From Brachybacterium sp. FME24 (lineage in GTDB: Bacteria; Actinomycetota; Actinomycetes; Actinomycetales; Dermabacteraceae): a stretch of DNA of 64,000 nucleotides. The notes beneath the pieces are model-generated. The model had not been told where the DNA came from, searched no databases, and was given only the letters and a program-made list of their open reading frames with translations. Below, piece after piece: positions 1 to 64,000 of this stretch. The translations under genes were made by a program, and so were the position numbers. Positions within the stretch are counted from its first letter, which is position 1. Each line of letters begins with the position of its first letter. Location of the stretch: contig NZ_JABUXV010000007.1 of assembly GCF_014897705.1 (NCBI RefSeq), forward strand, positions 186,001-250,000, read 5' to 3'.

Positions 1-2
1 GT

Positions 3-659
3 GAGGTGATCGGCTACCGCCGTGAGGGGAACCTGCTGCACGAGCTGCCCGAGCGCGAGGTGCTCCACCAGCGCACGGCGATCGGCATGGTGTTCCAGAG
101 TTTCAACCTGTTCGCCCATATGACGGCGCTGCAGAACGTCACCGAGGCGCCGCGACGCGCCCTCGGAATGCCACGGCGCGCCGCCGAGATCCGGGCCCGG
201 GAGCTGCTCGCGCTGGTGGGCCTGCAGGACAAGGCCGACGTCTACCCGCGCCAGCTCTCCGGCGGGCAGCAGCAGCGGGTGGCGATCGCCCGGGCGCTGG
301 CCCTGGAGCCGAAGGTACTGCTGTTCGACGAGCCCACCAGCGCTTTGGACCCGGAACTGGTCGAGGAGGTGCTCGCCGTGATCAGGTCGCTCGCCCAAGC
401 GGGCACGACCCTCGTGATCGTCACCCACGAGATCTCCTTCGCCCGCGACGTGGCCGACGCCGTCGTATTCATGGATCGCGGCCTGATCGTCGAGCAGGGC
501 CCGCCGGCCCAGGTCATCGACCATCCCGCCCAGGAACGCACCCGTTCCTTCCTGCAGCGCGTACGCACCGGCGAGGAGGCGCCGCCGCTCGATGGCGACC
601 GCTCCCCCTCCGCTGCCGACCGCTCCCCTCTGCCCCGCTCCCCTTCCAAGGACCACTGA
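3..659 (+). CDS. Amino-acid-type ABC transporter ATP-binding protein, 5' end missing
   Basis: Cytoplasmic ATPase of a polar amino-acid/cystine-type importer, 218 residues visible. The frame is open to the window edge and the Walker A loop lies upstream, so the gene is cut by the window rather than broken. Visible motifs in order are the Q-loop VFQSFNLF (nt 90-113), the ABC signature LSGGQQQR (nt 255-278), Walker B with catalytic Glu in LLFDEPTSALD, and the H-switch VTHE. The last 30 residues are a Ser/Pro/Arg-rich tail not needed for the fold. Its stop overlaps the start of the binding-protein gene (ATGA), so the two are translationally coupled. The following flavin monooxygenases suggest a sulfur-containing amino acid as cargo; that part is inference. 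Confidence 0.93.
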   Translation, partial: EVIGYRREGNLLHELPEREVLHQRTAIGMVFQSFNLFAHMTALQNVTEAPRRALGMPRRAAEIRARELLALVGLQDKADVYPRQLSGGQQQRVAIARALALEPKVLLFDEPTSALDPELVEEVLAVIRSLAQAGTTLVIVTHEISFARDVADAVVFMDRGLIVEQGPPAQVIDHPAQERTRSFLQRVRTGEEAPPLDGDRSPSAADRSPLPRSPSKDH

Positions 660-1654
660 TGACCCCACGCCCTCTCTCCCGCCGCACCCTCGCGGCCTCC
701 GGCCTGCTGCTACCTCTCGGACTGCTCGCGGCCTGCGCCGATCCGGAACCCGCGGCCACCGGCGGCGCATCCGCCAGTGGTGCCGGTGCCTCCGACGGGG
801 GTGGCGCAGGCGGCGCCGCCCTCGACACCTCCGGCACCCAGGAGCTGATCCGTGCCGCCGCCGACGAGGAGGTCGCCACCCTGCTGCCGCCGGAGATCGC
901 AGAATCCGGCGTTCTGCGGGTGGGCATCAACGGCGCCAGCGCCGCCCCGCTGTCGTTCCTGGCCGACGACAACCAGACATACATCGGCTCCGAGATCGAC
1001 ATCGCCCGCATCGTGGCCGACAAGCTCGGACTCGACTTCGAGCTGAAGCTGACCACCTGGGAGAACTGGCCGCTCAAGCTGGAGGCCGGGGAGTTCGACG
1101 TGGTGCACGCCAATATCGGCATCAACGCCGAGCGGCTGCAGAAGTTCGACTTCGCCTCGTACCGCGCGGCGTACATGTCGTTCCTGGTCGCCAAGGGCGC
1201 CGACTTCCAGCTCGAGGACGCCGAGTCGCTCAGCGGTCGCCTCATCGCCGTGAGCGCTGCCACCAATCAGGAGCGCATCCTGACCGAGTGGAACGCGCAG
1301 TTGGAGTCCGCGGGGAAGGAACCCGCGGTGCTCAAGCACTACTCGAGCGACGCCGACACCCTGCTGGCCCTCGGCTCCGGCCGCATCGACGGCTACCTCT
1401 CACCGTACGCGTCGCTGTCCTTCGTCACCGCGCGTCGTGACGACCTCGAGCTGCAGGGCAAGATCAACGCCGGCTGGCCGGACGAGACCCTGGTCGCGGG
1501 AACCTTCCCGGCCGGCACCGGCCTGGTCGAGGCGTACGCGGCCGCGCTGAACGCCCTGATCGCGGACGGCACCTACACCCAGGTGCTCGAGCGCTGGCAG
1601 CTGACCGAAGAGGCCCTTCCCGCATCCCGCGCCCATACCCAGGAGAACCCGTGA
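659..1654 (+). CDS. ABC transporter substrate-binding lipoprotein, family 3
   Basis: Extracellular solute-binding protein of 331 residues that would deliver ligand to the transporter encoded upstream. The N-terminus has an Arg pair (SRR), a hydrophobic stretch and a lipobox LAAC ending at Cys26, then a Gly/Ser/Ala-rich linker to about residue 60 typical of actinobacterial lipoproteins. The folded part begins around LRVGINGASAAPLSF and contains the family-3 signature region SEIDIARIVADKLG followed by FDVVHANIGI. It overlaps the ATPase gene by ATGA upstream and the next gene by 4 nt downstream. The ligand cannot be read from sequence; the context suggests cystine or an S-modified cysteine. Confidence 0.92.
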   Translation: MTPRPLSRRTLAASGLLLPLGLLAACADPEPAATGGASASGAGASDGGGAGGAALDTSGTQELIRAAADEEVATLLPPEIAESGVLRVGINGASAAPLSFLADDNQTYIGSEIDIARIVADKLGLDFELKLTTWENWPLKLEAGEFDVVHANIGINAERLQKFDFASYRAAYMSFLVAKGADFQLEDAESLSGRLIAVSAATNQERILTEWNAQLESAGKEPAVLKHYSSDADTLLALGSGRIDGYLSPYASLSFVTARRDDLELQGKINAGWPDETLVAGTFPAGTGLVEAYAAALNALIADGTYTQVLERWQLTEEALPASRAHTQENP

Positions 1655-2640
1655 GCACCATGACCGACCATCCCTCCATCGCGGCGCGCGCTGACGCCCC
1701 GGGAGCCCCGCAGAATCCGCCGTGCGGCCTGCCTGTGCTCGCGGTCGATCTGGTCACCGATCCCGCTCTGCTCGGTGGCCTCGCGGACCTTGCGCGCGGC
1801 CTCGACAAGGCCGGCGTCGGCGCCCTCACGCTCAGCGACGGCGGATTGCACCCGATCCAGGTGGCTGCCCACCTGGCCCCGCTCACCCGTGCCATTGCGC
1901 TGCTGCCGCGCACCGATGCGGTGTACGTGGAGCCGTTCCACCTGGCCACGCAGCTGATGAGCCTGGACCACATCTCGCACGGCCGGGCCGGCTGGCTGCT
2001 GACCGCCGAGACCGATCCGGCGGTGCCGGCGACCGTCGGCCGCACCACGCTCGACCTCGCCGCGACCTCCCGCGAGGCTGCGGACGTGCTCGAGGCGTCC
2101 CGTCTGGTGTGGGACTCCTGGGCCGAGGACGCCGTGGTGCGTGACACCGTAAGCGGTGTGTATGTCGACGCCTCGCGCCTGCAGTACGCCGATTTCGAGG
2201 GCGAGACCTTCTCGGTGCGCGGTCCCGCGATCACTCCCCGTTCACCGCAGGGACTGATTCCGGTGCTGCTCGCCGATACGGATCGCGCCGCCGCCGGCGA
2301 GCGCGTGGCCGCCGAGCTGGCCGATGGCCGCGTGCTGGACCTCGACGTCTCCACCGGTACCCACCTCGAGGCTGCCTCCGACGCCCTGGCGACGGCCCTG
2401 GCCGGCGAGCAGGGGCCCGTCGTGCGCCTGGTGCGCCTGGTGGGCCTGGACCTCGAGGCTGATCCGCTCGGCACCGTCACGCAGCTGGCCGCCGCCCTGC
2501 GCGATCGGGGCCTGATCGCTGCGGCCCCGGACGCCGGGCAGAGCCTGCGCGAGCAGATGGGGCTGCCCGCTGCGGCCCACAGCAACGATCCCGCGCGCCG
2601 CTCCGACCGCGCCCGCCTCACGAGCAAGGACCTCGCATGA
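1651..2640 (+). CDS. LLM-class (luciferase-like) flavin-dependent oxidoreductase, YtmO-like
   Basis: 329-residue member of the bacterial luciferase-like superfamily with a GTG start overlapping the previous stop. Family features seen are a beta strand VLAVDLVTD at the N-terminus, a helix with GLDKAGVGALTLSD, the strand IALLPRTDAVYVEPFHLATQLMSLDH and then SHGRAGWLLTAE, the place where these enzymes carry the flavin-adjacent loop. These enzymes use reduced FMN and oxygen. Position between an amino-acid importer and a larger DmoA/NtaA-type monooxygenase matches YtmO in the Bacillus subtilis ytmI operon. The role in S-alkylcysteine or related sulfur salvage is inferred from that gene order, not from substrate-specific residues. 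Confidence 0.85.
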   Translation: MSTMTDHPSIAARADAPGAPQNPPCGLPVLAVDLVTDPALLGGLADLARGLDKAGVGALTLSDGGLHPIQVAAHLAPLTRAIALLPRTDAVYVEPFHLATQLMSLDHISHGRAGWLLTAETDPAVPATVGRTTLDLAATSREAADVLEASRLVWDSWAEDAVVRDTVSGVYVDASRLQYADFEGETFSVRGPAITPRSPQGLIPVLLADTDRAAAGERVAAELADGRVLDLDVSTGTHLEAASDALATALAGEQGPVVRLVRLVGLDLEADPLGTVTQLAAALRDRGLIAAAPDAGQSLREQMGLPAAAHSNDPARRSDRARLTSKDLA

Positions 2641-3968
2641 GCACCGCCACGCCTGTGACCGGCACGAACGCCCATCCCATTCACCCCGCGCACACCCCCA
2701 CCGGGCAGCTGTCCTTCGGAGCGTTCTTCCAGGGGGTGAACTCCTCGACGATCTGGCGCCTGCCCGACAGCGGCGACCAGGTGGCCTGGGAGTCCTTCGA
2801 GGCGCTGATCCGCACCGCCGAGCGCGGGAAGTTCGCCGCGTTCTTCCTGGGTGAAGGTCTGCGACTGCGCGAGCACCGCGGCGTGCCCTTCGAGCTCGAC
2901 GTGGCGGGCCGCCCCGACGCCCAGACCCTGCTGGCGGCTCTGGCGGCGATCACGGAGAAGATCGGCCTGGTCGCCACGCAGAACACCACCTACAACGATC
3001 CCGTGGACCTGGCCCGCCGGCTGCAGACCCTCGACCTGCTCTCCGAGGGCCGCGCCGGGTGGAACATCGTGACCACCGACAACGCCTGGACCGGGGAGAA
3101 CTTCCGCCGCGGCGGCTACCTCGACCACGCCGACCGGTACACCCACGCCGAGGCGTTCGTGGAGATCGCCCAGCAGTACTGGCGCGGAGAGTCCATCTCA
3201 CACGACGGCGCCCACTACTCGGTGCGCGCCCAGGGCGACCTGCCGCGCTCCGCACAGGGCCAGCCGGTGCTGTTCCAAGCCGGCGCTTCCCCCGCCGGTC
3301 AGGACTTCGCCGCCCGCACGGCCGACGTCATCTTCTCCCCGCACGGCACCCTCGAGGCGGCGGTCGAGTTCCGCCGCAGCATCGCCGAGCGCACCGTGGC
3401 CGCCGGCCGCGACGCGAACAGCGTGAAGATCCTGCCGGGCGCGGAGGTCGTGCTCGCCGCCACCGAGGAGGAGGCCGACGAGAAGGTGCGCTGGGTGCGC
3501 GACCTGCAGGTCGGGCCCGAACAGGCGATCGCGCTGCTCGAGCAGTACTGGGGCCGGGACCTGTCTGCCTTCGACCCCGAGGGCCCCTTGCCCGACGTCG
3601 AGCCGGAGGTGGTCGAGTCCGGGGTGACCCGCGGAGCCGGATTCCAGTTCGCCCAGGCGCAGGACCTCACGCGGCAGTGGCGGGAGGAGGCCGCGCAGAA
3701 GGGGCAGTCGATCCTCGAGTTCGCCCGTGTGAAGGCCGGATCCCGTCGCGGCACCTTCACCGGCAGCTACGACGCCGTCGCCGATCGTCTGACCGAGTTC
3801 GCGCGGCTCGGAGCGATCGATGGCCTCAACATCACGCCATGGCTGATCCCCTCGGGCCTGGACGACATCGTCGACCATCTGATCCCGCGGCTCCAGGAGC
3901 GCGGCGTGTACCCGGCCGACTACGCCGGGTCGACGCTGCGGGAGAACCTGGGGCTGGGGCCGCGCTGA
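2637..3968 (+). CDS. NtaA/SnaA/DmoA-family FMN-dependent monooxygenase, YtnJ-like
   Basis: 443-residue flavin monooxygenase of the nitrilotriacetate/desulfurisation type, overlapping the preceding gene by ATGA. Recognisable parts are SFGAFFQGVNSSTIWRLPDS at the N-terminus, the block starting RGKFAAFFLGEGLRL, the TQNTTYNDPVDLARRLQTLD segment, and GRAGWNIVTTDN, a hallmark of this family. Such enzymes use FMNH2 from a separate reductase, and none is encoded in the visible operon. Paired with the YtmO-like gene and the importer, it is the best candidate for the C-S bond-cleaving monooxygenase. Its last 49 bp overlap the convergent HxlR gene. Confidence 0.93.
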   Translation: MSTATPVTGTNAHPIHPAHTPTGQLSFGAFFQGVNSSTIWRLPDSGDQVAWESFEALIRTAERGKFAAFFLGEGLRLREHRGVPFELDVAGRPDAQTLLAALAAITEKIGLVATQNTTYNDPVDLARRLQTLDLLSEGRAGWNIVTTDNAWTGENFRRGGYLDHADRYTHAEAFVEIAQQYWRGESISHDGAHYSVRAQGDLPRSAQGQPVLFQAGASPAGQDFAARTADVIFSPHGTLEAAVEFRRSIAERTVAAGRDANSVKILPGAEVVLAATEEEADEKVRWVRDLQVGPEQAIALLEQYWGRDLSAFDPEGPLPDVEPEVVESGVTRGAGFQFAQAQDLTRQWREEAAQKGQSILEFARVKAGSRRGTFTGSYDAVADRLTEFARLGAIDGLNITPWLIPSGLDDIVDHLIPRLQERGVYPADYAGSTLRENLGLGPR

Positions 3969-4405
3969 TCCGCTTCGTCGAGGCCGTCCTCATACTCCTC
4001 GCGGGCCCGCAGCACCGCTGGCAAGTTCTCCGCAGACCACAGCAGCAGCGCGTCGATCAGTGATTGCAGGGTCGATCCGAGGTCCGTGATCCGGTACTCC
4101 ACCGCGATCGGCCTCGTGCTCTGCACGTCCCTCGCGACCATCCCGTTCCGCTCCAGGCGGCGCAGGGTGGTCGTGAGGGACTTCTGCGCCAGATCGGGAA
4201 TCGACCGTCGCAGCTCGTTGAATCGGTGCGGATGCTCGCAGAGGCGATCCAGTACGTGCAGGGACCACTTGTCCAGGACCTGGTCGAGCAGTTCGCGCTG
4301 CTCCGGGGAGATCTGGACCGGGCTCCGCTCCGCATCGACCGTGGTGGATCGGATTCCCGGGGAGCGCGCGGGACGCTGTGATCCGGGGGCAATGGATTCG
4401 ACCAT
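3920..4405 (-). CDS. HxlR-family winged-helix transcriptional regulator
   Basis: 161 residues from the chosen ATG at 4405; the open frame continues upstream but without homology. The HxlR core runs from about residue 35 to 125: LDQVLDKWSLHVLDRL, FNELRRSIPDLAQKSLTTTL as the recognition region, then LERNGMVAR and the wing PIAVEYRITDLG. One Cys sits just after the first helix (DRLCEHP); some HxlR regulators use a Cys nearby as redox sensor, but I cannot tell here. It is divergent from the Rid-family gene, the likely target, and its 3' end overlaps the convergent monooxygenase gene. Confidence 0.9.
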   Translation of the reverse strand: MVESIAPGSQRPARSPGIRSTTVDAERSPVQISPEQRELLDQVLDKWSLHVLDRLCEHPHRFNELRRSIPDLAQKSLTTTLRRLERNGMVARDVQSTRPIAVEYRITDLGSTLQSLIDALLLWSAENLPAVLRAREEYEDGLDEADQRGPSPRFSRSVDPA

Positions 4406-4419
4406 GACACCTAGTTTCG

Positions 4420-4449
4420 TTGACGTGCCTTTCCAGCACCAGGTAGACA
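4420..4449 (+). promoter_or_regulatory. Candidate sigma-70 promoter for the Rid-family gene
   Basis: TTGACG (4420-4425) and TAGACA (4444-4449) are separated by 18 bp and lie 34 nt upstream of the start at 4484. It sits between the divergent HxlR and Rid genes, so the HxlR operator is probably here too, although I see no clear dyad. Confidence 0.55.
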
Positions 4450-4483
4450 TCGCGTACCGCGTTCACCGACCTGGAGGTACCCC

Positions 4484-4894
4484 ATGCCTGTCCACCTGAC
4501 CACGCCCGACGGCATGTTCCAGCCCGTCCCCTACCACCATGTCTCCATCGCGACCGGTACCCGCCACGTCCACGTCGCCGGCCAGATCAATCGAGACGAC
4601 ATCGCGACCGTCGTGGCTCCGGGTGACCTCGCAGGCCAGCTGGCCCATGCACTGCGCAACACCTCGCGCGGGCTGGCCGGAGCTGGTGCCACCTTCCTCG
4701 ACGTCGTCCGACTGCGCTTCTTCGTCGCCAAGTGGCAGCCCGAGATGATGGAACCGTTCATGGACGGACTCCACCGCGTCACCGAGGAGCTGGGGATCCC
4801 GCAGCCGCTTCCCCCGTTGTCCGTGATCGGTGTGGACTACCTGTTCGAACCCGACGTGATGGTGGAGGTCGAGGCCTACGCGATCCTCGACTGA
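4484..4894 (+). CDS. Rid-family (YjgF/YER057c/UK114) protein lacking the catalytic arginine
   Basis: 136-residue cytosolic protein of the usual Rid length. The fold is recognisable from TRHVHVAGQINRDD, a helix with ALRNTSRGLAGAGATFLDVVR, RFFVAKWQPEMM, and the C-terminal strand MVEVEAYA. In RidA proper a conserved Arg in the P-x-R-S segment binds the imine/enamine substrate; here that segment reads PPLSVIG, with Leu at the Arg position. It is therefore probably one of the other Rid subfamilies, without proven imine deaminase activity. It is divergent from the HxlR regulator, which probably controls it. Confidence 0.88.
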   Translation: MPVHLTTPDGMFQPVPYHHVSIATGTRHVHVAGQINRDDIATVVAPGDLAGQLAHALRNTSRGLAGAGATFLDVVRLRFFVAKWQPEMMEPFMDGLHRVTEELGIPQPLPPLSVIGVDYLFEPDVMVEVEAYAILD

Positions 4895-4995
4895 GGACTC
4901 CTCGCGCCCTGGGTGTGACAGGATCGCGGGACCGGACCGAGCGGTGTGCCCCAACCCATAAGCAGGGCTTGCCACCCGCGCCTACCATGGTCGGT

Positions 4996-5913
4996 ATGGA
5001 TCCTCGTCGCCTGCTCATCTTCCGCACTGTGGTGCGCAACGGCTCGATCGGTGCCGGCGCGCGCGAGCTGGGATGGACCCAGCCCGCTGTCTCCCAGCAC
5101 CTCGCGGCCCTGGAGAAGGAGGTCGGCACCCAGCTGCTGCTGCGTTCCTCCTCCGGGATCACGCCGACGGAGGCCGGGGGCCGGCTGGCGTCGCACGCCG
5201 AGGCGATCGCGGCCCAGCTCCACGCCGCTGAGGAAGAGCTGGCCGACATCACGGCGCTGCGCCGCGGGACGGTGAAGTTCGGGACCTTCCCGTCGGCCGC
5301 CGCCGTGCTCCTGCCGCCGGTGCTGGCGAGCCTGGCGCTGACGGCCCCGGATCTCGAGATCACCTTCTCCGAGCTCGAGCCGCCGGATGCGATCCCGGCG
5401 GTGCGCGAGGGCGAGCTCGACCTCGCCCTGGTGTTCCGCTACCCCTGCAGCGACATCGACGACGAAGGCACCCTGGAGTGGACCCCGCTGGTGGAGGACC
5501 GCGTGATGGCGGTGCTGCCGCGTGATCATCCCCGGGTCGACGATCCGGACCTGAGCCTCGGCGATCTCTCCGAGGACCCCTGGATCGCCGGCTGCGAGCG
5601 CTGTCGGGCGAACCTCCTCAGCAGTGCCCGCCGGGCCGGCTTCGTGCCCAAGGTGCGCCACTCGACCGACGACTCGATCGTGGTGCAGCGCCTGATCGTC
5701 CACGGAGGGGGCGTCGCCCTGATGCCGGAGACCGCCCTGGAGGCCGCGCCCCCGGGAGACGGCGTCGTGGTGCGCGAGCTGGCGGACCTCGACAATCGCA
5801 TGATCGGCCTGATCAACCGGCGCGGCGCCCTGTCCATCCCGGCGGTGGGTGCGCTGCGTGACGCGCTGTCGGCGGAGACCAACAAGCGGCTGTCCACCGC
5901 GGCGATGATCTGA
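4996..5913 (+). CDS. LysR-family transcriptional regulator
   Basis: 305-residue LysR-type regulator. The N-terminal HTH spans residues 1-62 (LLIFRTVVRNGSIGAGAREL, then TQPAVSQHLAALEKEVG), followed by the linker helix and a periplasmic-binding-protein-like effector domain (FGTFPSAAAVLLPPVL, ELDLALVF, VEDRVMAVLPRDHP). I chose the ATG at 4996 because TACCAT at 4983-4988 stands 7 nt upstream with no Shine-Dalgarno, as at many other genes in the window; the ATG at 4987 (MVGM) overlaps that hexamer. Ligand and targets are unknown, and the nearest genes are not divergent from it, so the usual LysR neighbour rule gives no clue. Confidence 0.9.
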   Translation: MDPRRLLIFRTVVRNGSIGAGARELGWTQPAVSQHLAALEKEVGTQLLLRSSSGITPTEAGGRLASHAEAIAAQLHAAEEELADITALRRGTVKFGTFPSAAAVLLPPVLASLALTAPDLEITFSELEPPDAIPAVREGELDLALVFRYPCSDIDDEGTLEWTPLVEDRVMAVLPRDHPRVDDPDLSLGDLSEDPWIAGCERCRANLLSSARRAGFVPKVRHSTDDSIVVQRLIVHGGGVALMPETALEAAPPGDGVVVRELADLDNRMIGLINRRGALSIPAVGALRDALSAETNKRLSTAAMI

Positions 5914-6043
5914 GCAGGTCGGCGAGCAGCAGCATCAGACCACACCCTCGTTCACCCCGCCCGATCCGCGCCCGCGGCGCCGCACAGCCGGCACCGCCCC
6001 GATCCTCGACCGCCCGCCCAGCGAGGACCCCTATTCTGGATCC

Positions 6044-6547
6044 ATGACCGGCCCTGATACCCCCAGTCCTGCGACCTCGGCTCGTGGCCGCACGCCGCTG
6101 AGGGCCTGGCTGCGCCCCGCCCTGCTGCTCGGGGGCGGTCTGCTCGTGACCGTCGTCCTGGTGCTCGCCGATCAACTGATCGGGGCCGGGGCCGTCCTGC
6201 TGTTCTCACTGTTCATGGCGTACTGGACCAGCCCACTGCACGCCGGGCTGCACACTCCCCTGGCCACCGCCCTCGACCGGCGCGGAGACGACGTCGTGAT
6301 CGTGCTGTGGGCGCCGGGCAGCCCTCTGTCCGCGCGACTGCAGACCGCGATCCGCAGTCCTCGGGAGGACGTGGTGTGGGTGAACGTCTATCAGGATCCT
6401 GCGGCCCAGCAGTTCCTCGCCGGACACGGCGGTGCGGACGCCGTGCCCCTGGTGATCGTCGGCGAGGACACCGCGCCTGCGGCCACGGCGGTGCAGCTGC
6501 TGGACATGCAGGCCGCCGGGAAGGCGCGCGCGGCGCAGCAGGACTGA
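6044..6547 (+). CDS. Membrane-anchored thioredoxin/glutaredoxin-fold protein with SxxS instead of CxxC
   Basis: 167 residues. Two membrane segments (about 24-43 and 46-65) precede a soluble domain that reads like a short thioredoxin/glutaredoxin fold: strand DVVIVLWAPG, then SPLSARLQTAI, strand DVVWVNVYQDPAAQQFL, the cis-Pro loop AVPLVIVG (Pro135) and a final helix. The active-site slot W-A-P-x-C-x-x-C reads W89-A-P-G-S93-P-L-S96, so both cysteines are serines and no dithiol chemistry is possible. The start has TATTCT (6032-6037) 6 nt upstream and no Shine-Dalgarno. The fold call is my alignment by eye; it could instead be an uncharacterised actinobacterial family that never had cysteines. 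Confidence 0.75.
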   Translation: MTGPDTPSPATSARGRTPLRAWLRPALLLGGGLLVTVVLVLADQLIGAGAVLLFSLFMAYWTSPLHAGLHTPLATALDRRGDDVVIVLWAPGSPLSARLQTAIRSPREDVVWVNVYQDPAAQQFLAGHGGADAVPLVIVGEDTAPAATAVQLLDMQAAGKARAAQQD

Positions 6548-6598
6548 GCAACCGCGCTCCGCGATCACAACGGGGCGCCCGGATCCCGGGACCGCTGG

Positions 6599-6883
6599 TC
6601 AGGCGCCCGGAATCTCGCCGATCGCGACAGTCCACTCCCGCGCGACGCGATGGATGATGACGGCTTCGCGCCGGAACGGGTCGCCGTCGAGCTTGGCCAG
6701 CGCATCCTCCTCGGAATCGGCCGTGACGATCAGCAGCCCACCGGGTCCGCCTCCGAGCGGGCCGGACAGCAGCAAGGTGCCCTCACGGTGCAGCTCGTCG
6801 AGGTGCGCACGATGCTCGGGACGGAAGGTCGCGACCCGATCGGCGTCGTCGGTATAGGTGTATTGGACGGCGAAGATGGCCAC
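6599..6883 (-). CDS. YciI-family protein
   Basis: 94-residue single-domain protein of the YciI/dimeric ferredoxin-like fold. The pattern FAVQYTY, FRPEHRAHLDEL, GTLLLSGPL, then LLIVTADSEEDALAKLDGDPF is characteristic, including the conserved His of the HRAHL motif. I start it at the GTG at 6883 because GGGAGAG lies just upstream and residues before it match nothing in the family; the open frame runs to 6997. Biochemical role is unknown for most family members. It stands alone, convergent with the thioredoxin-fold gene. Confidence 0.85.
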   Translation of the reverse strand: MAIFAVQYTYTDDADRVATFRPEHRAHLDELHREGTLLLSGPLGGGPGGLLIVTADSEEDALAKLDGDPFRREAVIIHRVAREWTVAIGEIPGA

Positions 6884-6999
6884 GGTCTCTCCCGGATGCT
6901 CGAGGGTGCGGGCCGGCGCCAGCCGTCGGATCCGCAGGTCTGTCCCACATCGTGCCGTATGACGGACGATCGACGGAGCGCGTTCCACGAACCACACTC

Positions 7000-7027
7000 T
7001 TTACTTTTCCGGATTTCCGGATATTCT
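7000..7027 (+). promoter_or_regulatory. Promoter with two tandem TTTCCGGA sites filling the spacer
   Basis: TTTACT (7000-7005) and TATTCT (7022-7027) are separated by exactly 16 bp, and that spacer is two head-to-tail copies of TTTCCGGA (7006-7013 and 7014-7021). Each contains the palindrome TCCGGA. The layout suggests an operator for the regulator encoded immediately downstream, which would then repress its own operon. Confidence 0.6.
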
Positions 7028-7074
7028 GATTCCGCATCGCGTCACCGACGAGCGCGATCGCAGAGGAGGAACCC

Positions 7075-7659
7075 ATGGGATCGCAGCCCTCGACCGCTGC
7101 CCTGCTCGCGCAGCTCGAAGCGCTCGAAGCACGTGTGCGCGACCTGGAGACCGCGGCGGCCGACGCGACCTCGTCGCCCCCCTCCGATACCGAGGCGCCG
7201 TCGACCAGCGCGACGTCATCAGCTCCTGCTGGCCCCCCGACCACCTCGACCCCATCTGACCCGTTCTGGGCGTTGACCTCGCTCAAGGAGCAGGTGGGCG
7301 ACCCCGGCGCCGTCCTGTTCGCCGGTTCGGTCGAGGTGGGCCTCGGCCATGTCGAGTACCAGTGGGCCCGCCCCACCGAATACTTGCTGGCCACGGACTG
7401 GGCCGACCGTGCGGAATCCGTCGCGGCCCTCGGCCACCCTCTGCGGCTGGCGATCCTGCGCCGGCTCCTGGACGGCGAGCACACCGTCGCCCAGATCGTC
7501 GACGAGCTCGAACTCGGCTCGACCGGCGTCGCCTACCACCACCTCTCCGCCCTGCAGACCGGCGGCTGGGTGACCTCCCCGCGCCGCGGCAGCTGGTCGA
7601 TTCCTGCGTCTCGCGTGATCCCTCTGCTCACCATCGTCACCGCTCTCGAGGACAGCTGA
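7075..7659 (+). CDS. ArsR-like winged-helix regulator with N-terminal coiled coil
   Basis: 194 residues. An N-terminal heptad-like helix (LLAQLEALEARVRDLETAAA, residues 10-29) is followed by a Ser/Thr/Pro-rich linker, then a region with FWALTSLKEQ, a beta-rich segment around VLFAGSVEVG, and a C-terminal winged-helix domain from about residue 118: ESVAALGHPLRLAILRRLLD, TVAQIVDELELGSTGVAYHH as recognition helix and GSWSIPASRVIPLL as wing. There is no Cys-based metal site. GGAGGA precedes the ATG. The stop is 2 nt before the serine hydrolase gene, so this is the first gene of a three-gene operon and presumably its regulator. Confidence 0.88.
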   Translation: MGSQPSTAALLAQLEALEARVRDLETAAADATSSPPSDTEAPSTSATSSAPAGPPTTSTPSDPFWALTSLKEQVGDPGAVLFAGSVEVGLGHVEYQWARPTEYLLATDWADRAESVAALGHPLRLAILRRLLDGEHTVAQIVDELELGSTGVAYHHLSALQTGGWVTSPRRGSWSIPASRVIPLLTIVTALEDS

Positions 7660-7661
7660 CC

Positions 7662-8879
7662 ATGACCACCCAGCACCCCAGAGACCCCATCGGTTCCGCT
7701 TCTGCGGGCGGGGCGCCGCCGCCGAGCGTCGACCGCTCCGCCTCGGACGGCGAGTCGGAGTCCGGGCCCGGCGCAGCGCAGGACGCGACGTCCCCGCACA
7801 TCCCGGCGCCCTCTCGTCGGGCCGTCTTCGCCGGGGCAGCCGGCGCCGGCGCGGTTCTCGCGGTCACCGCCGTCACGGCCGGTCCGCGGCCGCCGCGACT
7901 CGGCCCGGTCGGCGGCGACGAGGAGCTGGCCGCAGAACTCCGCCCGTATCTGGGAGGTCACCACCGGGTCTCCGTCGTGGTGATCGACGGCGAGCAGCAC
8001 CGCTTCGCCGCCTTCGGGGCCGACGAGAACACCGAGTTCGAGATCGGGTCGGTGACCAAGACCTTCACCGGCGCCCTGCTGATGGACGCGGTCGAGCGGG
8101 GCGAGGTCACCCTGGACACCACGGTGACCGAAATCCTCGGCGAGCGCGCCCACGGCTCCGACGCAGCCGACGTGACCCTCGCCGAGCTCGCGTCCCAGTC
8201 CTCCGGCCTGCCGCGCCTCCCCGTGCGAAGACTCCTGGCGAGCTTCCCCATGATCGTGCTCCGCAAGGACTCCTACCTGGGCACGTCGGCGGAGGACGTG
8301 ATCGACGCAGCCCTGGGCGCGACCCTGCGGGACCGCGGGGACTACGCCTACTCGAATCTCGGAGTCGCTCTCCTCGGGCAGCTCCTGGCCGTACGCGCCG
8401 AGGCGACCTGGCAGGAGCTCCTCGGGGCGCGACTGCTCGATCCGCTGGGGATGACCAGCACCCGCGCGCCGTTCCACCTCGCCGACGTCGGCGAGGACGC
8501 CCCGCGCGGCCGCACTTCCAGCGGATTGAGCGCCGGCGCGTGGACCATGCACGGCTACGGCCCGGCCGGCGCCATCCGCTCCACCGCGGCCGACATGGGC
8601 CGGTACCTGCGCTCCCTGCAGGAGGGCTCGAACCCCGGGGCGGCCGGCTTGGAGCCGCTCGTGGACCGCGGCGAAGGCCGCTCCGTCGGCGTCGTGTGGG
8701 GCCTGAATCAGACTGACGACGGGGACACCCTCGTCCAGCACAACGGCATGACCGGCGGTTTCTCCGCGTTCTGCGGGTTCAACCGCGACACCGGACGCGG
8801 CGTGGCGCTGCTGACGGCCTCTGCTCGCGACCTGGATGACCTCGGGGCCGCAATCATCGACGGGAGCGTGCCGCTATGA
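7662..8879 (+). CDS. Exported serine hydrolase, beta-lactamase/DD-peptidase (class C) family
   Basis: 405-residue protein with an N-terminal Ser/Pro-rich region and the export segment SRRAVFAGAAGAGAVLAVTA, a twin-Arg-like signal that could also stay as a membrane anchor. The catalytic motifs of penicillin-binding-type serine hydrolases are all present: S130-V-T-K133, Y230-S-N232, and H360-N-G362 as the KTG-equivalent. Family members include DD-peptidases, esterases and D-amino-acid amidases, so the substrate is open; location outside the membrane is likely. It follows the regulator by 2 nt and overlaps the next gene by ATGA. Confidence 0.9.
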   Translation: MTTQHPRDPIGSASAGGAPPPSVDRSASDGESESGPGAAQDATSPHIPAPSRRAVFAGAAGAGAVLAVTAVTAGPRPPRLGPVGGDEELAAELRPYLGGHHRVSVVVIDGEQHRFAAFGADENTEFEIGSVTKTFTGALLMDAVERGEVTLDTTVTEILGERAHGSDAADVTLAELASQSSGLPRLPVRRLLASFPMIVLRKDSYLGTSAEDVIDAALGATLRDRGDYAYSNLGVALLGQLLAVRAEATWQELLGARLLDPLGMTSTRAPFHLADVGEDAPRGRTSSGLSAGAWTMHGYGPAGAIRSTAADMGRYLRSLQEGSNPGAAGLEPLVDRGEGRSVGVVWGLNQTDDGDTLVQHNGMTGGFSAFCGFNRDTGRGVALLTASARDLDDLGAAIIDGSVPL

Positions 8880-9253
8880 CCCTGATCCTCACCGCGATCT
8901 TCCCGCTGCTGCTCCTGGCCACCCTCGTCCCCTCGGGGTTCGCCCTGCTGCGGCACTGGACGCACCCGAGCCGCCTGACGCTGGAGGCATTCAGCGCCGG
9001 ATTCATGCTGCTGGTCTGCGGCCTGGTCCTGCCGATGAGCGGCTGGCTCGCGCTCGCCTGGTGGGCGGTCCTGGTGCTGCACCTGGCGGGCGCCGGCATC
9101 GCGACGTGGCGGGCCCTGACCGCGTCGGCACCGCACGGGCCGGATCTCAGCGCCCGCGCCCGGGCCGCCGCACATCCCGTCGGAGTCCGATCCCTGCTCG
9201 GCAGCGGCATCCTGTGGGCGGTGGCGGCGCTCATCGCCTTGGTAGGTGGCTGA
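8876..9253 (+). CDS. Small four-helix membrane protein of unknown function
   Basis: 125 residues, almost entirely hydrophobic, with four predicted membrane segments (about 3-23, 38-58, 59-80 and 103-123). I do not recognise the family. The ATGA overlap with the serine hydrolase gene means the two are made together, so it may be a partner of that exported enzyme. It ends 28 nt before the convergent esterase gene. Confidence 0.8.
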   Translation: MTLILTAIFPLLLLATLVPSGFALLRHWTHPSRLTLEAFSAGFMLLVCGLVLPMSGWLALAWWAVLVLHLAGAGIATWRALTASAPHGPDLSARARAAAHPVGVRSLLGSGILWAVAALIALVGG

Positions 9254-9281
9254 GTGGCTGAGCGGCTGGGCGACTGGGTCC

Positions 9282-10055
9282 TCAGCTGCGCAGCGGGAGC
9301 CAGTCCAGCACGTCCTGAATCCCCTGGTCCCAGAACTCCCAGGTGTGTGCGCCCGGGCGCAGGCGGGAGCGCAGGTCGACGCCGTGCTGCTGCGCCGCGG
9401 CGATGAAGCGATGGTTCTGCGTGATCAGCTCGTCCTCGGTGCCGCAGTCCAGGAACAATGCCGGCAGCCGGTGCGGCTCTGCGGCACCGAGCAGGCCGAG
9501 CAGATCGTCGGCCGTGCCGGTCAGATCGCGACCGCCCCAGACCCGCTGGGCGAGGTTCCCGCGATTCTCGCCGAGCTCGAGCGCGGCCGGGTCGATCGCA
9601 CCGGACAGGCTCGCCGCGGCCGCGTAGCGCTCCGGATGATTCAAGCCCAGCTTGAACGCCCCGAAACCGCCCATCGACAGGCCCGCCACGAAGGTGTCCT
9701 CGCGCGCCGTGGAGACGCGGAAGGTGCTCGCGACCAGCTGCGGCAGTTCCTCCGCGACGAAGGTCCAGTACTTCTCACCCACCTCTTCGTCGCAGTAGAA
9801 GGAGCGGCGCACCTCCGGCATCACCACCGCGATGCCCTTCTCGGTGGCGTAGCGCTCGATCGAGGTGCGGCGCTCCCAGATCGTGCAGTCATCGCTGAGA
9901 CCGTGCAGGAGATACAGCACCGGCACCGCGCTCGAGGACCCCGCATCGTCGGCCCCCTCCATGCCGATTCCCGCCGCGGACTGCGGCATCAGCACCACCA
10001 TCGAGGTGCCCATTCCGAGGGATTCGGAGAAGAAGTCGGTGCGCATGCGGATCAT
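9282..10055 (-). CDS. Alpha/beta-hydrolase esterase (esterase D / mycolyltransferase-like family)
   Basis: 257-residue cytosolic esterase without a signal peptide. Motifs are the oxyanion region VLYLLHGLSDDCTIW, the nucleophile elbow GLSMGGFGAF, the acid in FLDCGTEDEL and the catalytic His in GAHTWEFWD. Length and motif order match the tributyrin/acetyl esterase group of PF00756 rather than true mycolyltransferases, which are exported. AGGAG precedes the ATG at 10055. The neighbouring genes give no hint of the natural ester; it is divergent from the GH13 gene, so a carbohydrate acetyl ester is possible but unproven. Confidence 0.9.
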   Translation of the reverse strand: MIRMRTDFFSESLGMGTSMVVLMPQSAAGIGMEGADDAGSSSAVPVLYLLHGLSDDCTIWERRTSIERYATEKGIAVVMPEVRRSFYCDEEVGEKYWTFVAEELPQLVASTFRVSTAREDTFVAGLSMGGFGAFKLGLNHPERYAAAASLSGAIDPAALELGENRGNLAQRVWGGRDLTGTADDLLGLLGAAEPHRLPALFLDCGTEDELITQNHRFIAAAQQHGVDLRSRLRPGAHTWEFWDQGIQDVLDWLPLRS

Positions 10056-10150
10056 CGGTGATCACTCCTGGGGTCGGGGGCGGCGCATCGGAGGCCTCGA
10101 GCTCCGTGCGGCTCGGGGCCCATTGTCCACGTCGCGCCTACGATGGCCTC

Positions 10151-11560
<1,410 letters not shown>

Positions 11561-11688
11561 GCTGCTGGGGACCGCCATCGTGCGGTGGAGCAGTGTCTCC
11601 GGGTCGAGTCGCGCGCATCGATGGCAGTCGGACTCGCGGGCGACGAGCCGCCCGTGATCCCCGCTGGGGATAGCGACTAGTACAGCAG

Positions 11689-12204
11689 CTATCGAGCGCC
11701 GAGCTCGCGCACGATCGCCGTGACGCGCTCCGGGTCGTTCGTGCTCCGTGCAGCGATGACGAGCGCGTCCTCATCGGTCGGAGGTTCGAAGCTCGCGGCA
11801 TGTTCCCGAAGCACGGCGTCGGTGACGTCGTGACGAACCTGCGCCTCTCTGTTGGCGCGAACGCGTTCACGCTGCAGGTCAGGGCCGATCTGCACCCAGA
11901 CGAGCGCGAAGGGTGCGCCCGCGGCACCTGCGGTGGCGCGCCATGCATCTCGAAGGAAACGCGGCGATCCCGTGTCGTCCACGACGACGTGATGCCCCTC
12001 CCTCAGGAGCGTGCCCACCCGCTCGTGAGCGATCCGGTTCGTCGCCGCCCATTCCTCCACGGGAATTCCCTGGCCGCCATCCAGACCTCGTTCGTCATTG
12101 ATGAGGTCGAGACTGATCAGGTGAGCGGGCAACTCGTGGGCCAGCCGCGCCGCCAACGTGCTCTTGCCGGAGAACGAGAGACCGCACATCAAAGTCAGCG
12201 TCAT
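11689..12204 (-). CDS. P-loop AAA/kinase-like protein (zeta-toxin/phosphotransferase type)
   Basis: 171 residues. Walker A is GLSFSGKST at residues 8-16; next come SLDLINDERG, a helix with ATNRIAHERVGTLLREGHH, and the Walker-B-like strand VVVDDTGSPR. The C-terminal half has an Arg-rich lid (LQRERVRANREAQ). This is the small nucleotide kinase-like group that includes zeta toxins and chloramphenicol phosphotransferases; no antitoxin gene is adjacent, so I do not call it a toxin. TAGGGT on the minus strand (12211-12216) lies 6 nt upstream of the ATG, consistent with a leaderless message. Confidence 0.85.
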   Translation of the reverse strand: MTLTLMCGLSFSGKSTLAARLAHELPAHLISLDLINDERGLDGGQGIPVEEWAATNRIAHERVGTLLREGHHVVVDDTGSPRFLRDAWRATAGAAGAPFALVWVQIGPDLQRERVRANREAQVRHDVTDAVLREHAASFEPPTDEDALVIAARSTNDPERVTAIVRELGAR

Positions 12205-12296
12205 GCGGCAACCCTACTGACCAGGGTGGGAGGACCCGCGAAGTCCATGTCTCCCACTCCCCGGAGCTGGCGCGGTCCCAGCAGGTCTGGTCGATG

Positions 12297-13175
12297 TCAG
12301 CCGGATAGTCCGGCCGGCCCGGTGAGGTCGTCGTGGTCTCCGCTGGTCCAGGCAGCGTGACGAGCAGCTGAGGTCAGTACAGCCTCCCGTGCGCCCCCGC
12401 GGATCGCACCGGGGAAGTTGCCGTAGAGACGGTCGAAGGCGAAGCGTGCGGCGCCGGCTGCGACCCGCAGGGCGACTGGGCCGGACAAGGGGATGCGGTT
12501 CGGGTAGGAGTACATGAAGGTGGTGGTGCGCCCGTCGGTGTTCGGGGCGATCGTGTCGCCCGACAGCAGGACACCCCGGCCGTCGCCACCGTTCCAGTGG
12601 ACGACGGCACTGCCCGGGAAGTGCCCTCCGAGCTGGACAGCGACGACGCCGGGCAGCACCCTCTCCTCGCCCTGCCAGAGGTGAAGGTGTGCGGGGGTGC
12701 GTCCGAGCCAGCCGGCGTCGGCTCGAGCGATCCAGACAGGCGCGTCGTCGAGAGCCGCGGACCATGCCGACTGCAGGCCGAACATATGCGGATGGCTCGG
12801 GATGATCGCGCGCAGCGGTCCGAGCTTCGCGACCTCCGCGACCGCCTCGACGGTGATCGCCGCCGGCACATCGACCATCACGGTGCCGACCTCCGTGACC
12901 AGCAGCTTCGCCTCCTGGCCGATGCCGACTCCGCCGTCGACGCGCAGTGCGAAGAGGCGATCCTCGAGCTCGGCGACCTCGATGCGGGCGATCGCGACAG
13001 CAGGTTCGTGCCAGCGCTGCACACCATCAGGGGGAAGATACTGCCGCTCGTCGGCGCACACGGGGCACACGGCGGGCAACGTTGCCGCGTCGTACTCCAC
13101 GCCGCAGGTCGCGCACTGGGTGATTCCCTGGAGCAGTTCGGACAGACGTTCATTCATGATCAGTGGATCAGCCAC
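12297..13175 (-). CDS. MBL-fold metallo-hydrolase with N-terminal zinc ribbon
   Basis: 292 residues from the GTG at 13175, chosen because GAGGAG lies 6 nt upstream; ATG codons at 13181 and 13157 are alternatives. Residues 21-40 carry four Cys (CATC and CPVC) that look like a zinc ribbon. The MBL domain has the subfamily motif SHPHMFG in place of HxHxDH, then LGGHFPGSAVVHW and LLSGDTI, and ends with TFMYSYPNRIPL and FAFDRLYG. The substrate is unknown. It is preceded by a SoxR/MerR-type operator (13208-13232), so expression is probably controlled by redox or toxic compounds. No MerR-family gene is in the window. Confidence 0.88.
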   Translation of the reverse strand: MADPLIMNERLSELLQGITQCATCGVEYDAATLPAVCPVCADERQYLPPDGVQRWHEPAVAIARIEVAELEDRLFALRVDGGVGIGQEAKLLVTEVGTVMVDVPAAITVEAVAEVAKLGPLRAIIPSHPHMFGLQSAWSAALDDAPVWIARADAGWLGRTPAHLHLWQGEERVLPGVVAVQLGGHFPGSAVVHWNGGDGRGVLLSGDTIAPNTDGRTTTFMYSYPNRIPLSGPVALRVAAGAARFAFDRLYGNFPGAIRGGAREAVLTSAARHAAWTSGDHDDLTGPAGLSG

Positions 13176-13207
13176 GGCCATCTCCTCGGGTCGATGAGCC
13201 GATCCTT

Positions 13208-13232
13208 TAACCTCAAGCTCCCTTGAGGTCAA
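13208..13232 (-). promoter_or_regulatory. SoxR/MerR-type operator and promoter of the MBL gene
   Basis: The inverted repeat ACCTCAAG - 4 nt - CTTGAGGT is perfect at 13210-13229 and extends to 11-bp arms with one mismatch. The core CCTCAAG-N4-CTTGAGG is that of SoxR and related MerR-family sites. On the minus strand the dyad overlaps TTGACC (13232-13227) as -35 and TAAAGG (13209-13204) as a weak -10, 29 nt before the GTG start. Confidence 0.7.
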
Positions 13233-13359
13233 CTCTGCGCGCCCCACGCAGATGCACGATCCGACCGCTCATGGCGCGGGCCAAGCAAGTGGTGTCGTAC
13301 TCTCACGTTCCCGGGGCGTGCTTGCGCTGCACGGCTGTCGGGGCTACTCCCCCTCCCGC

Positions 13360-13944
13360 TCAGGGCAGGTCTTCTCGCACCGACCGCAACGTGCGCAGCC
13401 CGTAGGCGGCGAGTGCCGGTTTGAGCGCGGCCCACTCGCCGAACTTGTAGTCGGCAGCCATACCTAGTTTGGGGGCCAGGTCCGGCCGCTGCCGCCGGAC
13501 GTATACCCGCGCCTTGAGTGCGTGGGCAGGTAGCGACGCGATCTTGATTCGGTCGACGTCCTCGACCATCGGAATCACGTTGGCGATGTTCTCCCAGGTC
13601 GTGCGGCTCTCCTCCTCAAGCAGATAGGCGCCTTGGTACCCAAGGATGTTCACGGCGTAGTCGGCCATCACTCGAGCCTCCGACCTCGACGCTGTGGTGA
13701 AACCCCCGCTGAAGATCAGCCGCGTCTCAGCAGTCGGATCAAGAGAACGGAGAGCTGCTTGAACGCGGATTCGGTTGACGAAGTTGGCATCCACCTGAGG
13801 GTTTTTGAAGCCCAGCACCACGATCGACTCTGAGGTTCCGGTCGGGTGGTCGACAAGGGTCTGCGACCATCGTCGGTTCTGCCACTCGCCCCAGGCCAGA
13901 ACTCCCGCCGCCACGGCGCCCGCAAGGGCCAGTCCTCTACGCAT
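13360..13944 (-). CDS. YdcF/ElyC/SanA-family (DUF218) membrane-anchored protein
   Basis: 194 residues with one N-terminal membrane segment (residues 4-19) and a DUF218 domain: SIVVLGFKNPQ, a run with RLIFSGGFT, SEARVMADYAVNILG, EEESRTTWENIANVIP and SLPAHALKARVYVRRQ. Members act at the cell envelope, and some affect peptidoglycan or permeability, but no reaction is established. TAGTGT (13952-13957, minus strand) lies 7 nt upstream of the ATG with no Shine-Dalgarno. It stands alone. Confidence 0.9.
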   Translation of the reverse strand: MRRGLALAGAVAAGVLAWGEWQNRRWSQTLVDHPTGTSESIVVLGFKNPQVDANFVNRIRVQAALRSLDPTAETRLIFSGGFTTASRSEARVMADYAVNILGYQGAYLLEEESRTTWENIANVIPMVEDVDRIKIASLPAHALKARVYVRRQRPDLAPKLGMAADYKFGEWAALKPALAAYGLRTLRSVREDLP

Positions 13945-14105
13945 GCACTAAACACTAGAGCGCGTCGATTGCCCAGGGCCACCACATCATCACACTCGAC
14001 AGAACAGGAGCACCGAGCTGTCAACCTTCAACGACCGCTACCGATGCACTCGAACTGACCGTTTAGGGCGCGCGGCTGCGCGGCCCCGGACGATAGCGTT
14101 GACGT

Positions 14106-14675
14106 GTGACGATCCATGTTCGCGACGCGACTGCTGATGACGTTCCGAGAGCTGCGCGTACGCTCTCTGCCGCCTTCGATGACTATCCGTGGACTCGCTG
14201 GTCAATCCCTACTGCACACTACGCGGAGCGCCTGGAGGAGCTACAAGGGCTCTACCTCCTCCATGCGCTCGGGTACGGGTTCGTGCTCGTAGACGATGAG
14301 CAGAGGGGTGTGGCGGCTTTCCTCCCACCCGATGCGCCGGAACCGAGCGTGGTCGCGCAGGGGCGGATCGCGGAGTTGTTGGGCGATCGACTCCCAGCCC
14401 TTGCAGCGACTGAGCTTCCCGAGCGCCCTGCGGAGTCATGGGACCTCGCCACCATCGGGGTCCACCCCGATAATTGGGGTCAAGGAGTGGCCTCCGCGAT
14501 CATCGCCGAAGGGCTGCGCAGACTCGACGATTCCCGAGCTGCTACGTCGCTGGAGACCTCGGATGCTCGCAACGTCGCTCTGTACTCGCGTCATGGTTTC
14601 ACCGTCACCGCGACGACAGAGATCCCGAACGGCCCAGTCGTCCACTCGATGCTTCGCGGCGCGGCCGATATCTGA
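14106..14675 (+). CDS. GNAT-family N-acetyltransferase
   Basis: 189 residues, GTG start with TAGCGT (14094-14099) 6 nt upstream. The GNAT fold is shown by VRDATADDVPRAARTLSAAF at the start, FVLVDDEQRGVAAF, LATIGVHPDNWGQGVASAII (the acetyl-CoA pyrophosphate loop GQGVAS) and SRHGFTVTATTE. The acceptor substrate cannot be predicted. Base composition is a little lower in G+C than the neighbours. Confidence 0.9.
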   Translation: MTIHVRDATADDVPRAARTLSAAFDDYPWTRWSIPTAHYAERLEELQGLYLLHALGYGFVLVDDEQRGVAAFLPPDAPEPSVVAQGRIAELLGDRLPALAATELPERPAESWDLATIGVHPDNWGQGVASAIIAEGLRRLDDSRAATSLETSDARNVALYSRHGFTVTATTEIPNGPVVHSMLRGAADI

Positions 14676-14787
14676 ATCGACCGTCCATGGATTGCTCGTC
14701 GTTGAGCCGGTCCTTGGGGGTTTCCCCCGTCTGACCTGGCGGCCGGCCCCGTTCCTCCTGCGGGACCCGCCTCGATACGCTCGCCTC

Positions 14788-15189
14788 GTGTCGCATCACA
14801 CCGTGCCCGGACCCCCGCCGACCGCCGCTCCTCGAGCGCAGCGATCCCGTTCTGACGGCTGGTCGCCAGCTCTCGGTGTGGTGGCATTGCTCGGCGCCAC
14901 CATTGCCGCTTTGATCATCGGGATCACCATCGTGCCGATGGAAGCCGCGCACGGCCGGCTCTTCACCGACACGCCTGGCACCTATCAGATCTCGGTCTAT
15001 GCGCTCGGCGCGACCATGGTCCTGTGGGCCGCCCTGGGGGTCGCTGCTCTGGTGACCGGCATCGTCTCCATCGTGCGGCGAGGGGCGAACAGTCGAGCTG
15101 TCTGGGGCATCATCCTGGCTGTCGTCAGCCCCTTCGTGGCGGTCACTGCGCTGATCGCGTCGATGGTCATCGCGGCGATGATGATCTGA
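14788..15189 (+). CDS. Small membrane protein with proline-rich N-terminus
   Basis: 133 residues from a GTG with TACGCT (14776-14781) 6 nt upstream; the open frame reaches back to 14296 but overlaps the GNAT gene. After a Pro/Ala/Arg-rich cytoplasmic tail of about 25 residues there are three hydrophobic segments (about 28-50, 70-92 and 105-131), in the style of DUF4190-like proteins. Function is unknown. Confidence 0.65.
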   Translation: MSHHTVPGPPPTAAPRAQRSRSDGWSPALGVVALLGATIAALIIGITIVPMEAAHGRLFTDTPGTYQISVYALGATMVLWAALGVAALVTGIVSIVRRGANSRAVWGIILAVVSPFVAVTALIASMVIAAMMI

Positions 15190-15420
15190 TCCGCAGGCGC
15201 CCGCACTTGCGCAGTCGCGCTCCCGCGAACAGGCGCTCCCCGCGCACTCCCCGAGATCGCCATGATTCGTGCTTCGGCGCGCGATGGTGCGACAGCCTGC
15301 GATGCCACGGGGCACGCCCTGCGAGCCACGAGCCGCAACGACACATCCCCCTCCGGTGCTCCGTTCTCACGACGCCCGGTGATCAGGGACTGCTCCACAG
15401 CCCGGCGTAGGCTCGCGGCC

Positions 15421-15774
15421 ATGAGCATCACGATCAAGCCCGCCGAATCCGTCAACACCGCACCCGTCGTGGCCCTCGGACTGATCGGGGGCTGGCTGAC
15501 CGCTCGCGAGACCGGCATCCGTCCGCTCGGCGGAGTGGTGCTCGCGGCCGCCGGGCTCTACGCGGGCCGCACCTGGCTGGCCCGCCGAGGCCCCGCCACC
15601 ACTGCCGCGCTCGGTGCGACCTACGTGGTCGGCTTCGGACTCTCGCATCCCCTGGCGAAGAAGATGGGCTCCTGGCCTGCGGTGCTCACCGTGACCGTGG
15701 CGGCCGCCGGCGCCGCCGCACTGCTGTCCGACGCCGCCTATGGCGAGTGGACCCCCGCCAACCCGGAGGCCTGA
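15421..15774 (+). CDS. Small hydrophobic membrane protein of unknown function
   Basis: 117 residues, four short hydrophobic segments with Gly/Ala-rich packing (APVVALGLIGGWLTARETG, VVLAAAGLYAGRTW, ALGATYVVGFGLS, VLTVTVAAAGAAALLS). TAGGCT at 15408-15413 stands 7 nt before the ATG, a leaderless arrangement. I do not recognise a named family. Confidence 0.7.
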   Translation: MSITIKPAESVNTAPVVALGLIGGWLTARETGIRPLGGVVLAAAGLYAGRTWLARRGPATTAALGATYVVGFGLSHPLAKKMGSWPAVLTVTVAAAGAAALLSDAAYGEWTPANPEA

Positions 15775-16076
15775 CTCCCCCGGCCCCAGCTCGCCCGGCC
15801 CCGCACGCCCCGGTCCAGCTCCGCACACCTCGTGCCGGTCCGATTCGCCGCCGAACATCGACCGATCCGGGCCGAGAACCGCACCGAGATCGCCGGGGCG
15901 GCGGCGGGTGTGGGGACGCGGAGGCGGCCAGCGCGACGGCGGGCGTGGCGGCGGTGAATCGATGCAACCGAGTCGTGTTGGAACGGTTTTTCGCTGTCCA
16001 TCGCGTGAATAGTTGACTAGGCTAAGACTTCGTCCCGACCGCCGGGACAGCGCAATCCCTGAGGACTCCTTTCCCC
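15775..16076 (+). other. Gene-free 302 bp upstream of the ABC exporter operon
   Basis: The first 200 bp are C-rich without a convincing ORF. From about 15975 the sequence becomes A/T-richer and contains TTGACT overlapping TAGGCT at 16013-16023; TAGGCT (16018-16023) is the likeliest -10 for the exporter operon. GAGGACTCC precedes the ATG at 16077. Confidence 0.4.
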
Positions 16077-18059
16077 ATGCTCGGCACCATGAGCCGCCTC
16101 TGGCAGACGGTCCGCCCTATTCGTATCCGCCTCTACCTGGGTCTGCTCAGCGCCCTCACCGCCTCGATCGTGGCGCTGATGATCCCCCAGGTCCTCGAGA
16201 TCATCGTCAACCGTCTCGAGACCGACGCCGTGGCCGCGACCATCTGGACAGGTGGCGCCGTCGTGCTCGGACTCGGCCTGGTCGAAGCCGCCCTGATCTG
16301 GTTGCGGCGCACCTTCGCCGTCTCCCCGTCGACCACGGTCGAGAAGCTCATCCGCGTGGACTTCTACCGCAAGGTCCAGAACATGCCGGTCTCCTTCCAC
16401 GACGCGTGGGGGTCCGGTCAGCTGCTCTCGCGCATGCTCACCGACATCAACCAGATCCGCCGCTGGATCGCCTTCGGCATGATCATGGCGGTGACCAGCG
16501 CCGTCACCATCGTCGTCGGCATGATCCTGCTGTGGCGCTCCTCCGCGATCCTGGCCATCATCTTCTTCCTGGCCGCGGTGCCGGTCTCGGTGATCGCCTA
16601 CCGCTTCAACCGTAAGTTCTCGATCCTCTCGCGCCGCTCCCAGGACCAGAACGGCGACCTGGCCACCACCATCGAGCAGTCGGTGCAGGGCATTCGCGTG
16701 CTCAAGGCCTTCGGCCGCGGGCCCACTGCCCTGGACGGCTTCACCGAGCAGGCCGAAGAGCTGCGCATGACCGAGGTGCGCAAGGCGACCGCCATCGCGC
16801 GCTTCGACATGTTCATGTTCACGCTTCCCGAGCTCGCCCTCGGCGTGGCCCTGCTCGTCGGGCTCTACCAGACCGCGGACGGGGCGATCAGCACCGGCCA
16901 GCTCGCCTCCTACTTCGCGACCGCCACCCTCGTGGTGGGCCCGGTGCGCCAGCTCGGCATGCTGCTGGGCCAGGCCGTCAACGCCACCACCGCGCTCGAT
17001 CGTCATTACGAGGTGATGGACGAGCCCAACCGGATCACGTCACCGGAGAATCCGGTCGAGGTGGACACCACCCGCGCCACCGGCGCCGTGCGCCTGGAGG
17101 GCGTCCACTTCCGCTTCGAGGACGCTCCGGACCACGTGCCCGACGTGCTGGACGGGGTGAACCTCGAGATCCGTCCCGGCGAGACCATGGCACTGGTGGG
17201 CGTGACCGGCAGCGGCAAGTCCACTCTGCTGCAGCTGGTTCCGCGCCTGTACGACGTCACCTCCGGGTCGATCACGATCGACGGGGTCGAGATCCGCGAC
17301 ATGGGCCTGCGCGACCTGCGCACCCTGACCGCTTTCGCCTTCGAGGACGCCACCTTGTTCTCCGACTCGGTGCGGGTCAACGTGCTGATCGGCGCCGACC
17401 AGTCGCTGTCCGAGGACGAGCGGGAGGAGCTGCTCGAACTCGCGCTGCGCACGGCCGACGCCAGCTTCGCCTTCGACATGCCCGAGGGCGTGGACACCCC
17501 CATCGGCGAGGAGGGCATGAGCCTGTCCGGTGGCCAGCGCCAGCGGCTCGCACTGGCCCGGGCGATCGCCGCTCGCCCCGCGGTGCTGCTGCTGGACGAC
17601 CCGCTGTCGGCCCTGGACACCAAGACGGAGGAGACCGTCACCTCCCGCCTGCGCGAAGTGCTCTCCGGGACCACGACGCTGATCGTCGCCCACCGCACCT
17701 CGACCGTGGCCCTGGCCGACCGCGTCGCCCTGCTGGACCGCGGCCGCCTGGTCGCCGTCGGCACCCACACGGAGATGATGGAGACCTCGGCCCGCTACCG
17801 CTGGGTGATCGCGAACCAGGAGGAGGAGGTTCGGCGCGACCAGGACATCGAGACCCTCACCGGGGAGCTCGACCTGCGCGCGATCCAGAACGCCGCCGCG
17901 GCCGACGGCGATGCCCCTGCCACGCCGCCGGACCCGGAAGACGGTGCAGGCGATCCGCAGGCAGATGATCCGCGGCGCCACGAACCGACGGTGACCGCCG
18001 GGATCCCGTCCGTCGGCGGCCATCCGACGGAGCCGACCAGTGGGAAGGAGGGCCGATGA
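16077..18059 (+). CDS. ABC exporter, TMD-NBD half-transporter, subunit 1 of a heterodimer
   Basis: 660 residues: six membrane helices (about 15-310), NBD (about 340-590) and an acidic Pro-rich C-terminal tail. The NBD has an intact Walker A (VGVTGSGKST, Lys381), signature LSGGQRQR and His in VAHRTS, but Walker B reads LLLDD508-PLSALD, with Asp in place of the catalytic Glu. This is the asymmetric pattern of heterodimeric exporters such as LmrCD, BmrCD and TM287/288, where one ATP site is degenerate. The partner is the next gene, overlapping by ATGA. Substrate is probably a drug or lipid; that is family knowledge only. ATG at 16089 is an alternative start. Confidence 0.93.
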   Translation: MLGTMSRLWQTVRPIRIRLYLGLLSALTASIVALMIPQVLEIIVNRLETDAVAATIWTGGAVVLGLGLVEAALIWLRRTFAVSPSTTVEKLIRVDFYRKVQNMPVSFHDAWGSGQLLSRMLTDINQIRRWIAFGMIMAVTSAVTIVVGMILLWRSSAILAIIFFLAAVPVSVIAYRFNRKFSILSRRSQDQNGDLATTIEQSVQGIRVLKAFGRGPTALDGFTEQAEELRMTEVRKATAIARFDMFMFTLPELALGVALLVGLYQTADGAISTGQLASYFATATLVVGPVRQLGMLLGQAVNATTALDRHYEVMDEPNRITSPENPVEVDTTRATGAVRLEGVHFRFEDAPDHVPDVLDGVNLEIRPGETMALVGVTGSGKSTLLQLVPRLYDVTSGSITIDGVEIRDMGLRDLRTLTAFAFEDATLFSDSVRVNVLIGADQSLSEDEREELLELALRTADASFAFDMPEGVDTPIGEEGMSLSGGQRQRLALARAIAARPAVLLLDDPLSALDTKTEETVTSRLREVLSGTTTLIVAHRTSTVALADRVALLDRGRLVAVGTHTEMMETSARYRWVIANQEEEVRRDQDIETLTGELDLRAIQNAAAADGDAPATPPDPEDGAGDPQADDPRRHEPTVTAGIPSVGGHPTEPTSGKEGR

Positions 18060-19873
18060 GCACGACGACCGTTGATCAGAACCAGAACGACGACGAGCAG
18101 CAGACCCCTACCTCCGCCCAGGAGACGGCCTCCCGGAATCGCTCCTTCGCGCTCCTGGGTGAGCTCATCTCCCCGGTGAAGGGCCAGTTCGCGCTGATGG
18201 CGCTCATGGTCATCGTCGCGCAGCTCGCGGTGGTCGCGGGCCCCGCGATCATCGCCTGGGGCATCAACGTCGGCCTGCCCGAGCTGATCGACGGCAATTC
18301 GACCCCGGCCATCCAGGCCGCCGTGCTCACCATCGGCGCAGCGATCGTCGGCGGCATCCTGACCTTCGGGTACGTGCGCCAATCCGTGGTCGTCGGCCAG
18401 AAGATGCTGCTGGCGCTGCGGCGCCGCGTTTTCCGCTTCACCCAGCGCCAGGACCTCGAGTTCCACGAGTCGTACACCTCCGGCCGCATCGTCTCGCGAC
18501 AGACCTCCGATATGGAGGCGCTGCGCGAGCTGCTCGACTCGGGCGTGAACGTGATGGTCGGCGCCTCGCTGGCGATGGTGTTCACGATCGTGCTGATCGT
18601 GAGGATGGACTGGGTCACCGGCGTGGTGATGCTGTTGATGCTGATCCCCTGCGTCCTGCTGACGATGTGGTTCCAGAAGCGGTCGCGCATCGAGTACCGC
18701 GCGATCCGCACCCACTCCGCCCGGCTGATCGTCCACTTCGTCGAGGCCATGGCCGGCATCCGCGCGGTCAAGGCCTTCCGCAAGGAGGACCGCAACCAGG
18801 CGGAGTTCGACACCCTTGCCCAGGATTACCGTGACGCCTCGATGCGCTCCATCCGAGTGTTCGGCATCTACCAGCCGGCGCTGCGCATCCTCGCCAACGT
18901 GACGATCGCGGCCGTGCTCATCGTCGGTGGCTTCCGGGTGCTGTCGGACGATCTTCAGGTCGGGACCCTGGTCGCGCTGGTGCTGTACTCGCGGCGCTTC
19001 TTCCAGCCCGTCGATGAGATCGCGAACTTCTACAACGCGTTCCAGTCCGCGGTCTCGGCGCTCGAGAAGATCGCGAATCTGCTGGCCGTGCAGCCGCACG
19101 TCAAGGAATCCACCTCGCCGGTCCCTCTTCCCAGCTCGAGCGGCAAGGTCGACTTCGAGGACGTCTCCTTCCGGTACACGGAGGACGGCCCGCTGGTGCT
19201 GAAGCCCATGGATCTGCACATCCCCGCCGGCCAGACGATCGCGCTGGTGGGGCAGACGGGCGCCGGCAAGTCCACGGTCGCCAAGCTCATCTCGCGCTTC
19301 TACGACGCGACCGAGGGAAGCGTGCAGCTGGATGGAGTGGACCTGCGGGACATCTCGATGGAGGACCTGACGAGCAACATCGTCATGGTCACCCAGGAGG
19401 CGTACCTGTTCTCCGGGACCGTTGCGGACAACATCGCGCTGGGCAAGCCCGGGGCGAGCCGCGAGGAGATCGAGACGGCCGCCCGCGCGATCGGTGCGGA
19501 CTCCTTCATCGAGCAGCTCCCCTACGGCTACGACACCGACGTGAACAAACGCGGAGGTCGCGTCAGTGCAGGTCAGCGTCAGCTGATCTCCTTCGCCCGC
19601 GCCTTCCTCGCCGATCCCCGGGTGCTGATCCTCGACGAGGCCACCAGCTCCCTGGACATCCCCTCGGAGCGGATGGTGCAGGAGGGGCTCACGAAGCTGC
19701 TGGGGCACCGTACTTCGCTGATCATCGCCCACCGCCTGACCACGGTGATGATCGCCGACCGGGTGCTGGTGGTGCACGGCGGCGAGGTCGTCGAGGACGG
19801 CTCCCCGCAGGAGCTCGTCGCCCAGGGCGGTCGCTTCGCCGCGCTCTACCAGGCATGGCAGGACTCGATGTGA
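18056..19873 (+). CDS. ABC exporter, TMD-NBD half-transporter, subunit 2 of a heterodimer
   Basis: 605 residues, six membrane helices then an NBD. Walker A VGQTGAGKST (Lys405) and Walker B LILDE528-ATSSLD are canonical, with the catalytic Glu that subunit 1 lacks, whereas the signature is altered to VSAGQRQ (S504-A-G-Q507). Together the two subunits give one consensus ATP site (this Walker B with the LSGGQ of subunit 1) and one degenerate site. The H-switch IAHRL is present. Expression is coupled to subunit 1 by ATGA. A hairpin follows the gene. Confidence 0.93.
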   Translation: MSTTTVDQNQNDDEQQTPTSAQETASRNRSFALLGELISPVKGQFALMALMVIVAQLAVVAGPAIIAWGINVGLPELIDGNSTPAIQAAVLTIGAAIVGGILTFGYVRQSVVVGQKMLLALRRRVFRFTQRQDLEFHESYTSGRIVSRQTSDMEALRELLDSGVNVMVGASLAMVFTIVLIVRMDWVTGVVMLLMLIPCVLLTMWFQKRSRIEYRAIRTHSARLIVHFVEAMAGIRAVKAFRKEDRNQAEFDTLAQDYRDASMRSIRVFGIYQPALRILANVTIAAVLIVGGFRVLSDDLQVGTLVALVLYSRRFFQPVDEIANFYNAFQSAVSALEKIANLLAVQPHVKESTSPVPLPSSSGKVDFEDVSFRYTEDGPLVLKPMDLHIPAGQTIALVGQTGAGKSTVAKLISRFYDATEGSVQLDGVDLRDISMEDLTSNIVMVTQEAYLFSGTVADNIALGKPGASREEIETAARAIGADSFIEQLPYGYDTDVNKRGGRVSAGQRQLISFARAFLADPRVLILDEATSSLDIPSERMVQEGLTKLLGHRTSLIIAHRLTTVMIADRVLVVHGGEVVEDGSPQELVAQGGRFAALYQAWQDSM

Positions 19874-19907
19874 GGTCGATGGTCGGGCGCGATCCGACCT
19901 GCTGCTG

Positions 19908-19944
19908 ACATCGGCCGGCGCTCCCCTCGAGCGTCGGCCGATGT
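19908..19944. terminator. Hairpin in the convergent exporter/GNAT gap
   Basis: Arms of 16 bp with one mismatch (19908-19923 and 19929-19944) and a 5-nt loop. There is no T-tract on either strand. It lies between two convergent genes and could end transcription from both sides. Confidence 0.6.
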
Positions 19945-19975
19945 GCTGCGTCGGGCTCCCCGCGGTGGGCGCTGC

Positions 19976-20632
19976 TCAGGCGCCGAGCAGCGCGCGCAGC
20001 TCGGCGGTGTCGCCCTCGACCTCCACCGGGGCGACCGGCCGACGGAACCGTGCCGGAGTGACCAGGAAGCGCTGCTGGAGCACTGCCGGACCCGGTTCGG
20101 TCGACACCTGGGTGCCGTTCTCCGCGTAGCCGCAGGCCCGCGAGACAGCGAAGGACGCGTCGTTGCCGATGACCGCTGAGGATTCCGCACGCTGGGCCCC
20201 GAGATGATCGAAGGCGAAGGTCAGCATCGCCTGGCGCATGAGCGTCCCGTAGCCCTTCCCGTGCGCGTCGAGCGTGAGCCACGAGCCGGAGGTGACGGTG
20301 CGGCGCTCGGCGAAGCGGTGCGCAGCGACATCCTGGCAGCCGATCAGGCGACCACCGGCCCAGATACCGAGCGGCAGGGTCCACTGCTCGGCCGACAGCT
20401 CCGAGCGCAGTCGCCACTGGAACCGCAGGGCCTCCCGCGCACGGATCTCGGGCTCGGCCCGATACCAGCCGAAGACCTGCGGAGACTCGGGGTCCGCGAA
20501 GATCGGCCGACGGATCAGCTCGACGTACTCGGGAAAGTCCGCGTCGCAGAGCGGGCGCAGCGTGAGGTCACCCGCTCGGAGGCGGAGACCGAAGGGTGGA
20601 TGAGCGGAGGCGAGGCCGAAGGTCGACGACAT
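19976..20632 (-). CDS. GNAT-family N-acetyltransferase (RimJ/RimL-like)
   Basis: 218 residues from the ATG at 20632, which has TACCCT (minus strand, 20639-20644) 6 nt upstream and no Shine-Dalgarno. Motifs are LRPLCDADFPEYVELIRRP, LPLGIWAGGRLIGCQDVAA, the CoA-binding loop DAHGKGYGTLMRQAML and the SRACGYAENGTQ segment. The layout (long N-terminus, GKGYG loop, Asn before the last strand) is that of the ribosomal-protein/antibiotic acetyltransferase subgroup, but the substrate is unknown. Confidence 0.9.
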   Translation of the reverse strand: MSSTFGLASAHPPFGLRLRAGDLTLRPLCDADFPEYVELIRRPIFADPESPQVFGWYRAEPEIRAREALRFQWRLRSELSAEQWTLPLGIWAGGRLIGCQDVAAHRFAERRTVTSGSWLTLDAHGKGYGTLMRQAMLTFAFDHLGAQRAESSAVIGNDASFAVSRACGYAENGTQVSTEPGPAVLQQRFLVTPARFRRPVAPVEVEGDTAELRALLGA

Positions 20633-20738
20633 CAGCCCAGGGTAGTGCGGGAGAGCGAGCCGAGCACGGGAATTCCCCGGGGTCATGTCGCGCGCAGCGA
20701 GCACGACGGCGCACGACCGTTCTCCGTACTCTGGGGCC

Positions 20739-21368
20739 ATGACGATCGACGTGCTGCTGACAGGCTTCGAGCCCTTCGCGGGCGCTGCGGGCAACGAATC
20801 CTGGGCGGCGGTCTCGCGGGCCGCGCCGCGGCTGCGGCAGCGTGGCGCGCGCGTCGCGGAGGTGGAGCTGCCCGTCGAGTTCGGCCGCGCCGGCGATCTG
20901 CTCGAGCAGGCGGTGCGGGAGCATCGACCCCAGCTCGTGATCGCCCTGGGCCTCGCCGCGGGCCGCAGCGCCATCACCCCGGAGCGGGTCGCGCTGAACG
21001 TGCGCGACGCCCGGATCCCCGACAACGCGGGCGCCTCTCCGGTGGACGAGCCCGTGGTCGAAGGCGGCCCGGTCGGGTACTTCACGGGCCTGCCGATCAA
21101 GGCGATGGTCTCCGCTCTGGACGCGGAGCGGATACCAGGGTCGGTCTCGCAGACGGCGGGAACGTACGTGTGCAACGACGTCTTCTACCGGCTGCAGCAC
21201 CTGCTGGCGAGTGACGAGGCGCTGGCCGGCATCCGCGGGGGCTTCGTCCACGTGCCGTCGGCCGACGTGGTCGACGCCGCCACCGCCGCAGAAGCCCTGG
21301 TGGCCATGGTCGACGCCGCGCAAGGGACCGTGGTGGATCTCGCGCGCTCGGGCGGCGCCGAGCACTGA
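20739..21368 (+). CDS. pcp: Pyroglutamyl-peptidase I
   Basis: 209-residue cytosolic cysteine peptidase (family C15) that removes N-terminal 5-oxoproline from peptides. The signature VLLTGFEPFAG starts the protein, and the catalytic triad is visible as Glu82 (ITPERVALN), Cys145 (AGTYVCNDVFY) and His171 (GGFVHVPS). Length fits the family. TACTCT (20727-20732) is 6 nt from the ATG, a leaderless arrangement that decides against the upstream in-frame ATG at 20685. Confidence 0.95.
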   Translation: MTIDVLLTGFEPFAGAAGNESWAAVSRAAPRLRQRGARVAEVELPVEFGRAGDLLEQAVREHRPQLVIALGLAAGRSAITPERVALNVRDARIPDNAGASPVDEPVVEGGPVGYFTGLPIKAMVSALDAERIPGSVSQTAGTYVCNDVFYRLQHLLASDEALAGIRGGFVHVPSADVVDAATAAEALVAMVDAAQGTVVDLARSGGAEH

Positions 21369-21493
21369 TCCGGTGGATGGTCCGGCTTCGTCCCCGCTCC
21401 CCACGCGCCTGAGGCGCACTGAGATGTGCACAGCGCGCCTCGTGGTGGACGGCCGCGCCGTGAGAGCATCGCGCTCACGCCTGAATCCCGAAG

Positions 21494-21883
21494 TTATCCA
21501 CAAGGTTTTCCACAGTCGTGGATGAATGACAAGCATGTAGTTCCGCAGGTACGAGCGGTGCACGCGGCGTGTCGTCCCCTCTCGGGCCGTCGTCTTCGAT
21601 CACGACGGGACCCTCTCCTTGCCCCACCCCGCACCGATCATCCATCAATGCAGGTCAAACGCCTTTTATCGCGTTCAGATGCAGGATTCTCGTCGCTGCT
21701 CGGTCCGCGACGAACAGTCGGAAACGCTGACCGGTGGCGGAGGCGTGGCCCCTAGCACCAGAGAGTCGCATCACGCAGCAGTTCCGCGGAACTCACCGTC
21801 CGTCCACAACGGATCCCCGGTTTTCCACAGCAACATCCTGAAATCCCCAGCCGTACCGCGATTCATCCCCACCCTTGTCCACA
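21494..21883 (+). other. Cluster of DnaA-box-like sequences in a 690 bp gene-free stretch
   Basis: The convergent gap 21369-22057 has no supportable gene. It contains TTATCCACA (21494-21502), TTTTCCACA (21506-21514), TTTTCCACA (21821-21829) and TTGTCCACA (21875-21883), plus the weaker CCGTCCACA (21800-21808), all in the same orientation. TTATCCACA is the classical DnaA box and TTGTCCACA the high-G+C actinobacterial form. No dnaA, dnaN or rpmH is adjacent, so I record a DnaA-binding cluster and do not call oriC. Confidence 0.5.
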
Positions 21884-22057
21884 ACTGGGGATAGTCACAC
21901 CGTTGTCATTCGTGCGCATCCACCACGGGCCGGCGTCCTGGCGGCGCGATGGCGGGATTCGGATGCTAATGAGTGTTGATCAAGTGATTCCCCAACGGGT
22001 ACCCGCCGAAGGTGGCCCCGGTCCAGATCGAGACCGACGCGGTCAACGCTCCGCTTC

Positions 22058-22660
22058 TCAGATCCAACCGTGCTGGTGGGCGGTTAGGGCTGCGGTGAGA
22101 CGGTTGGGGGCGTCGAGTTTGGTCATGGCCTCGGAAAGGTAGTTGCGTACGGTGCCCGCGGCCAGATGGAGCGTGGCGGCGATGTCTGCCACGCTCTTGC
22201 CCTGGCGGGTCAGCCGCAGGACGTCGAGTTCTCGGTCGGTGAGGGGGCAGTCGAAACCGAGTGCGGTGACGGCGAGGTCGGGGTCGACGTACCGTTTGCC
22301 AGAGTGGACGCGTTCGATGATGCGGGAGAGTTGTTCCGCGGGGGTGTTCTTGGGAACGAATCCGCGCACTCCGGCAGCTAGGGCGGAGCGCAGGACGCCG
22401 GGGAGCGCGTGCCGGGTGATCATGACGATGGCGGTCTGCGGGTCGCGCGCGAGTAACGCCCGGGCAGCGTCGAGGCCGTCGAGTCCGGGCATCTCCAGGT
22501 CGAGTACGTACACGTCAATGTCCGCGGCAGGTGTGTGGTCAAGTGCCGCCTGGCCGTGTGCGCCGTGGCCGGAAACGGTGATTGTTTCCTCCAGGTTGAG
22601 TAGAGAAACCAAGGCGGTGCGGAGCATTTCTTCGTCATCGGCAAGGAAGATGCGGATCAT
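22058..22660 (-). CDS. LuxR/NarL-family response regulator (DesR-like)
   Basis: 200 residues. The receiver domain has the acidic pair in FLADDEEML, phosphoacceptor Asp54 in YVLDLEMPG, and the conserved Lys in GFVPKNTP. The C-terminal LuxR HTH spans about 135-200 (LTDRELDVLRLTRQGKSVAD, then LHLAAGTVRNYLSEAMTKL). Its ATG overlaps the stop of the kinase gene (ATGA), so the pair is co-translated. It should be phosphorylated by the kinase encoded upstream. G+C content is lower than in most of the window. The likely target is the divergent small membrane protein/ABC remnant. Confidence 0.93.
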   Translation of the reverse strand: MIRIFLADDEEMLRTALVSLLNLEETITVSGHGAHGQAALDHTPAADIDVYVLDLEMPGLDGLDAARALLARDPQTAIVMITRHALPGVLRSALAAGVRGFVPKNTPAEQLSRIIERVHSGKRYVDPDLAVTALGFDCPLTDRELDVLRLTRQGKSVADIAATLHLAAGTVRNYLSEAMTKLDAPNRLTAALTAHQHGWI

Positions 22661-23790
22661 GGTCGCAACCCGATCTCGCCGGTGACGGTGAACAGGTCAC
22701 CTTCATGCTGCCAGGTGAAGGTGCCGTCGCGTTCGGTGAACCGTCGTTGCAAGCCGGATAGCCCGTTGCCGCTGCCCGTTGCCACCGCCTCGCCGGGTGC
22801 CGCCCCGTCGTTGTCGATGACCATGGTGGTTTCGTTCAGGAGAATGCGCGCGGTGGTGGCGTTGGCGTGGCGCAAGATGTTACTGGCCGCTTCCCTCGCC
22901 AGAGCAGCGAAGGTCTCGTCGCGCTCGGGAGGTGGCGTCCCTGCGCGGTGGAACGTCACGTCGATCCCGGCGGCGGTGAGAAGTTGGTCCAGATTGGCGA
23001 GTTCGGCGGCGAGGTTCAGGGTGCGGTAGCCGTGGGCGAGGTCGCGGGTGCGCCGGTCGGCCTCGGCGGCGAGGTCTTCGATCGCGTGGAGCTCCTGGCG
23101 TGCGAGGTCAGAGTCGTGGTCGATGCTGCGGCGGGAGAGCTCTGCCTTGAGCTTGATGGCCAGCAGGGTATGACCCTGGATGTCGTGCAGATCGGTGGCG
23201 AACCGCAGCCGTTCACGCGTCAGGGCGAGGTCGCGCTGGTCGGCATTGTGTTGGTCGAGCCGCCGCTGCCACTGCCAACCGATCTGCGCGCTGGCGAAGG
23301 CGACGGTCGGCGCGCCGAGCAAAGCAATCATGACGATCAGGTCCTGCACCGGGAGCGAGCCCTGCGACTGCAACGCGGACACGGCCGCCGCCGCGCCGAC
23401 CGCGGTGAGGCTGGCGATCAGAGGGAACCAAGCGGGGCGGTGCCAGGTGATGGCGAACGCGAACGGCAAGCCGCTCGCGAGCACGGTGGTCGGCTGAGCG
23501 GAGATGGCAAAGGACGTCACGAGCAGGACAGAGGCTGCCAGCAGCACCGCGGTGAGCATCCCACGTGAGCGCGGAGTGTCGTAGGACCAGGCTAGCCACA
23601 CGGTCACGCCGACGCTGACCAGGCTTGCCACGATCGCGAAGAGAACAGACTCCCACCCACGCCCCGCCGCCAAGGTCAGAGCGGTTGAGGTGACCGCGAA
23701 CACGGCGATGACCCCGATAAGTAGCCCGCGGAGCTCGGTGGGGAGGGCGCGCGTGGACCACAGCAGTACACGCGCAGGGTCCTCGGTCAC
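22657..23790 (-). CDS. Sensor histidine kinase, HisKA_3/NarL type (DesK-like)
   Basis: 377 residues, GTG start behind AAAGGAG. About five membrane helices (24-170) are followed by the dimerisation/phosphotransfer helix with phosphoacceptor His202 in DLHDIQGHTLLAIKLKAEL, and a HATPase domain with N-box EAASNILRHANATT and G-box GSGNGLSGL. The DLHD-x-x-GHTL form and the multi-helix sensor resemble DesK-type kinases, which often regulate ABC-type transporters in Actinobacteria. No extracellular ligand domain is seen, so it may sense the membrane itself or its partner transporter. Confidence 0.92.
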   Translation of the reverse strand: MTEDPARVLLWSTRALPTELRGLLIGVIAVFAVTSTALTLAAGRGWESVLFAIVASLVSVGVTVWLAWSYDTPRSRGMLTAVLLAASVLLVTSFAISAQPTTVLASGLPFAFAITWHRPAWFPLIASLTAVGAAAAVSALQSQGSLPVQDLIVMIALLGAPTVAFASAQIGWQWQRRLDQHNADQRDLALTRERLRFATDLHDIQGHTLLAIKLKAELSRRSIDHDSDLARQELHAIEDLAAEADRRTRDLAHGYRTLNLAAELANLDQLLTAAGIDVTFHRAGTPPPERDETFAALAREAASNILRHANATTARILLNETTMVIDNDGAAPGEAVATGSGNGLSGLQRRFTERDGTFTWQHEGDLFTVTGEIGLRP

Positions 23791-23894
23791 AGACTTCTCC
23801 TTTCTGCTGAGTATGGATCAAGCGCCTGCATCCAGGTTCTCGCACCCACAGTCGGTAGTGGCAGTGGGGTGAGTCAGAGGTGGGCATGACAACT

Positions 23895-23924
23895 GTCAGA
23901 TTTCGGTCCTGCCTTCGTCAGATT
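23895..23924 (+). promoter_or_regulatory. Direct repeat GTCAGATT, 22 bp apart
   Basis: Identical 8-mers at 23895-23902 and 23917-23924, two helical turns apart, sit between the divergent kinase and small membrane protein genes. They are a candidate binding site for the LuxR-type response regulator. Confidence 0.4.
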
Positions 23925-24008
23925 AGGTCGTGATTCTCGGATCTGCCGCAACAGGCGAGGGCAGGAGATGGTGTAGACACAGCGACTTGCACCTAACCAG
24001 GAGGAGAT

Positions 24009-24296
24009 ATGCGAGCAAGAACGAAAGCCATGCTCATCACTATGCTCGTCGCCCCGCTCGTGGTGGTGACCGTGACCGTGGAAGCGGTGCGCACACGACG
24101 GCTGGAACTGGACGGCGGCGGTGTTGCAGACGACATCCCCGAGCACTTCTACGGGTCCTCTTTCCTACCCGCAGCGGTGCTGGACAACGTGGGCTGGGTC
24201 ATCGCCGCGGGAGTGCTGTGGATCGTGGCCGCCGCGCTGCTCATGGGCCGCAGCGCACTCGCCGCACGCGTGCAAGAGACGAAGGCCGGGTGGTGA
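24009..24296 (+). CDS. Two-helix membrane protein beside a two-component system
   Basis: 95 residues behind a strong ribosome-binding site (AGGAGGAGAT). Two membrane segments (about 8-26 and 60-80) flank an extracytoplasmic loop with HFYGSSFLP. The family is not recognised. Divergent position to the kinase/regulator pair and the overlap of its stop with the start of an ABC ATPase remnant (GTGA) suggest it was the first gene of a regulated transporter operon whose other genes are lost. Confidence 0.75.
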   Translation: MRARTKAMLITMLVAPLVVVTVTVEAVRTRRLELDGGGVADDIPEHFYGSSFLPAAVLDNVGWVIAAGVLWIVAAALLMGRSALAARVQETKAGW

Positions 24297-24363
24297 GCAC
24301 GATGCCCGTCCCGAACCAGTCATCGAGGTCGAGAAGCTGCGCTGCGCCTACGATAAGACTTAG
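24293..24363 (+). pseudogene. 5' stump of an ABC transporter ATP-binding gene
   Basis: GTG at 24293 starts V-S-T-M-P-V-P and then, after one missing base in a C-run near 24310, continues as E-P-V-I-E-V-E-K-L-R-C-A-Y-D-K-T-stop (TAG at 24361-24363). V-I-E-V-E-K-L-R-C-A-Y is the standard first strand of an ABC ATPase. The Walker A region and everything after are absent, and the next gene is the rhomboid protease. This marks a deletion that removed the ATPase and probably the permease of the locus controlled by the neighbouring two-component system. Confidence 0.65.
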
Positions 24364-24461
24364 CACGATGTCCAAGCGCGATGCCCCGGACACGAAGAAC
24401 AGGCCGGCACGGCGTCTGCGCCGCACCGGCCCGCTCCCAGGAACGTGACCTCAGGATGCCG

Positions 24462-25382
24462 TCAGTACGGCACCGTCATCGACTTCACGACGACCAGCAC
24501 CACGCACAGCAGCACGATGCCCGCCACGATGCCCGCGTGCAGCAGGGCTGACCGTGTCGCGAGGGCCTGCCGATCAGCGCCCGGGGTGGCCTTGGGTCGC
24601 AGCGCGAACATCCCCGCAGTGGCCACGGCACCGATCACGAGCCCGCCCAGGTGACCCTGCCAGGAGATGTTCGGGACGGTGAAGGTGATGACGAGGTTCA
24701 AGCCGATCAGCACGAGGATCTGCGCGGTCTGCCCGCCCAGGCGACGGTTGACGATGAACATCGCCGCGAACAGCCCGAACACGCCACCGCTGGCACCGAG
24801 CGTGCCGGTCACCCATGCCTGGCCGAGCGGATCCGCGATGAGGTATACGGCGGTGTGGCCGCCGAGGACCGAGGAGAAGTACACCGCTGCGAACCGGGCG
24901 CGGCCCATCGTCGGCTCGAGGTACTGCCCCACGATGAACAGCGCGTACATGTTCAACAGGAGGTGCATGACCCCGCCGTGCAGGAAGCCGGCCGTGAGGA
25001 ACGTCCACGGCATGACCAGCGCACGGAACGGCGAGAACACCCCGAGCTGGTAGACGACCTCCGGCATCACCGTCTGACCGACATACCCGAGGATGCACAG
25101 CGCGATCACGGTGTAGGTGACGTACGGCTTGCCCTTGCCGATCCGGCCACCCATCGCATTGCGCGGTCGGCTGTTGGCCTGCTGCTTGCTGAGCTCTCGT
25201 TCGCAGTCCACGCACAGCACGCCCACCGGGGTGGGACGTTGGCAGTCCGGACAGGCCGGACGCTCGCACCGCTTGCAGCGCACATAGCTCACCCGATCGG
25301 GGTGTCGAGGGCAGACCGGTGGGCTCTGCGAGTCAGGGTCCGGATTGTCCTCGGAGCTGTAGCCGTAGCTGGGGCGTTCCAT
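24462..25382 (-). CDS. Rhomboid-family intramembrane serine protease
   Basis: 306 residues. The cytoplasmic N-terminus has a Cys/His-rich zinc-binding segment (residues 24-60: CPRHP, CKRC, CPDC, CVDC), common in actinobacterial rhomboids. The membrane domain from about 88 carries the catalytic Ser198 in GASGGVFG and His244 in WQGHLGG, with Asn144 in MHLLLNMYAL as oxyanion helper; seven membrane helices are plausible. It cleaves substrates within the membrane; the natural substrate is unknown. The gene is frequently next to cyclophilin near the actinobacterial origin, and here the two are 4 kb apart. Start at 25382 with TGGAAT 6 nt upstream. Confidence 0.93.
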   Translation of the reverse strand: MERPSYGYSSEDNPDPDSQSPPVCPRHPDRVSYVRCKRCERPACPDCQRPTPVGVLCVDCERELSKQQANSRPRNAMGGRIGKGKPYVTYTVIALCILGYVGQTVMPEVVYQLGVFSPFRALVMPWTFLTAGFLHGGVMHLLLNMYALFIVGQYLEPTMGRARFAAVYFSSVLGGHTAVYLIADPLGQAWVTGTLGASGGVFGLFAAMFIVNRRLGGQTAQILVLIGLNLVITFTVPNISWQGHLGGLVIGAVATAGMFALRPKATPGADRQALATRSALLHAGIVAGIVLLCVVLVVVKSMTVPY

Positions 25383-25434
25383 GGGGTCATTCCACCATGT
25401 GCGCCTGGGCCGACGCCGGGTCGCGGGCCGCGCG

Positions 25435-26589
25435 TCAGGCCACGGTGTACGGGAACGCGGTGAAGAGCGCGGCGAAGCGACGACGCTGGGGATCGCTGAT
25501 CGGGCGCAGGGCGGTGAGGTCAAGCGTTCGTTTCCCGGCCGCGCCCTTGCGGGTCCAGGTGCCCAGAACCTCGCCGCGACGGATCGCGCAGCGTTTGAAG
25601 ACCCCGTTGTTCCCGGGGACCAGAGCGACGTGCCGCTCGGCGTCCATGAGATAGAGCCGGTCTCGATAGCCCAGCACGAGTTCGTCGAAGCCGGGCAGCA
25701 GCAGCTCCCGCATGGTCTCCTTCTGCGCTGCCGCGTACTCTTCGGCCAGCCCGGGGCGCCACCACAGCTGCTCACCGTCTCCACCGCGCGCGTCGGCCGC
25801 CGTGGCATGCAGGCGCCCGTCCCGGTCGGCGTACCCGGTCTCGAGCTGGTCGGCGACCAGCGGGATCGCGGCACGGATCGTGCGCAGCGGCAGCTTGGAC
25901 CACCAGGCGAGGTCCCGCTCCCCCGCCGGGCCGTGGGACGTGAAGTAGCGTCGCGCGAGCTCGGCGGCGGCCGCGGTCTCCTCTCCGCCGAAGGCTCCTT
26001 CGAGGTCGGTGCCGGCGGGCAGCCAGGATTTCGCGAGCACGACGGTGGTCTCCTGTTCGCGCCATGGGCCGTAGGCGGCGTGCCCGAAGGAGATCAGCTC
26101 GCCCAGCAGGTGATAGCCGCGTCCCTGTCCGGTGGGAATCCCGGCTGCCTCCCAGGCGGCCAGCAGCTCCTTGCGCAGCACCCCGCGGCCGGCGCCGGGT
26201 ACCGAATGCTCCGCAGCGACCTCCTCGAGGACCTCCTGGGCGCGGCCGACGTGATGGTCTTCGAGGTCCAGCTGACCGCGTCGGCCGATCGCTGCCCGCA
26301 GCGGCCCGGCGGCGCAGAGCTCGGTGAGCCACGCGAGGGTGTCGGCAGCGACCGCGAAGACGGTGCCGCGCATCGGGTAACCGCGCACGATCTCCCCGCG
26401 GTCGAAGGCGGCGAGCACCGGATCCAGGTCACCGCCGGTGCGCAGCGCGAGCGAGGCCATCACCCCGGGCAGGTCCTGGCCCTGATGCGCCCCGAAAGCG
26501 TGCGCGGCCTGCGTCGGGCTCGAGAAGCGCTGCGGGCCGGCCAGGCCCTGGGCGAGGATCCGGGCACCGGCCAGGTGTCGCTGCGTCAT
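25435..26589 (-). CDS. Winged-helix DNA-binding protein, AlkZ-like DNA glycosylase family
   Basis: 384 residues. The HTH_42/AlkZ family is suggested by LGELISFGHAAYGP, AELARRYFTSHGPAGERDLAWWS, LLLPGFDELVLGYRDR and the C-terminal VFKRCAIRRGEVLGTW. Characterised members unhook interstrand crosslinks or excise alkylated bases; others have no tested role. The start has TACGCT (minus strand, 26596-26601) 6 nt upstream of the ATG, so the much longer open frame to 27258 is rejected. It precedes the rhomboid gene by 52 nt on the same strand and may be co-transcribed with it. Confidence 0.88.
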   Translation of the reverse strand: MTQRHLAGARILAQGLAGPQRFSSPTQAAHAFGAHQGQDLPGVMASLALRTGGDLDPVLAAFDRGEIVRGYPMRGTVFAVAADTLAWLTELCAAGPLRAAIGRRGQLDLEDHHVGRAQEVLEEVAAEHSVPGAGRGVLRKELLAAWEAAGIPTGQGRGYHLLGELISFGHAAYGPWREQETTVVLAKSWLPAGTDLEGAFGGEETAAAAELARRYFTSHGPAGERDLAWWSKLPLRTIRAAIPLVADQLETGYADRDGRLHATAADARGGDGEQLWWRPGLAEEYAAAQKETMRELLLPGFDELVLGYRDRLYLMDAERHVALVPGNNGVFKRCAIRRGEVLGTWTRKGAAGKRTLDLTALRPISDPQRRRFAALFTAFPYTVA

Positions 26590-26742
26590 GCGCCGAGCGT
26601 AACCGCCACCGCCCCCACCCGCCCCGCGAATACATCGAACGGTTGATCCGGTTCCCGCAGCGCGTCCATAGCGTGGGAAGCACCCCGAATCGGGGACCGC
26701 ACCCCTCGCCGCCACCAGCGGTTTTCTCGCGAAGGACCCACA

Positions 26743-28968
26743 GTGCCTGCACCCACACCCACCTCCCACCGCCACCGGGGCGGCGACTCCGCTGAGCCCG
26801 TTGCGCCCGTCGACGGCGCCTCGCCCGCTCCGTCCGATACCTCGGCCGATGGTCCCGAGGCGCCCGCCGGGCCCGTCGGGCGCCTCTCCGCGCGGATCGC
26901 CGGCACCCTCACCGGTCGCCGCTCCGCGTGGGTCGTGCTCGGCGTCTTCGTCGTGCTGCTCCTGGCCGTGATGGGCGGTCTGCGCGGCGCCGGGCCCGCC
27001 TCCGGGATGGATGCGCTTCCGGAGACCTCCGAGTCCTCCCGGGCGGCCGCGATCGCCGACACCATGGAGGGCAACCGCTACCAGCCGGTGTTCGCCGTGG
27101 TCACCCGCGAGGACGGCAGCGCGCTGACCGCTGAGGACCAGGCCGCCGTGGAGACCCTCCGGGCCGATCTGGCCGAGGTCTCCGGCCGCGACGCCGTGGG
27201 TCCCATGCCCGCCGAGGACGGCGAAGCCGACCTGGTCATGACGACCGTCGATTCCCAAGCTGACAAGGACGCGATCGATGCGATGATCACGGACCTGCGC
27301 GCTGCGGCGGAGGACTCCGCCGCCGAGCAGCTGACCGTGTCCGTCACGGGCGGCCCCGCCGTCGGCTCCGACATCCGCGGCGCCTTCGCCGGGGCGAACT
27401 TCACGCTGCTCGCCGTCACCATCTCCGTGGTCGCCGTGCTGCTGCTGCTCACCTACCGCTCCCCCGTGCTGTGGCTGGCGCCGCTGGCCGTGGTGGGCCT
27501 GGCCGACGGGGCCGCCGGCGCCGTCACCGACACCCTGGGCGAGCAGTTCTCCCTGGCCTTCGACTCAGGCGTGATCAGCGTGCTCGTGTTCGGCGCGGGC
27601 ACCAACTATGCGCTGCTGCTGATCTCCCGCTACCGCGAGGAGCTGCACGACACCGGTGATCACCGCGCTGCGCTGCGCTCCGCCTGGACCCGCACCGCAC
27701 CCGCGATCATCGCCTCGAATGTCACCGTCGTGCTCGCCCTGCTGACCCTGCTGGCCGCCGTCATGCCCGCCACTCGCGGGCTCGGCATCGCGGCCGCGGC
27801 CGGGCTGATCATCGCTGTGATCGCCGTGCTGTTCCCGCTGACCGCTCTGCTCGCCGTGGTGGGCCGGCGCGTGTTCTGGCCCTTCGTGCCCAAGCCCGAG
27901 GAGGCACGGAGCGCAGGGAATGCAGGGAACGCCGCGACGCGCCGGGACGACGCCGAGCACGGTCCCTTCGCGGCCGTCGCCCGCACCGTCACCCGCCGCC
28001 CGGCGATCGCAGCCGTCGTCTCGGTGCTGCTGATGGGTGTACTGGCCACGGGCCTGATCGGGACCCGCGTGGGCCTCTCCCAGGACGAGCAGTTCGCCTC
28101 CGCCAACGAATCCTCGACCGGGTTCATCGCGATGTCCGAGCACTACGGCGCCGGAGAGAGCGCCCCGCACCAGATCGTGGTGAGAGAGGCCGCCGCCGAC
28201 TCAGCCGCAGAGGCCGCCGAGTCCGTGCCCGGGATCGATCGCGCCTCCGTCAGCGGCACCACGCCCGACGGCTGGGCCGTGCTCTCCGCCGTCGGCTCCT
28301 CCGAGCCAGAGTCGCCCGGGGCGATCGAGGAGGCCGAGCGGCTGCGCGACTCGCTCCATGCCCTCACCGGGGCCGACGCCCTGGTGGGAGGCACCACGGC
28401 CAGTGCCATGGACGTGCGCTCCGACTCCGTCCGCGACCTGCTCGTCGTCGCCCCGATGATCCTCGCAGTCGTGCTGATCGTGCTGATGGGACTGCTGCGT
28501 GCCGTGGTGGCACCCCTGGTGCTGCTCACCGTCAACGTGGCCAGCTCGGTCGCGGCGATCGGCCTGGGCCTGTGGGCCGGACGCCTCCTGTTCGACATCC
28601 CCGCGCTCGACGTGACGGTGCCGCTGCTGGCGTTCCTGTTCCTGGTCGCTCTCGGCGTGGACTACACGATCTTCCTGGTCCACCGCGCCCGTCACGAAGC
28701 TGCCACCCACGGGACCACCCAGGGCATGGTGCGGGCCGTCGGCTCCACCGGTGTGGTCATCACCAGCGCGGGTGTGGTGCTCGCCGCCGTGTTCGCCGCT
28801 CTCGGAGTGCTGCCCCTGGTGGTGCTCGGTCAGCTCGGCCTGATCGTGGGCCTCGGGGTTCTGCTGGACACGCTGCTGGTACGCACCGTGCTGGTGCCGG
28901 CGCTGTTCGCCCTGATCGGGGACCGCATGTGGTGGCCCTCGCGCCCGGCAGCCGCTCAGCGCGACTGA
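26743..28968 (+). CDS. MMPL/RND-family exporter
   Basis: 741 residues, GTG start with AAGGAC upstream. It has the two-fold repeat of MMPL proteins: TM1 around 64-80, an extracytoplasmic domain, five TMs (about 225-375) with FGAGTNYALLLISRYREEL as the first proton-relay motif, a cytoplasmic linker, and a second half with TM7, an extracytoplasmic domain and five TMs containing VALGVDYTIFLVHRARHE. The paired G-x-x-x-x-Y/D motifs indicate proton-driven export of lipids or hydrophobic compounds. It is divergent from the AlkZ-like gene. Confidence 0.94.
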   Translation: MPAPTPTSHRHRGGDSAEPVAPVDGASPAPSDTSADGPEAPAGPVGRLSARIAGTLTGRRSAWVVLGVFVVLLLAVMGGLRGAGPASGMDALPETSESSRAAAIADTMEGNRYQPVFAVVTREDGSALTAEDQAAVETLRADLAEVSGRDAVGPMPAEDGEADLVMTTVDSQADKDAIDAMITDLRAAAEDSAAEQLTVSVTGGPAVGSDIRGAFAGANFTLLAVTISVVAVLLLLTYRSPVLWLAPLAVVGLADGAAGAVTDTLGEQFSLAFDSGVISVLVFGAGTNYALLLISRYREELHDTGDHRAALRSAWTRTAPAIIASNVTVVLALLTLLAAVMPATRGLGIAAAAGLIIAVIAVLFPLTALLAVVGRRVFWPFVPKPEEARSAGNAGNAATRRDDAEHGPFAAVARTVTRRPAIAAVVSVLLMGVLATGLIGTRVGLSQDEQFASANESSTGFIAMSEHYGAGESAPHQIVVREAAADSAAEAAESVPGIDRASVSGTTPDGWAVLSAVGSSEPESPGAIEEAERLRDSLHALTGADALVGGTTASAMDVRSDSVRDLLVVAPMILAVVLIVLMGLLRAVVAPLVLLTVNVASSVAAIGLGLWAGRLLFDIPALDVTVPLLAFLFLVALGVDYTIFLVHRARHEAATHGTTQGMVRAVGSTGVVITSAGVVLAAVFAALGVLPLVVLGQLGLIVGLGVLLDTLLVRTVLVPALFALIGDRMWWPSRPAAAQRD

Positions 28969-29047
28969 CCGCCCACCCGGCCCGTCCCGGTCGCCGGCAC
29001 CGGGTCGCCGGCCACCAGCTCGTCCCGGCACCGTCCCGGCACCCCTC

Positions 29048-29109
29048 CCGAAAATGTCCCCTGAGGACCGATCCGCCCACCAAGATCGGTCCTCAGGGGA
29101 CATTTTCGG
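29048..29109. terminator. Perfect 26-bp-stem hairpin
   Basis: Arms 29048-29073 and 29084-29109 are exact reverse complements, with a 10-nt loop. It starts 79 nt after the MMPL stop and has AAAA/TTTT near the outer ends of the stem. It can act as terminator for the MMPL gene, but the length and perfection are beyond a normal terminator. Confidence 0.6.
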
Positions 29110-29139
29110 AGTATCGGCGAGGCCGACTCGGCTGGCGGG

Positions 29140-29290
29140 GCATGATGCGCGGCCAGCGGGCGGCGGCGGGCGGCCAGCGGCGGCCAGCGGGCGGCGGCTG
29201 GCGGCGGGCGGCCAGCGGCCGGCGCGGCGGGGTGGGGTGGGGCCAGTGGGACGGTCGGCGGCGCGGCCGGGTGGGGCCAGCGGTGGCAGA
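29140..29290. repeat. G/C-rich low-complexity tract between two hairpins
   Basis: Irregular repetition of GGCCAGCGG, GGCGGC and GGTGGGGCCAG units, almost free of A and T. No ORF is supportable. It fills the convergent gap between the MMPL and cyclophilin genes. Confidence 0.6.
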
Positions 29291-29317
29291 TCGGGAAGCG
29301 GTGGAGGGAGAGGGTGC

Positions 29318-29377
29318 CGACGAATGCAGAACTGCCCGTCCCCTCGTGCGAGGGAGCGGGCAGTTCTGCATTCGTCG
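29318..29377. terminator. Second long hairpin, 21-bp outer and 6-bp inner stem
   Basis: Outer arms 29318-29338 and 29357-29377 are perfect; after a 2x2 mismatch an inner stem CCCTCG/CGAGGG (29341-29346, 29349-29354) closes on a 2-nt loop. It lies 63 nt after the end of the cyclophilin gene, which runs on the minus strand, so it is placed as that gene's terminator. Confidence 0.6.
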
Positions 29378-29440
29378 CGGGGGCCGGCTGCTCAGAGCAG
29401 TCTCGGCCCGTACGGGGTCAGTTCTCGACCCCGTGCGGGA

Positions 29441-29977
29441 TCACTTCTCGACGGAGACCTTCTCGATGACGACGTCCTCGAGGGGACGGTCACGCATGTC
29501 GGTCTTGACGCCCTCGATCGCGTCGACGACCTTCTTGGAGTCCTCGTCGGCGACGACACCGAAGACGGTGTGCTTGCCCTGGAGGTGCGGGGTCGGGCCG
29601 ACGGTGATGAAGAACTGCGAACCGTTGGTGCCCGCGGGCTTACCGGTGATCGCGTTCATGCGCTTGCCGGCGTTGGCCATGGCGAGCATGTACGGCTCGT
29701 TGAAGTTCTTCTCGGAGATCTCGTCGTCGAAGTTGTAGCCGGGGCCGCCGGTGCCGGTGCCCAGGGGGTCGCCGCCCTGGAGCATGAAGCCGGAGATGAT
29801 GCGGTGGAAGACGACGCCGTCGTAGAACGGGCGGGTGACCTTCTCGCCGCTCTCGGCGTCGGTGAACTCGCGGGTTCCCTCGGCGAGGCCCACGAAGTTG
29901 TCGACGGTCTTGGGGGCGTGGTCGGGGAACAGCTCGAGACGGATGTCCCCGTGGTTGGTATGCAGAGTTGCGAACAT
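29441..29977 (-). CDS. Peptidyl-prolyl cis-trans isomerase, cyclophilin type
   Basis: 178-residue cytosolic cyclophilin. Motifs of the active site are all present: FYDGVVFHRIISGFMLQGGD with the catalytic Arg, GTNGSQFFIT, and HLQGKHTVFGVV. It assists protein folding by isomerising Xaa-Pro bonds. In many Actinobacteria this gene lies close to the chromosomal origin near rhomboid and DUF5324 genes, and the same set is found here in loosened order. Confidence 0.95.
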   Translation of the reverse strand: MFATLHTNHGDIRLELFPDHAPKTVDNFVGLAEGTREFTDAESGEKVTRPFYDGVVFHRIISGFMLQGGDPLGTGTGGPGYNFDDEISEKNFNEPYMLAMANAGKRMNAITGKPAGTNGSQFFITVGPTPHLQGKHTVFGVVADEDSKKVVDAIEGVKTDMRDRPLEDVVIEKVSVEK

Positions 29978-30231
29978 GGCGTCATCTTCGCACAAACGCC
30001 CTGCCGGATCTTTAGACAGACCCCCTGACAAAGAGCGGTCCGCTCTCAGCGGACACCGGCCCTGCGCTGGCCCGACCGCTCGGCAGGGCGCAAACCTGAC
30101 CATTGACCGAGGAACGCCCATACTCGCTCGCGTTAGAGTTGTGCCACACGGGGCGCGTCGTCCGCCAGGGCGGCCCGGCCCAGGGACCACCGTCGGCCCG
30201 ACCCGGCGGATTCGACCGAAAGGGGAACCTC

Positions 30232-31020
30232 ATGGCGCTGACCACCAAGCGCGAGTCCAAGAAGGCCAAGAAGCAGGCCGCGAAGACCGCAGAGGCTGCC
30301 GGTACGACCGCGCAGAGGGCCGAGAAGGCCGTCGAGGAGCTGCAGAAGCTCGCCGCCACCGTCGGGCCCGTCATGTCCGAGGGTGCCCGCGAGGCCCGCT
30401 CGCGCGCCACCGGGCTCGTCGACCAGTACGGTCCGGGCGTCGAGGAGCGCTTCCGCCATCAGAGCGAGAAGTTCTCCGAGCTGTCCTCGAACCTCGGCCC
30501 CCGCGCCGACAAGTTCAAGCAGGACGTGCAGGACGATTACCTCCCGCGCGCCCGCAAGACCGCCGAGACCACCGGTTCTGTCCTGAAGGCCGCCGTCGAC
30601 GCCGCACGCACCGAGCTCGACAAGGGTCAGGGCGACATCCGGGCCGCTGCCCTCAAGCCGGAACCGGTCAAGAAGAAGGGTCGCGCCGGCAAGGTGCTGC
30701 TCGTCCTCGGGCTGGCCGCTGCCGGCGCCGCTGCGGGCTACATCGCCTGGCAGAAGACCCGTCCGGTCGAGGATCCGTGGGCCCCGCCCGCAGATTTCGC
30801 CCGGGCGCACTACCCGGCCTCCGCCTCGAGCGAAGACGACTCCTCGACCGTCTCCGACACCGTCGGTTCGGCCGACGCGGGTGACGTGGCCCAGGCCCTC
30901 AAGGGTGACGACCGTTCCTCGGACGTCGCGCCCAAGGAGGTCAAGGTCGAGTCCGATGCGGACGAGAGCGCGACCGCTCTGGACGACGAGAAGCGCGGCA
31001 CCCACCGCGGCGACGTCTGA
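30232..31020 (+). CDS. DUF5324-like protein: Ala/Lys-rich coiled coil with one membrane segment
   Basis: 262 residues behind AAAGGGGA. Residues 1-145 are a charged, helix-forming Ala/Lys/Glu-rich region, residues 155-173 a single membrane helix (AGKVLLVLGLAAAGAAAGYIAW), then a W-x-P-P segment (DPWAPPAD) and an acidic disordered tail. The order helix region, Arg/Lys-rich stop, TM, PW-containing tail is that of Streptomyces DUF5324 proteins, whose gene also lies near the cyclophilin gene. Function is not established. It is divergent from the cyclophilin gene. Confidence 0.75.
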   Translation: MALTTKRESKKAKKQAAKTAEAAGTTAQRAEKAVEELQKLAATVGPVMSEGAREARSRATGLVDQYGPGVEERFRHQSEKFSELSSNLGPRADKFKQDVQDDYLPRARKTAETTGSVLKAAVDAARTELDKGQGDIRAAALKPEPVKKKGRAGKVLLVLGLAAAGAAAGYIAWQKTRPVEDPWAPPADFARAHYPASASSEDDSSTVSDTVGSADAGDVAQALKGDDRSSDVAPKEVKVESDADESATALDDEKRGTHRGDV

Positions 31021-31111
31021 GCCTCGCCTCAGAGCGCTCGCGGAGCATTCCGTGCACGGCGCGGCGATCCCGTCCTTCGACGGTGATCGCCGCGCCGTTC
31101 GTCTGCCTGCC

Positions 31112-31648
31112 GTGAGCCCTCCCGTGCGTACTGCCCGGTTGCAGCTGGCCCCGGTGGTCGAGGGCGACCTCGAGGAGCTGTTCGCCCTGCACGCGGACCC
31201 GCGCGCCTTCACCGAGGACCTCACCGAGCCGCTGACCGGGCGCGAGCAGATGCGCTGGGTGCTCGCGCAGTGGATCGAGCACTGGGCGCAGCACGGCGCC
31301 GGGTACCTCACGGTGCGTTCCCGCGAGCCCTCCCGGGGCACGCTCCCGTCCGGGCTGCTGGGGGTCGTCGGCCTCGCCCCGCTCGAGGTGGACGCTCACG
31401 CAGACTTGAGTGCCTACTGGCGCGTCTCCCCCGGCGTGAGCGGCCGCGGGGTCGCCACCGAGGCGATGCACGCCGTGCTGGGCCACCCGGAGATCGGGGC
31501 CCGTGGTCGCGAGGTGCTGGCGGTGACCGCCGCGGGCAATGCCGCGTCCCGCGCTCTGGCCGCGAGGCTCGGCTTCGCCCTCGCCCCCGCGTCGCGTCCG
31601 GTGCCCGGCGGCCGCGAAGGTGACGTCCTGCTGATCCGCCCTGCCTGA
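31112..31648 (+). CDS. GNAT-family N-acetyltransferase
   Basis: 178 residues from the GTG at 31112 (VSPPVRTARLQL); the frame is open further upstream and other GTG starts at 31051 and 31124 are possible. GNAT elements are LQLAPVVEGDLEELFALHAD, LLGVVGLAPLEVD, SAYWRVSPGVSGRGVATEAM with the CoA loop, and AASRALAARLGFAL. It precedes the GluQ-RS gene by 31 nt, but that gene seems to have its own promoter. Confidence 0.85.
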   Translation: MSPPVRTARLQLAPVVEGDLEELFALHADPRAFTEDLTEPLTGREQMRWVLAQWIEHWAQHGAGYLTVRSREPSRGTLPSGLLGVVGLAPLEVDAHADLSAYWRVSPGVSGRGVATEAMHAVLGHPEIGARGREVLAVTAAGNAASRALAARLGFALAPASRPVPGGREGDVLLIRPA

Positions 31649-31679
31649 GCGCGCGCCCCGGTCCGTAGACTGCGAGGCC

Positions 31680-32654
31680 ATGAGTGCACCGGGCCCCGCA
31701 GACCGCACGACGGCGGATCCTGCCGACCAGGAGGCGTCCACCGGCGATGAGTCGCCCGGCGCCGGCCGCTATGCCCCCTCCCCCAGCGGCGATCTGCATC
31801 TGGGGAACCTGCGCACCGCGATCCTCGCCTGGGTGCTGGCCCGTCGCTCCGGTCGTGCCTTCCACCTGCGCGTCGAGGACCTGGATCGGGTGCGGGAGGG
31901 GTCCCAGCGGCGCCAGCTGGAGGATCTCGCCGCCCTCGGGATCGACTGGGACGGGGAGGTGGTGCGGCAGTCCGAGCGCGGCGCGGCCTATGAGTCCGCG
32001 ATCGACCGTCTCGTCTCCCACGACCTCGTCTTCGAGTGCTATTGCACCCGTCGGGAGATCCTCGAGGCACCGAGCGCGCCGCACGCCCCGCCCGGCGCGT
32101 ATCCCGGGACCTGTCGGGATCTCAGCGCGTCCGCGCGCGAGACGGGCCGGGAGCGGATGCGCGAACTGCGCCGCGACCCGGCACTGCGCCTGCGGGCCGA
32201 CGTCCCCGAGCGGACGGTCCAGGACCTGTGGGCCGGGAGCGTCCGGGGCCCGGTCGACGATCTGGTGCTGCGCCGTGGGGACGGCGTGGTCGCGTACAAC
32301 CTGGCGGTCGTCGTGGACGATGCGGCCGCGGGCGTGGACCAGGTGACCCGCGCCGATGACCTGCTCAGCTCCGCACCCCGGCAGGCGCACCTGGCGCATC
32401 TGCTGGGGCTGCCCGAACCCGGGTACGCCCACGTGCCGCTCGCGGTGAATGCCGCCGGGACGAGACTGGCGAAGCGGGACGGTGCGGTGACGCTGCGGGA
32501 TCGCCTGGAGGGAGGGGAGGCCATCGCCGACGTCGTCGGCCGGATCGGTGATTCGCTGGGACTGCCCGGCTGCCGCATCGCGGCGGACGTGCTCGAGCGC
32601 TGGGACCCCTCGACCCTGGATCGCGCACCCTGGGTCGTGGACCTGCCCACCTGA
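31680..32654 (+). CDS. gluQ: Glutamyl-Q tRNA(Asp) synthetase
   Basis: 324-residue truncated paralogue of glutamyl-tRNA synthetase that attaches glutamate to queuosine at position 34 of tRNA(Asp). The class I signature is YAPSPSGDLHLGNLR (HIGH-like), the KMSKS counterpart is RLAKRDGA, and the zinc site is suggested by ECYC and PGTC. The anticodon-binding domain of GltX is missing, as expected. An N-terminal extension of about 28 disordered residues is unusual. TAGACT (31666-31671) is 8 nt before the ATG, indicating a leaderless transcript. No queuosine biosynthesis genes are nearby. Confidence 0.92.
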   Translation: MSAPGPADRTTADPADQEASTGDESPGAGRYAPSPSGDLHLGNLRTAILAWVLARRSGRAFHLRVEDLDRVREGSQRRQLEDLAALGIDWDGEVVRQSERGAAYESAIDRLVSHDLVFECYCTRREILEAPSAPHAPPGAYPGTCRDLSASARETGRERMRELRRDPALRLRADVPERTVQDLWAGSVRGPVDDLVLRRGDGVVAYNLAVVVDDAAAGVDQVTRADDLLSSAPRQAHLAHLLGLPEPGYAHVPLAVNAAGTRLAKRDGAVTLRDRLEGGEAIADVVGRIGDSLGLPGCRIAADVLERWDPSTLDRAPWVVDLPT

Positions 32655-32847
32655 GTGCGCGCCCGCTCGCGGTTCCGCAGCGTGATGACGGCGCAGTCTG
32701 ATCACCGCGCAACTTCGCTACCACCCTCGGCCGGATCTGAGAAGGGGGAGTTCTGCCGATGCGGAGTATGACCTGGTGCACGTAGCGTCGGGGCGGCGGT
32801 GCCCGACACGGCACTGCGTTCCCCCACGTCCTGCGAGAGGTCCTCTC

Positions 32848-33831
32848 ATGCCCGAGCACCAGACCACTGCACGATTTCCCTCCCTCCTCACCCGTCGTTC
32901 CCTGTTCCGCACTGCGGGGGTGACGGGTGTCGCTGCGGCGAGCGGCCTGCTGATCACCAGCCCCGCCTCTGCGCTCTCGACCCTCGGCGTGCAGACGGCG
33001 CTGTGGGGCCTCTACTACTACGACGGTCTTCGCGACGGCGACCTCGGCCCGAAGTCCAACACCGCGATCCGTCAGTTCCAGGCCGACCGCGCGCTGGTCG
33101 TGGATGGCGATGCCGGGGCGATCACCCGTGCGGAGCTCGTCTCGGTGGTCTCCGAGGTCCAAGCGCACGTCTCCGTCTCCGAGGACGGCGACTACGGCGC
33201 CAAGACTGTGGCCGCGGTCGAGGAGTTCCAGCGCGGGGAGTCCGACCTGGTGGTCGACGGACGCGCCGGAGCGAAGACCATGGCCCTGATGGGCCTCGTC
33301 CGCACGGTTCCCGGCGGGGGGAACGACCTCAACCCTGACCTCGTGCTCGCGCAGTGGAACACCGAGATCAGCCGTTCGCAGGTGATCGACCGCGCGATGT
33401 TCTGGGCCCAGGACAAGCGCCCCTACTCCATGGGCGAGTCGAGCCCCGGGCCGGAGCCGGCGAAGCTGTGGCGCACGGACTGCTCCGGCTTCGTGTCCAT
33501 GGCCTGGGGAACCTTCCCCGCGGACAAGGAGATCGGCTTCACCACCGGCATGCTGCATCCGGACGCCGGGCACGGCGTCACCCGTGCGATCGAGAAGTCC
33601 GAGCTCGAACCCGGGGACATCCTCCTGATCACCCCGGAGGAGAACGGCAAGGAGGTGGGCCACGTCGGCATCTTCGAGAAGTGGGCGGATGCTGCCCGCA
33701 CCACCTGGGTCATCCTCGAGCAGGCGTACTCCACCGAGGGCACGGCGCGACGCACCATCGGCTATCCGTACTCGCCCTCGCCCAGCGGCTCGAAGTACAA
33801 GCCGTATCGCTACACCCGCATCGCCGACTGA
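32848..33831 (+). CDS. Tat-exported cell-wall hydrolase: peptidoglycan-binding repeats plus NlpC/P60-like domain
   Basis: 327 residues. The N-terminal TRRSLFRTAGVTGVAAASG is a twin-arginine signal followed by an Ala-x-Ala site (PASALS). Two peptidoglycan-binding repeats follow (about 42-95 and 102-152), each with the DGxxGxxT/A-x-AxxxFQ pattern (GDLGPKSNTAIRQFQ and GDYGAKTVAAVEEFQ). The C-terminal domain has the NlpC/P60-like catalytic Cys212 in TDCSGFVSMAW and His272 in VGHVGIF. It probably cuts peptide bonds in peptidoglycan outside the membrane. Confidence 0.9.
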   Translation: MPEHQTTARFPSLLTRRSLFRTAGVTGVAAASGLLITSPASALSTLGVQTALWGLYYYDGLRDGDLGPKSNTAIRQFQADRALVVDGDAGAITRAELVSVVSEVQAHVSVSEDGDYGAKTVAAVEEFQRGESDLVVDGRAGAKTMALMGLVRTVPGGGNDLNPDLVLAQWNTEISRSQVIDRAMFWAQDKRPYSMGESSPGPEPAKLWRTDCSGFVSMAWGTFPADKEIGFTTGMLHPDAGHGVTRAIEKSELEPGDILLITPEENGKEVGHVGIFEKWADAARTTWVILEQAYSTEGTARRTIGYPYSPSPSGSKYKPYRYTRIAD

Positions 33832-33956
33832 CGCGGACGAAGGGCGACACCCGGCGCGGGAACCGGGGCCCGAGCATCGTGCGCTGACGTCACGCCTCGA
33901 GCCCCGGGTCCCGGGTTCCGCTCGCCACACTTACTGCTCGGTAACTGCGAATCTCA

Positions 33957-33970
33957 ATACACAAATGTAT
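33957..33970 (+). promoter_or_regulatory. TetR-type operator directly before the YhgE/Pip start
   Basis: ATACA - CAAA - TGTAT is a perfect 5-bp dyad ending 1 nt before the GTG at 33972. CAATAC (33955-33960) inside it is a possible -10, with TTACTG 18 bp upstream. YhgE/Pip genes often sit under TetR-family repressors; none is encoded nearby. Confidence 0.5.
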
Positions 33971-33971
33971 C

Positions 33972-36900
33972 GTGTTGCTCGTGATGAGAATCCTCCGAGC
34001 TCTCCAGGCCGCGCTGACCGCTGTGGCCCACGCCCTCCTGTCCGCGCTCCGCGGCGCCGGCCGCGGGATCGCCGCCGCTGGTCGTGGCGCGGTCGCCCTG
34101 CTGCCCGGGGAGTGGAAGAAGCCGATCGCGGCGCTGTTCGTCGTCGGCCTCGCGCTGGTCCCCGTCATCTACTCCGGGAACATGACGTGGTCCTTCCACG
34201 ACCCGTCGAACAACCTCGACCAGATCACCGCCGCGGTGGTCGACGAGGACGAGGGCGCGACCATGACATCGCCGGCCGGTGGTGACAGCGGCGAGGAGAC
34301 CAGCATCGATGTGGGTCGCGAGTTCACCGACACCCTGATCGACATGGACAAGGAGAACGTCTACCGCTTCGTGGAGGTCTCCGCCGCCGAGGCGCACCGG
34401 GGGCTGGAGGACGGCACCTACGGCGCCACGGTCGAGATCCCCTCGTCCTTCTCCGCGAACGTCGCCTCCCTCGGCGGCGAGGCCGAGCAGGCCGCCCCGG
34501 CACTGCTGACCGTCACCACCAACGACTCCATCAACTACGTCGGCGGCAACTTCTCGAAGTCGGTGGGCACGGCCCTGACCGACTCGCTGCGCGCGAGCGT
34601 GCTCGAGGAGTACCTGAGCAACGTCTACGTGGGCTTCACGACGATCCACGACGGGATCGCCGGTGCGGCCGACGGTTCGAGCGAGCTCGCCGACGGCACC
34701 ACCGAGCTGGCCGACGGCACCGGCGACCTGGTCTCCGGCAGCAGTGAGCTCACCGAGGGCACCGGCGAGCTGGCCTCCGGGGCCGACGAGCTCGCCACCG
34801 GCGCCTCCACGGTGCACGACGGCAGTCTCGACCTGGTGGTGGGCCTGGATCAGCTCACCGCCGGCGCGGTCGAATTGCGCAGCGGCACCGCGACCCTCCG
34901 CGAGGGCGCCGACCAGCTCAGCACCGGCCTGGTCACGCTCGATGAGAAGGGTCGGCCCCTGCGCACCGGGGCCGACGATCTCGCCGCGGGCACCGACCAG
35001 CTGGCCACCGGCGCCACCGACCTCTCCGACGGCGCCGAACAGGTCGCCGGCGGCACCCAGCAGCTCGACGAGACCATCAGCGCCGCCCAGCAGCGCGCCG
35101 AGGAGATCGGCGTGACCCCCGAGGGCGTGCAGACCACGAGCGACGACCTGGTCGCGGCGATCGACACCCTCGAGGGCGCCGCCACCGGGCTCTCCGACCG
35201 GCTGCAGCAGCCTGCGGCCGACGCCGGCACCCTCTCCGACGCGGCGACGGCCCTCGACCAGACCGCGACCAGCGCGGACGACGCGGCGCAGGCCCTCGAC
35301 TCCGACACGACCGACCGCGCCGCCGACGCCCGCACCTTGCAGGACGGTGCCGCCAGCATCGCGGAGGACGCCGCCACCCTCGACACGGCGGCGCAGGACA
35401 CGGCGAACGCCACCGATACCGCCACAGACAGCGCCACGACCGCGCAGGACGGAGTGCAGGCGTACACCGACTCGGTCGACGACCTGGCCGCACGCTGCGA
35501 GGACTCCGGCGCCGATGCCGCCTTCTGCGAGGAGCTCGCGGGGGTCTCGGAGACCTCGCAGCAGACCCGCGACGACGCCGCCCAGGCCTCCACCGACGCG
35601 ACCACTGCGCACGATGCCGCAGGCACTGCCGCCGAGCAGTCCACCTCCCTCGAGGACACCGCCACCGGGATGACCGACTCGGCCGACGCCATGGTCACGT
35701 ACCTCGAGGACCTTTCCACCACCACCACGTCGCTCGCCGAGGGCACCTCCTCGGTCGCGGGCACCACCGGCGCCCTCGCCGAGGACTCCTCGAGCCTCGA
35801 CTCCGATCTCGCGACGCTCCGTGAGGACACCGCCGCTGCCGCTCCCACCCCGGAGCGAGGCTCCACGGCGAGCGACCTCGCCGCCGATCTCACGGAGCAG
35901 GCCCGCACCGCGGCCCTCGCCCTGCCCGACGCGTACGCCACCCTCCAGCAGGGCGCCGATGACGTGCGCCGGTTGAACTCGGGTGCCCAGGACGTCTCCT
36001 CCGGCGCAGAGAAGCTGGCCGCGGCCAGCGGCACCGCCAAGAACGGCGCCCAGGACCTCGCCTCCGGCGTCGGCCAGTACACCGACGGTGTGGGGACCGC
36101 CCGCACCGGCGCCGAGCAGCTCGCGGACGGCTCCGCGGACCTCGCCACGGGAGCTGACCAGTTGGCCGATGGAACCCGTGAGGCTCGCGCCGGCTCCGGC
36201 AGACTCGCCGACGGAGCAGGCGAGCTCGACGCGGGCGCCACCGAGCTCGCCGACGGCGCCGGGCAGGTCGACGACGGCGCCGGTGAGCTCGCCGACGGTG
36301 CGGTCCAGCTCGACGAGGGCGCCGATGAGGTGCGCGACGGCTCGGCCGAGCTGCGCGACGGCCTGCGCGACGCCGAGGGCGATGTGCCCTCGTACACCGA
36401 CACCGAGGGCGAGGAGCTCGCGCAGACCGCTTCCGATCCGGTGCAGATGAGCTTCGAGCGCGACCATGAGCTGTCCCGCTTCGGCGAAGGCCTGGCCCCG
36501 CTGTTCCTGGCGATCAGCCTGTGGGTGGGTGGCATGGCGATCTTCCTGATGATGCCGCCGTTCTCCACGCAGGCCGCCTCCCGCGGGGTGGGCCCGGCAC
36601 GCCTGCTGGCCGGCGGACTGGTGCCGGCATTCCTGCTGGGCCTGGTGCAGTCCGCGATCGCCGTGGGCGCCCTGCACTGGGCGGTCGGGATCACCATGGA
36701 CGACCTGCCACTGCTGTTCGGCCTGTCGGCGATCACGAGCCTGGTGTTCGTGGCGCTGAACCATGGCTTCGGGGCATTGTTCGGGCCGGTCGGGAAGTTC
36801 GTCGCCCTGGTGCTGGTGGCCCTGCAGATCTCCGGGGCCGGCGGTACCTATCCGACCGCGACCCTGCCACAGTTCTTCCAGGTCATCCATCCCTTCCTGC

Positions 36901-37130
36901 CGATGACCCACGCGGTCGATGCGTTCCGCGGCGCGATCGGCGGGGGGTGGGTGGATCCCACCGGCGATCTGCTGTGGCTCGCCGGCTGGCTCGCAGTCGG
37001 CGTGGCCCTGGGGTTGGTCGGCGCCGTCGTGCAGCGTCGACGCGCACTGCAGGAGGCCGACGGTCACACCTTCGAGGAGGACCCAGCCCCTGCCGGTGAC
37101 CTCTCGACTCCGGATGCCGCGCGAACCTGA
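33972..37130 (+). CDS. YhgE/Pip-domain membrane protein
   Basis: 1052 residues (1048 if the ATG at 33984 is used). One N-terminal membrane helix (about 48-66, PIAALFVVGLALVPVIYSG) is followed by the YhgE segment (NLDQITAAVVDEDEGA), a very long extracytoplasmic region, and about five C-terminal helices (about 845-1020) of ABC-2-permease type. The extracytoplasmic part has 7-8-residue repeats of the ELADGTxEL type at both ends (about 230-350 and 690-810) and an Ala/Asp/Thr-rich coiled-coil centre with one Cys pair. Homologues act as phage-infection proteins or in toxin/ESX-like secretion; role here is unknown. No Shine-Dalgarno is seen. Confidence 0.92.
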   Translation: MLLVMRILRALQAALTAVAHALLSALRGAGRGIAAAGRGAVALLPGEWKKPIAALFVVGLALVPVIYSGNMTWSFHDPSNNLDQITAAVVDEDEGATMTSPAGGDSGEETSIDVGREFTDTLIDMDKENVYRFVEVSAAEAHRGLEDGTYGATVEIPSSFSANVASLGGEAEQAAPALLTVTTNDSINYVGGNFSKSVGTALTDSLRASVLEEYLSNVYVGFTTIHDGIAGAADGSSELADGTTELADGTGDLVSGSSELTEGTGELASGADELATGASTVHDGSLDLVVGLDQLTAGAVELRSGTATLREGADQLSTGLVTLDEKGRPLRTGADDLAAGTDQLATGATDLSDGAEQVAGGTQQLDETISAAQQRAEEIGVTPEGVQTTSDDLVAAIDTLEGAATGLSDRLQQPAADAGTLSDAATALDQTATSADDAAQALDSDTTDRAADARTLQDGAASIAEDAATLDTAAQDTANATDTATDSATTAQDGVQAYTDSVDDLAARCEDSGADAAFCEELAGVSETSQQTRDDAAQASTDATTAHDAAGTAAEQSTSLEDTATGMTDSADAMVTYLEDLSTTTTSLAEGTSSVAGTTGALAEDSSSLDSDLATLREDTAAAAPTPERGSTASDLAADLTEQARTAALALPDAYATLQQGADDVRRLNSGAQDVSSGAEKLAAASGTAKNGAQDLASGVGQYTDGVGTARTGAEQLADGSADLATGADQLADGTREARAGSGRLADGAGELDAGATELADGAGQVDDGAGELADGAVQLDEGADEVRDGSAELRDGLRDAEGDVPSYTDTEGEELAQTASDPVQMSFERDHELSRFGEGLAPLFLAISLWVGGMAIFLMMPPFSTQAASRGVGPARLLAGGLVPAFLLGLVQSAIAVGALHWAVGITMDDLPLLFGLSAITSLVFVALNHGFGALFGPVGKFVALVLVALQISGAGGTYPTATLPQFFQVIHPFLPMTHAVDAFRGAIGGGWVDPTGDLLWLAGWLAVGVALGLVGAVVQRRRALQEADGHTFEEDPAPAGDLSTPDAART

Positions 37131-37174
37131 CGGGCCGGGCACGGTCCCGAACGCGGAGGGCCCGGGAACTCGCG

Positions 37175-38698
37175 CTACGCGGAATCCTCCCGACGGCGGT
37201 CCCGCCACAGCATGATCACCAAGGAGACCGCGAGGGCGAGCATCAGCAGGGTGAAGGGCATCGCCGCGACCACGGCAGCCCCCCGGAGGTCCTCCGGTCC
37301 ACCGCCCAGCAGCAGCACCGCGGCGAAGGCTGCCGCGAAGGACCACAGGAGCCGGACCGGCCGGGGAGGCTTGAGGCTGCCCCCTGTCGTGGTGCTGCCC
37401 AGCATGAACGACGCCGAATCGGCGGAGGTGATGAACAGCAGGGCGAGCACCGGGACCAGCAGCACCAGCGTGAACCCGGTCAGCGGCAGGGTGTCGAGGA
37501 CGGCGAGCGTGGCCACCGACTTCGTCTCCCCGGCGATCTCGGCGACGTCCACGGCCCCGCTGAGCTCCCGCTCCAGGGAGGTGCCTCCGAACACGGAGAA
37601 CCACACGACGCCGACCGCGGACGGCACCAGGACGACGCCGCCGACGACGCCGCGGATCGTCCGCCCCCGCGAGATCCGCGCGATGAAGGTGCCGACGAAC
37701 GGCGCCCACGCGATCCACCAGGCCCAGAAGAAGTACACCCAGGCGCCGGTCCACGGGTCACCGACAGGCGCCTCGATCGCCAGGCTCATCGGCACCAGGT
37801 GGAGGCCGAGGTCGCGCAACCCGGCACCGGCGGTGGTGAGGATCGCGGTCGTCGGCCCCAGCACGAACACCGCTGCCAGGAGCACCCCGCACAACGTCAT
37901 GTTCACCAGACTGAGCAGGCGGATGCCGCGACCCAGCCCGGTCATCGAGGAGATCGTCGCGAAGACCATCAGGCCCGCGATGATCGTGATCTTCACGCCG
38001 AACGAGTCGGCGATCCCGAAGTGGGCGGCGAGGCCGGCGCTGAGCTCCCCGGTGCCGAGACCCAGGGAGGTGGCCACGCCGAACAGGATGGCGAACACCG
38101 CGATCACGTCCACCACGGTGCCCGGCCACCCGTCGGAGTGCTTTCCCAGCAGCGGGCGAAGGGCGGCGCTGACCAGCATCCCCTCCCTGCGATTGAAGCT
38201 CGCGTAGCCGATCGCCAGGGCCACCACCGCGTACAGCGCCCAGGCGTGCGGGCCCCAGAACATCAGGGCGTGGCGCATCCCGTCCCGTGCGGCCGCGACA
38301 GTTTCCGGATCCGCCGTGCCGTGCGGCGGGTCGGCGAGGTGGATGAGCGGCTCTGCGCTGCCCCAGAACAGGAAGCTGAGTCCCACCCCGGCGCTCATCA
38401 GCATGGCGATCCAGGAGACGACGCCGAACTCCGCGGTCGCGTCCGGCCCGCCGAGCCGGACTCGGCCGACGGGGCTGACCGCGAGGACGAGCACGAACAG
38501 CAGCAGTGCCGTGACGGTGATGGGGTAGACCGGGCCGAAGGTGCCCACCACGACGTCGCGGAGGGCCGCGAGCACGGCGGTGAGCAGGTGGGGCCGCCAC
38601 AGCCCGAAGGCCACGAAGGCGAGGGAGAGCAGCAGGGACGCGTGGAAGACGGGCCCGAGTCGCCCCCGGGCCTGCGGTACGGGCGCCGGCGCGGTCAT
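37175..38698 (-). CDS. BCCT-family betaine/carnitine/choline transporter
   Basis: 507 residues with about 12 membrane helices. Family signatures are SWIAMLMSAGVGLSFLFWGS, the Trp-rich substrate-site segment FFWAWWIAWAPFVGTFIARI, and RGRTIRGVVGGV after it. It likely imports compatible solutes or methylated amines using sodium or protons. The cytoplasmic C-terminus is short, so the osmosensing tail of BetP is missing. TATACT (minus strand, 38707-38712) stands 8 nt before the ATG, a strong -10 and a leaderless start. It is convergent with the YhgE gene. Confidence 0.94.
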   Translation of the reverse strand: MTAPAPVPQARGRLGPVFHASLLLSLAFVAFGLWRPHLLTAVLAALRDVVVGTFGPVYPITVTALLLFVLVLAVSPVGRVRLGGPDATAEFGVVSWIAMLMSAGVGLSFLFWGSAEPLIHLADPPHGTADPETVAAARDGMRHALMFWGPHAWALYAVVALAIGYASFNRREGMLVSAALRPLLGKHSDGWPGTVVDVIAVFAILFGVATSLGLGTGELSAGLAAHFGIADSFGVKITIIAGLMVFATISSMTGLGRGIRLLSLVNMTLCGVLLAAVFVLGPTTAILTTAGAGLRDLGLHLVPMSLAIEAPVGDPWTGAWVYFFWAWWIAWAPFVGTFIARISRGRTIRGVVGGVVLVPSAVGVVWFSVFGGTSLERELSGAVDVAEIAGETKSVATLAVLDTLPLTGFTLVLLVPVLALLFITSADSASFMLGSTTTGGSLKPPRPVRLLWSFAAAFAAVLLLGGGPEDLRGAAVVAAMPFTLLMLALAVSLVIMLWRDRRREDSA

Positions 38699-38784
38699 CC
38701 CTGTCGAGTATAGAAGTGCCTAGCTCGGGGGCCTCGGGGTGGCGGTGACCTGCGGCCCCATTCCGGGGCTCGCAGCGGGACCGA

Positions 38785-40152
38785 TCAGAACAGGGCGAGC
38801 TCCGGATCGGGGACGTGGTCGGCGACCGGGGCCTCGGGGCGCCCGAGGGCCCGGAACTCCCAGCCGGCGGCGCGCCAGTCCCGCGGAGTGAGCACGGTGC
38901 GGCCGTCGATGATCCGCGGGGCCGCGACCAGGCGGGCCGTGGCGATCGGGTCGAGGTCACGGTACTCGCGCCACTCGGTCAGCAGCAGCACGAGCTCCGC
39001 GCCCCGCAGGGCCTCGCTGGCGTCCGCCTCGGTGACCAGGCCCTCGATGCGACGCTCCGCATTGGCCAGCGCCTCCGGATCAGTGACGGTGACGTGGGCA
39101 CCGGAGGCCATGAGCCGGGAGGCGACCTCGAGGGCCGGGGAGTCGCGCACGTCATCGCTGTCGGGCTTGAAGGCCGCGCCGAGCACGGTGATACGGCGCC
39201 CGCGCAGGGGACCGAGCATCTCGCGGGCCAGCTCCACCACACGCACTCGTCGGCGCTGGTTCACGGCGTCGACCTCGCGGAGGAACCCGAGGGCCTGCCC
39301 GGCGCCGAGATCCTCCGCGCTGGCGATGAAGGCCCGGATGTCCTTGGGCAGGCAACCGCCCCCGAAGCCCACGCCGGAGCGCAGGAACTTGTTCCCGATG
39401 CGGTCGTCCATACCGAGCGCGCGGGAGATGTCGGTGACGTCGGCGCCGGTGGCCTCGCACAGCTCGGCCATCGCGTTGATGAAGGAGATCTTCGTGGCCA
39501 GGAACGCGTTGGCGGAGACCTTGACCAGCTCGGCGGTCTCGAAGCCCATCACCAGGCGCTGCACGCCGCCCTCGAGGATCTGCGCATAGACGGCGTCGAG
39601 CATCTCGACCTCGGTGCCGCCGGCATCGGGATCGCGCACGCCGTAGACGACGCGATCGGGCTCCAGGGTGTCCTGCACGGCGAAGCCCTCCCGCAGGAAC
39701 TCCGGGTTCCACACCAGGTGCACCCCGTCGACCCGCTCGAGGCTCTCGGCGAGGCCGCGGGCGGTGCCGGCCGGCACGGTGGACTTCCCGACCACGAGGG
39801 TCGCGGCGCCGTCGCGGGCGGGAAGCACTGCGGCGAGCGAGTCGACGGCTGCGTGGAGGTGGCTGAGGTCCGCCCCGAACCCGTCGGCCCGCTGCGGGGT
39901 CCCCAGGCCCAGGAAGTGGACCTCGGCGTCGGCGAGGTCGGCGTAGTCGGTGGTGAAGTGCAGACGGCCGGAGGCCAGCCCGCGGGCCAGGATCTCGGCG
40001 AAGCCGGGTTCGTGGAACGGTGCCTCGCCCGCGCTGAGCTGCTCGATGCGACGGGCGTCGACATCCAGACCGATCACCTCGTGGCCGAGCTCGGCCATGC
40101 TCGCGGCATGGACGGCGCCGAGGTATCCCACACCGATGACGGAGAGCTTCAT
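38785..40152 (-). CDS. ugd: UDP-glucose 6-dehydrogenase
   Basis: 455 residues. It oxidises UDP-glucose to UDP-glucuronate with two NAD+. The N-terminal Rossmann motif is GVGYLGAVHAASMAELGHEV, the central domain has KVSANAFLATKISFINAMAE, the catalytic Cys is in GFGGGCLPKD, and the C-terminal NAD/UDP-binding domain begins at VLGAAFKPDSDDVRDSPAL. UDP-glucuronate feeds surface polysaccharide or glycolipid synthesis, yet no glycosyltransferases are adjacent; the neighbour upstream is an unusual ABC-exporter homologue on the same strand, 232 nt away. Confidence 0.95.
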   Translation of the reverse strand: MKLSVIGVGYLGAVHAASMAELGHEVIGLDVDARRIEQLSAGEAPFHEPGFAEILARGLASGRLHFTTDYADLADAEVHFLGLGTPQRADGFGADLSHLHAAVDSLAAVLPARDGAATLVVGKSTVPAGTARGLAESLERVDGVHLVWNPEFLREGFAVQDTLEPDRVVYGVRDPDAGGTEVEMLDAVYAQILEGGVQRLVMGFETAELVKVSANAFLATKISFINAMAELCEATGADVTDISRALGMDDRIGNKFLRSGVGFGGGCLPKDIRAFIASAEDLGAGQALGFLREVDAVNQRRRVRVVELAREMLGPLRGRRITVLGAAFKPDSDDVRDSPALEVASRLMASGAHVTVTDPEALANAERRIEGLVTEADASEALRGAELVLLLTEWREYRDLDPIATARLVAAPRIIDGRTVLTPRDWRAAGWEFRALGRPEAPVADHVPDPELALF

Positions 40153-40384
40153 GGTGGACCCGCTTTCTCGCGCTGCCCCGGAGATCACCGGTACGGCCGA
40201 CGAACCCCTCGGGGCCCGGACAGTGGCTCCACTGTTGCCTCCCCGGGTGACAGGGAGGTGGCCGCACGGTTGAGCGCAGTCGAGAGTCCGACGACGCCTC
40301 GGCGCATCGGCGGCCGGTGCGGCTCGTCCGGGGCCGGTTCGGCCCATCGGAGATCGACCCGGCTCCTCACCGGGTCGACTCCGC

Positions 40385-43300
40385 TCAGACGCTCTCGTCC
40401 TGGGTGCGCAGCCAGCGCGCGAGACGGGAGGACGGGTCCGCGGCCAGGGCCGTGGGGGCACCGTCCTCGCGCACGTCGCTGCTCTCGAACCACAGCACGC
40501 GGTCCATGGCCGTGATGGTCTCCGGGTCACGGCTGCTGACGATCGCGGTGCGCCCCTGGACGAGGGCCGCCAGCGCCGCCAGGACCGGCTGACGCTCAGC
40601 GGTCGACAGATCCGCGTCCGCGGCGTCGAGCACGACGATCGGGGCATCGCGCAGCAGCGCCCGGGCGATCGCGATCCGTCGCCGCTGACCGTCGGTCAGG
40701 ACGTTCCCGCGTCGCACCAGCACGGTGTCGAAGCCGGAGCTGAGCTGGGCGATGACGTCGTCCACCCCGGCGCGGCGAGCGGCCTCGGCCACCTCGGCGT
40801 CGGTGGCGTCGGGACGGCCGATGCGGATGTTCTCGCGCACCGTATCGGTGAACAGCACGGGCTCGCGCTGGACGACGGCGACCTGGCGGCGCAGATCCGT
40901 CAGGGAGAGGGTGCGGGTGTCGAAGCGATCCAGCAGCACGCGACCGGTATCCGGCTGGTCGAAGCGCAGCAGGTAGGAGATCAGCGCCGCGGACTCGTGG
41001 CCCGCCCGGTCCAGCAGGGCCACGTGCTGCCCGGCCGGGACCACCAGGGAGACCGCATCGAACAGGTCACCGCCGGGCCCACCGGCCGTGTTGACGGCGG
41101 AGAACACGATCTCGCCGCCCACCTGGTCCACGGGCTGGGTGCGCTGGGGTTCGGGGATGCCGGCCTCGCGCGCGAGCAGAGCGGCGATACGGTCGCCCGC
41201 GGCGGGCGCCGACCTCACGCTGCCCAGGTGCTGGAGCAGCTCGCGCAGCACGACGATCGTGATCAGGACGTCGGCGAGGACGAGCACCAGGTCACCCGGG
41301 GTCATGGTTCCTGCGGCGACCCGCTGGCCCCCCAGGAGCAGAGTGGCGACGACGCCGATCCCGGCGATGAGCTGCGTGAGCAGGTGCACCAGGGTCTCGG
41401 AGCGACGGGCCCGGGTCAGCGCGCGACCGGCGCGGGTGCCGGCTTCGGTCAGTCCGCGCTCGGAGCGGGACTCCAGGCCGTAGGACTGAATGGTGCCGGT
41501 GGCGGCGACCAGCTCCTCGGCGGTGTCGGCGAGCATGCGGGACTCGGTGAGCGCCTTGCGTTCCGCAATGCGGCCGCGGCGCAGCGCGAACGTGGCGGTC
41601 AGCACGTACAGCGCCCCGACCACGAGGAGCACGAGCGCCGCGAGCGGCTCGACGATCACGGTGACCAGCAGCAGGGACAGGAGGGTCAGCGCGGCCGCGA
41701 CGGCGCGCGGGCCCGAGTGGGACAGGAGATCCCGCAACGCGGCGACATCATCGATCAGCGGGCGCACCGTGGCATCGTCGGCCTGACCGCCGTTGCGGGC
41801 CGAGATCGTGGGCGCCCCGCCGTCGCCCGGGGACAGGCGATGGACGTGAGCGAGCAGCCGGGAGCGCAGGGCGGTCGCGATGCGCACCCCGACTCGGCCG
41901 AGGGCGGCGATCGCCGTGAAACGAGCGATCACCTGCAGGATCAGCAGCACGGCCAGCACGATGACGCTGGTGACCAGGGCGCGCTCGGGGTTGCCGGTGA
42001 CGCCCGCCAGGGCAGGAAGATCGGCGCCGGTGGAGGCGACGGCGGCGTCGACCGCGTACTTCAGCGGGAACGGCAGGGCGATCAACAGCCACACGCTCAG
42101 AAGCAGGGCGATCGCCCCGGTCAGCAGAGCCGCGCGATGGGTGCGCAGGTACGGACTGAGCACCTGGAGCACCTGGTGGGCGGGGCCGTCGGCTCGACCG
42201 CTGCCCGGCGATTCGGCGAGGGGAGCGGGCGATTCGGGGGCACGGTCCGCTCCGTGGCCGGGCTCGGCTGCTCCCGACGCGCCGGCGCCGGGGGTGGCGG
42301 AGGCGGGGGTGGCGGGTACACCGGTGCCGGACCCGGCAGCCGCGAGCGCCGTGGTGCCCGGCACGCCGGCGCTGGTCGTCGACGGCTCCGACTCCGTCAC
42401 GCGGGGCGGAGTCTTCCCCCTGCCGATCTTGCCCAGCGACGGTCTCATGGTCGTTCGAGCGTTCTTCCCGGCCACCGACCCCGTGCCGGTCTCGTCGGCG
42501 CGCTGCCCGCCGAGCAGCGATTCCCGGGCCCAGCCGAACTTCTTGGCCTTCGGGGACATCGTCACGGGGACGGGGAAGGCCGGTGCGCCGTCGAGGTCAT
42601 GCCTGGTCGATGCAGCGTCGTCGGCGGGGACCTCGGGCTCTCCTGCTGCCTCCGGGCCCGCTGTACCCGACTGCTGATCGGGCCCCGACGGGTCGCGATC
42701 CATTCCTGCCTCGTGCCCGACGGGCTCACCCTCAGCCGGCTCGTCGGCGTTCGCGCTGTCGTCGGAGTCGGCGGACATGTCGGTGTGCGTCGGGTCGGCG
42801 GGGTCGGCGGGGTCGGTGGGGTCGGCGGAATCGGCGACCACGGTCCACCGATCTCCGGATTCGGGGTCGTGCTGCGCGGTACCGCTGGGCGGCTCGCCCT
42901 GGGCACCCTGGGGCTCCGGGGCCGCTTCGACCTCGTCGATCGCTTCGGGGTCGTCCGGGCTCTCATCCTGCTCGTGGATCGGCTCGTGCACCGCATCCTG
43001 CAGCCAGGCGTCCTCGAGAGTGTTCGGCCCGTCGTCATATCGGGGCTCGTCGACGGCGGCGGTCCCGCCCGTCTGCGCATCATCGACCTCGGAGGCAGAC
43101 CACACGTCCGCCTCTGCCCCGGAGGACCAGGACGGGCTCGTCGTGCGCAGTCTCGTCGAATCGACGTCCCCGGCGTCCCCGGCGTCGGAATCTCCGCCGT
43201 CGGACTCGACGGAGACCGCCTCGAGGGGAACGGGCTCGGCCGGGACCTCCGGGGAATAGCTGGGCTCGGCCGAATCCTGAGGGAACGATCCGGGCTCGGC

Positions 43301-43870
43301 CGGGGCCTCCGGGGAAAAGGTGGGCTCGGCCGAATCCTGAGGGAACGATCCGGGCTCGGCAGGGTCCTCCGGGGAAAAGGTGGGCTCGGCCGAATCCTGA
43401 GGGAACGATCCGGGCTCGGCAGGGTCCTCCGGGGAAAAGGTGGGCTCGGCCGAATCCTGAGGGAACGATCCGGGCTCGGCAGGGTCCTCCGGGGAAAAGG
43501 TGGGCTCGGCCGAATCCTGAGGGAACGATCCGGGCTCGGCAGGGTCCTCCGGGGAAAAGGTGGGCTCGGCCGGGCTCCGCGGGGACAGGCCGGGCTCGGC
43601 CTGAATCGACTCCGGCTCCGATTCCGGCTCGACCGAAGCGGGATGGGACACGCCGCGTTCAGCCGGTGCGATGTCGGCGGAATCGGGCTCGGCGCGATCG
43701 GGCTCTGCGGGGCTGGGCATCAGAGGACTCGAGCTCGCCGGGCTGAGCTCGGCGGGACTGAAGCCGGTGGGACCGGGCTCCGCGGGCACCGTGGTGTCCG
43801 CGGGACCGAGAGCCGCGGCGCTGCTTGCACGGGGGCTCCTGCCACGCTTCCTGTTCCTGTTCGACGTCAT
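40385..43870 (-). CDS. ABC-exporter homologue with catalytically dead NBD and long repeat-bearing N-terminus
   Basis: 1161 residues from the ATG at 43870 (GGAGGTG upstream). Residues 1-560 are disordered, acidic and Pro/Glu/Ser-rich, with 5.5 copies of the 20-residue unit AEPTFSPEDPAEPGSFPQDS at 101-210. A six-helix exporter TMD follows (about 565-870), then an NBD. All catalytic motifs are altered: Walker A reads DRAGHESA (954-961) with no Lys; the signature is LTDGQ (1058-1062); Walker B is VVLD1082-A-A, lacking the Glu; and the H-switch His is Ser (SSRD, Ser1113). The Q-loop Gln1001 remains. Such a subunit cannot hydrolyse ATP alone. The frame is intact over 3.5 kb, so it is under selection rather than a pseudogene. 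Confidence 0.9.
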   Translation of the reverse strand: MTSNRNRKRGRSPRASSAAALGPADTTVPAEPGPTGFSPAELSPASSSPLMPSPAEPDRAEPDSADIAPAERGVSHPASVEPESEPESIQAEPGLSPRSPAEPTFSPEDPAEPGSFPQDSAEPTFSPEDPAEPGSFPQDSAEPTFSPEDPAEPGSFPQDSAEPTFSPEDPAEPGSFPQDSAEPTFSPEAPAEPGSFPQDSAEPSYSPEVPAEPVPLEAVSVESDGGDSDAGDAGDVDSTRLRTTSPSWSSGAEADVWSASEVDDAQTGGTAAVDEPRYDDGPNTLEDAWLQDAVHEPIHEQDESPDDPEAIDEVEAAPEPQGAQGEPPSGTAQHDPESGDRWTVVADSADPTDPADPADPTHTDMSADSDDSANADEPAEGEPVGHEAGMDRDPSGPDQQSGTAGPEAAGEPEVPADDAASTRHDLDGAPAFPVPVTMSPKAKKFGWARESLLGGQRADETGTGSVAGKNARTTMRPSLGKIGRGKTPPRVTESEPSTTSAGVPGTTALAAAGSGTGVPATPASATPGAGASGAAEPGHGADRAPESPAPLAESPGSGRADGPAHQVLQVLSPYLRTHRAALLTGAIALLLSVWLLIALPFPLKYAVDAAVASTGADLPALAGVTGNPERALVTSVIVLAVLLILQVIARFTAIAALGRVGVRIATALRSRLLAHVHRLSPGDGGAPTISARNGGQADDATVRPLIDDVAALRDLLSHSGPRAVAAALTLLSLLLVTVIVEPLAALVLLVVGALYVLTATFALRRGRIAERKALTESRMLADTAEELVAATGTIQSYGLESRSERGLTEAGTRAGRALTRARRSETLVHLLTQLIAGIGVVATLLLGGQRVAAGTMTPGDLVLVLADVLITIVVLRELLQHLGSVRSAPAAGDRIAALLAREAGIPEPQRTQPVDQVGGEIVFSAVNTAGGPGGDLFDAVSLVVPAGQHVALLDRAGHESAALISYLLRFDQPDTGRVLLDRFDTRTLSLTDLRRQVAVVQREPVLFTDTVRENIRIGRPDATDAEVAEAARRAGVDDVIAQLSSGFDTVLVRRGNVLTDGQRRRIAIARALLRDAPIVVLDAADADLSTAERQPVLAALAALVQGRTAIVSSRDPETITAMDRVLWFESSDVREDGAPTALAADPSSRLARWLRTQDESV
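43241..43570 (-). repeat. 60-bp coding tandem repeat, about 5.5 copies
   Basis: A 60-nt unit repeats within the ABC-exporter gene. The copies at 43381-43440, 43441-43500 and 43501-43560 are identical base for base, and the flanking copies differ by a few bases. Identity at silent positions means recent expansion by slippage or unequal recombination. The unit encodes two imperfect 10-residue halves (AEPTFSPEDP and AEPGSFPQDS). Confidence 0.95.
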
Positions 43871-44252
43871 GCGAAGGACACCTCCGGGCAGTGCGCGTGC
43901 GGCCGCGCGATCGCGGGCGAGACCGCGGCGCGCGTGGAAGGAGAGTTCAGCGAAGACATGGAATTCCTGGTCGACGTCGGGTGGTGACCCGCCGGGGCAT
44001 ACTCGGGCACTGCTCAGTGTGTCACCGTCAGCCGGGAAGCTCACCGAACGGCCAGAAGCGAGGCACGGTATGCGAGCCGCGCAACAGGATTCCCCCGGGT
44101 CCGCGCTGTGTCAGCAGCGGTTCCGCACTGCGCCGGCAGCGGAATGGCGCGCGGGCCCCTCGCCCGCCACCCCGCTACGTAGTACCGTTTTCAAGCAGTT
44201 AGGGATGTCGCGGCACCGGGCCCCGGATCCAGCGCCGCCAGGGAGAGTCGGA
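43871..44252. other. Gene-free 382 bp between divergent ABC-homologue and FrnE genes
   Basis: Apart from the ribosome-binding sites of both flanking genes I see no ORF, dyad or repeat. An A/T-richer patch at about 44175-44210 next to the FrnE gene may hold its promoter, but no clear -35/-10 pair is visible. Confidence 0.4.
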
Positions 44253-45023
44253 ATGAGCCAGAACACCGGGAACACCGAGAGCGACCGAACGGCCGCGAGC
44301 AGCCAGAAGACCGAGAGCGCCCCGAGCCCGAGCGCGCCGGACACGGCTCCCGAGCCGCTGATCACGGTCGATGTCTGGACCGATGTGGTCTGCCCGTGGT
44401 GCTACATCGGCGAGTCCCGCCTGCACGACGCGATCGCTGCTGAAGGCCTCGAGGGCCAGGTGCACCTGCGAGCGCACTCCTTCGAGCTGGACCCCACCTC
44501 CCCGACCGACACCGTGCGCGACAACGCCGATCACCTGGTCGAGGCCAAGGGCCTGACGCTGGCGAAGGTCCGCGAGATGGAGGCACAGATCCAGGAGATG
44601 GCCACCGAGCTCGGCCGCGAATACGTGACCGAACGCCCCATCGCGAACACCCGTGGTGTGCACCGCGTGATGCAGGCGATCAGCGCGGAGCACGGCGAGG
44701 ACGCCGCCACCGACTTCTTCCTCGACCTCCAGCGGGGCTACTTCACCGGGACCGCGAATCCGTTCGACGCCGACGCGGTCACCGCCCGCGCCGGCGGAGC
44801 CGGGCTGACCGAGGAGGTCGCACGCGCCGCCTTCGCCGGTCGGAGTCATGACGACGAGGTCGAGACCGACGTGCGCAATGCCGTGCAGATGGGTGCCCGC
44901 GGCGTGCCGTTCTTCCTGTTCAACGACAAGTACACGGCCCCGGGCGCGCTGCCGTTGGACGCTTTCCGCCAGGCGCTGCGTCAGATCGCTGACGAGGCGC
45001 GGGCCGAGAGGGCGCAGTCATGA
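44253..45023 (+). CDS. DsbA-family (FrnE-like) thiol oxidoreductase
   Basis: 256 residues, cytosolic (no signal peptide), behind GGGAGAG. After a 35-residue Ser/Pro-rich extension comes the thioredoxin strand ITVDVWTDVVCPWCYIGESR with the active site Cys47-Pro-Trp-Cys50. The helical insertion and the return to AVQMGARGVPFFLFNDKY, with the cis-Pro in GVPFF, complete the fold. FrnE proteins usually end with a second Cys pair; here the protein stops at AERAQS, without it, and an overlapping small ORF supplies a Cys-bearing tail. Probable role is disulfide chemistry or stress response in the cytosol. Confidence 0.92.
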   Translation: MSQNTGNTESDRTAASSQKTESAPSPSAPDTAPEPLITVDVWTDVVCPWCYIGESRLHDAIAAEGLEGQVHLRAHSFELDPTSPTDTVRDNADHLVEAKGLTLAKVREMEAQIQEMATELGREYVTERPIANTRGVHRVMQAISAEHGEDAATDFFLDLQRGYFTGTANPFDADAVTARAGGAGLTEEVARAAFAGRSHDDEVETDVRNAVQMGARGVPFFLFNDKYTAPGALPLDAFRQALRQIADEARAERAQS

Positions 45024-45190
45024 GCGAAGCGTCCGGACGCGGCACGACCTCCAGCAGCGCAGCCGCGGACGGCCCGGCACCGAGCACCACGGAGCCGCAG
45101 GCCACCGCCCCCGTGGCATCCCTCGCCTCGTTGCTCGGTGGCGAATTCGAGAACGGCGCCGCGTGCGCTGCGGACGGCACCTGCGACTGA
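45020..45190 (+). CDS. 56-residue ORF with the Cys tail of FrnE-type proteins
   Basis: ATG at 45020 overlaps the FrnE stop (ATGA), in the -1 frame relative to it. The peptide has a Ser/Thr/Pro/Ala-rich first half and ends ASLLGGEFENGAACAADGTCD, with Cys49 and Cys55. FrnE-like proteins typically end in an ACGPDGC-type Cys pair, so this looks like that tail on a separate peptide, made by termination-reinitiation or frameshifting, or split from the parent gene by a frameshift mutation. The codon-position G/C pattern is coding-like. No independent ribosome-binding site is seen. Confidence 0.65.
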   Translation: MSEASGRGTTSSSAAADGPAPSTTEPQATAPVASLASLLGGEFENGAACAADGTCD

Positions 45191-45220
45191 CCCCACCCCT
45201 GCTCGGGGCACCCTGCCACG

Positions 45221-45289
45221 GAAGCACGGGACTTATGCGTGGAGCGACCCCGTATGTGGCACTGGCTCCACGCATAAGTCCGCTGCTTC
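45221..45289. terminator. Long hairpin in the convergent FrnE/VOC gap
   Basis: A perfect 17-bp stem (45229-45245 with 45265-45281) is extended outward, after a 2x2 mismatch, by GAAGCA/TGCTTC (45221-45226, 45284-45289). The loop is 19 nt. It follows the small ORF by 30 nt and, with convergent genes on both sides, fits a two-way terminator without T-tract. Confidence 0.6.
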
Positions 45290-45293
45290 GCGA

Positions 45294-45376
<83 letters not shown>

Positions 45377-45463
45377 CCGAGCACACCACGGGCGGGCCCG
45401 AGGTGCTCACCTCGAACCCGCCCTGGGGCCGGCGATCGGTGCCCGGCAGGAGCCGGCGGGGAC

Positions 45464-46411
45464 TCAGCGGGTGAGCAGCTCCTCGGTGCTGGTGCCGGGG
45501 AGGCTGACGGTCACGGGAGTCCCCCACGGGTCGCGGACCGTCACCGAGCGTCCGGCGTCGGCGAAGGGGAGGCCCGCCGTGGTCAGCCGCGCGGTGAGGG
45601 CATCGAGGTCCTCGCGGGCGGGGACGGTCATGGCGACGTCGGCCAGGCCCAGCGAGGTGGCGCGAGGGCCGGCGCCGCGACTGTTCCAGGTGTTCATCGC
45701 GACGTGATGGTGGTAGCCGCCGGCGGCGGCGAACAGGGCGCCAGGGTGGGAGCCGACGGTGGTCTCGAAGCCGAGGGTGTCGACGTAGAAGCGGCGCGCC
45801 GACTCGACGTCTCCGACCTGCAGGTGCACGTGCCCGACGATGCCGGGACGCAGCCCCGGGCTGGCGGCGACATCCTCGGTGACGTGCTCGCTGAGGTACG
45901 TGTTGGGGTCGAGGTACAAGCTGTCCATCGCGACCTGACCGTTGGCCCAGGTCCACTGGTCGCGCGGGCGGTCCCGGTACAGCTCGATGCCGTTGCCCTC
46001 GGGGTCGGTGAAGTAGAACGCCTCGGAAACCAGGTGGTCGCTGGAGCCGACGAAGCGCGAACGGGGATCCTGGGCGGCGCGCAGGACGGTACCGGCGAGC
46101 GCGGGCTGATCATCGAACAGGAATGCGGTGTGGAAGAGGCCGGCCTGGCGGGGGTCGACGCCGGGCAGATCGGGAGTGGCGACGAGTCGCACGAAGGGCA
46201 TGCTCCCGCGACCGAGGACGCGATGGACCTCGCCGTTGACGCGGGCCTGCTCCTCGATCGCGGTGAGCGCGAGGGCGTTCTCGTAGTAGGAGCTCATGAG
46301 CTCGAGGTCGCCTACACGCAGGGTCACCGCGTCCATGGCGAGGTCGGCGGAGAGGTGCCGCTCATCGACCGCAGTCGTGGAGCCGGGCACGGACAGGGGT
46401 GAAGAGGCCAT
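45464..46411 (-). CDS. VOC-family protein, two-module ring-cleavage dioxygenase type (CatE-like)
   Basis: 315 residues from the ATG at 46411, which has GGAAGGA upstream. Two vicinal-oxygen-chelate modules: the first with MDAVTLRVGDLELMSSYYEN, LFHTAFLF and EGNGIELYRDRP; the second with GIVGHVHLQVGDVESARRFY, GGYHHHVAMNTWNSRG and VTVRDPWGTPVTV. His in the second GHVHL and in YHHH are possible metal ligands. Catechol 2,3-dioxygenase-like proteins of this length are common in Actinobacteria; an aromatic substrate is not evident from the neighbours. Confidence 0.9.
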   Translation of the reverse strand: MASSPLSVPGSTTAVDERHLSADLAMDAVTLRVGDLELMSSYYENALALTAIEEQARVNGEVHRVLGRGSMPFVRLVATPDLPGVDPRQAGLFHTAFLFDDQPALAGTVLRAAQDPRSRFVGSSDHLVSEAFYFTDPEGNGIELYRDRPRDQWTWANGQVAMDSLYLDPNTYLSEHVTEDVAASPGLRPGIVGHVHLQVGDVESARRFYVDTLGFETTVGSHPGALFAAAGGYHHHVAMNTWNSRGAGPRATSLGLADVAMTVPAREDLDALTARLTTAGLPFADAGRSVTVRDPWGTPVTVSLPGTSTEELLTR

Positions 46412-46544
46412 GGGCGATCCTTCCGATCGAACGGGATTGCCCCCAGTCTGACCCACTTTCATCCAACTTTCAATCACTCGAGGGAGTGGCTCCGCCCATA
46501 GCCGTCACCGGCTCCTCGTGCCGGCTCCCGCCCCGCACTCCTGG

Positions 46545-48773
46545 TCACGCTCCGTACGCGCGCAGTGCCACCACCCGGGCTTCGGGTGCCCCGTGGGTGT
46601 CTTCGACCACCAGGCGCAGCGCGGTGGTCGTCACCGACTCGCTCAGCCGGAGCGAGCGATGCCGCTCCCGGTTCTCCGTGAGGCGAGCGACCTCCTGCCA
46701 CCGGGCGTCGACGAGCATTTCGAGGCGGGCGTTGCGCACCAGCGTCGCCATCGCGTCCCCGGGGGTGCGGTGATGGTGGAGGTTGATGAGGTCCTCGTTG
46801 ACATCGTCGTCCAGGACCAGGTCGATCGTCCTGATCTCCTGCGGCGTCGTCCAGCGCAGCTCGAGCCAGGGCTGAGGATCCTGGGCGGTCAGGTCCGAGA
46901 CCCACATGTTCGGCCCCCCGTACGGGCGGGCGTACCCGCCGATCACCTGCGCGGGGTCGAAGGCGGAGGTCGGTGAGGTCACTCGGAAGCAGATGCCCTC
47001 GCCGTGCAGGGTCTCCTTCCAGTGCCGCCACTGCTGCGGACTGGGCTCCTCCGCAGGCATCTCCCGATGCCGCAGCGTGACGGTCCCCGGCTCGACACCC
47101 GTTCCCCGGTGAAGGCTGACCAGCGAATTCCTCCGCAGGACGACGACGGCGTTCTGCGCCTCCCCCGGGCTCCATCCGAGGTCCGCCCGCGCCCATGACC
47201 TGCCTCGGGCCGCCGGCACCGTGACGCTGCGCAGGAGGGTGTCGGGGAGATAGTTCTGGGGCCTGCTCACGCTGTGCAGCTCGAGGGCGAGCTCCGTGTC
47301 CTGGACGGCGTCGACGAGGATCTCCATCCCGTCCAGGTTCGGATCCACCGGCACCACGAGCCCCAGATCGTGGTCGAGGTGATGGAGGCCAGCGCTCGTG
47401 GCCGAGGCGAGGGTGCTCTTGCGCGAGGACGCCGTCGCCTGGGCGCTCAGCGCCAGGTTCGCGGGGTCGTCGTCGGCCACTCCGAGCAGTGAGGCATCTG
47501 CTCGGACCATCGCCCGATGCAGCTCGGCGAGGTGATCGTCGCCGAGCTGTCGGGCAGTGGCGCCGAGACGGCCTGCGACGGCGGCGGCGATGCCGGCGGC
47601 CTCACCGAGGATGGCGCAGGTGGCCATCACGCGGGTGCTGCCGAACGCCACGTGGCTAGCGCTGATGTCGCGGCCGGCCATCCACAGATTGGTGACGTTG
47701 CGCGAGTACAGGGCGCGCAGCGGGATGTGGTAATTCCCCTCGGGGTGCCAGTGCCGCGACCCCTTCTCGCTCGCGTACACGCCGCCCACCGGGTGGAGGT
47801 CGATGGACCAGCCGCCGTAGCCGATGCGGTCCGTGAACTCGGTCTGGCCGAGGACGTCGTGCTGGGTGAGGACGTGATCGCCGACGAACCGTCGGTACTC
47901 CCGCTTGCCAGGCACCGCCCCCACCCATTCGAGGCTGAGGGTATCCGCCTCGTAGAGCCCGGAGTTCTTGATGTAGTCCCACAGTCCGTAGCAGACGGCC
48001 TGGAGCTCGTCACGGATCTGTTCGTTGTCGTGGACCACGTCGAGGTCGCCGCCCCACTCGATCCACCAGAAGTCGCAGCCGTTCATGGTCTCCCGGATCA
48101 CCCGGTTCCGGGGGATCGAGGTCGACGCGATGTCGACCGCGAACGACGGGGCGACGAACTTCTGCGGATGCCCCACGTCCTTGGTGTAGAAGAGGATCGT
48201 GGAGCCGAGCATGTCCTCCCCGGGCTCGTCGGGCGCCCAGGACTCCTCGAAGGTCTCGCGCGGTTCGCTCCCCCGCATGGTCTCAGCGCCTGCCAGGTGC
48301 CCGACCAGTCCGTCGCCGCTGCAATCGATGAAGGTGGGCGCGACGAAGGTGATCCGACGTTCGGATCCGCTCATCCAGGCGGTCACGGAGCTGACCACGC
48401 GAGCGTCGGCCGACCCGTCGGCCCCGACCTCGGTCACGTCGGTGTTCAGGAAGAGCTCGATGTTCGGCTCGGCGCGGACCTTCTCCAGCAGAAGCAGGTC
48501 CCAGTAGTACGGGTTGCCGTCCGGGTTGCGGAACTGGTTCTCCACGAACAGCTCGCCCATGATGCCCGTCTCGCGGGCGTACAGGTGGATCCCGTGGGCC
48601 GTGGCGCCGCAGACCCATACCCGCACCTCGCTCGAGGAGTTGCCGCCGAGAACCGGTCGGTTCTGCACGAGGGCGACGCGGCTGCCCTGGCGGGCGGCTC
48701 CGATCGCCGCGCAGATGCCGGCGAGGCCTCCTCCCACCACGACGATGTCGGTGGTGACGGATTCGGTGAGCAT
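46545..48773 (-). CDS. FAD-dependent oxidoreductase with C-terminal beta-sandwich domain
   Basis: 742 residues from the ATG at 48773 with AGGAAGGA upstream. The N-terminal FAD fingerprint is DIVVVGGGLAGICAAIGAAR, then VLGGNSSSEVR and FIDCSGDGLVGHLAG. The FAD domain closes with NLWMAGRDISASHVAFGSTR and ATCAILGEAAGIAAA near residue 430. The C-terminal 300 residues hold a jelly-roll-like, discoidin-style region ending LRLVVEDTHGAPEARVVALR. This PF12831 type is recurrent in carbohydrate-utilisation loci, and here it lies with sugar ABC transport genes, so a sugar or glycoside is the probable substrate. Confidence 0.9.
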   Translation of the reverse strand: MLTESVTTDIVVVGGGLAGICAAIGAARQGSRVALVQNRPVLGGNSSSEVRVWVCGATAHGIHLYARETGIMGELFVENQFRNPDGNPYYWDLLLLEKVRAEPNIELFLNTDVTEVGADGSADARVVSSVTAWMSGSERRITFVAPTFIDCSGDGLVGHLAGAETMRGSEPRETFEESWAPDEPGEDMLGSTILFYTKDVGHPQKFVAPSFAVDIASTSIPRNRVIRETMNGCDFWWIEWGGDLDVVHDNEQIRDELQAVCYGLWDYIKNSGLYEADTLSLEWVGAVPGKREYRRFVGDHVLTQHDVLGQTEFTDRIGYGGWSIDLHPVGGVYASEKGSRHWHPEGNYHIPLRALYSRNVTNLWMAGRDISASHVAFGSTRVMATCAILGEAAGIAAAVAGRLGATARQLGDDHLAELHRAMVRADASLLGVADDDPANLALSAQATASSRKSTLASATSAGLHHLDHDLGLVVPVDPNLDGMEILVDAVQDTELALELHSVSRPQNYLPDTLLRSVTVPAARGRSWARADLGWSPGEAQNAVVVLRRNSLVSLHRGTGVEPGTVTLRHREMPAEEPSPQQWRHWKETLHGEGICFRVTSPTSAFDPAQVIGGYARPYGGPNMWVSDLTAQDPQPWLELRWTTPQEIRTIDLVLDDDVNEDLINLHHHRTPGDAMATLVRNARLEMLVDARWQEVARLTENRERHRSLRLSESVTTTALRLVVEDTHGAPEARVVALRAYGA

Positions 48774-48893
48774 GGGGGTCCTTCCTGAAGGGGTGGTCGT
48801 GCAGGGTGTGGTGGCGCTGGAGCGGTCGGGCGGGACAGGGGTCAAAGCAGGGATGGTCGGACGGCGCGGGGGTGGCCGGGTAGCGGGTGCCGG

Positions 48894-49814
48894 TCAGCGA
48901 GCGTCGGCGGGCCCGTCATCGTCGGGCGCGTCGTCGCCGGCGAGGTTCCCGAGGGTCCCGTCGTCGACGAAGCGCATCGTGGGATCGGCGGAGCGTCGTT
49001 GGGCCACCAGCAGCCAGAGCATGCTCGTGACCAGGGTGTCGCTGGCGCGGCCGGCGAAGTGCTGGGTCCACACGGTCCCGTTCCGGACCCCCGTGTACAG
49101 CGGCACGTCCGCCGCCTGCTCCAGGAGCGAGCCCGGCACGCCGTGCACCGCGATCGTGGTGGCCCCGGCGCGCTGCCCGGCCTCGACGAGATGGAGGGCG
49201 GTGGTGTCGTCCCCGGAGCGGTTCAGCACGAGGATGACGTCGCGCTCGGTGAAGGTGCCGGCGACCAGATCGAGAGTGCGCGGCCCGGTCTCGTGGCACC
49301 AGACCGCGACCCCGATCCGCAGCAGTCGCAGGTACAGCTCGCGCACAGCGATCGAATCCCCCCATTCCCCGTGCAGGTGCACGCGCTCTGCGCGGGTGAT
49401 CGCCTCGGCGGCCCGTTCGACCTGGGGCAGATCGATCACGGCAGCGGCGTCACGCAGCGCCCGGGCGGCGGTGCCGGCGAGGATGTCCAGCACGTCGCGG
49501 GGGGCGTCCGACGGCGTGATCGCGGTGCCGATGTCGCGCTCCCACCCGGACTGCGCCGCACGGCCGTTGTCCAGCGCGATCGCGGAGCGCAGGGCGGGGA
49601 ACCCGGCGTAGCCGATCCGTCGAGAGAACCGGGAGACCGCCGCCGGGGAGGTCTCTGCCGCCGCGGCGAGCGCGGTGATCGAGGCATCGCCGGCGCCGAG
49701 CGGATCGGCGAGGATCGCCTCGGCGATCCGACGGTTGGTCGGGTTCAGCTGGGCGACGGCCTCGCGGATGCGCTGCAGGGCCGAGGGCGAGGAGGCGGTC
49801 GACGTGGTGCTCAT
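48894..49814 (-). CDS. MurR/RpiR-family transcriptional regulator
   Basis: 306 residues. The N-terminal RpiR HTH has LQRIREAVAQLNPTNRRIAE, ITALAAAAETSPAAVSRFSR as recognition region and IGYAGFPALRSAI. The SIS sugar-phosphate-binding domain follows (about 130-270: VHLHGEWGDSIAVRELYLRL, VILVLNRSGDDTTAL, AGATTIAVHG). RpiR regulators respond to phosphosugars, so it is the likely local regulator of the sugar transport operon in which it sits. An Asp-rich C-terminus is unusual. Confidence 0.92.
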   Translation of the reverse strand: MSTTSTASSPSALQRIREAVAQLNPTNRRIAEAILADPLGAGDASITALAAAAETSPAAVSRFSRRIGYAGFPALRSAIALDNGRAAQSGWERDIGTAITPSDAPRDVLDILAGTAARALRDAAAVIDLPQVERAAEAITRAERVHLHGEWGDSIAVRELYLRLLRIGVAVWCHETGPRTLDLVAGTFTERDVILVLNRSGDDTTALHLVEAGQRAGATTIAVHGVPGSLLEQAADVPLYTGVRNGTVWTQHFAGRASDTLVTSMLWLLVAQRRSADPTMRFVDDGTLGNLAGDDAPDDDGPADAR

Positions 49815-49941
49815 CGGTGAATTCTCGTCCTTGGTCGGTCGCGGTGGGGAGCGCTCGGGTCTCGGGGGCACATGGCCGGACCGCCTCGGGTCGCTCTTCG
49901 GGCTCGGCGCGGCCCGGCATTGAGCACTGCTTCACGGGGCA

Positions 49942-50862
49942 CTACTTCAGGGCGCTCTCGGTCATCGCCCGGACGAACCGGCGCTGGAAGATCAGGAACA
50001 CCAGCAGGATCGGGATGATCGAGATGACGGCAGCCGCCATCGACAGCCCCGCGGCCATCGCCCCGTTCTCGTCGGTGAAGCTGGTCAGGCCCATGGGCAG
50101 GGTGAAGGTCTCGGGGCTGGAGAGGAACACCAAGGGAGTCTCGTAGTCGTTCCAGGACCAGACGAAGGTCAGGATCGCCAGTGCGCTGATCATCGACGTC
50201 GCATTGGGCAGGTAGACCCGGAAGAAGATCTGGAACTCGCTCGCCCCGTCGAGCCGGGCCGCCTCAGCGAACTCGTCCGGCTGGGAGACGAAGTACTGAC
50301 GCATGAGGAACGTGCCGAGCACGGTGAACATCCCCGGCAGGATGAGCGCCCACAGCGTGTCGTACAGACCGAGCTCCTGGAAGTACACGAAGCGCGGGAC
50401 CAGCAGCAGCTGCGCCGGGATCAGGGACGTGGCCAGGTAGGCGATGAACACCTTCCCGCGGCCGGGGAAGCGGAGCTTGGCGAAGGCGTATCCGGCCAAC
50501 GTGGCCGTGGTCAGCTCTCCGGCCACCCGCAGCACCGCCACGAACACCGAGTTCCAGAACGCGAGGAGGATCGAGTTCTCCCCGAAGAGGACCTCCGTGT
50601 AGTTCTCCCAGCGGGGCTCGTCCGGGATCCACTGCATGGGGATGGCGAACGCCTCCAGATCCGGCTTCAGGGAGGTGGAGATCATCCAGGCGAACGGCAG
50701 CAGGAACACCAGGGCGAGGATCCACATCGGAATACCCCAGGACCATCGGCGGATGCGGTCACGCCGGCGGCGCTGCGCCTGTCGGGCGGCGGGGCCGGTG
50801 CCTCCGCCCGAACTGCTGGGGCGGGTCGCGGTGCCGCTGGCGGCGGTCGACGTCTCAGTCAT
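49942..50862 (-). CDS. Carbohydrate ABC transporter permease, MalG type
   Basis: 306 residues, six membrane helices after a 30-residue polar N-terminus. The EAA loop that contacts the ATPase reads EFAEAARLDGASEFQIFFRV. The start overlaps the end of the MalF-type gene by 8 nt. It forms the import channel with that permease for a sugar or oligosaccharide delivered by the lipoprotein encoded upstream. Confidence 0.95.
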   Translation of the reverse strand: MTETSTAASGTATRPSSSGGGTGPAARQAQRRRRDRIRRWSWGIPMWILALVFLLPFAWMISTSLKPDLEAFAIPMQWIPDEPRWENYTEVLFGENSILLAFWNSVFVAVLRVAGELTTATLAGYAFAKLRFPGRGKVFIAYLATSLIPAQLLLVPRFVYFQELGLYDTLWALILPGMFTVLGTFLMRQYFVSQPDEFAEAARLDGASEFQIFFRVYLPNATSMISALAILTFVWSWNDYETPLVFLSSPETFTLPMGLTSFTDENGAMAAGLSMAAAVISIIPILLVFLIFQRRFVRAMTESALK

Positions 50863-51829
50863 GGAGGGCCTTCCCTCGCTGGGCTCGCCACATCAGGAGC
50901 ATGAGGGCGAAGATGCCGATGAAGGTCACCAGGCCCACCGCCGAGGCATAGCCGAAGCGGTAGAACTGGAAGCTCGTCTGGTACATGTAGAAGGACAGCG
51001 TGGTCGTGGAGTCCCCCGGGCCGCCGTTCGTGATCAGGGCGATCATGCCGAAGGTCTGCGAGATGCCCACGAACAGCGTGACCAGCAGGAACACGGTGGT
51101 GGGCAGCAGCGAGGGCCAGGTGATCGCCCGGAACGACGCCCAGCGGCCGGCACCGTCGATGCGCGCCGCCTCGTACAGCTGGGTGGGAGCATCCTGCAGC
51201 GCCGAGAGGTAGATGAGGTTCGCATACCCGGCCTGGGCCCAGATCGTCACCAGGATCAGCGCGGGCAGCGCCCAGTGCGAGGAGGCGAACCACTGGGGCA
51301 GGTGCTCGAGGCCGAAGATCCCCAGGAACTGGTTCATGAGCCCGGCCGAAGGGTCCAGCAGCATCTGCCAGGTCATGCCGATGGCGACGATGTTGACGAT
51401 GTAGGGCACGAAGAACGCGGCCCGCAGCAGCCCCCGGGCCGGGATGTCGCGGTTCAGCGCGAGGGCCAGCGCGAGGCCCACCACGAGGGTCAGCGGGACG
51501 GCGACCCCGGCGTAGAGGATCGTGATCACGAGGCTGCGCCAGAACGTCGGGTCCTGGAACACCGCGATGAAGTTGTCGAGGGCGACGAATTCGATGCCCC
51601 CGAACCCGGAGACCAGGTTCCACTCCGTGAAGGACAGCAGGATCACCGAGACCAGCGGGATGAAGGTGAAGGCCAGCACCCCCAGCAGGTTCGGGGCGAT
51701 GAAGAGCCAGCCGACGATCGGCTTCGGGTCCGACGGCGCCCGTCCGGGCGTGCGTCGCCTCCGTGCCGTCGGCTCGCGGGCGCCGGGTGGGGCCGCGGCG
51801 CCGTCCGCTCGTGCTTCCGCTGTCGTCAT
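50855..51829 (-). CDS. Carbohydrate ABC transporter permease, MalF type
   Basis: 324 residues with about six membrane helices behind a Pro/Arg-rich N-terminus. The EAA loop is LYEAARIDGAGRWASFRAIT. It lies 1 nt downstream of the binding-protein gene and overlaps the MalG-type gene. No ATP-binding gene is in this operon, so the transporter must borrow an MsmK/MsiK-type shared ATPase encoded elsewhere, which is common in Actinobacteria. Confidence 0.95.
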   Translation of the reverse strand: MTTAEARADGAAAPPGAREPTARRRRTPGRAPSDPKPIVGWLFIAPNLLGVLAFTFIPLVSVILLSFTEWNLVSGFGGIEFVALDNFIAVFQDPTFWRSLVITILYAGVAVPLTLVVGLALALALNRDIPARGLLRAAFFVPYIVNIVAIGMTWQMLLDPSAGLMNQFLGIFGLEHLPQWFASSHWALPALILVTIWAQAGYANLIYLSALQDAPTQLYEAARIDGAGRWASFRAITWPSLLPTTVFLLVTLFVGISQTFGMIALITNGGPGDSTTTLSFYMYQTSFQFYRFGYASAVGLVTFIGIFALMLLMWRAQRGKALHD

Positions 51830-51830
51830 G

Positions 51831-53141
51831 TCAGTCCTCCTCGAAGCGGTCGATGAGCGCCTGGGCGTTCTTGTCGACGGTCTCGATGGCCTTGGTGGGC
51901 GAGCGCTCGAGGAGCCAGCACACGTCGCGCTGCTGCTCGTACTTCTGGGTGATCTCGGTGTAGGCGGTCAGCTCCGTGTCCAGGTGCATCCGCGGCTGAT
52001 CCTCGAACAGGGTGCGGCGGAAGGAGTCCACGTCGAAGAACTGCTCTGCGTCCTCGCCGAGGATCCCCTCGAGGAGCTGGTCGTCGTCGATGTCGCCCAG
52101 CAGCGAGATGTACCCGGCGCGAATCAGGTCCTGCCCTCCGTGCAGCAGCCAGAACTTGCTGAACTCCCAGGCGATCTCCTGCTTGGGGCTCTTGGAGTTG
52201 ATCTGGACGAAGGCCCCGTACTCCCCCGTGTTCCAGTCCGCGCCGTCGAGCGTGGGCACCGGCGCGGCGGAGACCGTGAAGTCGTGGGGGTACTCCTCCT
52301 GGTCGGTCAGGAAGCGCAGGCTGTAGGGCGCCGTGGTCCACAGCCCGAAATCCTCGGCGATGAAGTTGTTCTGCTGGTACGCCTCCAGCTGCCGGGCCAG
52401 GGCCTGCGACCACGGGTAGAGGACGCCCTCACGGATCAGCTCCGCAGCCAGGTCGAAGTGGCGCAGGAACGCCGGATGGGAGAAGTTCGAGTCGCCGTCG
52501 GCGGTGAATCGGTAGTTCGGGCCGAGTTCGATCCGGGCGAGGTCCGGGAGCACGTAGGTCCCGTACTTCCCGTCGGCCGCAAGAGCCCTGATGGCTTCGA
52601 GGTATTCCTCGAACGTCCACTGCTGCGGCAGGTCGATCCCGGCGCGCTCGCGCAGCTCGTCGTTGAACAGGACCATCTGCGGGATCCTGGTCGTCGCCAG
52701 AGCCGTGATCTCGTCCCCGTCGATGAGCGCCTTGGGATCATCGGTGTCCAGGAACATCTCCAGCTCGGGGGTGCTGCGCACCAGGTCGCCGACGTCCGCA
52801 GCCAGCCCCGAGCTCACCCGCATGGTGAGGTTCGGGACGCCGTAGGTGAAGAAGACGTCGATGTCGACACCGCCCTGGAGGGCCGTGTTCAGCTTGACGT
52901 TGCCCCGGTCATCGTTGATGTACCGCGTGTACTCCACGGTGATGTCCGGATGCTCCTCCTGGAACCTGTCGATCACCTGCTGCGGGCCGTTCTCGGCCGG
53001 GATCCCGCCCCACACCTGGAGCGTGTTCATGTCCTTCGCCGGGCCAGAGGAGCAGCCTGCGACGGCCGCAGTGCCCGCGACGGCGCCCAGCGCTCCGGCG
53101 AACTGCCGACGACTCGGGAGACGTCTGCCTGCAGGGTGCAT
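51831..53141 (-). CDS. Carbohydrate ABC transporter substrate-binding lipoprotein, family 1
   Basis: 436 residues from the ATG at 53141, chosen because GGAAGG is 6 nt upstream; the ATG at 53147 touches that site. The signal has a twin-Arg element (SRRQFAGALGAVAGTAAVAG) and lipobox ending at Cys30. The mature protein shows the family-1 pattern LQVWGGIPAENGPQQVIDRF, then DIDVFFTYG and VLFNDELRERAGIDLPQQWT. It is the first gene of an operon running into the two permeases, the RpiR regulator and the FAD oxidoreductase. Confidence 0.95.
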   Translation of the reverse strand: MHPAGRRLPSRRQFAGALGAVAGTAAVAGCSSGPAKDMNTLQVWGGIPAENGPQQVIDRFQEEHPDITVEYTRYINDDRGNVKLNTALQGGVDIDVFFTYGVPNLTMRVSSGLAADVGDLVRSTPELEMFLDTDDPKALIDGDEITALATTRIPQMVLFNDELRERAGIDLPQQWTFEEYLEAIRALAADGKYGTYVLPDLARIELGPNYRFTADGDSNFSHPAFLRHFDLAAELIREGVLYPWSQALARQLEAYQQNNFIAEDFGLWTTAPYSLRFLTDQEEYPHDFTVSAAPVPTLDGADWNTGEYGAFVQINSKSPKQEIAWEFSKFWLLHGGQDLIRAGYISLLGDIDDDQLLEGILGEDAEQFFDVDSFRRTLFEDQPRMHLDTELTAYTEITQKYEQQRDVCWLLERSPTKAIETVDKNAQALIDRFEED

Positions 53142-53195
53142 GCCCATCCTTCCGACGCTGCGATGCGTGGATCGAGTACTTCGCGAGATGCGCAA

Positions 53196-53223
53196 CTTTT
53201 ACATTCTCGATCGCTCACGTCAA
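53196..53223 (-). promoter_or_regulatory. Candidate promoter of the sugar transport operon
   Basis: On the minus strand TTGACG (53223-53218) and TAAAAG (53201-53196) are 16 bp apart, 55 nt upstream of the binding-protein start. The adjoining A/T-rich sequence may hold the RpiR operator. Confidence 0.5.
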
Positions 53224-53226
53224 CCC

Positions 53227-53255
53227 TTGCTGCAAATCTTGTACATGCTTATCGT
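53227..53255 (+). promoter_or_regulatory. Candidate promoter of the acetyl esterase gene
   Basis: TTGCTG (53227-53232) and TATCGT (53250-53255) with a 17-bp spacer, 58 nt upstream of the ATG at 53313. It is back to back with the sugar operon promoter, so one operator could serve both. Confidence 0.4.
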
Positions 53256-53312
53256 GGAGCGGTCCCTTCGGGGGCCTGACGCTTCGTCCGACGCTCTGGG
53301 AGGTAACCACCG

Positions 53313-54449
53313 ATGGACGCACCGCACGGACCGGACCCGGATCCGATCCCTGACCCGGGCATAGGACCCGGCCCGGACTCAGGCCCACGTCAGATCCCGG
53401 AGGGCTCCCCTGCCGCCACGGGCGCCGAGTCCCGCCCGACCGGGCCCGCCGGCTTCGGCGACTTCTGGCGACGGACGCTCGCGGCCGACGTCGGCCGCGG
53501 CGACCCGAGCTTCGTGACCGTCGAATCCTCGCTGCGCAGCATCGTGGTGGAGGACGTGACCTTCGCCGGCTTCGGCGGCCATCCCGTCAAGGGCTGGATG
53601 CTGACCCCGGCCACCGGGTGTCCTCGCGGCACCGTGATCCAGTTCCTCGGCAACAACACCGGCCGCGGGCTGCCCGAGCAATGGACGCTGCTCCCCAGCG
53701 CGGGCTATGCGACGTTCGTGATGGACAACCGCGGACAGACGGGGCCCGCCTCCGTGGGCGACACCCCGGACCCCGTCGGCAGCGGACCCCAGATCATCGG
53801 GCGTATGACCTCGGGCATCGCACATCCCGAGGAGTACTACTACCGCCGCCTGTTCACGGACGCCGTCTGCGCCGTGAGGGCCGTCCGCCACCACGCGGCA
53901 GCCGGCACGGCAACGGGCACAGGCACAGGCACAGGCACAGCAGCGGACAGTGCCATGGGCACCGCCTCGGGCTCGACGGTCGGCCCCGCTCCGAGCGCCC
54001 ACAGGATCTTCGTCGCCGGCGGGAGCCAAGGGGGCGCCACCGCGCTGGCCGTCGCGGGACTCTGCGACGACCTCGCCGGCGTCCTCGTCGACGTCCCCCT
54101 GCTCTGCGACATCCGCAGCGCGGTCGAGACGGCCACGGCGGGCCCCTATCTGGAGATCCTCGATCTCCTGCGGACCCGACGCGGGAACGAGGATGCGGTG
54201 TTCGAGGTGCTGTCGTTCTTCGACGGGAAGCACTTCGCCTCCCGGGCGCGAATCCCCGCGCTCTTCTCCGTCGGCCTGCTCGATCCGGTCTGCCCTGCCG
54301 GCTCCGTCCAAGCCGCCTTCGCCGCGTACGCCGGGGCCGAGAAGACCCTGTGCACGTATCCGTACGACGGCCATGAGCACGGCCAGTGGCAGCACAAGCG
54401 CCGCCATCTGGAGTTCCTCGACCATCACACCGCCGGAGGTACCACCTGA
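53313..54449 (+). CDS. Acetyl-xylan-esterase-family (AXE1) alpha/beta hydrolase
   Basis: 378 residues, no signal peptide; the N-terminus is a Pro/Gly-rich disordered stretch. Family elements are GFGDFWRRTLA, the cap FAGFGGHPVKGWML, nucleophile GGSQGGATAL, the acid in VGLLDPVCPAGS and His in PYDGHEHGQW. Just before the nucleophile strand an insert of about 35 Gly/Thr/Ala/Ser residues is encoded by the ACAGGC microsatellite. It would remove acetyl groups from imported sugars inside the cell, in keeping with the divergent sugar transport operon. Confidence 0.9.
   Translation: MDAPHGPDPDPIPDPGIGPGPDSGPRQIPEGSPAATGAESRPTGPAGFGDFWRRTLAADVGRGDPSFVTVESSLRSIVVEDVTFAGFGGHPVKGWMLTPATGCPRGTVIQFLGNNTGRGLPEQWTLLPSAGYATFVMDNRGQTGPASVGDTPDPVGSGPQIIGRMTSGIAHPEEYYYRRLFTDAVCAVRAVRHHAAAGTATGTGTGTGTAADSAMGTASGSTVGPAPSAHRIFVAGGSQGGATALAVAGLCDDLAGVLVDVPLLCDIRSAVETATAGPYLEILDLLRTRRGNEDAVFEVLSFFDGKHFASRARIPALFSVGLLDPVCPAGSVQAAFAAYAGAEKTLCTYPYDGHEHGQWQHKRRHLEFLDHHTAGGTT
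53919..53940 (+). repeat. In-frame ACAGGC microsatellite in the esterase gene
   Basis: 3.7 copies of the hexamer, read as alternating Thr-Gly residues in a Gly/Thr/Ala insert. Slippage by whole units keeps the frame and only changes insert length. Confidence 0.9.
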
Positions 54450-55691
54450 TCAGCCCGCAGTTCCCGGCACTGACTCGCGGCGGGCGTAGGCGTCGGTGAG
54501 CTCTGCTGCGCGGATGAGAACGGCCTCGCGGCGGCCCGGATCAGCCGCGACGTCCTGGATGACCCAGGCCATCGCCACGGCCGCGTCATCCATCAGGCGA
54601 TACCCCTCGTCGGTCGCGGCGTGGGCGGCGAACTCGCGGGTGTGCAGAGCGCCGCCGGCGCCGGTGATGCCCACGAAGGGGTGCAGGGCCGGTACCCGCT
54701 GGGACACATTGCCCATGTCGGTGGAGGCGGCCATGACACCGAGCGAGCCGGCAAGCGGACGGCCCAGCGCCGCCATCGCCTGGTTCCATGCTGCGCCGAG
54801 CACCTCGTCCTGCCGCAGCGGTTCGTAGGTGGGCTCGGAGGCCGAGATCTCCAGCGAGCAACCGGTGGCGACGGCGCCGGCCTCGAGGCAGGCGACCAGC
54901 TGGGAGCGCAGCTGCTCGAACTCGGGCATCGTCAGCGCGCGGCACTCGAAGTCGATCAGCGCGGTCTCCGGAACGATGTTGGTGACCCCCGACTGCTGCG
55001 GGATCAGGGCCAGGCGCTGGCCGTCCTTGATCCGCTGACGCAGCAGGCCGGCGGCGACCTGGGCGATCACGGCGGCGTCGTTCGCATTGATGCCGTCGGT
55101 GGGGTTCGCCGCGGCGTGGGCGCCGCGGCCGGTGTAGGTGGCGCGCCAACGGCCCACCGCCTGGCTGGTCGAGCCGAGCACGTCATAGGTCTCGGTGTGC
55201 GGGGTGGGGTGGGCCATCAGCGAGAGATGCACCCCGTCGAAGACGCCGCGCTCGATGAGGAGCTGCTTGCCGCCACCGTGCTCCTCCGCGGGGGTGCCGA
55301 TGACCTGCAAGGTCACGTCCAGCTCGTCGACCATGTCGAAGAGGGCGAGGGCCGCGCCGAGCGAGGAGCCGGCGATCAGATTGTGCCCGCAGCCATGGCC
55401 GATCTCGGGCAGCGCGTCGTACTCCACGCACAGCGAGGCGACCAGCGCGCCCGATCCGGCGGTGGCGCGGAAGGCGGTGGGCAGGTCCGCGATGCCCCGC
55501 TCCACGCTGAAGCCCGCGCGCTCCAGCAGGTCCGCGCAGCGCTCATGGGCATGGTGCTCTGCGAAGGCGATCTCCGGGTCCCCGTGGATCGCCCGGGCGA
55601 CGGCCAGAACGTCGTCCCGGCGAGCGCGGTAGGCGGCAGCGATCCGTGACGTGGCGGGATCCGGGGGTGCAGGGGCGGCGTCGGTGGTCAC
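54450..55691 (-). CDS. M20-family amidohydrolase (AbgB/PM20D2-like)
   Basis: 413 residues from the GTG at 55691, which has AGGA upstream; an ATG at 55733 is possible. Zinc-site motifs are CVEYDALPEIGHGCGHNLIAG and GTPAEEHGGGK, followed by the dimerisation domain (GRWRATYTGRGAHAAANPTD) and the C-terminal ligand region MGNVSQRVPALHPFVGI. The EYDALPxIGHGCGHN form is that of the p-aminobenzoyl-glutamate / dipeptide amidohydrolase subgroup rather than classic aminoacylase. The stop codons of this gene and the convergent esterase abut in the palindrome TGATCA. Confidence 0.92.
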   Translation of the reverse strand: MTTDAAPAPPDPATSRIAAAYRARRDDVLAVARAIHGDPEIAFAEHHAHERCADLLERAGFSVERGIADLPTAFRATAGSGALVASLCVEYDALPEIGHGCGHNLIAGSSLGAALALFDMVDELDVTLQVIGTPAEEHGGGKQLLIERGVFDGVHLSLMAHPTPHTETYDVLGSTSQAVGRWRATYTGRGAHAAANPTDGINANDAAVIAQVAAGLLRQRIKDGQRLALIPQQSGVTNIVPETALIDFECRALTMPEFEQLRSQLVACLEAGAVATGCSLEISASEPTYEPLRQDEVLGAAWNQAMAALGRPLAGSLGVMAASTDMGNVSQRVPALHPFVGITGAGGALHTREFAAHAATDEGYRLMDDAAVAMAWVIQDVAADPGRREAVLIRAAELTDAYARRESVPGTAG

Positions 55692-55798
55692 AGGCCGATC
55701 CTGCCATGGCGGACCCGCATCGGGTGGCGCCACCGGGACGCGACGCGATCACCGTCGCCCGCTGCCCTCTTGTCTCGCCTGCGTACTGGCCTACTGGC

Positions 55799-56488
55799 CT
55801 ACTGGCTGGAGCGCAGCAGGGCCGGCACGAGGGCGGCGCCGTCGCCCGCGCAGTACAGACGTGCGGGGCGCCCGCCGGTCGGGGCCGCGTACCTCTCGAG
55901 CTCGACGAGGAAGCCCTCGGTGCGGGTGGCCTTGCGGTGGAAGTTGCCGGCATCCAGGGTCGTGCCCCAGACGCTCTCGTAGACGCCCCGCAGCTGCGAG
56001 ATCGTGAACTCCTGCGGCAGGAATGTGACGGCGAGGGTCGTGTACTCGAGCTTGGCGCGGGCGCGCTCGATGGAGCACGCCAGCACCTCGGCGTGATCGA
56101 AGGCCAGGTCGATCGCGGCGAGCTCGTCGACGCTCCACCAGCGGGCGTCGGCGACGTCGCCCCCGCGCTGCGGATCCGGGAGATCCGCCCCCAGGGCCAT
56201 GAACGCGACCGAGACGACGCGGCCACGGGGGTCGCGCTGCGGGGCGCCGAAGGTTCGGACCTGCTCGAGGTGCACGGCACCGCTGCCCAGAGAGGCCTCG
56301 TCGGCGAGCACGCGATAGGCGGCGTCCTCGAGGTCTTCCTCGAGGTCGATGAACCCTCCCGGGAGCGCCCACGCCCCACGATGCGGCTCGTCGTCCCGCT
56401 GGACCAGCAGGACGTTGAGGGTGTCGTCCCGAAGGGTCAGGACGATGAGGTCGACGGCGACTCGGATGTCTTCGGCAAGGGAGACCAT
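55799..56488 (-). CDS. NUDIX-domain transcriptional regulator, NrtR-like
   Basis: 229 residues. The N-terminal NUDIX fold has VAVDLIVLTLRDDTLNVLLV and LPGGFIDLEEDLEDAAYRVL, but the catalytic box G-x5-E-x7-R-E-x2-E-E is eroded: the RE pair is RV and EE is DE. The C-terminal 70 residues form the NrtR-type winged helix (FLPQEFTISQLRGVYESVWG, then NFHRKATRTEGFL). This combination marks NrtR-family regulators, which bind ADP-ribose-like ligands without hydrolysing them. TAGGGT (minus strand, 56495-56500) is 6 nt before the ATG. No NAD-biosynthesis genes are nearby, so the target is unknown. Confidence 0.88.
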   Translation of the reverse strand: MVSLAEDIRVAVDLIVLTLRDDTLNVLLVQRDDEPHRGAWALPGGFIDLEEDLEDAAYRVLADEASLGSGAVHLEQVRTFGAPQRDPRGRVVSVAFMALGADLPDPQRGGDVADARWWSVDELAAIDLAFDHAEVLACSIERARAKLEYTTLAVTFLPQEFTISQLRGVYESVWGTTLDAGNFHRKATRTEGFLVELERYAAPTGGRPARLYCAGDGAALVPALLRSSQ

Positions 56489-56609
56489 GCAGCCACCCTA
56501 GGACCGGTTATGGTCACGCTGACTACTCGTGAAGCGCTCATCACAGCGTCCGTTCCTGCGTCGTCGCTCACAGTGCGCCACTGCCTGCGACGTTGCGACC
56601 ATCGCACGG

Positions 56610-57602
56610 TCAGTCCGCGATCCAGCGTGCCCACTTCTCGGCGCGATGCTCGGCTTCGACGATCCGCACCGTGCCCGAGGTCGAGCGCATGACGATCGAC
56701 TCGGTGTTGATGCGGTCGTTCTGGTAGCGCACACCCCGCAGCAGGTCCCCGTCGGTGATGCCGGTGGCCGCGAAGTAGCAGTTGTCCGAGGTGACCAGAT
56801 CGGAGGTGGTGAGCACCCGGTCCAGATCGTGGCCGGCGTCGATCGCCTTCTGCCGCTCGTCGTCGTCGATCGGGGCGAGGCGGCCCTGGATCATGCCACC
56901 GGTGGCCTTGACGGCGCACGCAGCGATGATGCCCTCGGGGGTGCCACCGGTCCCCAGCAGCATGTCCACACCGGAACCGCGCGCGGCCGCGATCGCCCCG
57001 GCGACGTCACCGTCCATGATGAACTTGACGCGCGCCCCGGCGTCACGGATCTCCTGGACCAGCGGCTCGTGGCGCGGACGCTCCAGCACGCACACCGTCA
57101 CCTGGCTGACCGGCTTGTTCAGCGACTTCGCGACCAGGGCGATGTTCTGCTTGATCGGCAGGCGCAGGTCGACGAACTCGGCGGCCGCGGGGCCCACCAC
57201 CATCTTCTCCATGTAGAACACGGCCGAAGGGTCGTACATGCCGCCCCTCTCGGCCACGGCGAACACCGCGAGCGCATTGTTGTAGCCCAGCGCGGTCAGG
57301 CGGGTGCCGTCGATCGGATCCACCGCGACGTCGACGTCCGGCCCGGTGCCGTCACCGACGCTCTCGCCGTTGTACAGCATGGGGGCCTCGTCCTTCTCGC
57401 CCTCGCCGATCACGACGGTGCCGTTCATGCGCACGGTGTCCATGAAGGTTCGCATCGCGTCGACAGCGGCGCCGTCCGCCATGTTCTTGTCTCCCGCACC
57501 CACCCAGCGGGCACCGGCGATGGCGGCGGCCTCGGTCACGCGGACCAGTTCCAGGGCGAGGTTGCGATCCGGGGCGGTCGAGGTGATGTCAGGGCTGGTC
57601 AT
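56610..57602 (-). CDS. glpX: Fructose-1,6-bisphosphatase class II
   Basis: 330 residues. This is the gluconeogenic phosphatase usually found in Actinobacteria in place of the class I enzyme; it converts fructose 1,6-bisphosphate to fructose 6-phosphate. Motifs are [31 protein letters not shown] (metal-binding Glu), [14 protein letters not shown] and [25 protein letters not shown] precedes the ATG at 57602. The upstream open frame to 57689 has no homology. It stands between the NrtR-like regulator and a DUF2871 gene without obvious operon partners. Confidence 0.96.
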
Positions 57603-57962
57603 GAGGGCCTCCGTCGTCGTCGAGGTCGTGGCACGTCGCCAGTGCTGGCCCGCGATCCTGCCGGGGGCGGCGTGACGGTGCGGGTCCATCGGACTCTACC
57701 TGGCTGGCGGGCGGGACCGAGCGGCTGGGGGCGAATCTGCCCCACTCAGCAGATGGCCACGTCTGCGACGACACGCGGCGACGTGACCACCGCAGCCGCT
57801 CGGGGCAGCCCTCCCGGGTTCATGCGGGCCTCCCCGCACCCTGAACCCTCACGCACGCAGTGGCGCCCTGTGCGCTGGCGGACCGCAGGAAGCGGAACCT
57901 GCACACAGAGCGCCGGTGGAGACGTCGCAGCGAGACGTCCGGGCTGCGGAAGGGAAGGAGAG
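57603..57962. other. Gene-free 360 bp upstream of glpX
   Basis: No ORF, strong dyad or repeat is evident. It should contain the glpX promoter, which I cannot place with confidence, and the 3' untranslated region of the DUF2871 gene. Confidence 0.4.
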
Positions 57963-58412
57963 TCAGGCGGTGACGGCTGTCTGCTCGCGGGTCGCGGCGC
58001 GGTCCTTGATGCCGCCGCGGATCGCGACGTAGAGCGCGATGAGGCCGACGGTCAGGAGCATGTGGCCCAGGCCGGCGATACCGGGGATGGCAGCGGTGGT
58101 GGTGGTCGGGTCCTGGCCGTCCAGGGTGAGGATGCCGCGCACGGCCTGCATCACCACGGTGATCACCAGGCCGACGTTGTAGGTCCAGTAGAAGACCGAG
58201 AAGGAGCGGCGCCCGCTCAGGGAGAAGATCGCGTCCAGGGCCAGGACCAGCAGGAACATGACCATGCCGAGGACGAGAAGGTGGGTGTGGAGGGTGCCCA
58301 GCTGGGTGTGGGTACCGATGGTGTCGGTGGCCTTCGTGAACTCCCGGTAGAAGAGTCCGGAGGCAAGGCCGAGAAGGATGTAGGCAAAGGCAGTGTTGAG
58401 GAGTCGCTTCAT
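57963..58412 (-). CDS. DUF2871 membrane protein
   Basis: 149 residues with four or five membrane helices (about 5-20, 38-58, 72-92, 107-130). Conserved DUF2871 features are FAYILLGLASGLFYREFTK, the His-rich HTQLGTLHTHLLVLGM and GLGHMLLTVGLIAL. Function is unknown; the conserved His residues inside the membrane could bind metal or haem, which is speculation. TAGAGT (minus strand, 58420-58425) lies 7 nt upstream of the ATG, fixing the start at 58412. Confidence 0.9.
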   Translation of the reverse strand: MKRLLNTAFAYILLGLASGLFYREFTKATDTIGTHTQLGTLHTHLLVLGMVMFLLVLALDAIFSLSGRRSFSVFYWTYNVGLVITVVMQAVRGILTLDGQDPTTTTAAIPGIAGLGHMLLTVGLIALYVAIRGGIKDRAATREQTAVTA

Positions 58413-58540
58413 GTCTTCGACTCTATGGAGCTGCCGTGACCAGGAGATCAACCGAAGGATTGAGCCTCGAGCCGGCTCGGCGGGCGCCGCGGCACTGCCT
58501 GCCCGCGAGATGTCCGCGAGCGCCCGGCCGCGCCCGGATC

Positions 58541-59803
58541 TCAGGCCTCGACGGGTCGGCGGATCGACAGGATGTGCCATGCCCAGAACACTCCGCCGAG
58601 CAGGGCGAAGCCGAGGGACGTGGCCGCGAGGGTCGCGAGACTCGTGGCGACCAGCGGCGCGATCGCTCCGGCGAGCAGGGCATTGAGCACCAGCCCGAAG
58701 AACGTGCCCAGTGACGCCGCGGCGCCGCGCTCGTGCGGGAACAGATCCAGCACCTCGAGCTGGATGGGCGCGAACAGCAGGGCGACGGTGAAGGCGATCA
58801 GCATCGGCCCGGTCACCGCGAACAAATGCGCCCAGGTGACCCCACCCGTGAATTCCGGAGCGAACGAGACCAGCACCAGGTTCAGGATCGTCGCGACGAG
58901 GGTGCCGAGGAACCCGAGGGTGATCAGCCTGCTGCGGTCCACCAGATCAGCGACGCGGCCCACCATCCAGGCCCCGGACATCATGCCGATGATCAGCGGG
59001 ACGAACAGCACCCAGAAATCCTGCTCCCCGAGCCCCAGCAGGCGCACCACGAACAGCGAGGCTCCCGCGATGAACACGAACTGCGAGGCGAATCCGAAAG
59101 CGGAGGCCGCCGCGACCCGCAGCATCACCGGTGAGCGGCCCACATGCAGCAGGGACCCCAGCAGCGAGCGGACCCGCAGAGGGCTGCGCGCCTCGGGAGG
59201 CAGGGTCTCGGGCAGCTTCAGGGTCAGGGCGAGCACGACCAGCCCGTAGACGCCGACGCCGGCGAACACCCAGCGCCAGTCGCCCAGCAGTAGCAGCCAG
59301 CCGCCGAAGATCGGGGCGATCGCCGGAGCGACCGAGAAGATCATCATGACCTGAGCCATCAACCGCTGCGCCTCCGAGCCGGAGAACATGTCACGGATGA
59401 CGACTCGCGAGACGATGGTGGCGGCGCCGGCGCTCATCCCCTGCAGCACCCGCAGCAGGATCAGGCTGCCCAGGCTCGGCGCGAGCACGCAGCCGAACAT
59501 GCCGATCAGGTAGATCACCAGGCCACCGATCATGACCTTCTTGCGTCCCAGCGCGTCCGAGAGCGGCCCGTGGAAGATGGACATGACCGCGAAGGCCGCG
59601 AGGTAGGCGGAGACCAGCTGCTGGAGGGCGACCTCGTCGCTCGCGAACTCCTCACCGATCCGGGTGAAGGCCGGGAACACGGTGTCGATCGTGAAGGGGC
59701 CGATCATCGCCAGCGAGGCGAGGGTCAGGGTGATCCGCGCACCGGCCTTCTGCCGCCGCGACGGGGTGGGCGGGACATGGGAGGCGGGGAAGGGCGTGGT
59801 CAC
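58541..59803 (-). CDS. MFS multidrug exporter, Bcr/CflA type
   Basis: 420 residues, 12 membrane helices. Motifs of the drug:proton antiporter group are DTVFPAFTRIGEEF in TM1, FHGPLSDALGRKKVMIGGLV (motif A) and RVLQGMSAGAATIVSRVVIRDMF (motif C region of Bcr/CflA). I prefer the GTG at 59803, because TATGGT (minus strand, 59811-59816) lies 7 nt upstream as in the other leaderless genes here; the ATG at 59815 overlaps that hexamer. Substrates are probably small toxic compounds such as chloramphenicol or bicyclomycin analogues. Confidence 0.92.
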   Translation of the reverse strand: MTTPFPASHVPPTPSRRQKAGARITLTLASLAMIGPFTIDTVFPAFTRIGEEFASDEVALQQLVSAYLAAFAVMSIFHGPLSDALGRKKVMIGGLVIYLIGMFGCVLAPSLGSLILLRVLQGMSAGAATIVSRVVIRDMFSGSEAQRLMAQVMMIFSVAPAIAPIFGGWLLLLGDWRWVFAGVGVYGLVVLALTLKLPETLPPEARSPLRVRSLLGSLLHVGRSPVMLRVAAASAFGFASQFVFIAGASLFVVRLLGLGEQDFWVLFVPLIIGMMSGAWMVGRVADLVDRSRLITLGFLGTLVATILNLVLVSFAPEFTGGVTWAHLFAVTGPMLIAFTVALLFAPIQLEVLDLFPHERGAAASLGTFFGLVLNALLAGAIAPLVATSLATLAATSLGFALLGGVFWAWHILSIRRPVEA

Positions 59804-59981
59804 CGGCTCCACCATAGGCAGGATCGGCGCGCGCGGCATCGTCGTCCCGACAGGCGGAAAGCGCTCGCGCTTCCGTGCGCTTCGCGCAGCGGCGGGCATA
59901 AGCTTGGCTTCGGCATCGTCGCCCGTGCGACGGGGCCGGACGATGTTCTGCGACGTACCCCCTGCGACCTGAGGTCACTCC

Positions 59982-60917
59982 ATGAAGCATTTCGCCATGC
60001 CGCACACCGACATCTCCGCACCCAATGTGGTGCTGGGGCTGATGCGCATCGCCGAGAAGTCCGACGACGAGATCCGCACCCTGGTGCGCACCGCGCGCGA
60101 CGCGGGGATCAATTTTCTCGACCACGCCGACGTCTATGGGGGCGAGCTGCATCGGTGCGAGGCCCGCTTCGCCCAGGCGCTGCAGCTCAGCCCCTCCGAG
60201 CGCGAGCAGGTCACCTTGCAGACCAAGGCCGGCATCGTGCCGGACGGCCCCTACTTCGACTACTCCTCCGAGCACCTCATCGAGTCCGTCGAGGGTTCGC
60301 TGAAGGCCCTGCAGACCGACTACATCGACATCCTGCTGCTCCACCGTCCCGACGCCCTGGTGGAGCCCGAGGAGGTCGCGCGCGCCTTCGACGAGCTGCA
60401 CACGAGCGGCAAGGTGCGCAATTTCGGAGTCTCCAACCACACTCCGCGCCAGATCGATCTGCTGGCCAAGCACCTGAACCAGCCGATCGTCGCCAACCAG
60501 CTGCAGCTGTCGATCACCCATTCCACGTTCATCGCCCAGGGTGTGGCGGCGAACATGCAGGGCACGGACCAGGCGATCGTGCGTGACGGCGGCGGCATGC
60601 TGGACTACTGCCGTCTGCACGACATCACCGTGCAGGCCTGGTCCCCGTTCCAGGCCGGGTTCTTCGACGGCGTCTTCCTGGGCAACCCGAAGTACGCGGA
60701 GCTCAACGAGGTCGTCGATCGGCTCGCGGCGAAGTACGACGTGGCACCCGAGGCGATCGCGACAGCGTGGATCACGCGCCATCCGGCGCAGATGCAGGTG
60801 GTCCTGGGCACCACGACTCCCCAGCGGGTGGCGGACTCCGCAGCGGGCTCGGAGATCCCGCTGACCCGCCCCGAGTGGTACGAGCTGTTCCGCGCGGCCG
60901 GGTGGATCGTGCCCTGA
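59982..60917 (+). CDS. Aldo/keto reductase, YdhF-like
   Basis: 311-residue NADPH-dependent oxidoreductase. The catalytic tetrad is visible as Asp and Tyr in FLDHADVYGG, Lys in LQTKAGIV and His in LLLHRPDALVEPEEVARAF. The cofactor region includes NFGVSNHTPRQID and VVLGTTTPQRV. Subgroup assignment to the YdhF type rests on the DHADVYGG and LHRPDAL motifs. GAGG lies upstream of the ATG, and TAAGCT near 59900 may be its -10. The physiological carbonyl substrate is unknown. Confidence 0.93.
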   Translation: MKHFAMPHTDISAPNVVLGLMRIAEKSDDEIRTLVRTARDAGINFLDHADVYGGELHRCEARFAQALQLSPSEREQVTLQTKAGIVPDGPYFDYSSEHLIESVEGSLKALQTDYIDILLLHRPDALVEPEEVARAFDELHTSGKVRNFGVSNHTPRQIDLLAKHLNQPIVANQLQLSITHSTFIAQGVAANMQGTDQAIVRDGGGMLDYCRLHDITVQAWSPFQAGFFDGVFLGNPKYAELNEVVDRLAAKYDVAPEAIATAWITRHPAQMQVVLGTTTPQRVADSAAGSEIPLTRPEWYELFRAAGWIVP

Positions 60918-61101
60918 TCGACGAGCGCCGGCATCGGTTCCGGGGGTGCGCCGTCGTCGCCCCACCGGAGGCGGCGCAGGCACGCCGCGGCAACACCTTC
61001 CTGGTCAGGTGCGATCCGGCGAGGATGACGACCGGGCTCACGGAACACACACGGAGCATTCGACCCAGGTGCCGCATCGAAGCGGCAAGGAGGCACAGCA
61101 T

Positions 61102-62148
61102 ATGGCTCAGCGGGACAGGCGCATCGGACTGGTCGGCTACGGAGACGTGTCCGTCGTGCACGTCGGGGCGATCGCAGCGCTCGACGGCCTCGAGCTCGTC
61201 GGCATCGCCGACCGCGACCCCGAGGCGCGCGAACGGGCCGCCGCCGCGACCGGCCTGCCCACGTACACCGACGTCGAGGAGCTGATCGACGCGCTGCACC
61301 CTGACGCCGTGCACGTGACGACCCCGCACGACCAGCACGTCGGCCCCTCGCTGGCCGCCCTGGAGCAGGGCGTGCACGTGCTGCAGGAGAAGCCGCTGGC
61401 GCACACCCTCGCCGAGGGGACCCGACTCGTCGAAGCGATCGGATCCACCACCGCCGCACGGGCCGACGGCGGCGAGGGCTCCCCGAAGATCGGGATCTGC
61501 TTCCAGAACCGCTACAACCGGGCCAGCCAGGAGCTCGCCCGCCTGCTTCGCAGCGGTGAGCTCGGGGAGGTGCATGGCGCGTGGGCGTCGGTCGTGTGGA
61601 GCCGCACTGCGGACTACTACGCCGCCAAGCCGTGGCGCGGCCGCTGGGAGAACGCCGGCGGCGGCCTGCTCATCAACCAGGCGATACACACCCTGGATCT
61701 CGTGCAGTGGCTGCTCGGCCCGGTCGAGCGCACCGAGGGTCTGGTCTCCCAGAAGAAGTTCGCGGGCGTCACCGAGGTCGAGGACACCGCCGATCTCGTG
61801 CTGCACCACTCCTCCGGCATCACCACCACGTTCTACGCGACGCTCACCGCGCCGGTGGCACGCCCGGTCGAGCTCGAGGTGGCCACCACGAACGCGTACC
61901 TCGAGGTGCGCTCGGGCCGCGGTGGCGGACTCACGGTGCGCTGGGCCGACGGCCGCGTGGACACCTTCTCCGACCGGACCGCGTCTGCGGGGGGCCGCTC
62001 CTATTGGGGCGTCTCCCATGAGGAGCTGATCGCGGACTTCCACGCCTCCCTCGATGCGCCCGAGCCGTTCTGGATCGGGCCCGGCGAGGCCATGGCGTCA
62101 TTGCAGATCCTCAAGGAGGCGTACGCCAACAGCGGCACGGGGAGCTGA
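61102..62148 (+). CDS. Gfo/Idh/MocA-family oxidoreductase
   Basis: 348 residues behind AAGGAGG. The N-terminal Rossmann domain has GLVGYGDVSVVHVGAIAAL and VHVTTPHDQHVGPSLAALEQ, then the signature EKPLAHTL. The C-terminal domain includes GRWENAGGGLLINQAIHTLD, the family's catalytic His region. These enzymes oxidise or reduce sugar and inositol derivatives with NAD(P). It is 184 nt downstream of the aldo/keto reductase on the same strand; the two may be co-expressed. The substrate is not deducible. Confidence 0.94.
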   Translation: MAQRDRRIGLVGYGDVSVVHVGAIAALDGLELVGIADRDPEARERAAAATGLPTYTDVEELIDALHPDAVHVTTPHDQHVGPSLAALEQGVHVLQEKPLAHTLAEGTRLVEAIGSTTAARADGGEGSPKIGICFQNRYNRASQELARLLRSGELGEVHGAWASVVWSRTADYYAAKPWRGRWENAGGGLLINQAIHTLDLVQWLLGPVERTEGLVSQKKFAGVTEVEDTADLVLHHSSGITTTFYATLTAPVARPVELEVATTNAYLEVRSGRGGGLTVRWADGRVDTFSDRTASAGGRSYWGVSHEELIADFHASLDAPEPFWIGPGEAMASLQILKEAYANSGTGS

Positions 62149-62177
62149 GGGCGCAGGACCGGTCTGGCGCTCCTCTC

Positions 62178-62211
62178 AGCAGGGGCCGCCGATCAGCAGG
62201 GGCCGCCGATG
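62178..62211. repeat. 17-bp tandem duplication
   Basis: AGCAGGGGCCGCCGATC (62178-62194) is followed directly by a copy differing only in the last base (62195-62211). It lies in the gap between the convergent oxidoreductase and small-subunit genes. Confidence 0.9.
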
Positions 62212-62373
62212 ATCCCGAATCCTCGCAGCGCGTGGACCACGGCCGCGATCACGAGGACGCCGGCAAGCAGGTGCACGATCCATCACGCCGGACCGACGGG
62301 GACCGGAACGCGCGAAGGCCGGCGCGACAGCGCGTCGGGCGCATCGCACCGGCCTCCGGGGACGGGATGTCGG

Positions 62374-62502
62374 TCAGATGATCGGGCGGCCCTCCTTGCG
62401 GGCCTCCTTGACATCCTTGAGGAATCCGCGGGCGATGGTGATCAGGATGCCGAGCACAAGCACCGGCCACGTGAGCAGATAGACGGTCAGCAGAGCGGTC
62501 AT
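62374..62502 (-). CDS. 42-residue membrane peptide, small subunit-like partner of the symporter
   Basis: ATG at 62502 with AAGGAGAG 6 nt upstream. The peptide is one membrane helix (TALLTVYLLTWPVLVLGILI) followed by a basic cytoplasmic tail (RGFLKDVKEARKEG) and ends RPII. It lies 70 nt downstream of the sodium:solute symporter gene on the same strand. Very short helix-plus-basic-tail proteins are annotated as small subunits next to several secondary transporters. The coding evidence is the strong ribosome-binding site, clean topology and position. Confidence 0.75.
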   Translation of the reverse strand: MTALLTVYLLTWPVLVLGILITIARGFLKDVKEARKEGRPII

Positions 62503-62572
62503 GGCGTTCTCTCCTTGTCAGAGGTGAATTCTCCTCGAGGAGGGCGGGCAGCCCTTCCTGGGAGGTGTCGGA

Positions 62573-64000
62573 TCAGCGGCCGGTGGGCGCGGCGGCCTCG
62601 GAAGCCGGCGGCCGGCCGTCGGTCGTCTCGATCGGGTCGGCGACGCCCGCCTCCTCGTCGAAGTCACCGGTGATCTTATTGATCACCGAGAAGTCGAACT
62701 CCTGCGTCGAGCGGAAGCTCATCAGGTAGCAGACCAGGAAGGAGACGGAGTACGCGACCAGCGAGCCGGACAGCGTCTCGAAGTCGCGCAGGTAGCCGAA
62801 GCCGAACGGCAGCACGGCCACCGTGGCGATGGCGCCGACGACCAGTGCGGGGCGCAGCCCGAAGAAGCCGAAGGCCATGATGCCCAGAACCACGCCGACG
62901 CCGAGGATCGCGAGCGCCTCGACGAGGAGGGCCCAGGGCCCGGTGAGCGGGATCAGCGTGAAACGCACCGGCAGGAACACGATGAGCGCGGCCAGCACCG
63001 AGACGGTGAAGGCCTTGTTGGTGATCTTCTTCCAGTAGAAGGAGGCGATCACCGGGAACACCAGGCAGCCCCACAGGGCGCCGACGAACACCAGCAGGTC
63101 CAGGATGTTGAACCTCGCGGTGGCGAAGAACAGCGCCGCGGCGGTGGCCACGATCATGGTGATCCGGCCGATCAGGATCATCAGCTTCGGGTTCGCATTC
63201 TTGCGCCCGACGGACTGGCCGTAGATGTCGGTCATCACGATCGAGCTGAGGGCCGACAGGTCGGAGTCGGCGGTCGAGGACAGCGAACCGATGATCATGA
63301 TGAAGGCGAGGGCCACCAGGACCACCGGCAGGTAGGTGCCGACCATCTGCGGCAGCAGGTTGTTGACGTCGCCGCCCGCGGGCTCGATGCCCAGGTAGAG
63401 CGCCATCACGCCGATCATGCCGATACCGATCACGGTCGCGCCGTACCCGATGGTGGCGGTGATGAAGGTGGGCTTGATGAGGTCCTCGCGCACGGCGAAC
63501 AAGCGCTGCGCGATGGTCTGGTTGCCGATCGCATAGGCGAGTACGGCCGCGATGTACGGGGCGCCCTGGTTCATGAAGGCGTCCGAGGAGAAGAAGCTCT
63601 CCTGCTGCGGGGTGACGTGGCCGGCGGCGACACCGTCGGCGAACATCGACGGCCCGCCGACGACGAAGAACACGGCCGGGATGATGATGACCGCTGCACC
63701 GAGCATGGCGAGGACCTGCGCGAAGTCGGTCAGGACCGAGGCTCGGAACCCTGACCACAAGGTGTAGAGGAGCACGCCGGCGGCGATGATCAGGATCCCG
63801 GCACCGAAGTTGAGCGGGGAGAGCATCGCGATGATCGCGCCGCCCGCGATGAAGTTCGACGTCAGGGAGATGACCGAACCCAGCACGTTGGACCCGGCGA
63901 GCATCAGCTGCGAGGAACGACCGTGCCGGGCGTACATGACCTCGGCGAGCGTGTGCGCCTTGGGCGCGACCTGCCGGATCCGCTTGCCGAAGGGGTAGAT
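62573..64000 (-). CDS. Sodium:solute symporter (SSS family), N-terminus outside window
   Basis: 475 residues visible, the frame being open through the window edge; residues before the internal Met at 63937 (FGKRIRQVAPKAHTLAEV) belong to the family, so that Met is not the start. About 11 membrane helices are visible, with AGSNVLGSVISLTSNFIAGG, GNQTIAQRLFAVREDLIK, and SSTADSDLSALSSIVMTDIY, whose Ser residues correspond to the sodium site of the SSS fold. The tail is acidic and then Pro/Ala-rich. Cargo is unknown. A 42-residue membrane peptide gene follows. Confidence 0.93.
   Translation of the reverse strand: MYPFGKRIRQVAPKAHTLAEVMYARHGRSSQLMLAGSNVLGSVISLTSNFIAGGAIIAMLSPLNFGAGILIIAAGVLLYTLWSGFRASVLTDFAQVLAMLGAAVIIIPAVFFVVGGPSMFADGVAAGHVTPQQESFFSSDAFMNQGAPYIAAVLAYAIGNQTIAQRLFAVREDLIKPTFITATIGYGATVIGIGMIGVMALYLGIEPAGGDVNNLLPQMVGTYLPVVLVALAFIMIIGSLSSTADSDLSALSSIVMTDIYGQSVGRKNANPKLMILIGRITMIVATAAALFFATARFNILDLLVFVGALWGCLVFPVIASFYWKKITNKAFTVSVLAALIVFLPVRFTLIPLTGPWALLVEALAILGVGVVLGIMAFGFFGLRPALVVGAIATVAVLPFGFGYLRDFETLSGSLVAYSVSFLVCYLMSFRSTQEFDFSVINKITGDFDEEAGVADPIETTDGRPPASEAAAPTGR

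Follow-up and report, generated by a model that had tools for sequence, protein, structure and literature searches.

Gene A and its lost ATP site

The gene called A here occupies positions 40385..43870 of the window, a 64,000-nucleotide stretch of a Brachybacterium sp. FME24 contig, and lies on the minus strand, as do all of its domains and motifs and the neighboring ugd gene. Its open reading frame, start codon, Shine-Dalgarno sequence and Pfam matches describe a degenerate ABC exporter of 1161 amino acids with a long N-terminal tail. The frame is complete, with 1161 intact codons between the ATG at 43870 and the stop at 40385, and a GGAGG stands ten bases 5' of the ATG. Pfam recognizes ABC_membrane (E 1.1e-21) and ABC_tran (E 4.1e-15), and alignment and a structural model agree with Pfam on a transmembrane domain (TMD; 41120..42160) and a nucleotide-binding domain (NBD; 40388..41119) whose ATP site is lost and whose fold is retained in the model. 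This model, which is shallow (pLDDT 74.8), also keeps six long helices, so that by descent A belongs to the type I (type IV fold) ABC exporters, with ABC_membrane, ABC_tran and, as far as a shallow model tells, six transmembrane helices. Its top Foldseek matches are the heterodimeric exporters TmrAB and TM287/288, at TM-scores of only about 0.5. The ICL1 region, examined by eye, is unlike that of the paralogue B described below and contains an insert of variable length. Sequencing or assembly error was rejected as an explanation, as the locus is internal to a 258-kb contig and the identical state recurs in 11 further genomes.

The ATP site was compared across 12 A proteins and two reference sets that are canonical at the columns concerned, 16 intact paralogues (B) and 22 relatives that lie outside the genus. 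In the former P-loop (residues 954-962; 40985..41011), Glu959 stands at the sixth-position Gly, Ser960 at the Lys and Ala962 at the Thr; across the 12 A proteins the Gly is always Glu, the Walker A Lys is Ala or Ser, and the Thr is replaced by Ala. The Q-loop Gln has become Arg1002 (40865..40867), Arg in 12/12. The former signature reads LTDGQ (40685..40699), one form of the L[TS]DG[QSR] that A proteins have in place of LSGGQ, and the signature Gly is Asp in every one of them (Asp1060 here). Within the former Walker B and D-loop (40604..40627) the catalytic Glu is Ala1083 in this protein and differs between species (Ala, Asp, Gly or Arg). The H-switch His is Arg1114 (40529..40531), with Arg in 11/12 and Gln in the remaining protein. 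Residues expected of a functional ABC ATPase, namely the Walker A Lys, Walker B Glu, Q-loop Gln, H-switch His and LSGGQ, are therefore absent or altered in 12/12. The initial annotation had described all ATPase motifs as lost with the frame kept, which the alignment bears out for the Walker A Lys, the signature and the catalytic Glu; it had missed the Q-loop, and the Ser that it took for the H-switch residue sits one column too early. Judged from its sequence, A is a half-transporter of the ABC exporter class from which all ATP-site motifs, the Q-loop included, have gone.

Among 22 nucleotide-motif columns conserved in B, 7 are newly fixed in A, 10 are variable and 5 unchanged, and for 45 further B-conserved NBD columns the corresponding counts are 1, 12 and 32. 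New fixation is thus weakly commoner in the motifs among changed columns (7:10 vs 1:12, p 0.09). The test uses conditional counts, since a Fisher test over all NBD columns is biased by the conservation of motif columns in B.

The N-terminal tail (42161..43870) spans about 570 residues, of which 12% are hydrophobic, 19% Asp or Glu and 16% Pro. It makes up about half of the protein and was absent from the initial annotation. Across A proteins this cytosolic tail measures about 200-570 residues and carries recurrent short motifs, and here it also includes an in-frame 60-bp tandem repeat (43231..43572; 5.7 copies, 98% matches, a 20-residue unit). Upstream sequence could be read for nine A proteins. 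Among these, motif 1, W-x-Q-[DEG] (residues 289-292; 42995..43006), occurs in eight, while motif 2, [DE][RH]WxVV (residues 340-345; 42836..42853), and motif 3, FPVPVTMSP[KR]AKKxGW[AS]R[ED]SLL (residues 432-453; 42512..42577), occur in six each. The G014 tail has motifs 1 and 2 and just the FPVP start of motif 3, and the G017 tail has none of the three. Motif 3 occurs once in the Brachybacterium sp. FME24 genome (G000), in gene A itself. G028 is a frameshift-rich assembly whose tail and some neighboring genes were not interpreted.

Distribution and selection

Gene A is present in 12 of 38 Brachybacterium genomes and is degenerate in each of the 12, as a check of motifs in orthologues, proposed with the initial annotation, confirmed. 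An rpoB tree comprised 33 of the 38 genomes (rpoB being missing or partial in G015, G016, G027, G029 and G032). For 15 pairs drawn from the six nearest species, dN/dS lies at 0.05-0.33 in the NBD and 0.18-0.52 in the TMD, the NBD being lower in 14 of 15; distant pairs, whose divergence is high, show TMD values approaching 1. The G001-G036 pair gives an NBD value of 0.48 with a 46-residue insert and 0.05 without it, and the G027 row, which is out of frame with 21 stops, was dropped from the pairwise comparison. On these codon comparisons, gene A is under purifying selection. Together with the degenerate state in 12 genomes, this supports the earlier proposal of a pseudo-transporter.

The two domains have changed at different rates. 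By sequence identity, the NBD is the better conserved of the two in 65 of 66 A pairs as against 26 of 120 B pairs. Over 28 species pairs the mean TMD identity is 0.56 for A and 0.86 for B, and NBD conservation is likewise lower in A (0.69 vs 0.84). A better conserved NBD is the usual ABC pattern (PMC7756269), so that the A pattern shows that the NBD is retained and says nothing of a new role. The difference in TMD identity, for its part, suggests from sequence that the membrane domain of A no longer serves the transport path of B.

Recent decay was considered and rejected. The frame is unbroken, the motif losses are common to relatives, and whole-gene dN/dS on the G000 branch (0.28-0.34) is not raised above that of the comparison branch (0.32-0.37). 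The NBD alone gives 0.28-0.40 vs 0.18-0.22, with intervals that span zero, and neither a disrupted frame nor, over the whole gene, relaxed selection, the marks of a pseudogene, was found in A. The pattern that would have spoken against the initial annotation, intact orthologues with disruptions at this locus, is likewise not what the genomes contain.

Paralogue B, ugd and the glycosyltransferase cluster

The next gene downstream of A is ugd (38785..40152; Pfam and NCBIfam), a nucleotide-sugar dehydrogenase of the ugd1 copy, which is 84% identical to the A-linked ugd1 of G009 and 76% to G009 ugd2. In 9 of 12 A genomes, A precedes a glycosyltransferase/ABC/APH cluster, mostly with ugd, and the same proportion encodes an intact paralogue, B, about 6-9 kb downstream on the same strand and inside this glycosyltransferase/APH-kinase/ugd cluster. 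B is canonical at the ATP-site columns, LSGGQ included, in 16/16 sequences, and its gene calls have no long tail. Within species, A and B are 30% identical in the TMD and 46% in the NBD (mean of 8), and they form one group separate from other exporters. B is more frequent alongside A (9/12 vs 7/26 A-less genomes; Fisher p 0.012, relatedness ignored). Those seven genomes have B without A; five are at least 99% complete, G029 is 74% and G032 84% complete. Clusters with B extend to other families, where A appears to be missing, in a survey of 47 matching genomes outside the genus in which the best three candidates per genome were scored; 23 loci were read and 22 used (L085 had no ORF). A search for adaptation of B to A gave one column, against 0.54 in random splits, and thus no sign of it.

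The initial annotation had seen no partner next to A. This holds for G000 and for G004, near-complete genomes in which A and ugd survive and B is absent; the intact ABC subunit that it proposed to look for is nevertheless encoded downstream of A in 9 of the 12. Gaps in assembly were rejected as the reason for a missed B by whole-genome searches, which in G000 found A itself and beyond it, among matches that span the membrane region, no exporter above 33% identity; in G004 and G016 (the latter an 81% draft) A was again followed by matches that do not exceed 33-34% there. None of these three genomes has the APH protein, and none has the first glycosyltransferase, for which the search was positive in G021 and G028. 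The second glycosyltransferase has no close match in G000, and the absence of the third there was judged at the locus only. Loss of B in G000 may be recent. That the deletion arose by recombination of ugd1 with ugd2 was rejected, as no chimera was seen and the G000 copy is nearer, or equally near, to G009 ugd1 than to ugd2 in every 150-base window read for both. A putative cell-surface glycan role for A, for which the initial annotation took ugd as a hint, is supported by gene context, that of the wider cluster included.

A proposed ATP-independent platform and its alternatives

We tentatively favor, as the best available explanation, that A is a pseudo-transporter of glycan-exporter ancestry, kept as an ATP-independent scaffold or regulator. 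It would have arisen long ago by duplication of B, the exporter, still intact, that belongs to a surface-glycan cluster; A would then have ceased to bind and hydrolyze ATP and been retained by selection as a membrane platform. New charged residues may replace the nucleotide and fix the NBD in one conformation, and short motifs in the tail would be docking sites through which glycan enzymes are recruited or regulated, possibly Ugd and, where present, glycosyltransferases or B. A more specific and doubtful version holds that the ATP site has been rebuilt, with Glu959, Arg1002 and Arg1114 on one face and Asp1060 and Arg1064 of the signature helix on the other forming salt bridges in place of Mg-ATP. 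Two A chains would then lock together through their NBDs, as a sandwich free of nucleotide, and form a permanent membrane platform, able to work with or without B, to which the disordered tail would bring surface-glycan enzymes. Loss of ATP binding, a fixed NBD conformation, the scaffold or regulator role and the identity of the tail's partners are all inferred. The recurrent tail motifs and the retained but dead NBD speak indirectly for a regulating or anchoring role.

The main rival, which we consider rather unlikely, has A and B form a heterodimeric glycan exporter in which A does not hydrolyze ATP. The one working Walker A/B/H site would come from B, with the LTDGQ of A to complete it, and the other site would be dead. 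The shared cluster and strand, the enrichment of B with A, their common group and the Foldseek matches to heterodimers, modest as those scores are, all point this way. However, B occurs without A and A without B, the TMD of A evolves fast with no matching adaptation in B, and A alters the very signature that the live site of B needs while B keeps its own; in this A:B differs from Pdr5 (PMC8421411). The partner B, which a degenerate-site heterodimer would need in every genome, is absent in G000 and G004 and was not found in the G016 draft, and no composite site of A and B stays canonical, in contrast to the pair at 16077-19873 of the window.

The remaining alternatives appear less probable still. 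An ATP-independent channel or exchanger would fit the six long helices retained in the model, yet the TMD is the faster-evolving part and, as judged by eye, a variable insert replaces the ICL1 region, and we regard this reading as improbable. That another intact half-exporter encoded elsewhere energizes A, an idea that the initial annotation raised for a channel, draws on the 151 ABC_tran matches in this genome and is very improbable, with none linked to A within the window and B, the natural partner, absent from this genome. Least credible is a relic in decay since the B cluster was lost: this genome indeed has neither B nor the APH protein nor the tested glycosyltransferases, and NBD dN/dS on its branch is somewhat, though not significantly, higher, but the 1161 codons are intact, the overall ratio is not raised, and relatives that have B share the degenerate motifs.

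A degenerate ABC site is commonly taken to mark one half of an asymmetric pump in which ATP is still held. Should the pseudo-transporter reading of A be true, bacteria can retain an ABC exporter fold for a task other than pumping; the loss of every catalytic nucleotide residue in one chain, the fixation of new charged residues, selection on the NBD and survival without the paralogue are the basis for it. Such a role can be tested in B. alimentarium and B. tyrofermentans, two cheese isolates that have the duplicate pair. SUR1 and SUR2 of KATP channels use the exporter fold as a regulator rather than a pump and bind nucleotides, whereas A is without the nucleotide-binding residues. The cyclic glucan exporter NdvA has an intact ATPase, unlike A. 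NdvA (PDB 7znu, 7zo8) is homologous to A and exports a glycan. A search of open-licence PMC papers gave no title on the gene A family.

Fungal transporters of the Pdr5 type resemble A in that the Walker A Lys, Walker B Glu and H-loop His are all lost from one NBD (PMC7756269), and differ in being full-length single chains of reverse domain order. In Pdr5 the changes converge on one composite site, which still holds ATP, and the other is canonical (PMC8421411). Degenerate sites likewise still bind nucleotide in TM287/288 (PMC5216877) and in CFTR and MRP1 (PMC7756269). The heterodimeric type I exporters with one degenerate site, TmrAB, TM287/288, BmrCD and TAP1/2, are like A in fold, domain order and non-canonical Walker B, signature and H residues. 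These exporters act as pairs, whereas two near-complete genomes have A but not its paralogue. In A, moreover, a single chain is missing the P-loop, Q-loop and Walker residues and has an altered signature of its own.

The altered ATP site of gene A

Gene A lies on the minus strand of the window (43870 to 40385), where an ATG start with GGAGG ten bases upstream opens 1161 undisrupted codons. The ABC exporter half-transporter occupies the final ~591 residues of the protein and carries domain matches to ABC_membrane (residues 584-870) and ABC_tran (residues 938-1083). A shallow AlphaFold model of this part (nine sequences, mean pLDDT 74.8, pTM 0.48) has six long helices and a nucleotide-binding domain (NBD); a Foldseek search with it ranks TmrAB, TM287/288 and NdvA, an exporter of cyclic glucan, highest, at TM-scores of about 0.5. 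Literature searches in open-licence PMC papers found no publication title on the gene A family.

We aligned the motifs of 12 A proteins, 16 copies of the intact exporter paralogue B and 22 relatives from other genera. The defining columns (P-loop Gly1/Gly4/Gly6, Walker A Lys/Ser/Thr, Q-loop Gln, LSGGQ, Walker B Asp/Glu and H-switch His) are canonical in 16/16 B proteins and 22/22 outside relatives. All 12 A proteins carry P-loop Gly6 to Glu, Walker A Thr to Ala, Q-loop Gln to Arg and signature Gly3 to Asp; the Walker A Lys column holds Ala (nine) or Ser (three), and that of the catalytic Glu holds Ala (six), Asp (three), Arg (two) or Gly (one). The degenerate motifs reported in the initial annotation are common to all 12 A proteins, with one correction: the Ser assigned to the H-switch belongs to the adjacent column, and the H-switch column itself is Arg in 11 proteins and Gln in one.

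NBD positions that B shares with the relatives from other genera as conserved sites were also compared. Among 22 columns in nucleotide motifs, A keeps five, has newly fixed seven and varies at ten; among 45 columns elsewhere, 32 are kept, one is newly fixed and 12 vary (newly fixed versus all others, p 0.001; newly fixed versus variable alone, p 0.09). The newly fixed motif residues are Glu959, Ala962, Arg1002, Asp1060, Arg1064, Asp1085 and Arg1114 (full-length numbering, i.e., exporter-piece numbering plus 560). Since the P-loop/Q/H face and the signature face bear opposite charges, salt bridges may have taken over the place of Mg-ATP.

Distribution, selection and origin

Of 38 Brachybacterium genomes, 12 carry gene A (G000, the window genome; G001, G004, G009, G014, G016, G017, G021, G024, G027, G028, G036). 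It is found in none of nine other-genus genomes of the family at a cut-off of E 1e-60, and in none of the 22 order-level relatives that were read from among 47 genomes of other genera with a match. Pairwise dN/dS (NG86) among the six nearest species (15 pairs) is 0.18-0.52 in the transmembrane domain (TMD) and 0.05-0.33 in the NBD, the latter being lower in 14; in more distant pairs, where divergence is high, the TMD value climbs to ~1. The sharing of A among 12 genomes, the low dN/dS in the nearest species and the retained NBD speak against recent decay.

NBD identity exceeds TMD identity in 65/66 A pairs versus 26/120 B pairs. Mean identities over 28 species pairs (TMD 0.56 in A versus 0.86 in B; NBD 0.69 versus 0.84) indicate that A evolves faster than B in either domain, with much the larger difference in the membrane part. 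Better conservation of the NBD is described as the usual ABC pattern in passages of one publication (PMC7756269); what is notable in A is that the NBD is still the better-kept part after its chemistry has gone. The most diverged copy, that of G017 (L059 11965-13635; 42%), has gapped last membrane helices and a Glu preceding the Q-loop Arg, and may be drifting. The A proteins of B. alimentarium and B. tyrofermentans (loci L052, L053; genomes G001 and G036) share a 46-residue low-complexity insert near the NBD start and show 97-100% identity in each of the two domains, although the rpoB tree joins G036 to G000 and not to G001, so that gene exchange is possible. B. alimentarium 908_11 and B. tyrofermentans FME25 are also the nearest named relatives of the window genome (4.8 Mb, 67 contigs, completeness rating 99.99%). 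Between the ends of its convergent DsbA-like and VOC-family genes (window 45294-45376), this genome carries a perfect CACAGG hexanucleotide repeat of 13.8 copies, possibly a length-variable site.

In nine of the 12 genomes with A, intact B begins ~6-9 kb downstream of the A start on the same strand. The fullest gene order, in G021 and G009, is A, ugd1, a GT28-like gene, two GT4 genes, B, an APH-like (kinase-like) gene and ugd2, where ugd1 and ugd2 are copies of the nucleotide-sugar dehydrogenase gene; one or both are missing in other genomes. A cluster conserved within the order (L049 9533-19001; L099-L106) combines GT28-like and GT4 enzymes with an intact MsbA-like exporter and one or two proteins of the APH family, in some cases also with ugd. 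In the outside-genus loci L099-L106, an APH-like gene follows B in 8/8 and glycosyltransferases precede it in 7/8, the eighth contig ending at B; one match was found per outside genome, with the best three candidates in each scored. Seven Brachybacterium genomes, five of them at least 99% complete, carry B without A. In the tree, A forms a single clade (SH-aLRT 100) on a long stem (1.96) and groups with B and the nearest outside relatives (99); its exact attachment is unsure in this quick tree with long branches. Most simply, A would have arisen by duplication in the B lineage and passed through a phase of rapid change before it stabilised.

Gene A without B, and its N-terminal tail

G000 lacks B, the APH protein and the first glycosyltransferase; the second has no close match there and the third is missing, as judged at the locus. 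B, the APH protein and the first glycosyltransferase are also absent from G004, which retains A and ugd1. The same three were not found in G016, which we left out of the count because this draft is only 81% complete and its contig stops at the locus. In the rpoB tree of 33 genomes, G000 falls within a six-genome clade (100/100) whose other five members have A and B, so that B was probably lost in the G000 lineage; G004 is sister to the B-carrying G026 (100/98). Overall dN/dS of A is 0.28-0.34 on the G000 branch versus 0.32-0.37 on the comparison branch, with intervals that span zero; the TMD alone is lower on the G000 branch, and the NBD alone is higher (0.28-0.40 versus 0.18-0.22, intervals spanning zero).

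The tail, the first ~570 residues of A, is acidic, proline-rich and low in hydrophobic residues, and includes an in-frame 60-bp tandem repeat. Among the nine A proteins with readable upstream sequence (contig ends truncate the gene in G016 and G027, and G028 is unclear), eight have an extension of ~200-570 residues from the start that was adopted; the start in G017 is uncertain, with a tail of 198 residues from an upstream ATG and almost none by the gene caller. The motif WxQ[DEG] is found in 8/9, [DE][RH]WxVV in 6/9 and FPVPVTMSP[KR]AKKxGW[AS]R[ED]SLL, which occurs once in the G000 genome, in 6/9. All three are present in G000 and two in G004, the near-complete genomes without B. Short conserved motifs in disordered cytosolic tails are typical docking sites. 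Gene calls of B show no such tail; in G021 the B start overlaps the gene before it.

Membrane platform or half-exporter

Set beside the observed motif loss, conservation, selection, linkage and tail motifs, the reading that we tentatively place ahead is that A descends from a glycan exporter and serves as a membrane platform that works without ATP. Such a platform would be tied to UDP-glucuronate supply, as ugd adjoins A in the window genome, and also to the glycosyltransferase/exporter module where that module exists. Its NBD would bind no ATP and be held in a fixed conformation, and its function would be that of a scaffold or regulator. Degenerate ABC sites do still bind nucleotide in the published work, according to passages on such sites in general (PMC7756269), on the deviant site of Pdr5 (PMC8421411) and on TM287/288 (PMC5216877).

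That A instead pairs with B as a half-exporter seems to us less likely, even though co-occurrence speaks for it: B is present in 9/12 genomes with A versus 7/26 without (p 0.012, relatedness ignored). A has left no mark on B, in which a single column separates A-carrying from A-lacking species; random splits give 0.54 such columns, and 33% of them reach one. LSGGQ is kept in 16/16 B proteins, though in a pair it would face the dead site of A. A regulatory contact between A and B may nevertheless exist. The window also holds a classical heterodimeric ABC exporter pair (16077-19873) with a Pdr5-like arrangement of deviations: one chain has Asp for the catalytic Glu (LLLDDP) and the other a VSAGQ signature, which by sequence makes one degenerate and one canonical site. 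In Pdr5, passages of two papers describe deviations placed so that one composite site stays canonical (PMC8421411, PMC7756269), whereas in an A:B pair the live site of B would have to be completed by the altered signature of A.
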